Positions 1 through 37,904 of a DNA stretch of 37,904 nt are shown in pieces. Under the pieces are notes generated by a model, which did not search any database, was not told where the DNA came from, and worked only from the letters and a program-made list of their open reading frames with translations. The number at the start of each line of letters is the position of its first letter. Position 1 is the first letter of the stretch. Source of the DNA: Actinomycetota bacterium (GTDB taxonomy: Bacteria; Actinomycetota; Aquicultoria; Aquicultorales; Aquicultoraceae); assembly GCA_030018005.1 (NCBI GenBank), contig JASEGT010000017.1, forward strand, positions 1 through 37,904, read 5' to 3'. The position numbers were made by a program, and so were the translations under genes.

Positions 1-1
1 G

Positions 2-30
2 TTGACGAGAGCGCTGCGCAGGACTATCAT
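2..30 (+). promoter_or_regulatory. Predicted housekeeping promoter of the trk operon
   Basis: TTGACG (2-7) and TATCAT (25-30) are separated by exactly 17 bases, a close match to the sigma-70 type consensus. Transcription would start near position 37, leaving a leader of about 85 bases before the first trkA start codon at 122. The match is read from sequence only. Confidence 0.55.
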
Positions 31-121
31 TCATCTAGTAATTCTTAAGTGGCGGGCCTATAGGGTGGGATAGATTGTAGGGCAATGGCCGGCATTGCGG
101 CTCGCCGGTTGGAGGTCAAGC

Positions 122-808
122 ATGTATGTTGTTATTAGCGGTTGCGGCCGGGTCGGCGCCCAGCTCGCGACAATGCTCTCAGACGACGGCCACAATGTCG
201 TCGTTATCGACTCCGACGGAGGCTCTTTTCGGCGCCTCGGTACGACCTTTAACGGCCTGACTATCGTCGGCAACGGCTTCGACGAGCAGGTCTTAGAGAA
301 AGCCGGCATACAAAACGCCGATATCTTTATCGCTGTCACCAACCTCGACAATACCAATATTATGGCGGGCCAAGTCGCCAAGAAGCTATATGGAGTAAAG
401 AAGGTCATCTCTAGGGTCTACTATCCGGACCGCGAGAAGACCTATCACAAGCTGGGGTTGGAGACGGTCTGCGGCACCACGCTCGTCGCACGGAAAATCC
501 GCGACTTCATAATCGGCCGCGAGTTCGTCTCGGAGGTAAACCTCGATTTCAACACGCAGCTTGTAGAGATCAAGGCTTCTTCGACAATTGCAGGCAAGAG
601 GGTCGGCGATGTCGAAATACCCAATGAGTTTAGACCGGTCATAATAATTCGGGGCGGGACCAGCATGATAGTGACGAATGAAACCAAGATTGCCGCGGGC
701 GATACGATTATTGCCGCGATTAGCTCGAGCGCGGTCGCGAAGGTATCGCGTTATTACGGGGTCGAAGTCCGCACTACCAGTGCGGCCGGGCTCTCCTGTC
801 CGATTTAG
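122..808 (+). CDS. trkA: Trk potassium uptake regulator TrkA, first copy
   Basis: Cytoplasmic ligand-binding regulator of a TrkH-type K+ channel, 228 residues. The N-terminal RCK/Rossmann domain carries the dinucleotide-binding GCGRVG motif near residue 7 and an acidic residue closing the second strand (VVVID). A TrkA-C type domain follows from about residue 140. The reading frame is open upstream to a TTG at 95. The ATG at 122 is preferred because GGAGG lies six bases upstream of it and the protein then begins directly at the first Rossmann strand. It is followed 18 bases later by a second trkA. Two separate single-RCK proteins match the paired trkA genes of mycobacteria (CeoB/CeoC) rather than the fused E. 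coli TrkA. The family is certain; ligand preference cannot be told. Confidence 0.93.
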   Translation: MYVVISGCGRVGAQLATMLSDDGHNVVVIDSDGGSFRRLGTTFNGLTIVGNGFDEQVLEKAGIQNADIFIAVTNLDNTNIMAGQVAKKLYGVKKVISRVYYPDREKTYHKLGLETVCGTTLVARKIRDFIIGREFVSEVNLDFNTQLVEIKASSTIAGKRVGDVEIPNEFRPVIIIRGGTSMIVTNETKIAAGDTIIAAISSSAVAKVSRYYGVEVRTTSAAGLSCPI

Positions 809-826
809 CGCAAAAGGGTCAAAGGT

Positions 827-1489
827 ATGTATATAATTATTGGCGGCGGCGGAAAAGTGGGCTCGGGGCTCGCGCGCAAACTCGGTAAGAAAGGCCATGC
901 CGTCGTTGTTCTCGAAAAAAACCGGGATAAGTGCGCGCGCATAGCCGAAGACAACGAGGACGTTTTGGTCGTCAACGGAGACGCCTGCGATGTCCGCTAC
1001 TTAGAAGAGGCCGGAGCAGATCACGCTGACGTTCTCGCTGCGGTCACCGGTGACGACGACGACAACCTAGTCATGTGCCAGCTCGCTTCGGAGGGCTTCA
1101 ATATCGCGAAAACGGTCGCGAGGGTAAACGACCCTAGAAACGAGCGTATCTTCCACGCGCTCGGAATCAACGCCCTATCGAGCACGACGATTATTACCAA
1201 GCTTATCGAGGAAGAGGCGACGCTCGGTGACATCATAACACTTCAAGCCCTTAAGAAAGGCAACCTTGTCTTAGTCGAGGTCGATCTGCCCGACGATATC
1301 CCTATCGACGGGAAGAAGATAATGGATATAAAGTTTCCGCGAGAGATAGTCTTGGTCTCGATTATCCGCGGCGATGACGTGGTCATCCCGCGCGGCAACA
1401 CCACGATTCAGGCTGGGGACTCCGTAATAGCGCTGACGACACCGGACAAGGAACTGGCGCTCCGGGAGATCCTGGCCGGAAAGAGGTAG
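827..1489 (+). CDS. trkA: Trk potassium uptake regulator TrkA, second copy
   Basis: Second RCK regulator of 220 residues. The Rossmann motif GGGKVG lies at residues 6-11 and an acidic residue ends strand two (VVVLEKN). The C-terminal TrkA-C half starts near residue 135. It follows the first copy with an 18-base gap and an AAAGG-type ribosome site, so the two are almost certainly co-translated. In two-gene systems such pairs assemble together on TrkH. The nucleotide-binding motif differs in detail from that of the first copy, so the two probably do not bind ligands identically; that part is inference. Confidence 0.92.
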   Translation: MYIIIGGGGKVGSGLARKLGKKGHAVVVLEKNRDKCARIAEDNEDVLVVNGDACDVRYLEEAGADHADVLAAVTGDDDDNLVMCQLASEGFNIAKTVARVNDPRNERIFHALGINALSSTTIITKLIEEEATLGDIITLQALKKGNLVLVEVDLPDDIPIDGKKIMDIKFPREIVLVSIIRGDDVVIPRGNTTIQAGDSVIALTTPDKELALREILAGKR

Positions 1490-1492
1490 GCC

Positions 1493-1624
1493 GTGGCTAA
1501 ACGAAAGGCCGTCACAAAACAGGTCATCGATTTCACGGCGGGCATGGTCACCGAGGTTCTTTACGCCGTTTTTTTAGCTGCGGGAGCTTTTCTAATAACC
1601 CTGCTCGTTACGAGGTGGTTATAG
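1493..1624 (+). CDS. Small single-pass membrane peptide in the trk operon
   Basis: Small ORF of 43 residues with GTG start, filling the gap between trkA and trkH. The N-terminus is basic (MAKRKAVTKQ) and is followed by one strongly hydrophobic helix (about residues 20-40) ending in TRWL. It starts three bases after the trkA stop, and its stop codon abuts the trkH GTG start without a spacer base. That tight packing and the clean basic-then-hydrophobic design argue for a real gene. Small membrane subunits are known for other K+ transporters (KdpF), but I see no homology to them and do not assign a function. There is no strong ribosome site of its own; translational coupling to trkA is likely. 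Confidence 0.55.
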   Translation: MAKRKAVTKQVIDFTAGMVTEVLYAVFLAAGAFLITLLVTRWL

Positions 1625-3127
1625 GTGCTCTTCCGTCCGCGGCTTGTTGATTATAAGATAATCGGTTTTTATACGGGAAAGCTTACCACGGGTATCGGTC
1701 TGTTGATGCTTCTGCCGATGGTGATATCCCTGTGCTGCCGGGAGTGGAGCCCCGCTCTTGACTTCGCCTTCGGGGCGAGCGTATCAGCTATTCTCGGGTT
1801 CGCGCTGATCTTTTCTTGCCGAACGAACCGGGAGATGAGTTGGATCCATGGCATCGTTGTCGTGCCGATAGCCTGGTTGGTCGCCATGGTTCTCGGTGCG
1901 GTGCCGCTCTATTTAAGCGGGCACTTTGCCTCGTTTCTAGATGCGATGTTCGATTCGATGAGCGGTTTTGCGACGACCGGTTTAGCCCTGGTGCAAGATC
2001 TCGACCATCTCTCATACGGACACAATTTCTGGCGCCACCTGACCATGTTTATCGGTGGGCAAGGCATAGTCGTAATCACTATCACGCTGATGACCGGTGG
2101 AGCGGCAGGGCTTTACGGCATGTATGTCGGCGAAGGGCGCGAGGAGAAGATACTACCGAACTTAAAGCACACCGCGCGAATTATCTGGCTCGTCAGCCTC
2201 GTTTATCTCGTTTTTGGCAGTCTCATGTTATGGCTGGTCGGTTGGGAGATAGGCATGCATCCCGCGAGGGCGCTTTTTCACGGGGTCACAAATTTTATGG
2301 CGGCCTTCGACACGGGCGGCTTTACTCCGCAGTCGCAGAGCGTCCTCTACTATCACAGTGCCGCCTACGAGCTCGCGTTGGTCCCGCTTATGGTGGCCGG
2401 GGGAATAAATTTTTCGCTCCATTACGCGCTCTTTTCAGGAAGAAGACGCGAGCTTCTCAAAAATACGGAAGCGCGCACGCTGGCGGCGACTATCGGGCTG
2501 ACCTTTATGATTACCGCGGCCGGTTTGACGGACATCAGCGGATACAGTCACGCCATGGCTGTGTTTAGAAGGGGTTTTTTCCAGATAGTATCCGCGCATA
2601 CCGGCACCGGTTTTCAGACCGTGTACGGCCCCCAATTCGCCGACATGTGGGGCCCCCTGGCGGTAGTCGGCATCGCGTTTGCCATGGGATTGGGTGCGAG
2701 CGTCGGCTCGACCGCAGGCGGTATCAAGGCGCTGCGGATAAACATCGTAACGAAAGCCTTTTTGCTTGAGGCCAAGAGGTTGGTGCTGCCGCAATCAGCC
2801 GTCCTGTTCGCGAAGTATCATCATTTGAAGAAGAACGTTATCAGTGAGCGAATCGTGCTCAACGCCTTTCTAATAGGGTCCGCTTACTTGCTCACATATA
2901 TCGTCGGTGGCGTCGCCGGAACCTTTTTCGACTACCCGTTCATGGAGTCGTTTTTCGAGTCGATCTCCGCCGCCGCCAACGTCGGTCTCACTACCGGCAT
3001 TACAATGCCGGACATGCCGGACGCGCTCAAGGTTGTCTATGTCGTTCAGATGTGGGTCGGGCGCTTGGAGTTCTTATCGGTCATGGCTCTCGTTGGGTTC
3101 ATGGTCTCCGCGGTAAGGGGAAGATGA
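1625..3127 (+). CDS. trkH: Trk-type K+ transporter membrane subunit TrkH, copy 1
   Basis: Polytopic K+ channel/transporter of 500 residues in the TrkH/KtrB superfamily. Four pore-loop repeats can be read: SGFATTGLAL (about residue 114), AAFDTGGFTPQ (about 225), SAHTGTGFQT (about 325) and SAAANVGLTTGI (about 445). Each keeps the filter glycine. The GTG start at 1625 follows directly on the small ORF stop, and the GAGGTGG ribosome site lies inside the end of that ORF. The next gene is a paralogue of identical length, so this is half of a tandem duplication. It should work with the two TrkA proteins encoded upstream. Confidence 0.93.
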   Translation: MLFRPRLVDYKIIGFYTGKLTTGIGLLMLLPMVISLCCREWSPALDFAFGASVSAILGFALIFSCRTNREMSWIHGIVVVPIAWLVAMVLGAVPLYLSGHFASFLDAMFDSMSGFATTGLALVQDLDHLSYGHNFWRHLTMFIGGQGIVVITITLMTGGAAGLYGMYVGEGREEKILPNLKHTARIIWLVSLVYLVFGSLMLWLVGWEIGMHPARALFHGVTNFMAAFDTGGFTPQSQSVLYYHSAAYELALVPLMVAGGINFSLHYALFSGRRRELLKNTEARTLAATIGLTFMITAAGLTDISGYSHAMAVFRRGFFQIVSAHTGTGFQTVYGPQFADMWGPLAVVGIAFAMGLGASVGSTAGGIKALRINIVTKAFLLEAKRLVLPQSAVLFAKYHHLKKNVISERIVLNAFLIGSAYLLTYIVGGVAGTFFDYPFMESFFESISAAANVGLTTGITMPDMPDALKVVYVVQMWVGRLEFLSVMALVGFMVSAVRGR

Positions 3128-3153
3128 TGATAAACGTTGCGAGGTGGTTATAG
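3124..3153 (+). other. Nine-codon remnant ORF linking the two trkH genes
   Basis: An ATG overlapping the first trkH stop (ATGA) opens a nine-codon frame encoding MMINVARWL, whose stop abuts the GTG of the second trkH. Its end matches the end of the small membrane peptide before copy 1 (LVTRWL), and the nucleotides are nearly identical across the ribosome site and start codon. It is most simply the tail of a duplicated small ORF, kept because it contains the ribosome binding site. It may still be translated as a coupling leader. Confidence 0.5.
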
Positions 3154-4656
3154 GTGCTCTTTAGGCCACGGCTCGTCGACTATAAAATAATAAGTTTTTA
3201 TACCGGAAAGCTCATCATGGGTATCGGCCTTTTGATGTTGATTCCGATGGCGATATCCCTCGCCAGCCAGGAGTGGAGCCCGGTGCTCGATTTTCTAATC
3301 GGCGCGAGCATAACTATAATCGCCGGTCTGCTAACCTCTATATTTTGCCGCACCGGCAAAGAGATGCGCTGGATGCATGGGATTTTGGTTGTGCCGATAG
3401 CCTGGTTGGCAGCGATGCTCTTCGGCGCGATACCGCACTATCTCGGCGGGCATTTTGCGACCTTCTTCGACGCCATGTTCGACACGATGAGCGGGTTTAC
3501 TACCACGGGATTGACCCTCATCCGCGACCTCGACCACCTTTCATACGGCCACAATTTTTGGCGCCATCTTACTATCTTTATCGGCGGGCAGGGCATAGTC
3601 ATCGTCATGCTGACTTTGATGGCCGGCGGCGCTTCGAGCATCTACGCACTCTCGGTCGGCGAGGCGCGTGAGGAGAAGATCCTCCCCAACCTTATGCACA
3701 CGGCGCGCTTCATCCGACACGTAAGCCTCGTCTATTTCGTCGTGGCTTCAGGTGTCCTTTGGCGCGTCTGCGTGCAGCTGGGAATTATCCCGTTACGGGC
3801 GCTCTTTCACGCGCCCAATATCTTCATGGCCGCCTTCGACACCGGCGGCTTTACACCGCAGAGCCAGAGCATCGTCTATTATCACAGCCCGCTCATGGAG
3901 TTCTGGACCTTGCCGCTGATGTTGGCCGGAGCGATAAATTTCGCCCTCTATTACGCGCTGTTTTCGGGGAACAAGCGCGAGATATTTAAGAACGGTGAGT
4001 CCATTACGATGACCCTAACGATCTTTGCGGCCTTCTCAATCACCGCTATCGCCCTAGCGCAAGCGGGGGTATTCAACGAGGTAGCCCCGATGTTCAGGCG
4101 GGGCTTTTACCAGATGATCTCGGCCTATACGAGTACCGGTTTTACCACGGTTCAAAGCCACCACATTCCCGATATCTGGGGTCCGCTGGGCGTGTTGACG
4201 TTGGTCGTCGCGATGGGTCTCGGCGCAAGCATCGGCTCGACCGCAGGGGGAATCAAAGCCCATCGCTTGATGGTCATAGTAAAGGCGTTTGTTCAGGAGA
4301 TTAAGAAGATGGTGCTGCCTCCCTCGGCGATAACCGTTGTCAAGTACCACCATCTCAAGAAAAACCCGCTGACTGAGAAGCTCGTCTTAAACGCCTTTCT
4401 GGTCGGCATGGCGTATATCGCCTCGTATATCATCGGCGCGCTTATGGGCGCGCTTATGGGCTATTCACTCCACGACGCTCTCTTCCAATCGGTTTCGGCC
4501 GGCGCGAATATCGGGATTTCCTCGCGCATACCGCTACTCGACGCGCCCGATATCTTGAAGGCGACCTACGTCTTTCAGATGTGGGCCGGACGTCTTGAGT
4601 TCGTCTCGGTCCTCGCGCTTCTCGGATTTTTGGTCTCGGCCGTGAGGGGGAAATGA
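3154..4656 (+). CDS. trkH: Trk-type K+ transporter membrane subunit TrkH, copy 2
   Basis: Second TrkH of exactly 500 residues, closely similar to copy 1 over its whole length (both begin MLFRPRLVDYKII). Pore loops read SGFTTTGLTL, AAFDTGGFTPQ, SAYTSTGFTT and SAGANIGISSRI, again with all filter glycines. The fourth loop ends in SSRI where copy 1 has TTGI, and the first and third loops also differ, so ion selectivity or gating may have diverged. The GTG start uses the same GAGGTGG ribosome site as copy 1. Its stop overlaps the next gene by four bases. Confidence 0.93.
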   Translation: MLFRPRLVDYKIISFYTGKLIMGIGLLMLIPMAISLASQEWSPVLDFLIGASITIIAGLLTSIFCRTGKEMRWMHGILVVPIAWLAAMLFGAIPHYLGGHFATFFDAMFDTMSGFTTTGLTLIRDLDHLSYGHNFWRHLTIFIGGQGIVIVMLTLMAGGASSIYALSVGEAREEKILPNLMHTARFIRHVSLVYFVVASGVLWRVCVQLGIIPLRALFHAPNIFMAAFDTGGFTPQSQSIVYYHSPLMEFWTLPLMLAGAINFALYYALFSGNKREIFKNGESITMTLTIFAAFSITAIALAQAGVFNEVAPMFRRGFYQMISAYTSTGFTTVQSHHIPDIWGPLGVLTLVVAMGLGASIGSTAGGIKAHRLMVIVKAFVQEIKKMVLPPSAITVVKYHHLKKNPLTEKLVLNAFLVGMAYIASYIIGALMGALMGYSLHDALFQSVSAGANIGISSRIPLLDAPDILKATYVFQMWAGRLEFVSVLALLGFLVSAVRGK

Positions 4657-5153
4657 TGCGCAAAACCACCTTGTTTATGTTGTTTTTGATAGCGTTGCTC
4701 GTCCCCACGACCCCGGCGTTGGCGGCCGTATCGAGCACGGAGCTTATAGAGAACTCCAAAGCATATGATGGCACTACCGTCGAGTTTCAGGGCGAGGCCA
4801 TCGGCGATGTCATGGTGCGCGGGGAGTCCGGCTGGGTGAACCTGCACGATGGAAGCAATGCCATCGGAATCTGGGCGTCCGCGGCTGAGCTGCGCGAAAT
4901 CAGGACAGCGGGCGACTATAACAGCATCGGCGACCGGGTGCTCGTTGAAGGTGTCTTTCACCTGGCCTGCCCGACCCACGATGGGGAGTTCGACATCCAT
5001 GCCGAAACCCTGGCGGTCGTCAAGCCGGGTTCGCGCATTACCCACACCGTGGAGCCGGGGAAGATGATTGCCGCCGCCATCCTGGTGCCCGTAGCCGTCG
5101 TGCTCTTTCTTTTCGAGCGCAGGCGCCGCCGGTATGGCGTGGGTGGTTCTTAA
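4653..5153 (+). CDS. Exported membrane-anchored OB-fold protein
   Basis: Protein of 166 residues with a cleavable-looking signal sequence (MMRKTT then a hydrophobic run ending TTPALA-A). A central beta-rich domain of about 100 residues resembles small OB-fold proteins (VEFQGEAIGDVMVRG, GWVNLHDG, GDRVLVEGVFHLAC). One C-terminal transmembrane helix (about 138-152) is followed by an Arg-rich end (ERRRRR). The predicted topology places the OB domain outside and the basic tail inside. The start overlaps the trkH copy 2 stop (ATGA), so it belongs to the trk operon. An accessory or sensor role for K+ transport is possible but unsupported by any motif. I recognise the fold type, not a named family. 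Confidence 0.75.
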   Translation: MMRKTTLFMLFLIALLVPTTPALAAVSSTELIENSKAYDGTTVEFQGEAIGDVMVRGESGWVNLHDGSNAIGIWASAAELREIRTAGDYNSIGDRVLVEGVFHLACPTHDGEFDIHAETLAVVKPGSRITHTVEPGKMIAAAILVPVAVVLFLFERRRRRYGVGGS

Positions 5154-5178
5154 CAGTCCCGAGTTTATCGTGTATAAT
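5150..5178 (+). promoter_or_regulatory. Predicted promoter of tRNA-Gly
   Basis: TTAACA (5150-5155) and TATAAT (5173-5178) with a 17-base spacer; the -35 element overlaps the stop codon of the OB-fold gene. Transcription would begin near 5185, about 23 bases before the tRNA. Confidence 0.6.
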
Positions 5179-5207
5179 TAGGTCGCGGCGTGGTAGCAAT
5201 AGAATAT

Positions 5208-5280
5208 GCGGGCATAGCTCAGTCGGTAGAGCATCAGCTTCCCAAGCTGAGGGTCGCGAGTTCGAGTCTCGTTGCCCGCT
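5208..5280 (+). tRNA. tRNA-Gly(CCC)
   Basis: Complete cloverleaf. The acceptor GCGGGCA pairs with TGCCCGC, the anticodon stem is TCAGC/GCTGA with loop TTCCCAA (anticodon CCC), and the T loop is TTCGAGT. The discriminator is T and the 3' CCA is not encoded. It reads GGG codons. A GGCTC-TCCC-GAGCC hairpin at 5293-5306 downstream lacks a T run and is at best a weak terminator between this gene and convergent motB. Confidence 0.95.
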
Positions 5281-5334
5281 CAAGAGAAGGACGGCTCTCC
5301 CGAGCCTCTAGGCCTTACAGAAAAAGATTTGACA

Positions 5335-6201
5335 TTACTCTTTAACCCTGGGGAGGGCCTCCTTGACCTTAATTACACCTTTGTCGCCGGCACTGGGTTC
5401 GCCTTTAGCGATGGAATCTCGCAGGACGATGATGTCGACGCGGCGATTCTTCGCTCTCCCGGCAGCAGTGTCGTTTTTAGCGATTGTGCGATGCTCGCCA
5501 TAGCCTGCGGCTGAAAGGCGACCGCTTGCTTCGGGGTGTTTTTCGATCCAGTACATGATAACGTTGGTGGCGCGGTCGGTAGAGAGCTGCCAGTTGGAGG
5601 GATAGCGCTCATTGCGAATCGGTACGTTGTCGGTGTGGCCCTCGACCTTTATATGCTTCTCCGAATCGAGGAGGATATCCGCGATGGCATCGAGTATTCC
5701 CTTTGCCTTCGGCGACAGGTCGGCCTTGCCGCTTTCAAAGAGGACGCTGTCGGAGAGGTTGACGACGAGTCCTCGACCATCCGTGGTGGTCGATAGGTTC
5801 CCCACGATTTTCTTTTCGTCGGTATATTCTTTGATGCGCTTCATCATATAGGTGAGTTCGCGGTTCTCCTTGGCCTCCTTCATATCGACGAGCGCATCGA
5901 CTTTTGGCGCAGGGGGCTCGGCCTTTTTCTTATTCTCGCCCTCTTTCTTTGCTGTAGAGCGATCGTTTCCTTGTTGCTGTCCGGACATATCCGCTACAAG
6001 CCCTTGACCGGCCTTCTCCATACCAAGTGCGACCTCAAGCGACTTCGCCATCATTTCGTATTTGGTGGCGTCGACGCTGGACATCGCATACATTATAACA
6101 AAGAAGGCTAGGAGCAGGGTGATAAGGTCCGCGTAGGTGATAAGCCAGCGCTCCATACCGCCCCCATGTCCGCCCTCATCTTCAAAACGGGAACGTCCCA
6201 T
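5335..6201 (-). CDS. motB: Flagellar stator protein MotB
   Basis: Peptidoglycan-anchored stator subunit of the proton-driven flagellar motor, 288 residues. The N-terminal plug and single transmembrane helix read MERWLITYADLITLLLAFF, with the essential proton-carrying aspartate at D25. A charged, Lys/Glu-rich linker follows (about residues 75-115), then an OmpA-like peptidoglycan-binding domain with VEGHTDNVP, NWQLSTDRA and GRAKNRRVDI. The start lies five bases after the motA stop, and its ribosome site (GAGGG) overlaps the end of motA. It assembles with MotA as an inner-membrane ion channel. Confidence 0.96.
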   Translation of the reverse strand: MGRSRFEDEGGHGGGMERWLITYADLITLLLAFFVIMYAMSSVDATKYEMMAKSLEVALGMEKAGQGLVADMSGQQQGNDRSTAKKEGENKKKAEPPAPKVDALVDMKEAKENRELTYMMKRIKEYTDEKKIVGNLSTTTDGRGLVVNLSDSVLFESGKADLSPKAKGILDAIADILLDSEKHIKVEGHTDNVPIRNERYPSNWQLSTDRATNVIMYWIEKHPEASGRLSAAGYGEHRTIAKNDTAAGRAKNRRVDIIVLRDSIAKGEPSAGDKGVIKVKEALPRVKE

Positions 6202-6206
6202 AAATA

Positions 6207-7004
6207 TTAACCCTCAACTGCCGATAGCTGCGCGTCCGCTTCGGCCTTACTATTTCTGACCTCCGGCGAGAGAAACGATTTCAGCCGGTCCTCAATGATT
6301 CGGGGGCTTTCGCCGGACTGGATGGCGAGGACTCCCTCGATGATGATCTCGCGCGCAATCGCCTCTTGTTTGCTTCGCACCTTAAGTTTTGCGCCTACCG
6401 GAATATAGATGACGTTAGCTGAAAAAACGCCGTATAGGGTCGCGATAAAGGCGACCGCGATAGCCGAACCCAGGTTTCCGGTGTCCGACAGGTTTCCGAG
6501 TACGTGGACGAGGCCCATAACCGTTCCGATAATACCCATCGTCGGCGCAAACGCGCCGGCCGCCTCGAAGAACTTGGCGCCGGTCTGGTGTCTCTCGCGC
6601 ATAAACTCCACCTCGGTTTCGAGGATGGATTTGGTCACTTCGTAGTCGGTGCCGTCGACGACCAATGAGATTCCCTGCTTGAGGAAGTCGTTGTCGAGAG
6701 TCTCGACTACGCTCTCGAGTTTCAGGATTCCCTCGCGTCGCGCCATGTCGGCGAGTTCGACGATGGTTCGAATCGTCTTGGGCGCGTCCGCTTGCCTTTC
6801 CTGAAAGGCGACCTTGAACCAATTGGGAAGATTTTTGACGTCATTCATCGAAAAACAGATAACGGTCGCGCCAATCGTTCCGCCGAAGACGATGATCGCG
6901 GCGGGAAGATTGACCAGTGCTGATAGGTGGCCGCCTTCGAGCACGTTACCTCCGAGCAGGGCCGCCAAGGCGATGACAATACCGATGACCGTTGCTAAAT
7001 CCAT
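6207..7004 (-). CDS. motA: Flagellar stator protein MotA
   Basis: Four-helix ion-channel stator subunit of 265 residues. The conserved cytoplasmic loop residues (ADMARREGILKLE, near residue 90) and the proline-containing channel segment AGAFAPTMGIIGTVMGL (about 150-166) are present. The ATG at 7004 has a GAGGA ribosome site nearby. It is the first gene of a motA-motB pair; no other flagellar genes are in the window. A sigma-28 type promoter about 60 bases upstream indicates late-class flagellar control. Confidence 0.96.
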   Translation of the reverse strand: MDLATVIGIVIALAALLGGNVLEGGHLSALVNLPAAIIVFGGTIGATVICFSMNDVKNLPNWFKVAFQERQADAPKTIRTIVELADMARREGILKLESVVETLDNDFLKQGISLVVDGTDYEVTKSILETEVEFMRERHQTGAKFFEAAGAFAPTMGIIGTVMGLVHVLGNLSDTGNLGSAIAVAFIATLYGVFSANVIYIPVGAKLKVRSKQEAIAREIIIEGVLAIQSGESPRIIEDRLKSFLSPEVRNSKAEADAQLSAVEG

Positions 7005-7064
7005 AAATGTCCTCTTCGAGTACGTGTAGAGCTAGATATATTCAATACGCCCGTCACTAACGAT

Positions 7065-7091
7065 TTATCGGCAAAAGGCCAGATGCTCTTA
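7065..7091 (-). promoter_or_regulatory. Sigma-28 (FliA/SigD) type promoter of motAB
   Basis: On the minus strand TAAG (7091-7088) is followed after exactly 15 bases by GCCGATAA (7072-7065). The enteric flagellar consensus is TAAA-N15-GCCGATAA, so 11 of 12 defined bases match. The predicted start near 7057 lies about 50 bases before motA. Nothing else resembling a promoter precedes motA. The rest of the gap to 7241 contains only short inverted repeats (for example CATGG/CCATG around 7134-7152). Confidence 0.8.
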
Positions 7092-7241
7092 AGGTATAGT
7101 GGCGCAAAATCACTCGTAAAAGCATGGCTCTGGTGACCATGTCTGGCTAGCTGCCTGCTATTATTGGGATAGCTTATAGGATGAGGATTGAGGGAGATGT
7201 TCGAGCAGGTGAACCCGGTGAAAGGCGGGTGAACGCCGGTA

Positions 7242-9143
7242 CTACTCCGCGGAATTGCCTACGACGATGAGGACAACAGTACCCTTTCTTCGTTGTTCGC
7301 CCTGGCTCGGATCCTGGCTTATGACTCTGTTGTCCTGGCTGGCTGGCACACCGTTCAGGATTTGCACATCGATGTTGAAGCCTTTCTCCACCAAGATAGC
7401 ATTGGCTTCGTCCTCGAGTTTCTCGAGCACTTTGGGGACGGTGATAAGCTCGGGACCCTTGCTGACGTAAACCGTCACCATCGAGCCCTTCTTGACCAGG
7501 CTTCCGGCGATAGGAACGGTGCGTATTACGGTTCCTATGTCGATACTGTCATGGAAAGACTCTGAAGGAGTAACCTGCAGGTCGTCTCCCTCCAGGATGC
7601 TTTTGGCCTCAGCCGCAGTCTTCCCTTCGACGTCTTGTATTTGAACCGAATCCTGGCCCTTGCTTATTATTAGGTTTACTTTCGTATCCGCCGGGACCTC
7701 TTCTCCTATCTCGGGCACGGTTCTAATGACCTTGTCTTGCTCGAACTCCTCGCTGAACTCGTATTCGCTGTTGCCCAGCTCAAGCCCGGCTTTGTTCAGT
7801 TTGTTCGTGGCGATCGCCGAGGTATCGTTGGTTACATCGGGGACGGTGACTAGTTCGCGACCCATGCTCACGGTAACCGCCACCTCTTTGCCCTCTTCGA
7901 GTTTCTCGTCCGCGCCTGGCTGTTGGCTTATGATGACCCCCGGATCCAAGGTATTACTAAACGCCTTGTTGACGTCGCCTAGCCTTAGACCCTTGGCTTT
8001 GAGCATGGCCGCAGCTTCGGCCTCGGTCTTTTCGGTAAGGTCGGGAACGGTTATCATCTGGGGTCCGCCTACGATACCGGAGCTTACCAGGAACCAACCG
8101 CCGATCGCACTTGCCGTCAGCACCAGCACTATCGCAATGATGATGGCCGGCCAGTTAGGCTTGGCTTTTGGCGGCGCCGGTATCGGCCTGGGCGCCTGGC
8201 GCTGCGCCGTCACGTCGTTGCGCGACCCATGAGCCGGCGCCATTATAAGCGTCTCTTGTTCGTCCGGCGGGACGGCGACAATGGGCATGCCTTCCATCAA
8301 GCGCATGATGTCGTTTCGCATCTCGGCGGCGCTCTGGTATCTGCTCTCCGGGTTCTTGGCCATCGCCTTCAGGATTATCGTCTGAAGTGCCGGCGTTACC
8401 TTGGGGTTGATTTCATTGGGCCGCACCGGAGCCTCGTGGACGTGCTTGAGGGCTATGGCAACCGGGTTTTCACCGTCGAACGGTATGCGCCCGGTGACCA
8501 TCTCGTAGAGTACGACGCCGGCTGAATAGAGGTCCGACGTGACCCCGACCTCATGACCCCGCGCTTGTTCCGGCGAGAGGTAGTGCGCGGTCCCCAGAAT
8601 CGTGCCGGTTTGTGTCATGGTCGAGACACCTGCGCGCGCAATACCGAAGTCGGTCACTTTGACCTCATCGTCTTTTGTGATGATTATGTTGTGCGGCTTT
8701 ATATCCCGGTGGATGATGTCGTTGCGATGGGCGAAACTGAGCGCCGAGAGAACCTTTTTGGTTATCTCCATCGCCTCGCGGGGCTCCAACACCCCTTTTG
8801 ACTGTATGTGTTGCTTGAGGCTCTCGCCCTCCAGTAATTCCATCACGATAAAATAGGTGCTGTTTTGGCTGCCCCAGTCGTAGATACTGACGATATTGGG
8901 GTGGTTCAAGTTGGCGGCGGCTTGCGCCTCGCGCCTGAAGCGCGTGACAAAATCCTCGTCCTCGGCAAAGTGGCGGTGGAGTACCTTAATCGCCACGGGC
9001 CTCTCAAGGACAGAGTCCATGGCTTTATATACATCGGCCATGCCGCCCGAGCCTATTTTGGCGATTATTTGATAGCGGTCGTTGAAGACTTGCTGTTCCA
9101 TCTGTTGATTTAGGACTCCCATATTTCTAACAAAATTCGTCAT
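7242..9143 (-). CDS. pknB: PASTA-domain Ser/Thr protein kinase PknB
   Basis: Transmembrane eukaryotic-type kinase that senses cell-wall fragments and phosphorylates cell-wall and division proteins. The kinase domain spans about residues 24-285: GSGGMADV loop, VAIK lysine (K53), HRDIKPHN (catalytic D147), DFG and an activation loop rich in Thr (STMTQTGT). One transmembrane helix lies at about 331-356 and four PASTA repeats occupy 362 to the end. Length and order match actinobacterial PknB and firmicute PrkC. ATG at 9143 has an AGGAT site upstream; ATG at 9101 would give the more usual short N-terminus and is a fair alternative. It is the last gene of the cluster, and the 126-base gap before it may hold its own promoter. 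Confidence 0.94.
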   Translation of the reverse strand: MTNFVRNMGVLNQQMEQQVFNDRYQIIAKIGSGGMADVYKAMDSVLERPVAIKVLHRHFAEDEDFVTRFRREAQAAANLNHPNIVSIYDWGSQNSTYFIVMELLEGESLKQHIQSKGVLEPREAMEITKKVLSALSFAHRNDIIHRDIKPHNIIITKDDEVKVTDFGIARAGVSTMTQTGTILGTAHYLSPEQARGHEVGVTSDLYSAGVVLYEMVTGRIPFDGENPVAIALKHVHEAPVRPNEINPKVTPALQTIILKAMAKNPESRYQSAAEMRNDIMRLMEGMPIVAVPPDEQETLIMAPAHGSRNDVTAQRQAPRPIPAPPKAKPNWPAIIIAIVLVLTASAIGGWFLVSSGIVGGPQMITVPDLTEKTEAEAAAMLKAKGLRLGDVNKAFSNTLDPGVIISQQPGADEKLEEGKEVAVTVSMGRELVTVPDVTNDTSAIATNKLNKAGLELGNSEYEFSEEFEQDKVIRTVPEIGEEVPADTKVNLIISKGQDSVQIQDVEGKTAAEAKSILEGDDLQVTPSESFHDSIDIGTVIRTVPIAGSLVKKGSMVTVYVSKGPELITVPKVLEKLEDEANAILVEKGFNIDVQILNGVPASQDNRVISQDPSQGEQRRKGTVVLIVVGNSAE

Positions 9144-9269
9144 CTGCTTCGATTATCCTGCAACTAATTCTAAAATCTTGCACACCGTGCCGAGCTTTGA
9201 AAGTTCTTGGAAATCGCTTGCCGGCCGTGCAAGTTACTTTCAGGGTCCAAGTTTATAATGATACCAGAC

Positions 9270-10679
9270 TTAATCGTTTTTTCCTATCCAAGTTTTCATT
9301 ACCTCTCCGGCGATAGGCGCCGCGACCTTACCGCCGGTACCGGCGTTTTCCACGATGACCGCGACGACTATCGCCGGGTCATCAGCGGGCGCGAAGCCGA
9401 CAAACCAGGCGTGAGGTGCTCCTTTGCCGACCTCGGCGGTGCCTGTTTTTCCCGCAACCCGGACCCCGCCGATACGCGCGGCCCTACCGGTTCCCTCATC
9501 GACGACCTTCTCCATCATCGCCGCAAGCGTGTCGGCGGTCTCGACCGAGATAGGTCTTAGCCAGGTACGCGGTTTTCGCTCGAAAACCTTGGTACCGTCG
9601 TGTTCGGTGGCGCGCGCGACCAGGTAGGGCTGCCTTATCTCCCCGCTGTTGGCAATGGCGGCACCGACCAGCGCCATTGTTAGCGGGCTTGCCTCGATTC
9701 TTCCCTGGCCTACCGCCATCCATGCGACCTCCAGCGGGTCCATATCTTTCGCGGCGGGTAGCTTGCTCATGGACGTCGGCAAGTCAAACGGAGTATCGCG
9801 ATTGAAGCCGAACTGCTCCGATTCCTCGACAAGTTTATCGCCGCCAAGATCGACGCCGACCTTGGCGAAGACCGTATTTATCGACTTGATGAAGGCGGTT
9901 TCAAAGGAGACCTCGCCGAAGGATGACCCTTCGTAGTTGGTTACTTTGCCTCCGTGGACCGTTAGTTGCGCCGGGGCCTCGAAGGTGGTTGAGGGTGATA
10001 TCCGGCCGCGCTCGAGCGCGGCAGCCGCGGAGACTATCTTGAACGACGAGCCGGGGATGAAACGACCCTGCGTCACGCGGTTTAAAAGGACGCCCTCCTC
10101 GCTCGCGCTCAAGGCCTTCCAATCGGTATCGATTTTATTGGGGTCGTAAGAGGGTTGGCTCACCAGTGCCAAGATCGCTCCGGTGCGGGGGTCGAGTGCG
10201 ACGACCGCACCCTTTCTCGTGCCAAGCGCCTTGGCGGCGGCGCGCTCCAGGCGCATATCTAATGTCAGGGTAATCGTGTTTCCAGGCACATCTTGGCCGA
10301 GCAGGCGTTTCATATAGTCATCGAGCGACGAGACCTTGCTCTGCCCGGAGAGATAATCGTTGTAGGTGAGCTCAAGGCCCGCCCGCCCGTATTTAGTCGA
10401 GTAGAAACCGGTTACAGGGGCCGTCAGCGACCTCTCGGGGTAGCTACGGACATAACCGGCACCGTCGGCCTGGCTTCTCGCCAGGACTATATTGTCGGCG
10501 CTCATGATGTCACCCCGCTCGATTCGCCGCTCGTTGAGGAGCGGGCGCACGTTTTCGGGCTTCGCGGCAAGCTTTTGCGCGCCCAGGAACTGGAGGTATG
10601 TAAGGTTTAAGACGAGAATCAGGAAGGCCGCGGTAAAAGCCGCGCCGAGCCTGCCGATGCGTTTATTCACCTTGCTCAC
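9270..10679 (-). CDS. pbpA: Class B penicillin-binding protein (transpeptidase) PbpA
   Basis: Septal/elongation peptidoglycan transpeptidase of 469 residues. One N-terminal membrane anchor (about 11-31) is followed by a dimerisation region and the penicillin-binding domain with SSFK (active Ser 211), SIN and KTGTAEVG boxes. It is shorter than typical FtsI because the C-terminus ends soon after the KTG box, with no PASTA repeats, as in actinobacterial PbpA. The GTG start at 10679 overlaps the end of rodA by 17 bases. The partner polymerase is the adjacent RodA-type protein, and activity is presumably regulated by the kinase downstream. Confidence 0.94.
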   Translation of the reverse strand: MSKVNKRIGRLGAAFTAAFLILVLNLTYLQFLGAQKLAAKPENVRPLLNERRIERGDIMSADNIVLARSQADGAGYVRSYPERSLTAPVTGFYSTKYGRAGLELTYNDYLSGQSKVSSLDDYMKRLLGQDVPGNTITLTLDMRLERAAAKALGTRKGAVVALDPRTGAILALVSQPSYDPNKIDTDWKALSASEEGVLLNRVTQGRFIPGSSFKIVSAAAALERGRISPSTTFEAPAQLTVHGGKVTNYEGSSFGEVSFETAFIKSINTVFAKVGVDLGGDKLVEESEQFGFNRDTPFDLPTSMSKLPAAKDMDPLEVAWMAVGQGRIEASPLTMALVGAAIANSGEIRQPYLVARATEHDGTKVFERKPRTWLRPISVETADTLAAMMEKVVDEGTGRAARIGGVRVAGKTGTAEVGKGAPHAWFVGFAPADDPAIVVAVIVENAGTGGKVAAPIAGEVMKTWIGKND

Positions 10680-11931
10680 CTCGCTTTGCCGAGATCGTCA
10701 GAAGTAGTGCGAGCAGGATAAAGTTCATCAAGATGGAGCTGCCGCCGTAGCTCATGTAGGGCAAGGTCACCCCGGTGAGCGGAATCAGCTTTGTCGTCCC
10801 ACCGAGTATGACGAAGGTCTGCAGTGCAAAGACCGAGGTAAGCCCGGCGGCTACTAATTTGCCGAACTCGTCGTCGGCAGTGAGCGCGATTTTCAAACCC
10901 CGCGAGATAAACAGGAGGTATGAAAGGATAACCGCGATGCTGCCGAGCAGGCCGAGCTCTTCGGCGACGGCCGAGAATATAAAATCGGTCTGCACGGCCG
11001 GGATAAGGTTTGGATTTCCCAGGCCCAGGCCGGTGCCCGCTAGGCCCCCGCCGGCCATCGCAAAAATCGACTGGATTATCTGGTAACCCCGTCCGGAGGG
11101 GTCGAGCCAGGGGTCGAGCCATATGTCAAAGCGTACTTGGACGTGGTGGAAGGCGAAGTAGCAGGCGGTTGCCCCGGCGATGAATAGGCTTGTTCCGAGG
11201 ACCACGTAGAACGGCCGCCCGGTCGCCAGGTACAGCATCGCCAAAAACAATCCGAAAAAGAGGAGCGAGGTCCCGAGGTCTCTCTCCAAAACCAGGATTA
11301 CGAGGGAGACGGCCCACATGATGAGTAGCGGGCCGAGGTGTTTCAGCTCGGGCAGCCAGATTCCGAAAGCCCGCTTTGTCGATATCGAAAGGAGCCGGCG
11401 TTTTTCCTCGAGGTATGAAGCAAGGAAGAAGACAAAACAGAGCTTGGCTATCTCAGCCGGCTGAAAGGAGAACGGCCCGAGGTCCATCCAGAGGCGTGCC
11501 CCTCCGCGTTCGACGCCGAGGAAGACCGGCGCGAACAATAAGATGACGCCGGCGATGGCCCAGGTGTATTTATAATCCTTGAATTTCTGGTAACGGCGGG
11601 CTGTAAGCATCGTCAAAACGAGCGCTATCGCGCCCAGGAGCAGCCATATGGCTTGCGCGGCCGCCAGATCGGGTTTGAGGCGCCAGATCATCACGAGCCC
11701 CAGTCCGCTTATGAACGCGACGAGCGAAATGAGAGCGGGCTCCGCTGTTGAGACAAGCAAGCGGTTCGCTATATGTATGGCGATGAAGATAGCGGCTAAA
11801 AATCCGGTGAAACGTAGCGCGGTTGCGACCGGCTGGCCGGTGTTGAGCGCAGTCAAGACAAAGCCGGTCGCGATTACCAGCATTGCGAAGAATATTAGGA
11901 GTAGCTCACGGTTTCGGTTCGTGCTGCTCAT
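10663..11931 (-). CDS. rodA: SEDS peptidoglycan glycosyltransferase RodA/FtsW
   Basis: Polytopic SEDS-family glycan polymerase of 422 residues with about ten transmembrane segments. Recognisable stretches include GGARLWMDLGPFSFQPAEIAK, IQSIFAMAGGGLAGTGLGLG and TGVTLPYMSYGGSS, all SEDS signatures. Cluster position (between pstP and pbpA) points to the RodA-like paralogue rather than the division FtsW. The ATG at 11931 lies 50 bases after pstP. It overlaps and presumably partners the PbpA transpeptidase. Confidence 0.94.
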   Translation of the reverse strand: MSSTNRNRELLLIFFAMLVIATGFVLTALNTGQPVATALRFTGFLAAIFIAIHIANRLLVSTAEPALISLVAFISGLGLVMIWRLKPDLAAAQAIWLLLGAIALVLTMLTARRYQKFKDYKYTWAIAGVILLFAPVFLGVERGGARLWMDLGPFSFQPAEIAKLCFVFFLASYLEEKRRLLSISTKRAFGIWLPELKHLGPLLIMWAVSLVILVLERDLGTSLLFFGLFLAMLYLATGRPFYVVLGTSLFIAGATACYFAFHHVQVRFDIWLDPWLDPSGRGYQIIQSIFAMAGGGLAGTGLGLGNPNLIPAVQTDFIFSAVAEELGLLGSIAVILSYLLFISRGLKIALTADDEFGKLVAAGLTSVFALQTFVILGGTTKLIPLTGVTLPYMSYGGSSILMNFILLALLLTISAKRGEQGE

Positions 11932-11981
11932 AACTCGAATCGCGTGCCGCCTTCGGGTTTGTTTCGGACATTAAACGGTGC

Positions 11982-12725
11982 TCAGCTGCGCCATAGCCGG
12001 TTTTTGTTTCCCACCGCGCTTCTGCTGTTTTCAAACATTATCACGGTGATGTTGTCGTTTCCGCCCTTGTCGTTAGCCCAGGCGACCAGTTCTCGGCACG
12101 CTTCCTCCAGGTCTTTTTTGTCCCGGAGGACTTCGGTGATATCTTCGTCACTGAGCATCGTGTTTAAGCCGTCGGTGCAGAGTAAAAACTTGTCGCCGGC
12201 GAGCATCTCCTCGACGATGATGTCGACTTTTATATCGTTATCTCCGCCGACCGCCCTTGTAATGACGCTGCGCTGCGGATGAAGCTCCGCTTCCTCGGGT
12301 TTGAGATGGCCGCTTTCCACCATCTGAGCAACGAGCGAGTGGTCTCTTGTGAGCTGGACGAGTTTGCCGTCGCGCATACGGTAAAGACGGCTGTCTCCGA
12401 CGTGTCCGATATAAAGCTTGCCGCTCTTGGGGACAGCGACCGTGAGCGTCGTGCCCATGCCGCGCCTGTCCAGGTCGCGGACTGCTTTATCGTGTACCGT
12501 TTTGTTGGCGCGTTTTACGGCTTCTTCGAGCTGCTCCTCCAAGGTATCTTTCGCGCACTTGCTCAAGGCGAACGCCAGCGCTTCGAGCGCCAAGGAACTG
12601 GCGACCTCACCGGCACGGTGGCCGCCCATGCCGTCAGCGACCGCAAATAGCTTGCCGTCCGCGATATATGCGTCCTCGTTTAGACTTCTTTTCTTGCCGA
12701 CATCGGTCAATGCTGTGTATTTCAT
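11982..12725 (-). CDS. pstP: PP2C-type Ser/Thr phosphatase PstP
   Basis: Metal-dependent protein phosphatase that reverses PknB-type phosphorylation, about 247 residues. Metal-binding motifs are intact: LNEDAY, VADGMGGHRAGEVAS, GMGTTLTV, HVGDSRLY, CTDGLNTMLSD and GGNDNITVIMF. There is no C-terminal transmembrane segment, unlike mycobacterial PstP, so this enzyme should be cytosolic. I prefer the ATG at 12725 because it gives the usual family N-terminus (MKYTALTDVG). A TTG at 12749 in frame would add eight residues, and neither start has a strong ribosome site. Confidence 0.93.
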   Translation of the reverse strand: MKYTALTDVGKKRSLNEDAYIADGKLFAVADGMGGHRAGEVASSLALEALAFALSKCAKDTLEEQLEEAVKRANKTVHDKAVRDLDRRGMGTTLTVAVPKSGKLYIGHVGDSRLYRMRDGKLVQLTRDHSLVAQMVESGHLKPEEAELHPQRSVITRAVGGDNDIKVDIIVEEMLAGDKFLLCTDGLNTMLSDEDITEVLRDKKDLEEACRELVAWANDKGGNDNITVIMFENSRSAVGNKNRLWRS

Positions 12726-12909
12726 AGTATTTAATAAAGCGTCTTCCAAATCGTGTACGACTCAAGCCTCTCAAGACAAAGAATACAAGAGTCAGGGTCG
12801 AGAATCCAGGACTTAGGCGCGATATAATCGATGCCGCGCCCATAGCGGCGAGAGCTTTCAACCCTTGCCGGGTCAAATCTCTTAGGCCTTTGGGGCTGTC
12901 ATTCGACAA
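12634..12909 (-). CDS. Possible small membrane protein between fhaB and pstP (doubtful)
   Basis: The 149-120 base space between fhaB and pstP is open in one frame. A TTG at 12909, overlapping the fhaB stop, would start a 91-residue protein. Its first 60 residues contain a plausible hydrophobic hairpin (about 17-47: GLKALAAMGAASIISRL and STLTLVFFVLRGL) and a basic end (RTRFGRRFIKYYE). The last 30 residues run out of frame into pstP and look like shadow coding. It could be a small gene, a frameshifted remnant, or chance. Confidence 0.22.
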   Translation of the reverse strand: MSNDSPKGLRDLTRQGLKALAAMGAASIISRLSPGFSTLTLVFFVLRGLSRTRFGRRFIKYYEIHSIDRCRQEKKSKRGRIYRGRQAICGR

Positions 12910-13315
12910 ACCTAAAGGTGGTCTCTCCTATCTTAAACCGGCTGTTGTTGGCGAGGTTGACCGGCGCAATAATAGGCTCGCCTTTGACGGTGGTGCCATT
13001 GGTGCTTTTCAGGTCTTCCAGCCAATAGGCGGAATCCGCGCGATAGATCCTCGCGTGGTGCGCCGAGGTGAACGTATCGTCTAAAATAATGTCGCAATCG
13101 GGCGCGCGCCCGATGAGCACCTCTTCTATTACGGGCACGGAATCGATATCTCCCGCGGGGCCGCCCTCCTCGATAACGATTCGCGGCGGCTCGTCGCTTC
13201 CGGCCAGGCGTGCGCTGCTGAGGTCGCGAGAGATTGCCTTTACCGCGAAGAACAAGAAGAGGTATATCGCAACCAGCAGGGTTATTTGTAGCGCCAGTGT
13301 GATCTCGTTAAACAC
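12899..13315 (-). CDS. fhaB: Membrane-anchored FHA-domain protein FhaB
   Basis: Phosphothreonine-binding adaptor of 138 residues. A single N-terminal transmembrane helix (LALQITLLVAIYLFLFFAV) is followed after about 40 residues by one FHA domain (LIGRAPDCDIILDD, SAHHARI, LEDLKSTNGT). GTG at 13315 is chosen because AGGAG sits six bases upstream and the frame then starts just before the membrane helix; upstream codons overlap fhaA. The start overlaps the fhaA stop by eight bases. In mycobacteria FhaB (FipA) binds phosphorylated division proteins; the same role is likely here. Confidence 0.9.
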   Translation of the reverse strand: MFNEITLALQITLLVAIYLFLFFAVKAISRDLSSARLAGSDEPPRIVIEEGGPAGDIDSVPVIEEVLIGRAPDCDIILDDTFTSAHHARIYRADSAYWLEDLKSTNGTTVKGEPIIAPVNLANNSRFKIGETTFRFVE

Positions 13316-14039
13316 GCTGCTCTCTCCTAAAGTGGAGCTTGGTCTTGCCGACGACGACGACGTCACCCTCTTTCAGGGATTGTTCCTCGACCTTGGCGCC
13401 GTTGACAAAGGTGCCATTGGTGCTGCCGAGGTCTTGCAGGACATACCTGGTACCGAGGTGTTCGATCTGCGCATGGTGTCGCGATACGTTGGCGTCGGCG
13501 ACTACAATCTCGTTATCGGGCGCCCGGCCCACCCCTATCTTTCGCCCTGTAAGCAAGGTCTTAGTCGTTCCTCCCCGCCCGGTGCGAACCAGGAACGCCT
13601 GCTTAGTCGAGGTGCGCCCGGCCGGCTTCATTATAGTCGTGCCGTCCGGCGGCTCGATAACAACCGAATCCCTGCTCTCCAGGCTACTCTCAATCGAAAA
13701 CTCGCCGAGTGACAATTTTGGCTGACGGCTCAGTTCGATGAAGGGGCGCCCGACGAGTTCGTAACCCTCTTTTTTCGCGTGCGCCACAAGAAAGCTTTGC
13801 AGCTCGGAGATGAGAGTCTTCGCGAACGGGCGCAGTTTCTCTAAATCCTCGGCGCTGACGAATATGGTGTAGTGGTTGGGCACATACACCTTCTTAACGC
13901 TTATGGTCCGGTTTGCGTCCATCTCCCGGGACAACTTTTTAGCTATCTCCACCGGCTGGACACCCGATTTGAATTGCCTAGTAAAAAAGCCTTCAAACAG
14001 TGACTCGAGCCGCTGCTCAAGCTCTCTCAACAAGCTCAC
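13308..14039 (-). CDS. fhaA: DUF3662 and FHA-domain protein FhaA
   Basis: Protein of 243 residues. The N-terminal DUF3662 domain (about 1-110; LFEGFFTRQFKSGVQPVEIAKKL) is followed by a short linker and a C-terminal FHA domain (IGVGRAPDNEIVVAD, VSRHHAQIE, LQDLGSTNGTFVNG). In mycobacteria FhaA binds the phosphorylated pseudokinase domain of MviN and so ties lipid II export to kinase signalling; that link is knowledge of the family, not visible here. The linker is far shorter than in M. tuberculosis. GTG start at 14039 with an AGGGGG ribosome site six bases upstream. Confidence 0.93.
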   Translation of the reverse strand: MSLLRELEQRLESLFEGFFTRQFKSGVQPVEIAKKLSREMDANRTISVKKVYVPNHYTIFVSAEDLEKLRPFAKTLISELQSFLVAHAKKEGYELVGRPFIELSRQPKLSLGEFSIESSLESRDSVVIEPPDGTTIMKPAGRTSTKQAFLVRTGRGGTTKTLLTGRKIGVGRAPDNEIVVADANVSRHHAQIEHLGTRYVLQDLGSTNGTFVNGAKVEEQSLKEGDVVVVGKTKLHFRREQRV

Positions 14040-14057
14040 TAGTCGCCCCCCTGTATT

Positions 14058-15809
14058 CTATGCGGCTTGCTCGTCCGCGCTCTCGCTTCGATGCTCGTAT
14101 TCCTTCGGCGGCCTCATGATAGGCAGCAGTAGAAGTATTATAAGTGAAAAAGAAAGGTCTTGCATTAGCGCGCCCGCGTCCACGCTATTGCCGTCGAGAT
14201 TTACAAACGTCCCCTGATATCCAAGGACCAGGACGGCAAACCCTGACAGCACGGCGCTTAGCCAGCGCCCTTTTCGCTTGATAAACGAGGTCGTCGCGGC
14301 GACCATAGCCCAGAGAACCGGCTGGAGCAGCAAGAACGGGTTCTCGATAAACGGGCCGCTTAGAAGTTGTGCGACATAGATAGGATTGGTCTCTCCGGCA
14401 AGCATCGACCAGAGACCGTAACTCTGTACCAGCAGCGGAGCGGCGGAGTCGGCGGCAAAGATATTGACGAACTCAAAGACTAGGCATCCCAAGCCGGCGA
14501 TGAAAGCCGCTGTGACTGGGCCGGTAAGCAGGCCGACTGCGACCGGGAAGACAAAGGGTATTCGTAGGAGCCCGAAGACGGCACCGGCGGCGGGCCATGC
14601 CGAGAGCGCCGGCCGCCATCGCGAGATGGTCGCCCAATACGGCAGCGCCAGGGCGAGCGCGACGATGAAAACGCCGGTCGAGTGCTTTGCGGTCGTCAAG
14701 GCAAGCAGCACCAAGGTGAGGCCGACCGCATGGCTCGGGAGGAGGAGCACCATTAAAAATATGGTAGCCGCCCCGAATAGCGTGAGGCTCCTGGGAATGC
14801 CGAACCAGCTGTGGAGTATCGGAAAGAATGGAGCCGCAAGCAGCATTGCTATCGCGGTCCTGGCCGCCGGCTCACCGTGTTCATCAAAGAAGAGCCATAG
14901 ATTCCCGCGCCAACCGGCCAGTTCATACTGTGCACGGCCTTCAGCTTGTCGGCCGTATCGCTGCATCATCAGGGCGAGCGTCTTCTCCGGGAGTGCGGTG
15001 CCTCCGAGCAGCCCCTCTAGGCTTGCGCGAAATTCAAACGCGCTCTCGTACCGCTCGTCCGGGTTTTTCTCCAGAGCGCGCATCACGACCGCATCGGTCG
15101 GCGGGTCGATGAGCGTGTTGATGGCGCTCGGCGGCGGCGGGTCGGATTTCTGGACCAGATTTAAAGTCTCGTTCGCGCTCTCTCCGCTGAAGGGGATGGC
15201 GTCGGTGAGCATTTCGTATAGGAGCGTGCCGAGCGAGAAGATGTCGCTTCGCTCGTCGACGATCTCCCCGCGGGCCTGCTCGGGCGACATATAGCTAAAA
15301 GTGCCGATGATATCGTCGCTCGTTACCGTGGCGGCGCCTTTGATGGTGGCGATGCCGAAGTCCATGACCTTGAGCCGCCCATCGTTTAGGACCATGACGT
15401 TCTCGGGCTTGATGTCGCGGTGGATGACGCCGTGTTCGTGGGCCGCCGTGAGCGCTCGGCAGATTTGACTCGCTACCACCAGGGCTTCCTCGACCGGGAG
15501 CGGGGCGAGCCGCGCGAGTATTTTCGAGAGCGGAACCCCATCGATGAGTTCCATGATGAGATAATAATCGTCCCCGTCTTCCTCGAATTCGTGGAGGGTG
15601 ACGATGTTTGGATGGTTGAGGAGCGCGACCGTTCGTGCCTCGCGAATGACGCGCTCGGCCGAACGGCGGTCGACGTGGATTTGCTTGATGGCTACGACCC
15701 GCTCCATGCGCGTATCGAAAGCCTCGTAGACCTCGGAAAAGCCGCCGCTGCCCAGCTTAGATGTTATTTTATAACGGTTGAGGAGTAGTTCGTCTGTTCT
15801 TACATACAT
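14058..15809 (-). CDS. Ser/Thr protein kinase with polytopic membrane C-terminus
   Basis: Protein of 583 residues heading the fhaA-fhaB-pstP-rodA-pbpA-pknB cluster. Residues 12-270 form a full Hanks-type kinase: GSGGFSEVYEA, VAIK (K42), HRDIKPEN (catalytic D132), DFG (150-152) and an SPEQARGE segment. The remaining 260 or so residues hold roughly eight to nine hydrophobic helices with short loops, ending in a charged tail (EYEHRSESADEQAA). There is no PASTA, NHL or other extracellular sensor. It takes the place usually held by PknA in actinobacteria. ATG 15809 is preceded directly by an in-frame TAG, so the N-terminus is fixed; the nearest AGGAG is about 30 bases upstream, which is unusual. 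Ligand or partner is unknown. Confidence 0.88.
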   Translation of the reverse strand: MYVRTDELLLNRYKITSKLGSGGFSEVYEAFDTRMERVVAIKQIHVDRRSAERVIREARTVALLNHPNIVTLHEFEEDGDDYYLIMELIDGVPLSKILARLAPLPVEEALVVASQICRALTAAHEHGVIHRDIKPENVMVLNDGRLKVMDFGIATIKGAATVTSDDIIGTFSYMSPEQARGEIVDERSDIFSLGTLLYEMLTDAIPFSGESANETLNLVQKSDPPPPSAINTLIDPPTDAVVMRALEKNPDERYESAFEFRASLEGLLGGTALPEKTLALMMQRYGRQAEGRAQYELAGWRGNLWLFFDEHGEPAARTAIAMLLAAPFFPILHSWFGIPRSLTLFGAATIFLMVLLLPSHAVGLTLVLLALTTAKHSTGVFIVALALALPYWATISRWRPALSAWPAAGAVFGLLRIPFVFPVAVGLLTGPVTAAFIAGLGCLVFEFVNIFAADSAAPLLVQSYGLWSMLAGETNPIYVAQLLSGPFIENPFLLLQPVLWAMVAATTSFIKRKGRWLSAVLSGFAVLVLGYQGTFVNLDGNSVDAGALMQDLSFSLIILLLLPIMRPPKEYEHRSESADEQAA

Positions 15810-15846
15810 CTAAAAATATTTCGACGAGCCGGACGCTTTCTCCTTG

Positions 15847-15852
15847 ATTATA
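15847..15852 (-). promoter_or_regulatory. Possible -10 element of the kinase/FHA/PBP cluster
   Basis: A perfect TATAAT lies on the minus strand about 38 bases before the kinase start codon; the -35 region is weak. It shares a short divergent region with the tRNA-Leu promoter boxes. Confidence 0.4.
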
Positions 15853-15873
15853 TTGCGCCGCCGGCAAAAATGA

Positions 15874-15898
15874 TATAATCTATGGTGCGATATATAAT
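15874..15898 (+). promoter_or_regulatory. Two TATAAT boxes upstream of tRNA-Leu
   Basis: Perfect TATAAT hexamers occur at 15874-15879 and 15893-15898 on the plus strand, 19 bases apart, 50-75 bases before tRNA-Leu. TTGCGC lies 15 bases before the first. Either or both may be used. A small imperfect hairpin (CGAC-TTTT-GTCG) follows near 15905-15916. Confidence 0.45.
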
Positions 15899-15948
15899 GC
15901 GCGCACGACTTTTGTCGCGCATAGATAGCTAACATAGGCGAGATTTTT

Positions 15949-16035
15949 GCGAGAATGGCGGAATTGGCAGACGCGCTAGGTTCAGGGTCTAGTGTCCGTA
16001 AGGATATGGGGGTTCAAGTCCCCCTTCTCGCACCA
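15949..16035 (+). tRNA. tRNA-Leu(CAG)
   Basis: Class II tRNA with a long variable arm. The acceptor GCGAGAA pairs with TTCTCGC, the anticodon stem is CTAGG/TCTAG with loop TTCAGGG (anticodon CAG), and the T loop is TTCAAGT. The discriminator is A and the 3' CCA is encoded, unlike the other tRNAs in this window. It reads CUG codons. Confidence 0.95.
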
Positions 16036-16036
16036 T

Positions 16037-16067
16037 AAAAAGCCGCCTGTTTCGGGTGGCTTTTTTA
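16037..16067 (+). terminator. Rho-independent terminator of tRNA-Leu
   Basis: AAAAAGCCGCC pairs with GGTGGCTTTTT around a small loop, followed by a T6 run. It begins two bases after the tRNA CCA and separates it from the convergent GGDEF/HD-GYP gene. Confidence 0.85.
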
Positions 16068-16125
16068 TTGAGACCTCTCTTCGTCCTCTTATGGCGTCTG
16101 TAAGGCAAGCTTTTCCAGCTGTTAG

Positions 16126-18321
16126 CTATGCGGATTCCGGGGTCGACTTATCATTTCGATTGTTGACCATGTTTCGCACCGCTTCATCGGTTTCAACAAT
16201 TCTTATTAGAGCATCTACTACGTAAGGATCTAGCTTTGCGGTGCTATCGTTTTTTAGCTCGTTAATAGCCTCCGCAATAGAAAGCGCTTTTCGATATGGA
16301 CGATTCGAAGTCATTGCGTCAAAGCTATCGGCTACCGCAAGAATTCTGGCATAAAGAGGAATCTCCTCACCCGTGAGGCCGCAGGGGTATCCGCTGCCGT
16401 CTAACCTCTCATGGTGATAGAGCGTAGCTTTTACTATATCGTCAAGGCTTATTTTAGTTAAGATTTGTTCGCCGATAATAGGGTGCATTTCAACCACATC
16501 AAACTCCTCATCAGTAAGAGAACCCGGCTTGTTAAGAATATTGTCGGGAATCCCAATGGTACCGATATCGTGTAAAAGACCGGCAATCCTTAAATGTTCA
16601 ATCTCTGCTATCGGTAAAGAAAGTGCCGTTCCTATAAGCGCCGCAAAAGTGGCAACGTAAGCTGAGTGATCTCGTGTATAGCAATCCTTTGCATCGACAG
16701 CGGCTGCCAGAGCACCTAATGTGCCAATATAGTGAGAACCATCGATGCCGGCTTTGCTTTCGGGTCTGACTAGGGGTTCCGCGTATTCTTCCAGATATGC
16801 GACCGATTGGTTTTTACCGCTTCTTTTTGCTTTGTACATCGCAGTGTCGGCAGCTTCAAGGAGACTTTCTTTGCCCGTCGCATGGTCGGGATATGTTGCG
16901 ATACCAAGGCTTACGGTGATTTTGCCGACTTTCTCGAACGGGTGGGAAGCTACTCCTAGGCGCAGCTTCTCGGCAATAACAAAAGCTTCCTCTGTATCGG
17001 TATCGGATAAGATTACGGCAAACTCTTCGCCGCCAACGCGGCATGCGATATCGGTTTCCCTTAATGAGTCTTTTATGATTGCACTTATCGATGCGAGTGC
17101 GTTGTCGCCGACCGTGTGCCCAAAGGTATCGTTTATTCTTTTAAAATCATCGATATCGATGATTAGCAGGCTTAAAGCACGGTCAAAGCGGCTTGCTCTC
17201 TTAAACTCGACAGAAAGATGACCTTGAAAATATCGATGATTAAACAGGCCGGTCAAACCATCGGTCAGCGCCCTTTTTTCTAGTTCCTTATGCTTCATGT
17301 CGAGCGCATCACTCATTGTGTTGAAGGAGTTAACGAGGTCGTCAAGCTCAGTGATTCCAGAGTATTCGATGCTGCGCGAGTAGTTTCTACGGGCAATTTC
17401 TCTTGCCTGCGCAGCGGTGATTCTTATGGGCTTAACGATATTAGAGATCATGATGTAGCCGGCAACAATTAGTATCAAAAGTAAGAACACATGGACTGAA
17501 ATCGTAGTCAAGAAATCATACAGCTTAGCCTGATAGTAAGGTAGTGGATGTACGAATATGTGTAGACTGACTTTACTTCCACTGCTTGTTTGAGCCTGTG
17601 TCATGTCAGTGACCAGCGGAAGGTTGTTATACGCGAGACCCCTAAAAAAATCGCCTAGTCTTATAGAGCTTACCGTCCTTGATTCGCGGCTATTGTCAAA
17701 GTCGGCTATTTCATTGCTGGAATATGCGGTCAAGCTGTCGTATTTAATTGCAATTTCAGCGTTAGCTTCTCTGCTGATTCTCTTAAGCAAAGGAGTCCCG
17801 ATCTTAGAGCTGACGACCAATATGCCCACAGTCTTGCCATTTAAGGTCTCTATGGGTTCGGCCGCAGCGATCCAGAGCGTGTTGCTTGATTTGGCAAAAA
17901 TTGAGCTGCGCTTAAATCCGTTTGCAATGTTTTTCGGGATGTCGGCAAGCATGACGTTTGACCCGATTTTCAAGAATTCCCTTCCGTTGCTGTCGATTAT
18001 CCGCATCCCAGCCATGTCGCATACTTCCATTCGCTCGCCTAGTTCCATCCGAAGATAATTCTTATCCCTTTGCTCCAGTTTCATTTTAATGGCCGGGTCG
18101 CTGGTTATGCCTCGGGCATCGTGGATAAGATGATGGTCTAGCTCGGCAATATTTTTTTCCGCGAGGAGTTTTGCGTATCCAAGGTCTTTCTTTATGACCC
18201 GATCTGATTGCTTGTCTAGAAAATACAACAAGATAGAGGAATTGAGGATAATACCACAAAGCGATATAAGAATGATCGATACGATTACTTTTTTCCGAAG
18301 ATTAACATTGCGATAAACCAT
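16126..18321 (-). CDS. Membrane sensor with GGDEF and HD-GYP domains (c-di-GMP turnover)
   Basis: Protein of 731 residues that could both make and break cyclic di-GMP. A membrane helix (about 12-32) leads into an extracytoplasmic sensor region (about 40-270), then a second helix (about 278-298) and a HAMP-like segment. The GGDEF domain (about 355-515) has the active GGEEF motif, with an inhibitory I-site RETD exactly five residues before it. The HD-GYP domain (about 535-710) keeps HDIGTIGIP and HHERLDGSGYP. Both catalytic centres look intact. ATG at 18321 has AAGGA six bases upstream. Base composition is clearly AT-richer than its neighbours, suggesting transfer. The 216-base gap to terC holds a CCGGTT/AACCGG hairpin near 18384-18404 and no gene. 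Confidence 0.93.
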   Translation of the reverse strand: MVYRNVNLRKKVIVSIILISLCGIILNSSILLYFLDKQSDRVIKKDLGYAKLLAEKNIAELDHHLIHDARGITSDPAIKMKLEQRDKNYLRMELGERMEVCDMAGMRIIDSNGREFLKIGSNVMLADIPKNIANGFKRSSIFAKSSNTLWIAAAEPIETLNGKTVGILVVSSKIGTPLLKRISREANAEIAIKYDSLTAYSSNEIADFDNSRESRTVSSIRLGDFFRGLAYNNLPLVTDMTQAQTSSGSKVSLHIFVHPLPYYQAKLYDFLTTISVHVFLLLILIVAGYIMISNIVKPIRITAAQAREIARRNYSRSIEYSGITELDDLVNSFNTMSDALDMKHKELEKRALTDGLTGLFNHRYFQGHLSVEFKRASRFDRALSLLIIDIDDFKRINDTFGHTVGDNALASISAIIKDSLRETDIACRVGGEEFAVILSDTDTEEAFVIAEKLRLGVASHPFEKVGKITVSLGIATYPDHATGKESLLEAADTAMYKAKRSGKNQSVAYLEEYAEPLVRPESKAGIDGSHYIGTLGALAAAVDAKDCYTRDHSAYVATFAALIGTALSLPIAEIEHLRIAGLLHDIGTIGIPDNILNKPGSLTDEEFDVVEMHPIIGEQILTKISLDDIVKATLYHHERLDGSGYPCGLTGEEIPLYARILAVADSFDAMTSNRPYRKALSIAEAINELKNDSTAKLDPYVVDALIRIVETDEAVRNMVNNRNDKSTPESA

Positions 18322-18537
18322 GATGATTCCTTAGAACATGAATGATACTGCACTACCAATCAAATCGCTCTTCACTAAATAACCCGGTTTCTTTGGCCAA
18401 CCGGCGTTCTTTTAGCTTGTGTCGGCAAGTCGGCGAGTTTCTTGAGGTGGTTGAGACTGTTTTATTAGTGAGATAATGAGACTTTAGCGTGGGCTGTTGA
18501 GGGAGCGTCGATCTTATCGTTTCCGGCGATATTCACT

Positions 18538-19305
18538 TTATCCCGAATGCTCCGGGGCAAGGTCTTCGTGCAGTTGCTTATGGAGCTTGACCGGCGTCGC
18601 GCTTTTCTTGCGCATCCTTATGTTTAGCATCTCTACCGAGACTGAGAAGGCCATCGCGAAGTAGACGTATCCTTTGGGCACATGAACGTCGAAGCCCTCG
18701 ACCATCAAGGTCACGCCGACCATTACCAAAAACGAAAGGGCGAGAATCTTGATTGTGGGATGTCTATCTACAAAATCGCCTATCGATTTTGCGGCGACCA
18801 GCATAATCGCAACCGCTATGACTATAGCTATTGCCATAATCGAGACATGGTCGGCCAGTCCGACCGCGGTTATGACCGAGTCGAGCGAAAAGACGATATC
18901 CAAGACCGCGACCTGTATCAACACGGCACCCAACCCGGCGGCGACAGCTGTTTGGACGGTGTCCTCTGCGCCCTCCATGCTGTTGTGTATTTCGTGCGTG
19001 GCTTTAGCGAGAAGGAACAACCCGCCTCCTATGAGGATGATGTCACGTCCTGAAATAGCCTGCTCAAACACCGTGAACCACGGTTGGGTCAGCCCCATCA
19101 CCCACGTTATCGAGAACAACAAGCCCAAGCGCGTGAGCATCGCCAAACTGAGACCGGCGTTTCGGCCGATGCCGCGTTGATGCTCGGGCAGGCGTCCCAC
19201 CAAAATAGAGATAAAGATGATGTTGTCGATTCCCAACACGATCTCCAGTGCTGTCAGGGTGCCTAGAGCCATCCAGGCTTCCGGGCTTGTTATCCACTCA
19301 AACAA
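18538..19305 (-). CDS. TerC/YkoY-family integral membrane protein
   Basis: TerC-family protein of 255 residues with about seven transmembrane helices. Conserved acidic motifs in the membrane are present (EIVLGIDNIIF, DIVFSLDSVITA). The family is linked to tellurite resistance and to manganese export and metalation of secreted proteins; the exact role here is unknown. The start is TTG at 19305 with AAGGAG six bases upstream. No CBS domains are attached. I looked upstream for the yybP-ykoY manganese riboswitch that often precedes such genes and did not find its conserved core. Confidence 0.88.
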   Translation of the reverse strand: MFEWITSPEAWMALGTLTALEIVLGIDNIIFISILVGRLPEHQRGIGRNAGLSLAMLTRLGLLFSITWVMGLTQPWFTVFEQAISGRDIILIGGGLFLLAKATHEIHNSMEGAEDTVQTAVAAGLGAVLIQVAVLDIVFSLDSVITAVGLADHVSIMAIAIVIAVAIMLVAAKSIGDFVDRHPTIKILALSFLVMVGVTLMVEGFDVHVPKGYVYFAMAFSVSVEMLNIRMRKKSATPVKLHKQLHEDLAPEHSG

Positions 19306-19428
19306 TTACGGCTCCTTGGTCTCATGTTGTAGATGACATCCAATAGCCTAGCATATTAATATAGGAATCTTCTACAACTAAAAAGAGCCCGGGGAAGGTT
19401 CGCGAAACACCTCGGCGCCGCGTTGTCG

Positions 19429-20613
19429 TTAGCGCTGCATGTTCCCGTTGTCGATTTGGCGCCGCGTCGCCTTCTGTGCCGCCGCGAAGACCTCTTTGAG
19501 CGGGACCGCGTGCGCTTGGGCCGCCGCGCGGCAATCATCGAACTCCGGCGCGACCGAGGTGATGCGGCCTTTGTGCCGGCCGATTTTGACACGAATACTG
19601 CCGAACGCGGTGTCCGCGTCGAGCAGCTCTCGCTCGGCAACGACGCGCGAGTGTTTGCTGATGCGCAAGCCGAGCGTTCCTGTCTCGGAGAGGATGGTGT
19701 CGATGGCTGCTTCCGTGAGAGCGTCCGCCACGAGCACCGAGAGCATCACGCCGGGGCGGTTTTTTTTCATCTGAATCGGCGTAAACCAGACATCGAGCGC
19801 CCCTTGAGCCAGGAGTGTCTCCATCGTGTAGCCGAGGACCTCGGCCGAGGCGTCGTCGATGTTGGTCTCGATGAGCGTGACTGTCTCATCGCTCTCTGCG
19901 GCGAGTTCGCCGACGATGACGCGGAGCACATTTGGGATTTCGAGGTCGCGCATGCCCGCGCCGTAGCCGGTCTTCTCGGGGCGCACGGCCGGCATCTCCG
20001 CCACAAAGGTCGCGTAGTGCGCCAGGATGGCGGCCCCGGTCGGCGTTGCAAGCTCGGCGTGGATTTGTGTGCTGTAGATGGGGGCACCGGCTAGAATTTC
20101 GAGTGTCGCCGGAGCGGGTACCGGCAAAACCCCGTGCGCGGTCACAACGGTGCCCGTTCCGGTAGCGATGGGTGAGGCGTAGATCTTCTCGAAGCCGAGG
20201 TAGCCAAGGCCCGTGACGGCGGCGATGACGTCGATTATCGCGTCGGTCGCGCCGACCTCGTGGAAGTGGACCTCGTCGAGGGGGACGCCGTGGACTTTCG
20301 CTTCGGCCTCGGCTATCCGTGTAAAAATAGCGAGCACATCGAGCTTGGCCGCCTCCGGCAACTCGCTCTCCTCTATCAAATCGCGCACTTTGTTGAAGGT
20401 GCGCGCCGGTTCCGGCGCTGCTACCGTGACATCGAACTTAGTCGCGCCGATATGGTACTTCTGCATGCGCCCAGCGCTAACCTCGTATCCGTCGAGGCCT
20501 ACTTTCGCGAGCTGCTCTTCCAGGATTGCCAGGGGCAGACCCAGGTCTAGGAGCGCGCCGGCTATCATGTCGCCGCTTATACCCGCGAAGCAGTCAAAAT
20601 ATGCGACCTTCAA
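19429..20613 (-). CDS. larC: LarC: nickel-pincer cofactor biosynthesis protein (cyclometallase)
   Basis: LarC inserts nickel into the pincer cofactor of lactate racemase-type enzymes in a CTP-dependent step. The protein is about 394 residues, with the hallmark start YFDCFAGISGDM, a His/Glu motif (VHFHEVGATDAIIDV), GTGTVVTAHGVLPVPAPAT and the C-terminal half with TNIDDASAE. It is one continuous frame, without the programmed frameshift of Lactobacillus larC. An ATG at 20628 exists, but GGAGGTGA immediately follows it and sits five bases before a TTG at 20613, so the TTG is the likely start. larA, larB and larE are not in the window, so its client enzyme is elsewhere. Confidence 0.9.
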   Translation of the reverse strand: MKVAYFDCFAGISGDMIAGALLDLGLPLAILEEQLAKVGLDGYEVSAGRMQKYHIGATKFDVTVAAPEPARTFNKVRDLIEESELPEAAKLDVLAIFTRIAEAEAKVHGVPLDEVHFHEVGATDAIIDVIAAVTGLGYLGFEKIYASPIATGTGTVVTAHGVLPVPAPATLEILAGAPIYSTQIHAELATPTGAAILAHYATFVAEMPAVRPEKTGYGAGMRDLEIPNVLRVIVGELAAESDETVTLIETNIDDASAEVLGYTMETLLAQGALDVWFTPIQMKKNRPGVMLSVLVADALTEAAIDTILSETGTLGLRISKHSRVVAERELLDADTAFGSIRVKIGRHKGRITSVAPEFDDCRAAAQAHAVPLKEVFAAAQKATRRQIDNGNMQR

Positions 20614-20707
20614 CTCTGTCACCTCCATCCGTGTTTATATCTGTGGTTTGCTCACTGTTGTTGCCGTCCATTACGTTCTATCTAATGCAAAGGTTAGACC
20701 TCTGCTG

Positions 20708-20713
20708 TATAAT
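20708..20713 (+). promoter_or_regulatory. Possible -10 element for the DUF4446-pheA-serS genes
   Basis: A perfect TATAAT 45 bases before the DUF4446 start codon, in the divergent gap with larC. No clear -35 hexamer is visible at 16-18 bases. Confidence 0.4.
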
Positions 20714-20757
20714 CTGATAATTATGGCCGATATTTCTTCTCAGGCGAAGGGGCAGCA

Positions 20758-21252
20758 ATGAATGTAGCAACGATTGAACTTATTGTAGCACTACTCGGCG
20801 CCGGCTGGGCAATCCTAGCGGTATGGCTAATCGCGGTCTCGGTGCGCCTCAAGCGGATGGGCAAGCAGCAGAAGGTAGTGGCGAAAGCCGGTGAAAACGG
20901 TGACTTTGTCGCTACCGTCAGCAAGAGCCTAAGCGAATTAGCTTTGCTCGGCACAGGTATTGTCGAGATAAAAGAGAGCCTCTCGAAGCTCGAATTCGAC
21001 CTGCGCACCACGGTGCGTCACGTCGGTGTCGTTCGCTTCGACGCTTTCGACGATGTCGGCGGCAAGCTCAGTTTTGCGGTGGCGCTTCTAAACGGGCACG
21101 GCGATGGGGTTGTGCTAAGCACGATAAACGGGCGCCAGGAGAGCCGGAGCTACGCCAAGTTCATCAAGGACGGCGACTCCAGCTATAATCTATCCGGCGA
21201 GGAGCGCGAGGCGATAGCCGAGGCGCGCTCGGGCGATTTTGTAAAAGCATAG
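20758..21252 (+). CDS. DUF4446 family membrane-anchored protein
   Basis: Protein of 164 residues. One N-terminal transmembrane helix (about 7-29) leads into a coiled-coil-like stretch (30-85) and a C-terminal domain with VGVVRFDAFDDVGGKLSFA, LLNGHGDGVVLSTINGR and SRSYAKFIKDGDS, the conserved core I associate with DUF4446. The function of the family is not known to me. The ATG has AAGGGG nearby. It lies 26 bases before pheA and is probably co-transcribed with pheA and serS. Confidence 0.82.
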   Translation: MNVATIELIVALLGAGWAILAVWLIAVSVRLKRMGKQQKVVAKAGENGDFVATVSKSLSELALLGTGIVEIKESLSKLEFDLRTTVRHVGVVRFDAFDDVGGKLSFAVALLNGHGDGVVLSTINGRQESRSYAKFIKDGDSSYNLSGEEREAIAEARSGDFVKA

Positions 21253-21278
21253 GCCGAAACCGGAAAGGAACAGCAGAC

Positions 21279-22133
21279 TTGTCTGATACCCAGAACATGA
21301 AGATAGGGTTTCTCGGCCCGCGCGGGACGTATACCGAGGAAGCCCTGCAAAAGTTATTGAACATAGACGACCACAACCTCGTACCGTACGGCGCCGAGGC
21401 CGATGTGCTTCGCGCGGTCGAGCGGGGAGAGGTAGCCAAAGGGATGGTCCCGATTGAGAACTCCATCGAGGGCTCGGTCAACGCCACGCTCGATGTGCTC
21501 GCGTTCGATGTCAACCTCTTCATCCAGCGCGAGATAGTCATACCGATACACCATAACCTGGTGGCGCGCCCCGGGGTGAAGATGGAGGATATACGGACGG
21601 TCATATCGCACCCGCAGGCGCTCGCGCAGTGCCGCGGCTATCTTACCGAGAAACTACCTCAGGCCAAGACCGAGTTTGCGAGCAGTACCGCCGGGGCGGT
21701 CAAGTTGATATCCGAGCAAAACGGGGCGCTGGCGGCGATAGGTCCGAAATTGGCAGCCGAGATGTACGGCCTCGACGTCCTCGACGAGGGCATCGCGGAC
21801 TTTGAGGAGAACCAGACTCGCTTTGTTCTGGTAGGCAAGGAGCCCGCGCCGCGCACGGGGAACGACAAGACCTCAATCGTCTGTTTTATCTTTGAAGACC
21901 GGCCCGGGAGCCTCCTGCAGATACTCCAGGAGTTCGCGTTCCGGTACGTCAACCTGACGAAAATCCAGTCGCGACCGACGCGCAAAGCGCTCGGCGACTA
22001 CTGTTTCTTCATAGATATGCTCGGCCACATCGAGGACGAGGTCATCGAGTCGGCTCTGAAGTGTTTGAAGTGCAAGATCAGAAACATAAAGGTCTTAGGG
22101 TCGTACCCGGTAGCGGACGTCGTAGGAGGTTAA
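21279..22133 (+). CDS. pheA: Prephenate dehydratase PheA
   Basis: Converts prephenate to phenylpyruvate in phenylalanine synthesis; 284 residues. The dehydratase domain (about 7-185) shows GFLGPRGTYTEEA, VPIENSIEGSVN, SSTAGAVKLI and the catalytic NQTRF motif. The ACT regulatory domain follows (about 198-275) with PGSLLQILQEFAFRYVNLTKIQSRP, matching the phenylalanine-binding region (the usual ESRP reads QSRP). There is no chorismate mutase domain. TTG at 21279 is chosen because AGGA lies upstream; the ATG at 21297 has no ribosome site. The stop is immediately followed by the serS ATG. Confidence 0.94.
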   Translation: MSDTQNMKIGFLGPRGTYTEEALQKLLNIDDHNLVPYGAEADVLRAVERGEVAKGMVPIENSIEGSVNATLDVLAFDVNLFIQREIVIPIHHNLVARPGVKMEDIRTVISHPQALAQCRGYLTEKLPQAKTEFASSTAGAVKLISEQNGALAAIGPKLAAEMYGLDVLDEGIADFEENQTRFVLVGKEPAPRTGNDKTSIVCFIFEDRPGSLLQILQEFAFRYVNLTKIQSRPTRKALGDYCFFIDMLGHIEDEVIESALKCLKCKIRNIKVLGSYPVADVVGG

Positions 22134-23417
22134 ATGCTTGATTTGAGATGGGTTCGCGATAACATAGACGTCGTTCAGGAAGCGCTCGAAAAGCGCGCGG
22201 CCAAAGTAGACCTCTCGCGCTTCAAAGAGCTCGATTCGGAGCGGCGCACCCTGATTGTCAAGGTCGAGCATTTGAAAAACGAGCGAAACGTCGTCTCCGG
22301 CGAGATAGCCAAGCTTAAAAAAGCCGGCGCGGCGGCGGACGATAAAATCGAGGCGATGCGCACGCTCGGAGACGATATAAAAGAGCTTGATGGGCGGCTC
22401 GATGAGATTGAAGATGAGCTAGGCCGCCTGATGATGGATATCCCGAATATCCCGCATGCGTCGGTTCCGGTCGGCGAAGATGAGACCTGCAATCCCGAGA
22501 TAAGGACCTGGGGCGAGCGGCCGACCTTCGATTTCGAACCCAAACCCCACTGGGATTTAGGGCTCGACCTCGGGGTGCTCGATTTTGAACGCGCCGCCAA
22601 GATAACGCGGGCCCGCTTCGTTCTATACTGGGATTTAGCGGCCCGGCTCGAGCGCGCGCTATTGAACTTGATGCTCGATTTACATACCGGCACGCACGGC
22701 TACACCGAGGTCTTTCCGCCGATTCTCGTCAACGACGCCAGCCTTACCGGCACCGGGCAGCTGCCCAAATTCGCCGACGACCTCTTTAAGATAGAGGACG
22801 ACAACCTGTACCTCATACCGACGGCGGAGGTGCCGGTCACCAATATCCACCGCGACGAGATCTTTAGCGCGGATGATTTGCCGCGCCATTACTGTGCCTA
22901 TACGCCTTGCTTCAGGCGCGAGGCCGGCGCGTACGGGAAAGACACCCGCGGTCTTATAAGACACCACCAGTTCAACAAAGTCGAGCTGGTGAAGTTTGTC
23001 CACCCGGAGACCAGCTACGATGAACTCGAGAAGCTGACCGCCAACGCCGAAGCGGTTCTGCGCGCGCTCAAGATTCACTATCGCGTCATCTCGCTCTGCA
23101 CCGGCGACATCGGTTTTTCTTCGGCCAAGACCTACGATATCGAGGTATGGCTGCCCGGCTTCGGCGGCTTCAAGGAGATATCGTCGTGCAGCAATTTCGA
23201 AGATTTCCAGGCCCGGCGCGCCAACATCCGCTTTCGCGAAAACCCGAAAGCCAAGCCGCAGTTTGTTCATACACTCAACGGAAGCGGCCTGGCGATAGGC
23301 CGCACGGTCGCGGCGGTCTTCGAGAACTACCAGCAAGCCGACGGCACGATTCTCATCCCCGAAGCGCTCAAGCCCTACATGGGCGGCGCGGAGCGCATCG
23401 AGGCGAAGAAGTTTTAG
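22134..23417 (+). CDS. serS: Seryl-tRNA synthetase SerS
   Basis: Class II synthetase charging tRNA-Ser, 427 residues. The N-terminal long coiled-coil arm (about 27-105), which grips the long variable arm of tRNA-Ser, is evident from its Lys/Glu heptads. Catalytic motifs include [21 protein letters not shown] (motif 2) and [19 protein letters not shown] (motif 3). A strong GGAGG ribosome site overlaps the end of pheA. The four serine tRNA genes follow within 3 kb. Confidence 0.97.
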
Positions 23418-23560
23418 GGCGCCCGTGCTGGTGGCATAGATGCTGTGACCAACTCGCGGTTTAGGATGCTTGCGGCGCGGCGATAATCTTGTTCACATGA
23501 ATACGCCCGCCCATGGTGTTGCTGTATTCAAGTCTTGTCTAGGTAAGCGCATCGGACTCG

Positions 23561-23589
23561 TTGTTTGAGCGGGTGGGATGTGGTACACT
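23561..23589 (+). promoter_or_regulatory. Predicted promoter of tRNA-Ser(TGA)
   Basis: TTGTTT (23561-23566) and TACACT (23584-23589) with a 17-base spacer. The start would be near 23596, about 39 bases before the tRNA. The rest of the 217-base gap after serS holds no gene that I can see. Confidence 0.5.
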
Positions 23590-23634
23590 ACGCAATGGAA
23601 AAATTGCACGGCGCAAGCTGCGCATGCCATATAT

Positions 23635-23723
23635 GGAGAGGTGGCGGAGTCCGGTTGAACGCGGCGGTCTTGAAAACCGTTAGAGGCGTGAGTCTCTCGG
23701 GGGTTCGAATCCCTCCCTCTCCG
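23635..23723 (+). tRNA. tRNA-Ser(TGA)
   Basis: Class II tRNA. The acceptor GGAGAGG pairs with CCTCTCC, the anticodon loop is CTTGAAA (anticodon TGA) on stem GCGGT/ACCGT, and the T loop is TTCGAAT. The discriminator is G; CCA is not encoded. It reads UCA and likely other UCN codons. Confidence 0.95.
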
Positions 23724-23724
23724 C

Positions 23725-23757
23725 AGAAAAAGCCACCTTTTTAAGCGGCTTTTTCTC
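23725..23757 (+). terminator. Rho-independent terminator of tRNA-Ser(TGA)
   Basis: A ten-base stem, AGAAAAAGCC with GGCTTTTTCT, around a 12-base loop, placed two bases after the tRNA. The T-rich 3' arm serves as the release tract. Confidence 0.8.
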
Positions 23758-23838
23758 TTGTTCTTCTTTCTCGATTTTCGCGGACGAGCTGGTTATTATG
23801 ACCTGCCCGGATATGGCGACTCGAGATGTCATAGCGGG

Positions 23839-23867
23839 TGGACAAAGTCTATCGCCTGAGGTATAGT
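23839..23867 (+). promoter_or_regulatory. Predicted promoter of tRNA-Ser(GCT)/tRNA-Arg
   Basis: TGGACA (23839-23844) and TATAGT (23862-23867), 17 bases apart; the start near 23874 is 25 bases before the tRNA. It would transcribe tRNA-Ser(GCT) and tRNA-Arg(ACG) together. Confidence 0.5.
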
Positions 23868-23898
23868 AAGTATCTGATTTTATCGCGTATAGCGGCCT

Positions 23899-23989
23899 GG
23901 AGAGATGGCCGAGTCGGTCGAAGGCGCTCGCCTGCTAAGCGAGTAGGGGGTTATAAACTCCCTCGAGGGTTCGAATCCCTCTCTCTCCG
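23899..23989 (+). tRNA. tRNA-Ser(GCT)
   Basis: Class II tRNA with acceptor GGAGAGA/TCTCTCC, anticodon stem CTCGC/GCGAG with loop CTGCTAA (anticodon GCT), a long variable arm and T loop TTCGAAT. The discriminator is G, with no encoded CCA. It reads AGC and AGU. Confidence 0.95.
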
Positions 23990-24000
23990 CCATAATATTT

Positions 24001-24018
24001 TCTAGTCTAACGACTAGA
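24001..24018 (+). other. Spacer hairpin between tRNA-Ser(GCT) and tRNA-Arg
   Basis: TCTAGTC-TAAC-GACTAGA forms a perfect seven-base stem with a four-base loop, two bases before tRNA-Arg. It has no T run, so it is more likely a processing signal in a dicistronic tRNA transcript than a terminator. Confidence 0.45.
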
Positions 24019-24020
24019 AT

Positions 24021-24094
24021 GTGCCCGTAGCTCAGCTGGATAGAGTGTCTGACTACGAATCAGAAGGTCGGGGGTTCGAATCCCTCCGGGCACG
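24021..24094 (+). tRNA. tRNA-Arg(ACG)
   Basis: Cloverleaf with acceptor GTGCCCG/CGGGCAC, anticodon stem TCTGA/TCAGA, loop CTACGAA (anticodon ACG) and T loop TTCGAAT. The discriminator is G; CCA is not encoded. A34 must be deaminated to inosine by TadA to read CGU, CGC and CGA; tadA lies 1.4 kb downstream. Confidence 0.95.
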
Positions 24095-24102
24095 CGAAAT
24101 AG

Positions 24103-24127
24103 AAAGAGCCTATAGCGGCTCTTTTTT
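24103..24127 (+). terminator. Rho-independent terminator of tRNA-Arg
   Basis: AAAGAGCC and GGCTCTTT pair around the loop TATAGC, followed by a run of T residues. Confidence 0.85.
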
Positions 24128-24604
24128 GTTGGTGGCTAAACGCCTTGGATGAAAACCCACACAAAAGGAACTGCGACATACCGTGCCTGGTAGCGGATAT
24201 GTCGCAGCCGTATGGGATAAAATGTATAAAGGATATTATAAAGCCCGAGTTATGTTTTCGTCTCGAATGGCCAGCTCCCGATTGTAATCTTCATTTACCT
24301 CCCCTAAGTGCCGTGCCGGTTCGCCTATCGCTAAACTATCTAACAGGAATGCGTTTGTCTGCACCTACAGGCCATTATCGTTGATAGACGAGGGCGTATT
24401 AATAAAAATCCGGCAAGCGCGCTTATCTTTCTTGCTAGTGGTAGGATTTTCGCGGTAAGCGGTAAGGGTTGAACCGGTTCGACAAATGTGTGCCGGGGGG
24501 CGCCTGGTGGTAAATCTTACTAAAGCCCTCTTACCGCTTCGACGATAACTAGATAAACCGGAACCCTATTGGCAGCTCTAAACATCGAAGGGACGTAGCT
24601 TTTT
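24128..24604 (+). other. Gene-poor stretch with a candidate structured leader of the HD-GYP gene
   Basis: No convincing gene lies between the tRNA-Arg terminator and the HD-GYP gene. From 24404 on the sequence can fold strongly. AAAATCC (24405-24411) pairs with GGATTTT (24444-24450), enclosing GCAAG/CTTGC. Next, AAGCGGTAAG (24457-24466) pairs over ten bases with CTTACCGCTT (24530-24539), enclosing a near-palindrome (GTTGAACCGGTTCGAC) and a G-rich segment. The left arm contains a tandem GCGGTAA repeat. The stretch 24128-24384 has a 79-codon Cys-containing frame without a ribosome site, which I do not accept as a gene. I could not match any known riboswitch class. Confidence 0.45.
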
Positions 24605-25384
24605 ATGCACGACAAGACCTCGTTAGCAAGGTTAATCGAAACAGTTCACGCGCTGGCGGCGGGTGACTACCGGAACCGGATTCAAATCGATGAGGCCGGT
24701 GAGCTGGGCGCTCTGGCTGCCGAAGTAAACAAGCTCGCCGATGCCCACCAGATGGCGCACGAGACGATACGCGCGCTCAACCACCAACTTAAACGGACGA
24801 ACTTCGACGCGATAATGGCGCTGACCGAAGCCCTGAGTGCTAAAGACCCTTACACACGCGGTCATTCGGAGCGCGTCTCGATATATTCGCTGTTGCTCTC
24901 GGAAAGCCTGGGGTTAAAGGACGAGGAGATCGATGGGGTCCATATCGGCGCATACCTCCACGATGTCGGTAAAATCGGCATACCCGAGACAATCCTGAAC
25001 AAACAAGGGAAGCTCTCGGCGGACGAGTATAAGCAGATTATGGAGCACGCAAATATATCCGGGCAGATAGTCTCGCAAATCCCGAATCTGTCGCACATCG
25101 CGCAAATGGTCCGTTATCACCACGAGCGCTATGATGGAAACGGTTATCCCGATGGCTTAAGGGCGGACAATATACCGCTCGGTTCGCGAATCCTCTCTAT
25201 CGCGGACGCCTTCGATGCGATGACCTCGGTTCGCCCGTACCGGCCCATATACGAGCCGAAAGAGGCGCTCGTCGAGATAAAGAGCTGCTGCGGGACCCAG
25301 TTCGACCCGGCTCTCTGCGAGGTCTTTGTCGACGCCTACGCGCAGAACTTCGGCGAGTATCTTCCGTACGCGATTGCGTCGTAA
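24605..25384 (+). CDS. HD-GYP domain phosphodiesterase (cytoplasmic)
   Basis: Protein of 259 residues. The N-terminal 55 residues resemble a HAMP segment (TVHALAAGDYRNRIQIDEAGELGALAAEVNKL) but carry no membrane helix. The HD-GYP domain (about 72-250) shows HSERVS, LHDVGKIGIPETILNK, HHERYDGNGYPDGL and ADAFDAMTS. HD-GYP proteins hydrolyse c-di-GMP to GMP or pGpG, and some act on other cyclic dinucleotides. ATG at 24605 has a rather distant AAGGGA. An N-terminal truncation of a longer membrane receptor is one way to explain a HAMP without a helix. It is unrelated in arrangement to the larger GGDEF/HD-GYP gene at 16126. Confidence 0.88.
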   Translation: MHDKTSLARLIETVHALAAGDYRNRIQIDEAGELGALAAEVNKLADAHQMAHETIRALNHQLKRTNFDAIMALTEALSAKDPYTRGHSERVSIYSLLLSESLGLKDEEIDGVHIGAYLHDVGKIGIPETILNKQGKLSADEYKQIMEHANISGQIVSQIPNLSHIAQMVRYHHERYDGNGYPDGLRADNIPLGSRILSIADAFDAMTSVRPYRPIYEPKEALVEIKSCCGTQFDPALCEVFVDAYAQNFGEYLPYAIAS

Positions 25385-25491
25385 ATAAATCTGACTAAAT
25401 TCCCTCTAGCACAGTTGCTGCCTTTTGGCTTTGCGGACCCATGCCCGCCAGGCGAAATACTGTTAGAATACCCTTATGGTCTATTCCTTTT

Positions 25492-25513
25492 ATTCGAGTT
25501 TAATTCGAGGTTA
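25492..25513 (+). repeat. 11-base tandem repeat at the tadA ribosome site
   Basis: ATTCGAGTTTA is followed directly by ATTCGAGGTTA; the second copy supplies the GAGG ribosome site of tadA. Confidence 0.5.
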
Positions 25514-25519
25514 ATATAA

Positions 25520-26047
25520 GTGGTCGAATACGAAGCCGAAGAGGCTGACATCACATATATGAGAATGGCGATAGCCGAGGCGGTCGAGGCGGCGGAGGCC
25601 GGCGAGGTGCCGGTCGGCGCGGTAGTAGTCTGCGACGGAACGGTCGTAGCGACGGCGCGAAACGAGCGCGAAGGACGTGCCTCGGCGCTCGCGCACGCCG
25701 AGATTCTCGCCATCGAGGCGGCCTCGAAGAAACTGGGCCGCTGGCGCTTGAGCGATTGCACCATCTATGTTACGAAAGAGCCGTGCCCGATGTGCGCCGG
25801 CGCAATATTCCAAGCACGGATGGCGCGTCTCGTCTACGGCCCGTCTGACCCCAAAGGCGGTGCCGCCGGAACACTCTTCAACATCGTCGAAGACGAGCGT
25901 CTCAACTGGCGACTACCGGTCACCAGGGGTGTCTTGGAGGAGGAAAACGTCAAGCTGCTCCAGGATTTCTTTAGAGAGAGGCGGCAGCGACCGGGCGGCG
26001 ACACCGGCGAAGGAACCGCAGTTGCCCCGGCGGAAGAACAGCGCTGA
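25520..26047 (+). CDS. tadA: tRNA-specific adenosine deaminase TadA
   Basis: Deaminates A34 to inosine in tRNA-Arg(ACG). Protein of 175 residues. The zinc-site motifs HAE (H59, E61) and PCPMC (C89, C92) and the substrate region (ARLVYGPSDPKGGAAGTL) are all present. The first dozen residues and the last 25 (Pro/Ala/Glu-rich) extend beyond the usual core. GTG at 25520 has GAGG nine bases upstream. Its substrate tRNA is encoded in the same cluster, and the serS-tadA-SRP RNA-dnaX order is the one seen in Bacillus. Confidence 0.94.
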   Translation: MVEYEAEEADITYMRMAIAEAVEAAEAGEVPVGAVVVCDGTVVATARNEREGRASALAHAEILAIEAASKKLGRWRLSDCTIYVTKEPCPMCAGAIFQARMARLVYGPSDPKGGAAGTLFNIVEDERLNWRLPVTRGVLEEENVKLLQDFFRERRQRPGGDTGEGTAVAPAEEQR

Positions 26048-26155
26048 TAGACGTTGTGTTTGCCTGAATTAATTGATAGTATTAGAAAGCGCTTTGGGCG
26101 TGCCGCGCAAGACAGAACCAGACGGGATGCTTAAGGGCGGCAAAAACCGAATATT

Positions 26156-26244
26156 GGAGGAGTCGCATAGTCCGGCCGAGTGCGGCGGTCTCGAAAACCG
26201 TTAGGCCCGCAAGGGCCTCGAGGGTTCGAATCCCTCCTCCTCCG
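26156..26244 (+). tRNA. tRNA-Ser(CGA)
   Basis: Class II tRNA with acceptor GGAGGAG/CTCCTCC, D stem GCAT/GTGC, anticodon stem GCGGT/ACCGT with loop CTCGAAA (anticodon CGA) and T arm GAGGG/CCCTC. The discriminator is G; CCA is not encoded. It reads UCG. The acceptor, D stem and T arm are shared with tRNA-Ser(GGA) 140 bases downstream, so the two probably arose by duplication. Confidence 0.94.
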
Positions 26245-26246
26245 CA

Positions 26247-26270
26247 GAAAAGCTCCTCGGGGAGCTTTTT
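26247..26270 (+). terminator. Rho-independent terminator of tRNA-Ser(CGA)
   Basis: AAAAGCTCC and GGAGCTTTT pair around TCGG, ending in a T run. Confidence 0.85.
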
Positions 26271-26381
26271 CGATTTTCTTGCTCGTTGTTTAAGCGAGGC
26301 CTAGTGCCTGTTTGGTCAAAAAGATGAAAATCAGGCGCCTACGTGTTAAAATGCTAATGCTTGAAATTTAATATAGGTTTC

Positions 26382-26471
26382 GGAGGAGTCGCATAGTTCG
26401 GCCTAGTGCGCGCGACTGGAAATCGCGTTGGCGTTAATAGCGCCTCGAGGGTTCGAATCCCTCCTCCTCCG
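26382..26471 (+). tRNA. tRNA-Ser(GGA)
   Basis: Class II tRNA with acceptor GGAGGAG/CTCCTCC, anticodon stem CGCGA/TCGCG with loop CTGGAAA (anticodon GGA) and T loop TTCGAAT. The discriminator is G, with no encoded CCA. It reads UCC and UCU. It has no terminator of its own: its 3' end is one base from the start of the SRP RNA helix, so both are almost certainly made as one transcript. Confidence 0.94.
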
Positions 26472-26472
26472 C

Positions 26473-26745
26473 ATGACCGTGCTAGGTGGGGAGGTAGCGG
26501 TGCCCTGTATCCGCAATCCGCTATAGCGGGACTGAATTCCTGCTCCAGGCTCCCCGGTTGTGAGGTCGGTTGTTACGCAAGTGGTGTTGAAGGCTGGGTC
26601 CTGCGCAACGGAGACTCGTGAACCCCGTCAGGTCCGGGAGGAAGCAGCGGTAAGCGATCTTTTCCGTGTGCCGTGGGGAAGCCTGGCCGGAGCTAACTAC
26701 GTGGCAACGCTTGGGGCCGGATGTCAAAAGCAGGTGCACGGTCAT
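26473..26745 (+). ncRNA. ffs: Signal recognition particle RNA, large (Alu-containing) type
   Basis: RNA of about 273 nt. The 5' and 3' ends pair (ATGACCGTGC at 26473-26482 with GCACGGTCAT at 26736-26745). The 5' Alu-type domain resembles Bacillus scRNA (GTGCTAGGTGGGGAGGTAGC and following), and the Ffh-binding domain IV is unmistakable (GTCAGGTCCGGGAGGAAGCA near 26629). It works with Ffh to target nascent membrane and exported proteins. The domain IV loop reads GGGAGG where the common form is GGAAGG. Large SRP RNAs are typical of Firmicutes and some deep lineages rather than most actinobacteria. Ends are set by the terminal helix and may be a few bases off. Confidence 0.95.
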
Positions 26746-26763
26746 CTTATTGCAGGCATTGAG

Positions 26764-26789
26764 AAAGGCGCTCAAAGGGGCGCTTTTTT
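26764..26789 (+). terminator. Rho-independent terminator of the SRP RNA
   Basis: AAAGGCGC and GCGCTTTT pair (one G-T) around TCAAAGGG, followed by T residues, about 20 bases after the SRP RNA end. Confidence 0.8.
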
Positions 26790-26938
26790 CTATTCATACG
26801 CGCGCGTTTCGCGCTAAGCGAATCCTTCGATTTCAGCCTGGTCGGGCGCCGCCGGCGGTCGCCGTCTTCTTTGACTTGACCCGTCAAATCTGATACGTTT
26901 TGCTTAATCATTTAAGCGGCTACGACCGGAGGCTTATC

Positions 26939-28678
26939 TTGTCTTACGTTTCACTCTATCGGAAATGGCGGCCTCAGACCTTCGACGAGATAGCAGGTCA
27001 ATCCCACATAACCCAAACCCTTCAGAACGCAATCGATAAAGGACGCATCTCGCACGCATACCTCTTTTGCGGCCCGCGCGGCACCGGAAAGACGACGACC
27101 GCCCGAGCGCTGGCAAAAGCCATAAACTGCGTCGAGGGGCCGACCTCGAGCCCGTGTAATAAGTGCGAATCGTGCCGGTCGATAAATGACGGCAGCTCCA
27201 TCGACGTGCTTGAACTCGACGCCGCCTCGAACCGCCGGGTGGAGGAGATACGCGACCTCCTCGAGAAGATTCCATACAGCGCGAGCGGCGGAAACAAAAA
27301 GGTCTATATCATCGACGAGGTACACATGCTGACCACCGAGTCGTTTAACACGCTCTTGAAGACGCTCGAAGAGCCGCCGGAGCACGTCATCTTCGTGCTC
27401 GCCACGACCGAGCCGCACAAGGTGATCCCGACGATACTCTCGCGGTGCCAGCGGTTTGACTTCAGACGAATCTCCCCGCCCGATATCGAGGCGCGGCTCG
27501 CGCACGTAGCCGAGGCCGAGGGGATCTCAATAGAGACGGCCGCCCTATCGCTCATCTCGCATCATGCCCAGGGGGCGCTCCGTGACGCGCTGGGCGCGCT
27601 CGAGCAGCTCGGCTCCTATACTAACGAAAAGATAACGAGCGCCGATGTCATCGCATTGCTCGGGCTGACCGATAGTGAGCTTCTCTTCGATTTCACCGAT
27701 TTACTGAGCAAGGATGACCTTGCCGGCGGCCTTCTCTTCATAGACGAGCTGGTCGCCAAAGGAGTCGATTTGCGCCAGTTTATCCAGGACCTTCTCGGGC
27801 ACTTGCGCAACGTCTTTCTAAAGCAGAGTGTCCGGGATATGGAGCCGGCCGGCGTTCCCGACGACTTTAAAGAACGGCTTTCGTCACAAGCGGCCCAAAT
27901 CGAGGCGCAGACGCTCACCTCATATATACAGGTGCTCAACGATGTCTACGGACAATCCAGATGGTCCACCGACCTGCGCCTTCTCTTCGAAATAGCCCTT
28001 TTCAGGCTCGCCAAGAGAGAGAAGGACGCCTCTTTCGAGGGGATACTCCGTCGCCTGGAGCGCCTTGAGAGTGCGGCGCTCAACGGTGCGCTCCCGCCGG
28101 CGCCGGCCGCACCGGCCAGTGCGCCGAAGAAGCCGGCTCGAGCAACCACGCCGAACAAGCCGGATGGCGTCGTATCGACGGCCCCGCTCGAACCAGTCGC
28201 GCCGGTCGAACCGGTACCGGCGCAGGCGACGGAGGGGGGCGCTATCGCTGCGCCGCAGCCAAGCGGTGGTGCCATTGACATCGAGACGGTTCGCAAGGCG
28301 TGGCCGCAGGTGCTCAAGCTCGTCAAAGACAAGAAGCCGTCGCGCTACAATTTTTTTGCCGGCGGCAAACCTGTGCGTGTCGACAGCGGCGTGCTGGTTC
28401 TCGCACTCAAGAAAAGCGACAAGGAGTTTGTCGAGACGCCCGAAAACATCCAGCTGCTGCGCAATATCCTTAAGTTAGTGACCGGTTTCGACATCCCGAT
28501 CCACTGCGAACTCGCCAACGGCGCGCCCAAAACGGTCGCGGTATCGGAGGGCGATGCCGCGGCGGATGATATGCTCGAGCCGGATGATTACATAAAATTG
28601 GTTCAGGATACATTTGGTGCTAAGATAGTCGAAGATATTTCCGTCAAGGAGACCGAGAGTCAGGGGGAAGAATCGTGA
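26939..28678 (+). CDS. dnaX: DNA polymerase III subunit gamma/tau DnaX
   Basis: Clamp-loader ATPase of 579 residues. The TTG start at 26939 has GGAGG six bases upstream and gives the family N-terminus MSYVSLYRKWRP; a frame opening at 26900 lacks a ribosome site. The AAA+ core shows GPRGTGKT (45-52), a zinc site (C64, C73, C76, C79), DEVHML and SRCQRF. A Pro/Ala-rich linker lies at roughly 375-445, followed by a C-terminal domain. I see no A-rich slippery site followed by a hairpin, so no evidence for a shorter gamma form by frameshifting. It overlaps ybaB by four bases. Confidence 0.96.
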   Translation: MSYVSLYRKWRPQTFDEIAGQSHITQTLQNAIDKGRISHAYLFCGPRGTGKTTTARALAKAINCVEGPTSSPCNKCESCRSINDGSSIDVLELDAASNRRVEEIRDLLEKIPYSASGGNKKVYIIDEVHMLTTESFNTLLKTLEEPPEHVIFVLATTEPHKVIPTILSRCQRFDFRRISPPDIEARLAHVAEAEGISIETAALSLISHHAQGALRDALGALEQLGSYTNEKITSADVIALLGLTDSELLFDFTDLLSKDDLAGGLLFIDELVAKGVDLRQFIQDLLGHLRNVFLKQSVRDMEPAGVPDDFKERLSSQAAQIEAQTLTSYIQVLNDVYGQSRWSTDLRLLFEIALFRLAKREKDASFEGILRRLERLESAALNGALPPAPAAPASAPKKPARATTPNKPDGVVSTAPLEPVAPVEPVPAQATEGGAIAAPQPSGGAIDIETVRKAWPQVLKLVKDKKPSRYNFFAGGKPVRVDSGVLVLALKKSDKEFVETPENIQLLRNILKLVTGFDIPIHCELANGAPKTVAVSEGDAAADDMLEPDDYIKLVQDTFGAKIVEDISVKETESQGEES

Positions 28679-29007
28679 AGGGCCAGTACGGAAACATGAT
28701 GAAACAGGTACAGAAGATGCAGGCCGATATGGCGCGCGTCGAGCAAGAGCTAACCGAGACCAACATCGAAGCAAGCGCCGGCGGCGGGGCCGTCAAAGCG
28801 GTCGTCACCGGCAAGCAGCAAATCGTTGAGATAAAGATAGACCCATCGGTAGTCGACCCTGAAGACGTCGAGATACTCGAGGATATGGTTGTAGCCGCCG
28901 TCAGCGAAGCGCTTCGCCAATCGCAGGAACTCGCTCAGAGTAAGCTCGCCGCGGTGACCGGGCCGCTTGCCGGAGGTCTGGGCGGCCTAGGGTTGCCGGG
29001 CTTCTAG
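28675..29007 (+). CDS. ybaB: YbaB/EbfC family nucleoid-associated protein
   Basis: Small DNA-binding protein of 110 residues. The N-terminal helix (MMKQVQKMQADMARVEQEL), the signature strand region (IEASAGGGAVKAVVTGKQQIVEIKIDPSVVDP) and the C-terminal helix (DMVVAAVSEALRQSQELAQSKL) fit the family. A Gly/Leu-rich tail follows. The GTG start overlaps the dnaX stop (GTGA). dnaX-ybaB-recR is a widespread operon. Confidence 0.94.
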   Translation: MKGQYGNMMKQVQKMQADMARVEQELTETNIEASAGGGAVKAVVTGKQQIVEIKIDPSVVDPEDVEILEDMVVAAVSEALRQSQELAQSKLAAVTGPLAGGLGGLGLPGF

Positions 29008-29034
29008 CCCCACATATTCTAGCCCCACATATTT
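29005..29034 (+). repeat. 15-base tandem repeat after ybaB
   Basis: TAGCCCCACATATTC is followed directly by TAGCCCCACATATTT; the first copy contains the ybaB stop codon. It looks like a local slippage duplication. Confidence 0.6.
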
Positions 29035-29049
29035 TATCTCCAAATCAGG

Positions 29050-29055
29050 TATAAT
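29050..29055 (+). promoter_or_regulatory. Possible -10 element for recR
   Basis: A perfect TATAAT lies in the ybaB-recR gap about 100 bases before recR; no good -35 is visible. It suggests recR may also be transcribed on its own. Confidence 0.35.
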
Positions 29056-29150
29056 CAAGGGCAGCGCGAGTGCCGCGCACGCGCATTTTCAAGCTGACGG
29101 CTGTGAGGCAAACAGCTGAAAGCAGAAAGAAAGCAAGGTGGATTTTAAAT

Positions 29151-29750
<600 letters not shown>

Positions 29751-29790
29751 TGTTACTATTCCGGTTACTTACCGTGTGCATAGCATCAAT

Positions 29791-29853
29791 TGTGACGAAC
29801 ATGTAACGAACCTGTTGACAGGCTAACGTGTCGACCATTAGAATTCTTCTAAT
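29791..29853 (+). promoter_or_regulatory. por operon promoter with 11-base direct repeats and a -10 palindrome
   Basis: TTGACA (29815-29820) and TAGAAT (29839-29844) are 18 bases apart. Just upstream TGTGACGAACA (29791-29801) is followed head-to-tail by TGTAACGAACC (29802-29812), and a third TGT triplet begins the next 11-base step over the -35. The -10 lies inside a perfect inverted repeat, ATTAGAA-TTC-TTCTAAT (29837-29853). The leader then carries ATTTGA-CAAGTC-TCAAAT (29899-29916) before the ribosome site. Together these suggest an activator site, an operator and possibly a leader element. Confidence 0.55.
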
Positions 29854-29931
29854 TGCCTTATAAGCAACCGTTCTGCTTTGCAAGCGATAGAGGAACACAT
29901 TTGACAAGTCTCAAATTTTTCGGAGGTGACA

Positions 29932-30510
29932 ATGGCAGAGGTAAAACTTACTGAGATTCGCTGGCACGCACGCGGCGGCCAAGGCGCCGTTACTGCGGCA
30001 AAGCTTCTGGCTGAGACCGCGCTCTCGCAAGGCCAGTATTTTCAGGCGTTTCCGGAGTACGGCCCGGAAAGGATGGGCGCTCCGATTCAAGCGTTCACGA
30101 GAATCAGCAGTGAACCGATCCATATTCGCAGCAGTATCGCGAATCCGGAGATCGTAGTCGTTCTCGACCCCACGCTGTTGAAGGCGGTCGATGTTACGTC
30201 GGGCATGCACGCAGACGGCGTCCTAATCGTCAATACGGACGATGAGCCGAAAGCGATTCGCAAGGCGATGGGCCTCAAGGGCCGCACGATATTTACGGTC
30301 AATGCGACTAGAATCGCGCAGGAGACGATAGGCCGGCCGATTCCGAACACGCCCATGATGGGCGCGCTCGTCAAGGCTACCGGCATGATGCCGATAGGAA
30401 ACCTCACCGACTATGTTCGCAAATCCTTCGGCAAGAAGTTTTCCGAGGAGATTATCGAGGGCAACGTGCGGGCGGTTGAGCGTGCCTATGCGGAGGTGAA
30501 AGCAGAATGA
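29932..30510 (+). CDS. porC: Pyruvate:ferredoxin oxidoreductase gamma subunit
   Basis: Gamma subunit of the four-subunit 2-oxoacid:ferredoxin oxidoreductase, 192 residues. Signature RWHARGGQGAVTAAKLLAE and FPEYGPERMGAPIQAF are present. ATG at 29932 has GGAGG five bases upstream; a GTG two codons earlier overlaps the ribosome site and is less likely. First gene of porCDAB, overlapping porD by four bases. The complex makes acetyl-CoA, CO2 and reduced ferredoxin from pyruvate, or the reverse. Confidence 0.94.
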   Translation: MAEVKLTEIRWHARGGQGAVTAAKLLAETALSQGQYFQAFPEYGPERMGAPIQAFTRISSEPIHIRSSIANPEIVVVLDPTLLKAVDVTSGMHADGVLIVNTDDEPKAIRKAMGLKGRTIFTVNATRIAQETIGRPIPNTPMMGALVKATGMMPIGNLTDYVRKSFGKKFSEEIIEGNVRAVERAYAEVKAE

Positions 30511-30815
30511 AATGGAACATAAAAGACGCCGAGCACTGGAGCTGGAAGAAATATCCCGAAGGCGCACTCATTCTTGAGGGCGGCAACGCCGCGTATTATA
30601 AGACCGGCGGCTGGCGTACCGACAAGCCCGCGTGGGATGAGGAGAAATGTACCCAATGCTTGATTTGCTGGATAAGCTGCCCCGACTCATCGATTATAGT
30701 AAAAGATGAGAAGTGGGATAGCTTCGATTACGACCACTGCAAGGGATGCGGCATCTGCGCGAAAGTCTGCCCGGTCGACGCTATCTCTATGCATCCCGAA
30801 GGAGGCGAGGAATAA
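30507..30815 (+). CDS. porD: Pyruvate:ferredoxin oxidoreductase delta subunit (2[4Fe-4S])
   Basis: Ferredoxin-like subunit of 102 residues with two complete cluster motifs: C48, C51, C54, C58 (CTQCLICWISCP) and C78, C81, C84, C88 (CKGCGICAKVCP). The N-terminal 40 residues are the usual POR delta extension. ATGA overlap with porC; the stop overlaps the porA ATG by one base. It passes electrons from the TPP site to external ferredoxin. Confidence 0.94.
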   Translation: MKWNIKDAEHWSWKKYPEGALILEGGNAAYYKTGGWRTDKPAWDEEKCTQCLICWISCPDSSIIVKDEKWDSFDYDHCKGCGICAKVCPVDAISMHPEGGEE

Positions 30816-32020
30816 TGGCAAAGACAGCGACTAAGCAAAAAATCGTGGCGATGACCGGTAACGCGGGCTGTGCGCTCGCGATGAAACAGATAAACCCGGA
30901 TGTCGTCGCCGCGTATCCGATTACACCGCAGACGACGATTGTCGAGGAGTTCGCGAACTACGTGGCCAATGGCGTTGTAGATACCGAATATATCAATGTC
31001 GAGTCGGAGCATAGCGCGATGAGCGCCTGTATCGGCGCGTCCGCCGCCGGGGCTCGTGTCATGACCAGTACCTCGTCCCAAGGCCTGGCGCTTATGTGGG
31101 AAGAACTCTCTATTGCGTCCTCACTCCGGTTACCGATTGTCATGCAGACCGTAAACCGGGCGCTCTCCGGCCCGATAAACATCCACTGCGACCATTCGGA
31201 CTCGATGGGCGCGCGTGATATGGGCTGGATACACCTCTTCGCCGAGACGGCGCAAGAGGCCTACGATAACACGATTATGGCCATTAAAATAGCCGAGCAC
31301 AAAGATGTGCGCTTACCGGTCATGTCGATGCACGACGGGTTTATTACCAGCCATGCGATCGACCGCTTCGAGGTTTTAGACGATGCCGACGTAAAGAAAT
31401 TTGTCGGAAATTACATGCCGAAGCACTCGCTTCTATATAACCCGAACGAGCCCGTGACCTTTGGCCCGTTCGCGATGCCGGCCTTCTACTACGAGCAGAG
31501 AAAACAGTTGCGCGTCGCGATTGACGGTTCAAAAGACATCGTCATGAAGGTCACCGACGACTTCGCGAAACTATCCGGCCGGCAGTATGGCCTCTTCGAA
31601 GAGTACAGGCTAGACGATGCCGACGTAGCCGTTGTGGTTCTCGGCTCGACCGCCGGAACCACCCGCTACGTCATCGACGCGATGCGCGCGCAGGGCGTCA
31701 AAGTCGGCATGCTTAAGCTACGAGTCTTCAGGCCTTTCCCGGCCGAAGAGATAGCGCAAGCGCTCTCGAAGATAAAGGCGGTTGGCGTGATGGATCGTTC
31801 AGATACCGTCGGTACGCTTGGCGGCCCGGTCTATGTCGAGATAAAGGCAGCGCTCTACAACAGCAAGCAGCGCCCGGCAATGCAGGGCTATGTCTACGGC
31901 CTAGGCGGTAGGGATACGGGACCGGACCAGATCGAGACGGTCATAGGCGACCTCGTCAAAGTAGTCAAAGGTGAACAATCGCCGCGCGAGGCCGTTACAT
32001 TACTTGGAGTAAAGGAGTAG
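30815..32020 (+). CDS. porA: Pyruvate:ferredoxin oxidoreductase alpha subunit
   Basis: Alpha subunit of 401 residues. Family motifs include GNAGCALAMKQINPDVVAAYPITPQT near the start, the segment INVESEHSAMSA, TSTSSQGLALM, and a C-terminal domain with VVVLGSTAGTTRYVIDA. The ATG at 30815 has GGAGG upstream; an upstream open frame inside porD is not used. Translational coupling with porD is likely from the one-base overlap. Confidence 0.95.
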   Translation: MAKTATKQKIVAMTGNAGCALAMKQINPDVVAAYPITPQTTIVEEFANYVANGVVDTEYINVESEHSAMSACIGASAAGARVMTSTSSQGLALMWEELSIASSLRLPIVMQTVNRALSGPINIHCDHSDSMGARDMGWIHLFAETAQEAYDNTIMAIKIAEHKDVRLPVMSMHDGFITSHAIDRFEVLDDADVKKFVGNYMPKHSLLYNPNEPVTFGPFAMPAFYYEQRKQLRVAIDGSKDIVMKVTDDFAKLSGRQYGLFEEYRLDDADVAVVVLGSTAGTTRYVIDAMRAQGVKVGMLKLRVFRPFPAEEIAQALSKIKAVGVMDRSDTVGTLGGPVYVEIKAALYNSKQRPAMQGYVYGLGGRDTGPDQIETVIGDLVKVVKGEQSPREAVTLLGVKE

Positions 32021-32027
32021 GAGGCAG

Positions 32028-32951
32028 ATGGCAACTATAAAAGAGCTTAGCAGGAAACCCGAGCTTCTAACCGGCGGCCACAGGCTGTGCGCCGGTTGCG
32101 GTGCCTCCATCGCGGTTCGCCAGGTGTTGCTCGGTGCAAATGACCAGGTCATCGCCGGTTCAGCAACCGGCTGTTTGGAAGTCTCGACAACACCGTACCC
32201 GTTTTCGGCGTGGAAGATACCATTTATCCACAATGCGTTTGAGAATTCCGCGGCCACCATCAGCGGCGTCGAGGCGGCTTACAACGCGCTCAAGCGTAGA
32301 GGCAAGATAGAGAAGAAAATGAAATTCGTCGCTTTCGGCGGCGATGGCGGCACCTACGACATTGGTCTACAATCGCTCTCCGGGGCGATGGAGCGCGGCC
32401 ACGACATGGTCTACGTCTGCTACGATAATGGTGCGTACATGAACACCGGCATCCAGCGCTCGGGGTCGACCCCGTTCGGCGCGGCAACCACGACTTCACC
32501 GGCCGGCAAGGTGCGCCCGGGTAAGCCTCAGCAGAGAAAAGATCTCACCCAAATCATAGCGGCGCATAACATACCGTATGTGGCGCAGGCGTCCATAAGC
32601 CATTGGAAAGACCTGGTCAAAAAGGCCGAGAAGGCGTTTTCAGTCGAAGGCCCGGCTTTCTTGAACGTGATGGCGCCGTGCCCGCGCGGCTGGAGGACGC
32701 CGAACGAAATCACTATCGAGATATCCAAGATATCGGTGCAGACCGGCTTCTGGCCGCTCTACGAGGTCGAAGACGGGGAGTGGAAGCTCAACTTCAAGCC
32801 GAAGGAGCTTAAGCCGATTACCGACTTCTTGAAACCGCAAGGCCGCTTTAGGCATCTCTTTAAGCCGGGCAACGAGCACTTGCTGGAGACAGCTCAGGCC
32901 GAGATAGACAAGAACTGGAGCTGGCTCAAGAAACGCTGCGGCGTGGAATAA
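32028..32951 (+). CDS. porB: Pyruvate:ferredoxin oxidoreductase beta subunit (TPP-binding)
   Basis: TPP-binding subunit of 307 residues. The cofactor motif FGGDGGTYDIGLQSL and the DNGAYMNTGIQRSG substrate segment are intact. Cluster cysteines are visible (HRLCAGCGAS, C21 and C24; TGCLEVST; MAPCPRGW). The ATG has AGGAGG seven bases upstream. Last gene of the operon, followed by a strong terminator. Substrate could be another 2-oxoacid, but pyruvate fits best. Confidence 0.95.
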   Translation: MATIKELSRKPELLTGGHRLCAGCGASIAVRQVLLGANDQVIAGSATGCLEVSTTPYPFSAWKIPFIHNAFENSAATISGVEAAYNALKRRGKIEKKMKFVAFGGDGGTYDIGLQSLSGAMERGHDMVYVCYDNGAYMNTGIQRSGSTPFGAATTTSPAGKVRPGKPQQRKDLTQIIAAHNIPYVAQASISHWKDLVKKAEKAFSVEGPAFLNVMAPCPRGWRTPNEITIEISKISVQTGFWPLYEVEDGEWKLNFKPKELKPITDFLKPQGRFRHLFKPGNEHLLETAQAEIDKNWSWLKKRCGVE

Positions 32952-33015
32952 CCCTAAATCTGGGACCGATTCTGGGCCGGCGTAAAGAGCCTGGAGTCCG
33001 GGGGTTGGGATAGAA

Positions 33016-33046
33016 AGAGGGGCCGAGTAATAGCTCGGCCCTTTTG
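33016..33046 (+). terminator. Rho-independent terminator of the por operon
   Basis: GGGCCGAG pairs perfectly with CTCGGCCC around TAATAG, extended by weaker pairs and followed by TTTT. Confidence 0.9.
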
Positions 33047-33090
33047 TATACTACATAAGGTAGAATAATGACGAGTGGAGATACCTGCCA

Positions 33091-33165
33091 CAGTCAGTGT
33101 AATTAGGCGGTAACGAGCACCACCGAATGGTGGGTCGAATATTTCTCGGCTGATTACACTAACTG
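33091..33165. other. Unexplained 75-base folded element
   Basis: CAGTCAGTGTAAT (33091-33103) pairs with ATTACACTAACTG (33153-33165) at 12 of 13 positions. Pairing continues inward through TAG and CGG with mismatches. The top holds CCACC-GAAT-GGTGG (33120-33133). It sits between the por terminator and the next gene, has no T run, and matches no RNA family I know. It may be a small RNA, the leader of the following gene, or a small mobile-element remnant. Confidence 0.5.
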
Positions 33166-33201
33166 ATAATTACAGCTGATTGCCGACAACGGATAACCAT
33201 T

Positions 33202-33585
33202 ATGATGCAACCCGACATACCCTTTGCGGAATATGAAAAACAGACGCCTGGCGACGTCTTTATCGTCGTCGAGCCGATTGCGCTCAAAATCGAGGAGGGC
33301 GCTATCGAAGAAGCTCGCGTTATGCTGGCGCGCCTCTCCGGTTGGTTTCTGGAGAAGATCGAAGCCGGAGAACTCGAGCCCTGGAAGGCACGGAACGCCT
33401 ATTTTCTACTCAATACCTACCTTACTGACAACTATCCCGGGGACATCTTGGGCGAGGAGGCACACGAGCTTATCTATGAAGGCACGCTCCTTCATGAATA
33501 CGGCCTGGATTTTGGCCCGGACATCAGATATATGCGCGAGCTGGCCGGCCGACTCGCTGCCGAGGCCGAGGAGAACGAAGCCTAA
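33202..33585 (+). CDS. Uncharacterised acidic helical protein
   Basis: Protein of 127 residues, strongly acidic and mainly helical, with no membrane segment, cysteine or catalytic motif I recognise. Notable stretches are RVMLARLSGWFLEKIEAGELEPWKARNAYFLLN and ILGEEAHELIYEGTLLHEYG. The pattern of amphipathic helices is reminiscent of small repeat-like or adaptor proteins, but I cannot name a family. Codon use matches the genome, so the gene looks real. Start ATG at 33202 or 33205, with only a weak GGAT-type ribosome site. It converges on and overlaps the next gene by four bases. Confidence 0.7.
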   Translation: MMQPDIPFAEYEKQTPGDVFIVVEPIALKIEEGAIEEARVMLARLSGWFLEKIEAGELEPWKARNAYFLLNTYLTDNYPGDILGEEAHELIYEGTLLHEYGLDFGPDIRYMRELAGRLAAEAEENEA

Positions 33586-34025
33586 TCCGGCTTTGTTTTG
33601 GATTTCGGGTCACGCTTCTTCTTAAATGGGATGACGTTGGTGCGTTTCTTCGGCATCGGCTTGGGGACATGGCTCCGCGGCGGCCCATAACCGGTCAGGC
33701 TGTTCGGCCTTTGAGCCCCCCGCCTGTCTTGCCGTTGGTCATGATAGGCTCGTTTTTCCCGCCAATTTTTTAGTACCGTATAGAGAAGTGCCCCGAGCAA
33801 GCCTACGATGATTACCCAATAGATGCCCGTCACCACGAAAACGGAGCGCGTCATCAGAATAATAGCCGCCAACGCGACAAGGATTAGCGGGTTTTTATAT
33901 TTAGCCAGGCGTACGTTGAGCGGCAGGCCATTTCGCTGTGGCCCGTTAGCCAGAAGCGTCCCGCAGTTCGTGCACCTGAATGCAGCTTTATCTAATCTGT
34001 TTCCACATTTTGGACAATAAGACAT
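33582..34025 (-). CDS. Zinc-ribbon membrane protein
   Basis: Protein of 147 residues. An N-terminal zinc ribbon (YCPKCGNRLDKAAFRCTNCG: two CxxC knuckles) is followed by two adjacent transmembrane helices (about 47-60 and 65-85) and a long, very basic, Pro/Lys/Arg-rich cytoplasmic tail (PKPMPKKRTN, FKKKRDPKSKTK). Such zinc-ribbon membrane proteins are common and poorly understood. No ribosome site precedes the ATG, but TATAAT lies nine bases upstream, so the mRNA may be leaderless. Divergent from lysC. Confidence 0.8.
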   Translation of the reverse strand: MSYCPKCGNRLDKAAFRCTNCGTLLANGPQRNGLPLNVRLAKYKNPLILVALAAIILMTRSVFVVTGIYWVIIVGLLGALLYTVLKNWREKRAYHDQRQDRRGAQRPNSLTGYGPPRSHVPKPMPKKRTNVIPFKKKRDPKSKTKPD

Positions 34026-34033
34026 ACTTACTA

Positions 34034-34039
34034 ATTATA
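34034..34039 (-). promoter_or_regulatory. -10 element placing a leaderless start at the zinc-ribbon gene
   Basis: TATAAT on the minus strand ends nine bases before the ATG at 34025, so transcription would begin at or within a few bases of the start codon. The -35 region is AT-rich but without a good hexamer. Confidence 0.4.
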
Positions 34040-34095
34040 AGGGCAAAGTCTATTTTTTAAAAGACTGATAAATTCGTCACGCCTGCTCAGCCGAG

Positions 34096-34124
34096 TTGCT
34101 ACAAGCAGTCTTGCCTGCTAAAAT
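34096..34124 (+). promoter_or_regulatory. Predicted promoter of lysC-asd-fmdE
   Basis: TTGCTA (34096-34101) and TAAAAT (34119-34124) with a 17-base spacer. The start near 34131 leaves a leader of only about 24 bases, too short for a lysine riboswitch; none is visible. Confidence 0.5.
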
Positions 34125-34154
34125 AAAGATTTGTAACAGAATGGGGGTAGGATT

Positions 34155-35393
34155 GTGGGAATTATCGTGCAAAAATTCGGCGGCAGCTCCGTCGCCGATG
34201 TCGAAAAAATCAAAAATGTCGCCAGAAGGGTAGTCGCGACCAAGCAGACCGGGAACTCTGTCGTGGTCGTAGTCTCGGCGCTTGGCGATACCACCGACGA
34301 GCTTGTCGAGCTGGCGCGGCAGATTTCTGTAAAACCGCCCGAGCGCGAAATGGACATGCTTCTGGCCACCGGCGAGCAGCAATCGGTCGCGCTTTTGGCC
34401 ATGGCGATATACGAACTCGGACACGAGGCGATATCGTTCACCGGCTACCAGGTCGGCATCGTCACCGACGACAGCCACACCAAAGCGCGTATCGTCGATG
34501 TCAAATCCGAGCGTATCATGGACGCGCTCGAGAGCGGCAAGATATGCATCGTCGCCGGTTTCCAGGGTGTGACCGTCGACAACGATATCACCACCTTGGG
34601 TCGGGGAGGCTCGGACACCACCGCTGTAGCGTTGGCCGCGGGCCTCAACGCCGACAAGTGCGAAATATATACCGACGTCGAAGGGGTCTTTACCGCGGAC
34701 CCGAGGATTGTGCCGGAGGCATCGCTGGTGCCTGAGATAACCTACGAGGAGATGCTGGAGATGGCTTCGAGCGGCGCCAAGGTGTTACAGCTTCGCTCGG
34801 TCGAGTACGCGCGCAACCATAACGTTGTTATGCAAGTAAGGTCAAGTTTTGCCGATAGTGCGGGAACGGTTGTCAAGGAGGAAGATGAGGGGATGGAGAG
34901 ACCTATAATAAGTGGCGTAACCCACAATACCAGCGAGGGAAAGATAACCATCTATGGCGTGCCGGACAGGCCCGGTATCGCGGCTAAGGTCTTCAAACCG
35001 CTGGCGGCGGCCAACATCAACGTCGATATGATAGTGCAGAACGTGAGCTACAAGGGCTACACCGATATCTCTTTCACTCTCGACCTCGACGATGTGCCGA
35101 GGGCGCAATCGGTAATCGAAGATTTGGTGCGCGAGTTCGGCGCACAAGGACACGACCTCGACAAAGATATCGCCAAGATATCTATCGTTGGGGCGGGCAT
35201 GAAGAGCCACCCCGGTGTGGCCGCCGAGATGTTCGATGTCCTGGCGGAAAACAGTATCAACATCCAGATGATAAGCACCTCTCCGATCAGGATATCCTGC
35301 GTCATCGACGAGCGTAATATTGAGATGGCGGTTCGCAGTCTCCACGAGCACTTCCAGCTCAGCGAGGAGGCGGTCACCAATGAAGCTCTATAA
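34155..35393 (+). CDS. lysC: Aspartokinase LysC
   Basis: Phosphorylates aspartate, the first step to lysine, threonine, methionine and diaminopimelate; 412 residues. The kinase domain begins with KFGGSSV (residues 7-13) and contains [15 protein letters not shown] and [15 protein letters not shown]. Two C-terminal ACT domains (from about 250) include [29 protein letters not shown] and [18 protein letters not shown], the feedback-inhibition type of LysC. The GTG start has GGGG/AGGA upstream. An in-frame ATG at codon 247 with AAGGAGG 11 bases upstream may yield a separate ACT-only beta subunit. It overlaps asd by 14 bases. Confidence 0.96.
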
Positions 35394-36384
35394 TGTCGCC
35401 GTTGCCGGGGCGACCGGCGCGGTCGGCGAGGAGATGCTCCAGGTTTTGGAGGCGCGCGATTTTCCCGTCGCCAACCTAAGGCTGCTGGCCTCGGGTCGCT
35501 CGGCAGGCAAAAAGTTTTCATACAAAGGCGAGGAGTTAGTCGTCGAGGAGTTGGCTAAGGACTCTTTTAAGGGTATAGACATCGCGCTCTTTTCAGCAGG
35601 CGGCTCGATTAGCAAGGAGTTCGCCCCGGCGGCGGTCGGGGCGGGCGCGGTCGTCGTCGACAACTCGAGCGCCTTTCGCATGGACGAGAACGTGCCGCTC
35701 GTCGTCCCCGAGGTCAACCCAGCGGATGTGAAGAAGCATAGCGGCATTATCGCCAATCCGAACTGCACGACCATCATCATGCTGGTGGCGCTGAAACCGC
35801 TCTACGACTACAGCCGCATCAAGCGCGTGGTCGTCTCGAGCTATCAGTCGGCCTCGGGCGCGGGCGCTAAGGGCATGAGCGAACTCATCGACCAGATGAA
35901 GGCGTTTGCGGCCGGCAAGGAACTCCATGTCGAGCACTTCGCCTATCAGCTTTTATTCAACCTCATACCGCACATAGATGTCTTTCAGGAAAATGGGTAT
36001 ACCAAGGAAGAGATGAAGATGGTCCATGAGACCCGCAAAATAATGGGGGATATGGATATCACGGTCTCGCCGACCTGCGTGCGCGTCCCCGTGCTCAGGG
36101 CGCATTCGGAGGCGATTAACATCGAGACCGAGAAGAAGATAACCCCCGAGAAGGCGCGCGAGCTTTTTGCGGCCGCACCGGGTTTGCAGGTGATAGATGA
36201 CCCGGCGAACAAAGCGTACCCGATGCCGCTCTTCGCGGCGGGCCGGGACGACTGCTTCGTCGGGCGTATTCGCGAGGATCTCTCGCTTGAGAACGGGCTC
36301 AACTTCTGGGTCGTCGGCGACCAGATAAGGAAGGGCGCCGCGCTAAACGCGGTGCAAATCGCCGAAGAGCTTATTAAGGGATGA
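35380..36384 (+). CDS. asd: Aspartate-semialdehyde dehydrogenase
   Basis: Reduces aspartyl phosphate to aspartate semialdehyde with NADPH; 334 residues. It has an N-terminal Rossmann motif ([11 protein letters not shown]), the active-site cysteine in NPNCTT (C129), and the [14 protein letters not shown] and [11 protein letters not shown] segments. The ATG at 35380 has GAGGAGG upstream; the frame's earlier opening inside lysC is not used. Directly downstream of and overlapping lysC, so the two are translated together. Confidence 0.96.
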
Positions 36385-36391
36385 TGCGATA

Positions 36392-36937
36392 GTGGATAAC
36401 AATATTCCGTCGATTGAAGAGGTGTCCGAATTCCATGGGCACATCTGCCCGGGCTTGGGGCTCGGCTACCGGGCCGCCGGGGTCGCGCTGGAGTGGCTCA
36501 AACAGCACCGCTCCGAGGACGAGGAGATAATCGCCATTGTGGAGAACCGCGCCTGCGGCATCGACGCGCTCCAGTATCTGCTGGGCACGACCGCCGGCAA
36601 GGGCAACTTCTTCATCAGCGACTACGGCAAGCATGTCTACACGATCGCCAACCGTGCGACCGGCAAAGCGCTTCGCATTGCGGTGAAGCCGAAGGGACGT
36701 TGGGCGAACGAGGGCGAGAGCCGCGAGGAGACCCTCAAGCGCCTCCTAGAGATGCCCGCCGAAGAGCTGTTTGACACGCGCGAGGTCGTAATCGAGCTGC
36801 CGGGCAAAGCCGAGGTTCTCCAATCGGTCGTCTGCGACGACTGCGGTGAAGCCGCCATGGAGACCAAGATTCGCCACTATCACGGCCGCCGGCTTTGTAT
36901 CCCCTGCTTTGAAGCGGAGAGTGGTTTGGAGGCGTAG
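36392..36937 (+). CDS. FmdE-family metal-binding protein with C-terminal zinc ribbon
   Basis: Protein of 181 residues related to subunit E of formylmethanofuran dehydrogenase, a family also found in non-methanogens. The N-terminal HGHICPGLGLGYRA motif (H15, H17, C19) and ENRACGIDALQ (C55) are present. In the usual GCTFGKGN motif the cysteine is replaced by threonine (residue 66, GTTAGKGN). A C-terminal zinc ribbon (VVCDDCGE and RLCIPCFE) completes the usual architecture. The GTG start lies seven bases after asd, with AAGGGA upstream. Why it sits with lysC-asd is unclear. Biochemical function in bacteria is not established. Confidence 0.85.
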   Translation: MDNNIPSIEEVSEFHGHICPGLGLGYRAAGVALEWLKQHRSEDEEIIAIVENRACGIDALQYLLGTTAGKGNFFISDYGKHVYTIANRATGKALRIAVKPKGRWANEGESREETLKRLLEMPAEELFDTREVVIELPGKAEVLQSVVCDDCGEAAMETKIRHYHGRRLCIPCFEAESGLEA

Positions 36938-37138
36938 GGGCGTTTTGCACCAACCAAAGCTTGTGACATTCTTTCAAAATAAGCAGATGGCAAACGTATA
37001 TGCAGGTTGTATTTAAACCAATAGTATAACTTCTTATGCCTGCGTTGGCATTACTTTATCATACAGGACGCTGATTCGATGATTGCTAAAGTGAAAAAGT
37101 TAAAAAACTTACGCGAATGGTATTGTGAGTCACCAACC

Positions 37139-37157
37139 AATACTATATCGTAGTATT
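37139..37157 (+). promoter_or_regulatory. Palindrome directly before the transposase-like start codon
   Basis: AATACTA-TATCG-TAGTATT is a perfect seven-base inverted repeat ending two bases before the ATG at 37160. There is no ribosome site between. It could hide the start codon in RNA or be an operator. The gap from 36938 is AT-rich, carries CACCAACCAA at both 36948-36957 and 37131-37140, and holds no gene. Confidence 0.4.
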
Positions 37158-37159
37158 TC

Positions 37160-37633
37160 ATGGACAGCAGAGAGCAAAATACCATCGGCACTTATGGCCT
37201 TTTAGACAACGTACATCCGTTGCCCGTTACCTATCACATCATTCTCTCAACACTTGAGGACGACTTCTTCACGACCCCCAGGAAATGCAACAACCTCGCC
37301 TATCTGATATTCGAGACAGCAGCGCTCCACAGCTACAGCCTCTTTGCGTTTTGCATACTCCCCCACCGGGTGCATTTACTGTGCAGACCCGGCAACCTGC
37401 TGGTCAGCCATTTCGTTAACCTTTTGAGGTTCCGCTTTGAACATGTTATGGCCAAACTTGGTTTTGACAAACGCGTCTGGCAAGGGCCGTTCGACGAGCA
37501 CCAACTGTGCGCCGAAGAGGTGATAGAGAAAGCCCTGTATATCTTTAACACACCGGTCGAGAAAGGGCTTGCCGAAAGCGCCGTCGCATACCCGTTTTCG
37601 TTTGTGCTGGGGGGCAAGGATTACAGCCCTTGA
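37160..37633 (+). CDS. Y1/REP-associated transposase-like protein with altered HUH motif
   Basis: Protein of 157 residues with the shape of the Y1 (IS200-like, RAYT) family: VTYHIILST near residue 25, a central FAFCILPHRVHLLC, a helix with LRFRFEHVMAK, WQGPFDEH, and ALYIFNTPVEKGL near the end. The family consensus MPNHVHLL reads LPHRVHLL here, so the first metal-binding His is replaced by Arg with a His one place earlier. The catalytic-type tyrosine (Y127) is kept. Either a decayed transposase or a host-adapted protein. No flanking IS ends are visible, and a small AAGGC/GCCTT hairpin follows at 37650-37663. Confidence 0.7.
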   Translation: MDSREQNTIGTYGLLDNVHPLPVTYHIILSTLEDDFFTTPRKCNNLAYLIFETAALHSYSLFAFCILPHRVHLLCRPGNLLVSHFVNLLRFRFEHVMAKLGFDKRVWQGPFDEHQLCAEEVIEKALYIFNTPVEKGLAESAVAYPFSFVLGGKDYSP

Positions 37634-37826
37634 GGCAGAGCAAAAGGAAAAGGCGTTAGCCTTGGTGTGTGTTTGAGACTCGCTTTCGATTTCAATAAAT
37701 TATTGCAAAATACCGTATCTAGCTGTGGATATCTTGATATGCGCGAACAGTAGGATTGCAAGATCCCGTAGTGGGCTAGTGTCTTGGTTTGTTAGACGAT
37801 GTCCCATGGCTTGGGCCTTCTCTGGC

Positions 37827-37904
37827 TTAAGTCCCGGACATTTTCCTCTTCAGCTTCTGGAACACTCCGTCCCACTTCGGAGACTCTCTAAATCCGACAG
37901 CGCT
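37827..37904 (-). CDS. Possible 3' end of a gene running off the window (doubtful)
   Basis: The last 78 bases are open on the minus strand in one frame, giving 25 codons (ending VFQKLKRKMSGT) before a TAA. The basic, amphipathic end is compatible with a real C-terminus, but the piece is too short to judge. The stretch 37634-37826 shows no other coding signal. Confidence 0.18.
   Translation of the reverse strand, partial: SAVGFRESPKWDGVFQKLKRKMSGT

Follow-up and report, generated by a model that had tools for sequence, protein, structure and literature searches.

The tRNA-Ser(GGA) and SRP RNA genes considered here lie in a cluster spanning positions 22134-29750 of the window (the whole stretch of 37,904 nt that was analysed), which holds serS, four tRNA-Ser genes, tRNA-Arg(ACG), tadA, the SRP RNA gene, dnaX, ybaB and recR. 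The tRNA-Arg(ACG) gene, whose product is the usual substrate of TadA, is close to tadA. Among the DnaX proteins scanned, the named one with the highest identity (51%) comes from a Coriobacteriia MAG, which makes Actinomycetota the likely phylum of the host. The features of the tRNA-SRP RNA region, and the basis of each assignment, are as follows.

26156-26270, + strand: tRNA-Ser(CGA), followed by a separate terminator (26247-26270); tRNA and terminator scans
26324-26352, + strand: likely promoter of the tRNA-SRP transcript, with -35 ATGAAA (26324-26329), a 17 nt spacer and -10 TAAAAT (26347-26352) preceded by TG; consensus scan and conservation upstream of the tRNA
26346-26374, + strand: possible second promoter, TTAAAA-17-TAATAT; weak consensus match, window genus only
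26382-26471, + strand: tRNA-Ser(GGA); RF00005 and ARAGORN
26472, + strand: single base C, probably C74 of the tRNA; sequence and a survey of C74
26473-26745, + strand: large bacterial SRP RNA; RF01854 match (26477-26741) and closing helix
about 26764-26789, + strand: intrinsic terminator of the transcript, a hairpin followed by a U tract; sequence and fold
26954-28678, + strand: dnaX, the gene downstream of the SRP RNA

The tRNA gene is delimited as 26382-26471 by RF00005 and 26382-26472 by ARAGORN, and has the cloverleaf, long variable arm, GGA anticodon and G73 discriminator (G26471) of a tRNA-Ser(GGA); CCA is absent from the gene. The RF01854 covariance match identifies the neighbouring RNA as a large bacterial SRP RNA, at 206.7 bits against a gathering score of 60 and over the full length of the model (positions 1-256). 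Its closing helix, ATGACCGTGC at 26473-26482 paired with GCACGGTCAT at 26736-26745, reaches four pairs past the ends of the model match, and only C26472 lies between the discriminator and the start of the helix at A26473. The preliminary description, which had placed the two RNAs one base apart with CCA unencoded, is borne out in both respects. Structure prediction for the joint RNA gives the tRNA and SRP RNA as two separate closed domains, with G73 and the C unpaired between them; the folding stability of the joint precursor is unremarkable (z -1.45), and folding energy by itself thus gives no support. The SRP RNA gene is single in the window genome, where tRNA-Ser(GGA) likewise has one close match, the other three matches being the Ser tRNAs CGA, GCT and TGA, all within the window.

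Comparison of this junction across related genomes, which the preliminary description had proposed as a check, showed that it is kept in ten of the 11 sampled genomes of the family. All 11 contain the large SRP RNA, and in the ten fused genomes (five genera) tRNA-Ser(GGA) stands directly before it with one or two unpaired bases between. One base separates G73 from the SRP helix in the window genus, and two bases (CA, CC or CG) in the other four fused genera, a difference that arises because the closing helix is one pair longer there. The outermost pair in those genera is mostly G-C and is A-U in G009, a two-sided change indicating that the helix truly extends to within 1-2 nt of G73. An assembly artefact was ruled out, since the junction recurs in all ten of these genomes and across their five genera. 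When the phylum was searched by pattern for a tRNA T-loop just before the SRP RNA 5' end, 11 of 396 genomes matched, namely the ten fused genomes and G247, a member of another family whose contig stops within the SRP RNA; the reversed pattern was found in none of the 396. That other family (f14) shows close tRNA-Ser(GGA)-SRP RNA junctions at two loci, with the tRNA about five bases (L139, in G247) and 18 bases (L148, in G140) ahead of the SRP model start, possibly of independent origin.

No terminator and no promoter were found between tRNA-Ser(GGA) and the SRP RNA in the window. In the phylum at large, 91 of 108 non-fused SRP RNA loci carry a hexamer matching TATAAT or TATACT at five or more of six positions, located 4-16 bases upstream of where the SRP model begins, as do about 5.6% of upstream control windows. 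None of the ten fused loci passes this -10 test, and all ten lack any hexamer there with the obligatory A2 and T6. Upstream of the tRNA, a pair of the form RTGAAA-16/17-TAAAAT is found 29-33 nt ahead of the gene in G000-G003 and G005-G008; G009 has a poorer match, 28 nt away, and part of the G004 region reads N. The possible second promoter of the window genus would start transcription at or beside the tRNA 5' end. The upstream transcription unit is separate, since tRNA-Ser(CGA) has its own terminator. Downstream, the terminator at 26764-26789, as previously described, is evident in the fold and kept in the three other genomes of the window genus; a simple terminator scan of the window did not list it, probably because its U tract is base-paired to the stem's A tract. 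In fused genomes outside the window genus (L085-L088, L090, L091), a U-rich run follows the SRP closing helix almost directly, and the helix itself might act as terminator there.

The layout is thus that of a tRNA-led dicistronic unit, in which the second RNA lacks its own promoter, no terminator intervenes, and a terminator and an outer promoter, the latter recognised by consensus and conservation only, enclose the pair. The missing SRP promoter, the conserved promoter-like pair before the tRNA and the contrast with relatives together make it very likely that tRNA-Ser(GGA) and SRP RNA come from one transcript, and cotranscription appears to be the only simple reading of promoter loss combined with this layout. 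The earlier expectation of a shared transcript, with neither a terminator nor room for a promoter between the genes, is in this way strongly supported, and if the transcript is shared, the supply of SRP RNA would be tied to tRNA processing, as was also suggested. Should the SRP RNA nevertheless be transcribed from a non-consensus promoter inside the tRNA gene, its adjacency to the tRNA would be incidental. Promoters for minor sigma factors would be invisible to the scans used, which gave no candidate within the tRNA, but a -10 element at the right distance would fall in the acceptor/T-arm segment CCTCCTCCTCCG, which lacks any A, and relatives in the class and family carry a plain sigma-70 box, making such a promoter very improbable.

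The eleventh genome of the family, G010, is a natural control for the fusion. There, a terminator hairpin follows tRNA-Ser(GGA), and the SRP RNA lies 417 nt further on behind a promoter of its own, TTGACA-17-TATACT, which ends ten bases before the SRP model start. With usual spacing, the predicted start is the A of ATGA, equivalent to the base after C26472 in the window. A DnaX tree places G010 beside the window genus (97/96), which would imply either that fusion happened twice or that it happened once and was reversed; however, a single clade of all fused genomes was not rejected by the AU test (p 0.21), and the tree therefore does not decide between gain and loss. Among relatives in the class, tRNA-Ser(GGA) lies 45 to more than 100 nt before the SRP RNA, with a promoter in some of the spacers (L101, L104), and it is plausible, from these arrangements, that the fusion arose by deletion of such a promoter-bearing spacer. 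At two loci, L093 (G026) and L098 (G027), the tRNA is 87 and 45 nt ahead of the SRP RNA with no clear -10 box, and the two RNAs are possibly cotranscribed across the longer spacer.

The single base at the junction was evaluated by a survey of tRNA 3' ends, sampled from stretches of genomes rather than whole genomes. Of 27 tRNA genes in the family sample, 23 lack CCA, and a C follows the discriminator in all 23, representing about ten isoacceptors; outside the family, 19 of 20 CCA-less tRNA genes of the phylum encode C74. Many of these are related Ser genes, and the counts are accordingly not independent events. Encoded C74 occurs in the window at 5281, 23724, 24095, 26245 and 26472, as well as in G002, G008, G009 and phylum loci. 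C26472 is thus probably C74 of tRNA-Ser(GGA), and the rule points to tRNA 3' maturation that would end after C74. In P. acnes, an organism without an obvious tRNase Z, RNA-seq mapped endonucleolytic cleavage within encoded CCA, between its two Cs (PMC3848588). Cuts at the same place were detected by RNA-seq in S. coelicolor, alongside a tRNase Z homologue (PMC4681348), and so do not require the absence of RNase Z. A single endonucleolytic cut at the tRNA 3' end, making both RNA ends, fits the geometry of the junction and is held with moderate confidence. Counting against a cut at C74 is the two-base spacing in four of the five fused genera, which would leave a one-base 5' overhang on the SRP RNA there, and the role of C74 could instead be to block trimming by exonucleases, with no cut at that base.

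The enzyme named in the preliminary description, RNase Z, was not supported as the cutter. No protein reached the TIGR02651 (RNase Z) cut-off in ten genomes drawn from the family and order, and no RNase Z could be assigned to the organism. The best candidate in the sister genera, an MBL protein encoded beside murI and the RNase PH gene (rph), was rejected, scoring higher as a cyclic-nucleotide phosphodiesterase (149 versus 133 bits), and the murI-rph protein was not found in three well-covered genomes of the window genus (G000, G002, G003). Apart from one weak match on contig C48, the PF12706 (Lactamase_B_2) proteins of the window genome were likewise rejected, being ComEC, RNase J, and glyoxalase-II-like and UlaG-like proteins. 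In these same three genomes, most sampled tRNA genes lack CCA, yet no RNase Z is recognisable.

If RNase Z nevertheless acted on the shared transcript, it would cut after G73 and the SRP RNA would begin at C26472. The enzyme of B. subtilis cleaves CCA-less tRNA precursors after the discriminator, and the window-genus spacer, reading CAT rather than CCA, would not block it; with no protein over the RNase Z cut-off in the ten genomes, and a best candidate that is phosphodiesterase-like and missing where coverage is good, this route is considered unlikely. RNase P, for which pre-4.5S RNA is a natural substrate in E. coli (PMC11143913), is a fair rival as cutter: it would cleave 5' of the SRP closing helix with the tRNA as leader, the tRNA 3' end being trimmed or completed separately. 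Since the window-genus helix starts directly after C74, the resulting ends would be identical to those of a cut after C74. The closing helix of a large SRP RNA here has no obvious 3' CCA-like tail, however, and RNase P would leave the family-wide C74 rule unexplained, so that its role at the junction is also doubtful.

The shared transcript might instead acquire its ends stepwise, by a cut elsewhere (of RNase III, RNase E/G or RNase Y type), after which exonucleases (RNase PH, RNase J) would trim from either side. RNase III matures the scRNA of B. subtilis. An RNase J site is also documented in that RNA (PMC3997798). The window genome contains an RNase J homologue and the sister genera an RNase PH gene; however, the two folded parts leave hardly any single-stranded RNA between them on which cutting or trimming could act, and a helix of 10-11 bp is short for RNase III, which makes stepwise maturation quite improbable.

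The preferred reading, to which a probability of about 0.6 is given, remains a dicistronic transcript in which the tRNA 3' end replaces the SRP promoter and one cut after C74 yields both ends. Transcription would begin upstream of the single tRNA-Ser(GGA) and stop at the terminator after the SRP RNA, which would occupy the latter half of this stable-RNA transcript, its own promoter having been lost and its 5' end being set instead by the tRNA 3' end. An endonucleolytic cut, most likely after C74 at 26472/26473, would free tRNA-G73-C74, to which CA would be added by tRNA nucleotidyltransferase, and the same cut would yield SRP RNA from A26473, where its closing helix starts. Adjacency, the absent promoter and terminator, conservation, single copies, the G010 contrast and the C74 rule are observed in the genomes; from them we infer cotranscription in vivo, the one cut, its exact position and the kind of enzyme. 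A more tentative extension holds that a putative endonuclease cutting tRNA precursors after encoded C74 replaces RNase Z in this group and, in the family, also makes the SRP RNA 5' end; no base being left between the RNAs, no SRP RNA would be produced unless an essential tRNA is matured.

Across this phylum the essential SRP RNA is almost always transcribed from a promoter of its own, and here that promoter appears to have been exchanged in evolution for a tRNA 3' end, with the SRP 5' base almost unchanged. Both RNAs at the junction are essential, and one cut could make an end of each. With the promoter-bearing relative G010 available, the change from promoter to tRNA end is directly testable. 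The junction would also allow the actinobacterial nuclease that acts between the two Cs of CCA in tRNAs to be followed cleanly, because the downstream product of the cut is a stable, abundant RNA with a mappable 5' end.

A literature search, with subscription journals mostly outside it, returned no report of a direct tRNA-Ser-SRP RNA junction in bacteria. The B. subtilis scr locus likewise encodes a large SRP RNA in a neighbourhood resembling that of the window, with the order serS, tRNA-Ser, tadA, SRP RNA, dnaX, ybaB, recR; it differs in that its scRNA is transcribed from a separate promoter and processed by RNase III, and at the Bacillaceae loci compared the tRNA does not abut the SRP RNA. 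Pre-4.5S RNA of E. coli shares an SRP RNA 5' end made by a nuclease that also serves tRNA maturation, but its leader is not a tRNA and it is a short-form SRP RNA with its own promoter. In Methanothermus fervidus, the 7S RNA gene is linked to a tRNA-Ser gene (Haas 1990, as cited in PMC3035299), although that locus is archaeal and linked to an rRNA operon, and the comparison covers gene linkage. Closer in arrangement are three Clostridia loci (L006, L010 and L062) in which tRNA-Ser(GGA) precedes the SRP RNA and leaves an SRP promoter little space or none; these pairs are probably also cotranscribed, but a gap of 12-21 nt from the annotated tRNA end and an encoded CCA would allow two separate ends. 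Finally, in the tRNA-snoRNA dicistronic transcripts of plants and Nanoarchaeum, and for Tko-sR44 with tRNA-Arg (PMC4247193), RNase Z makes the cut and the RNA released with the tRNA is of another kind than SRP RNA, but, as proposed for the window, cleavage at the 3' end of a tRNA defines where a second stable RNA begins.
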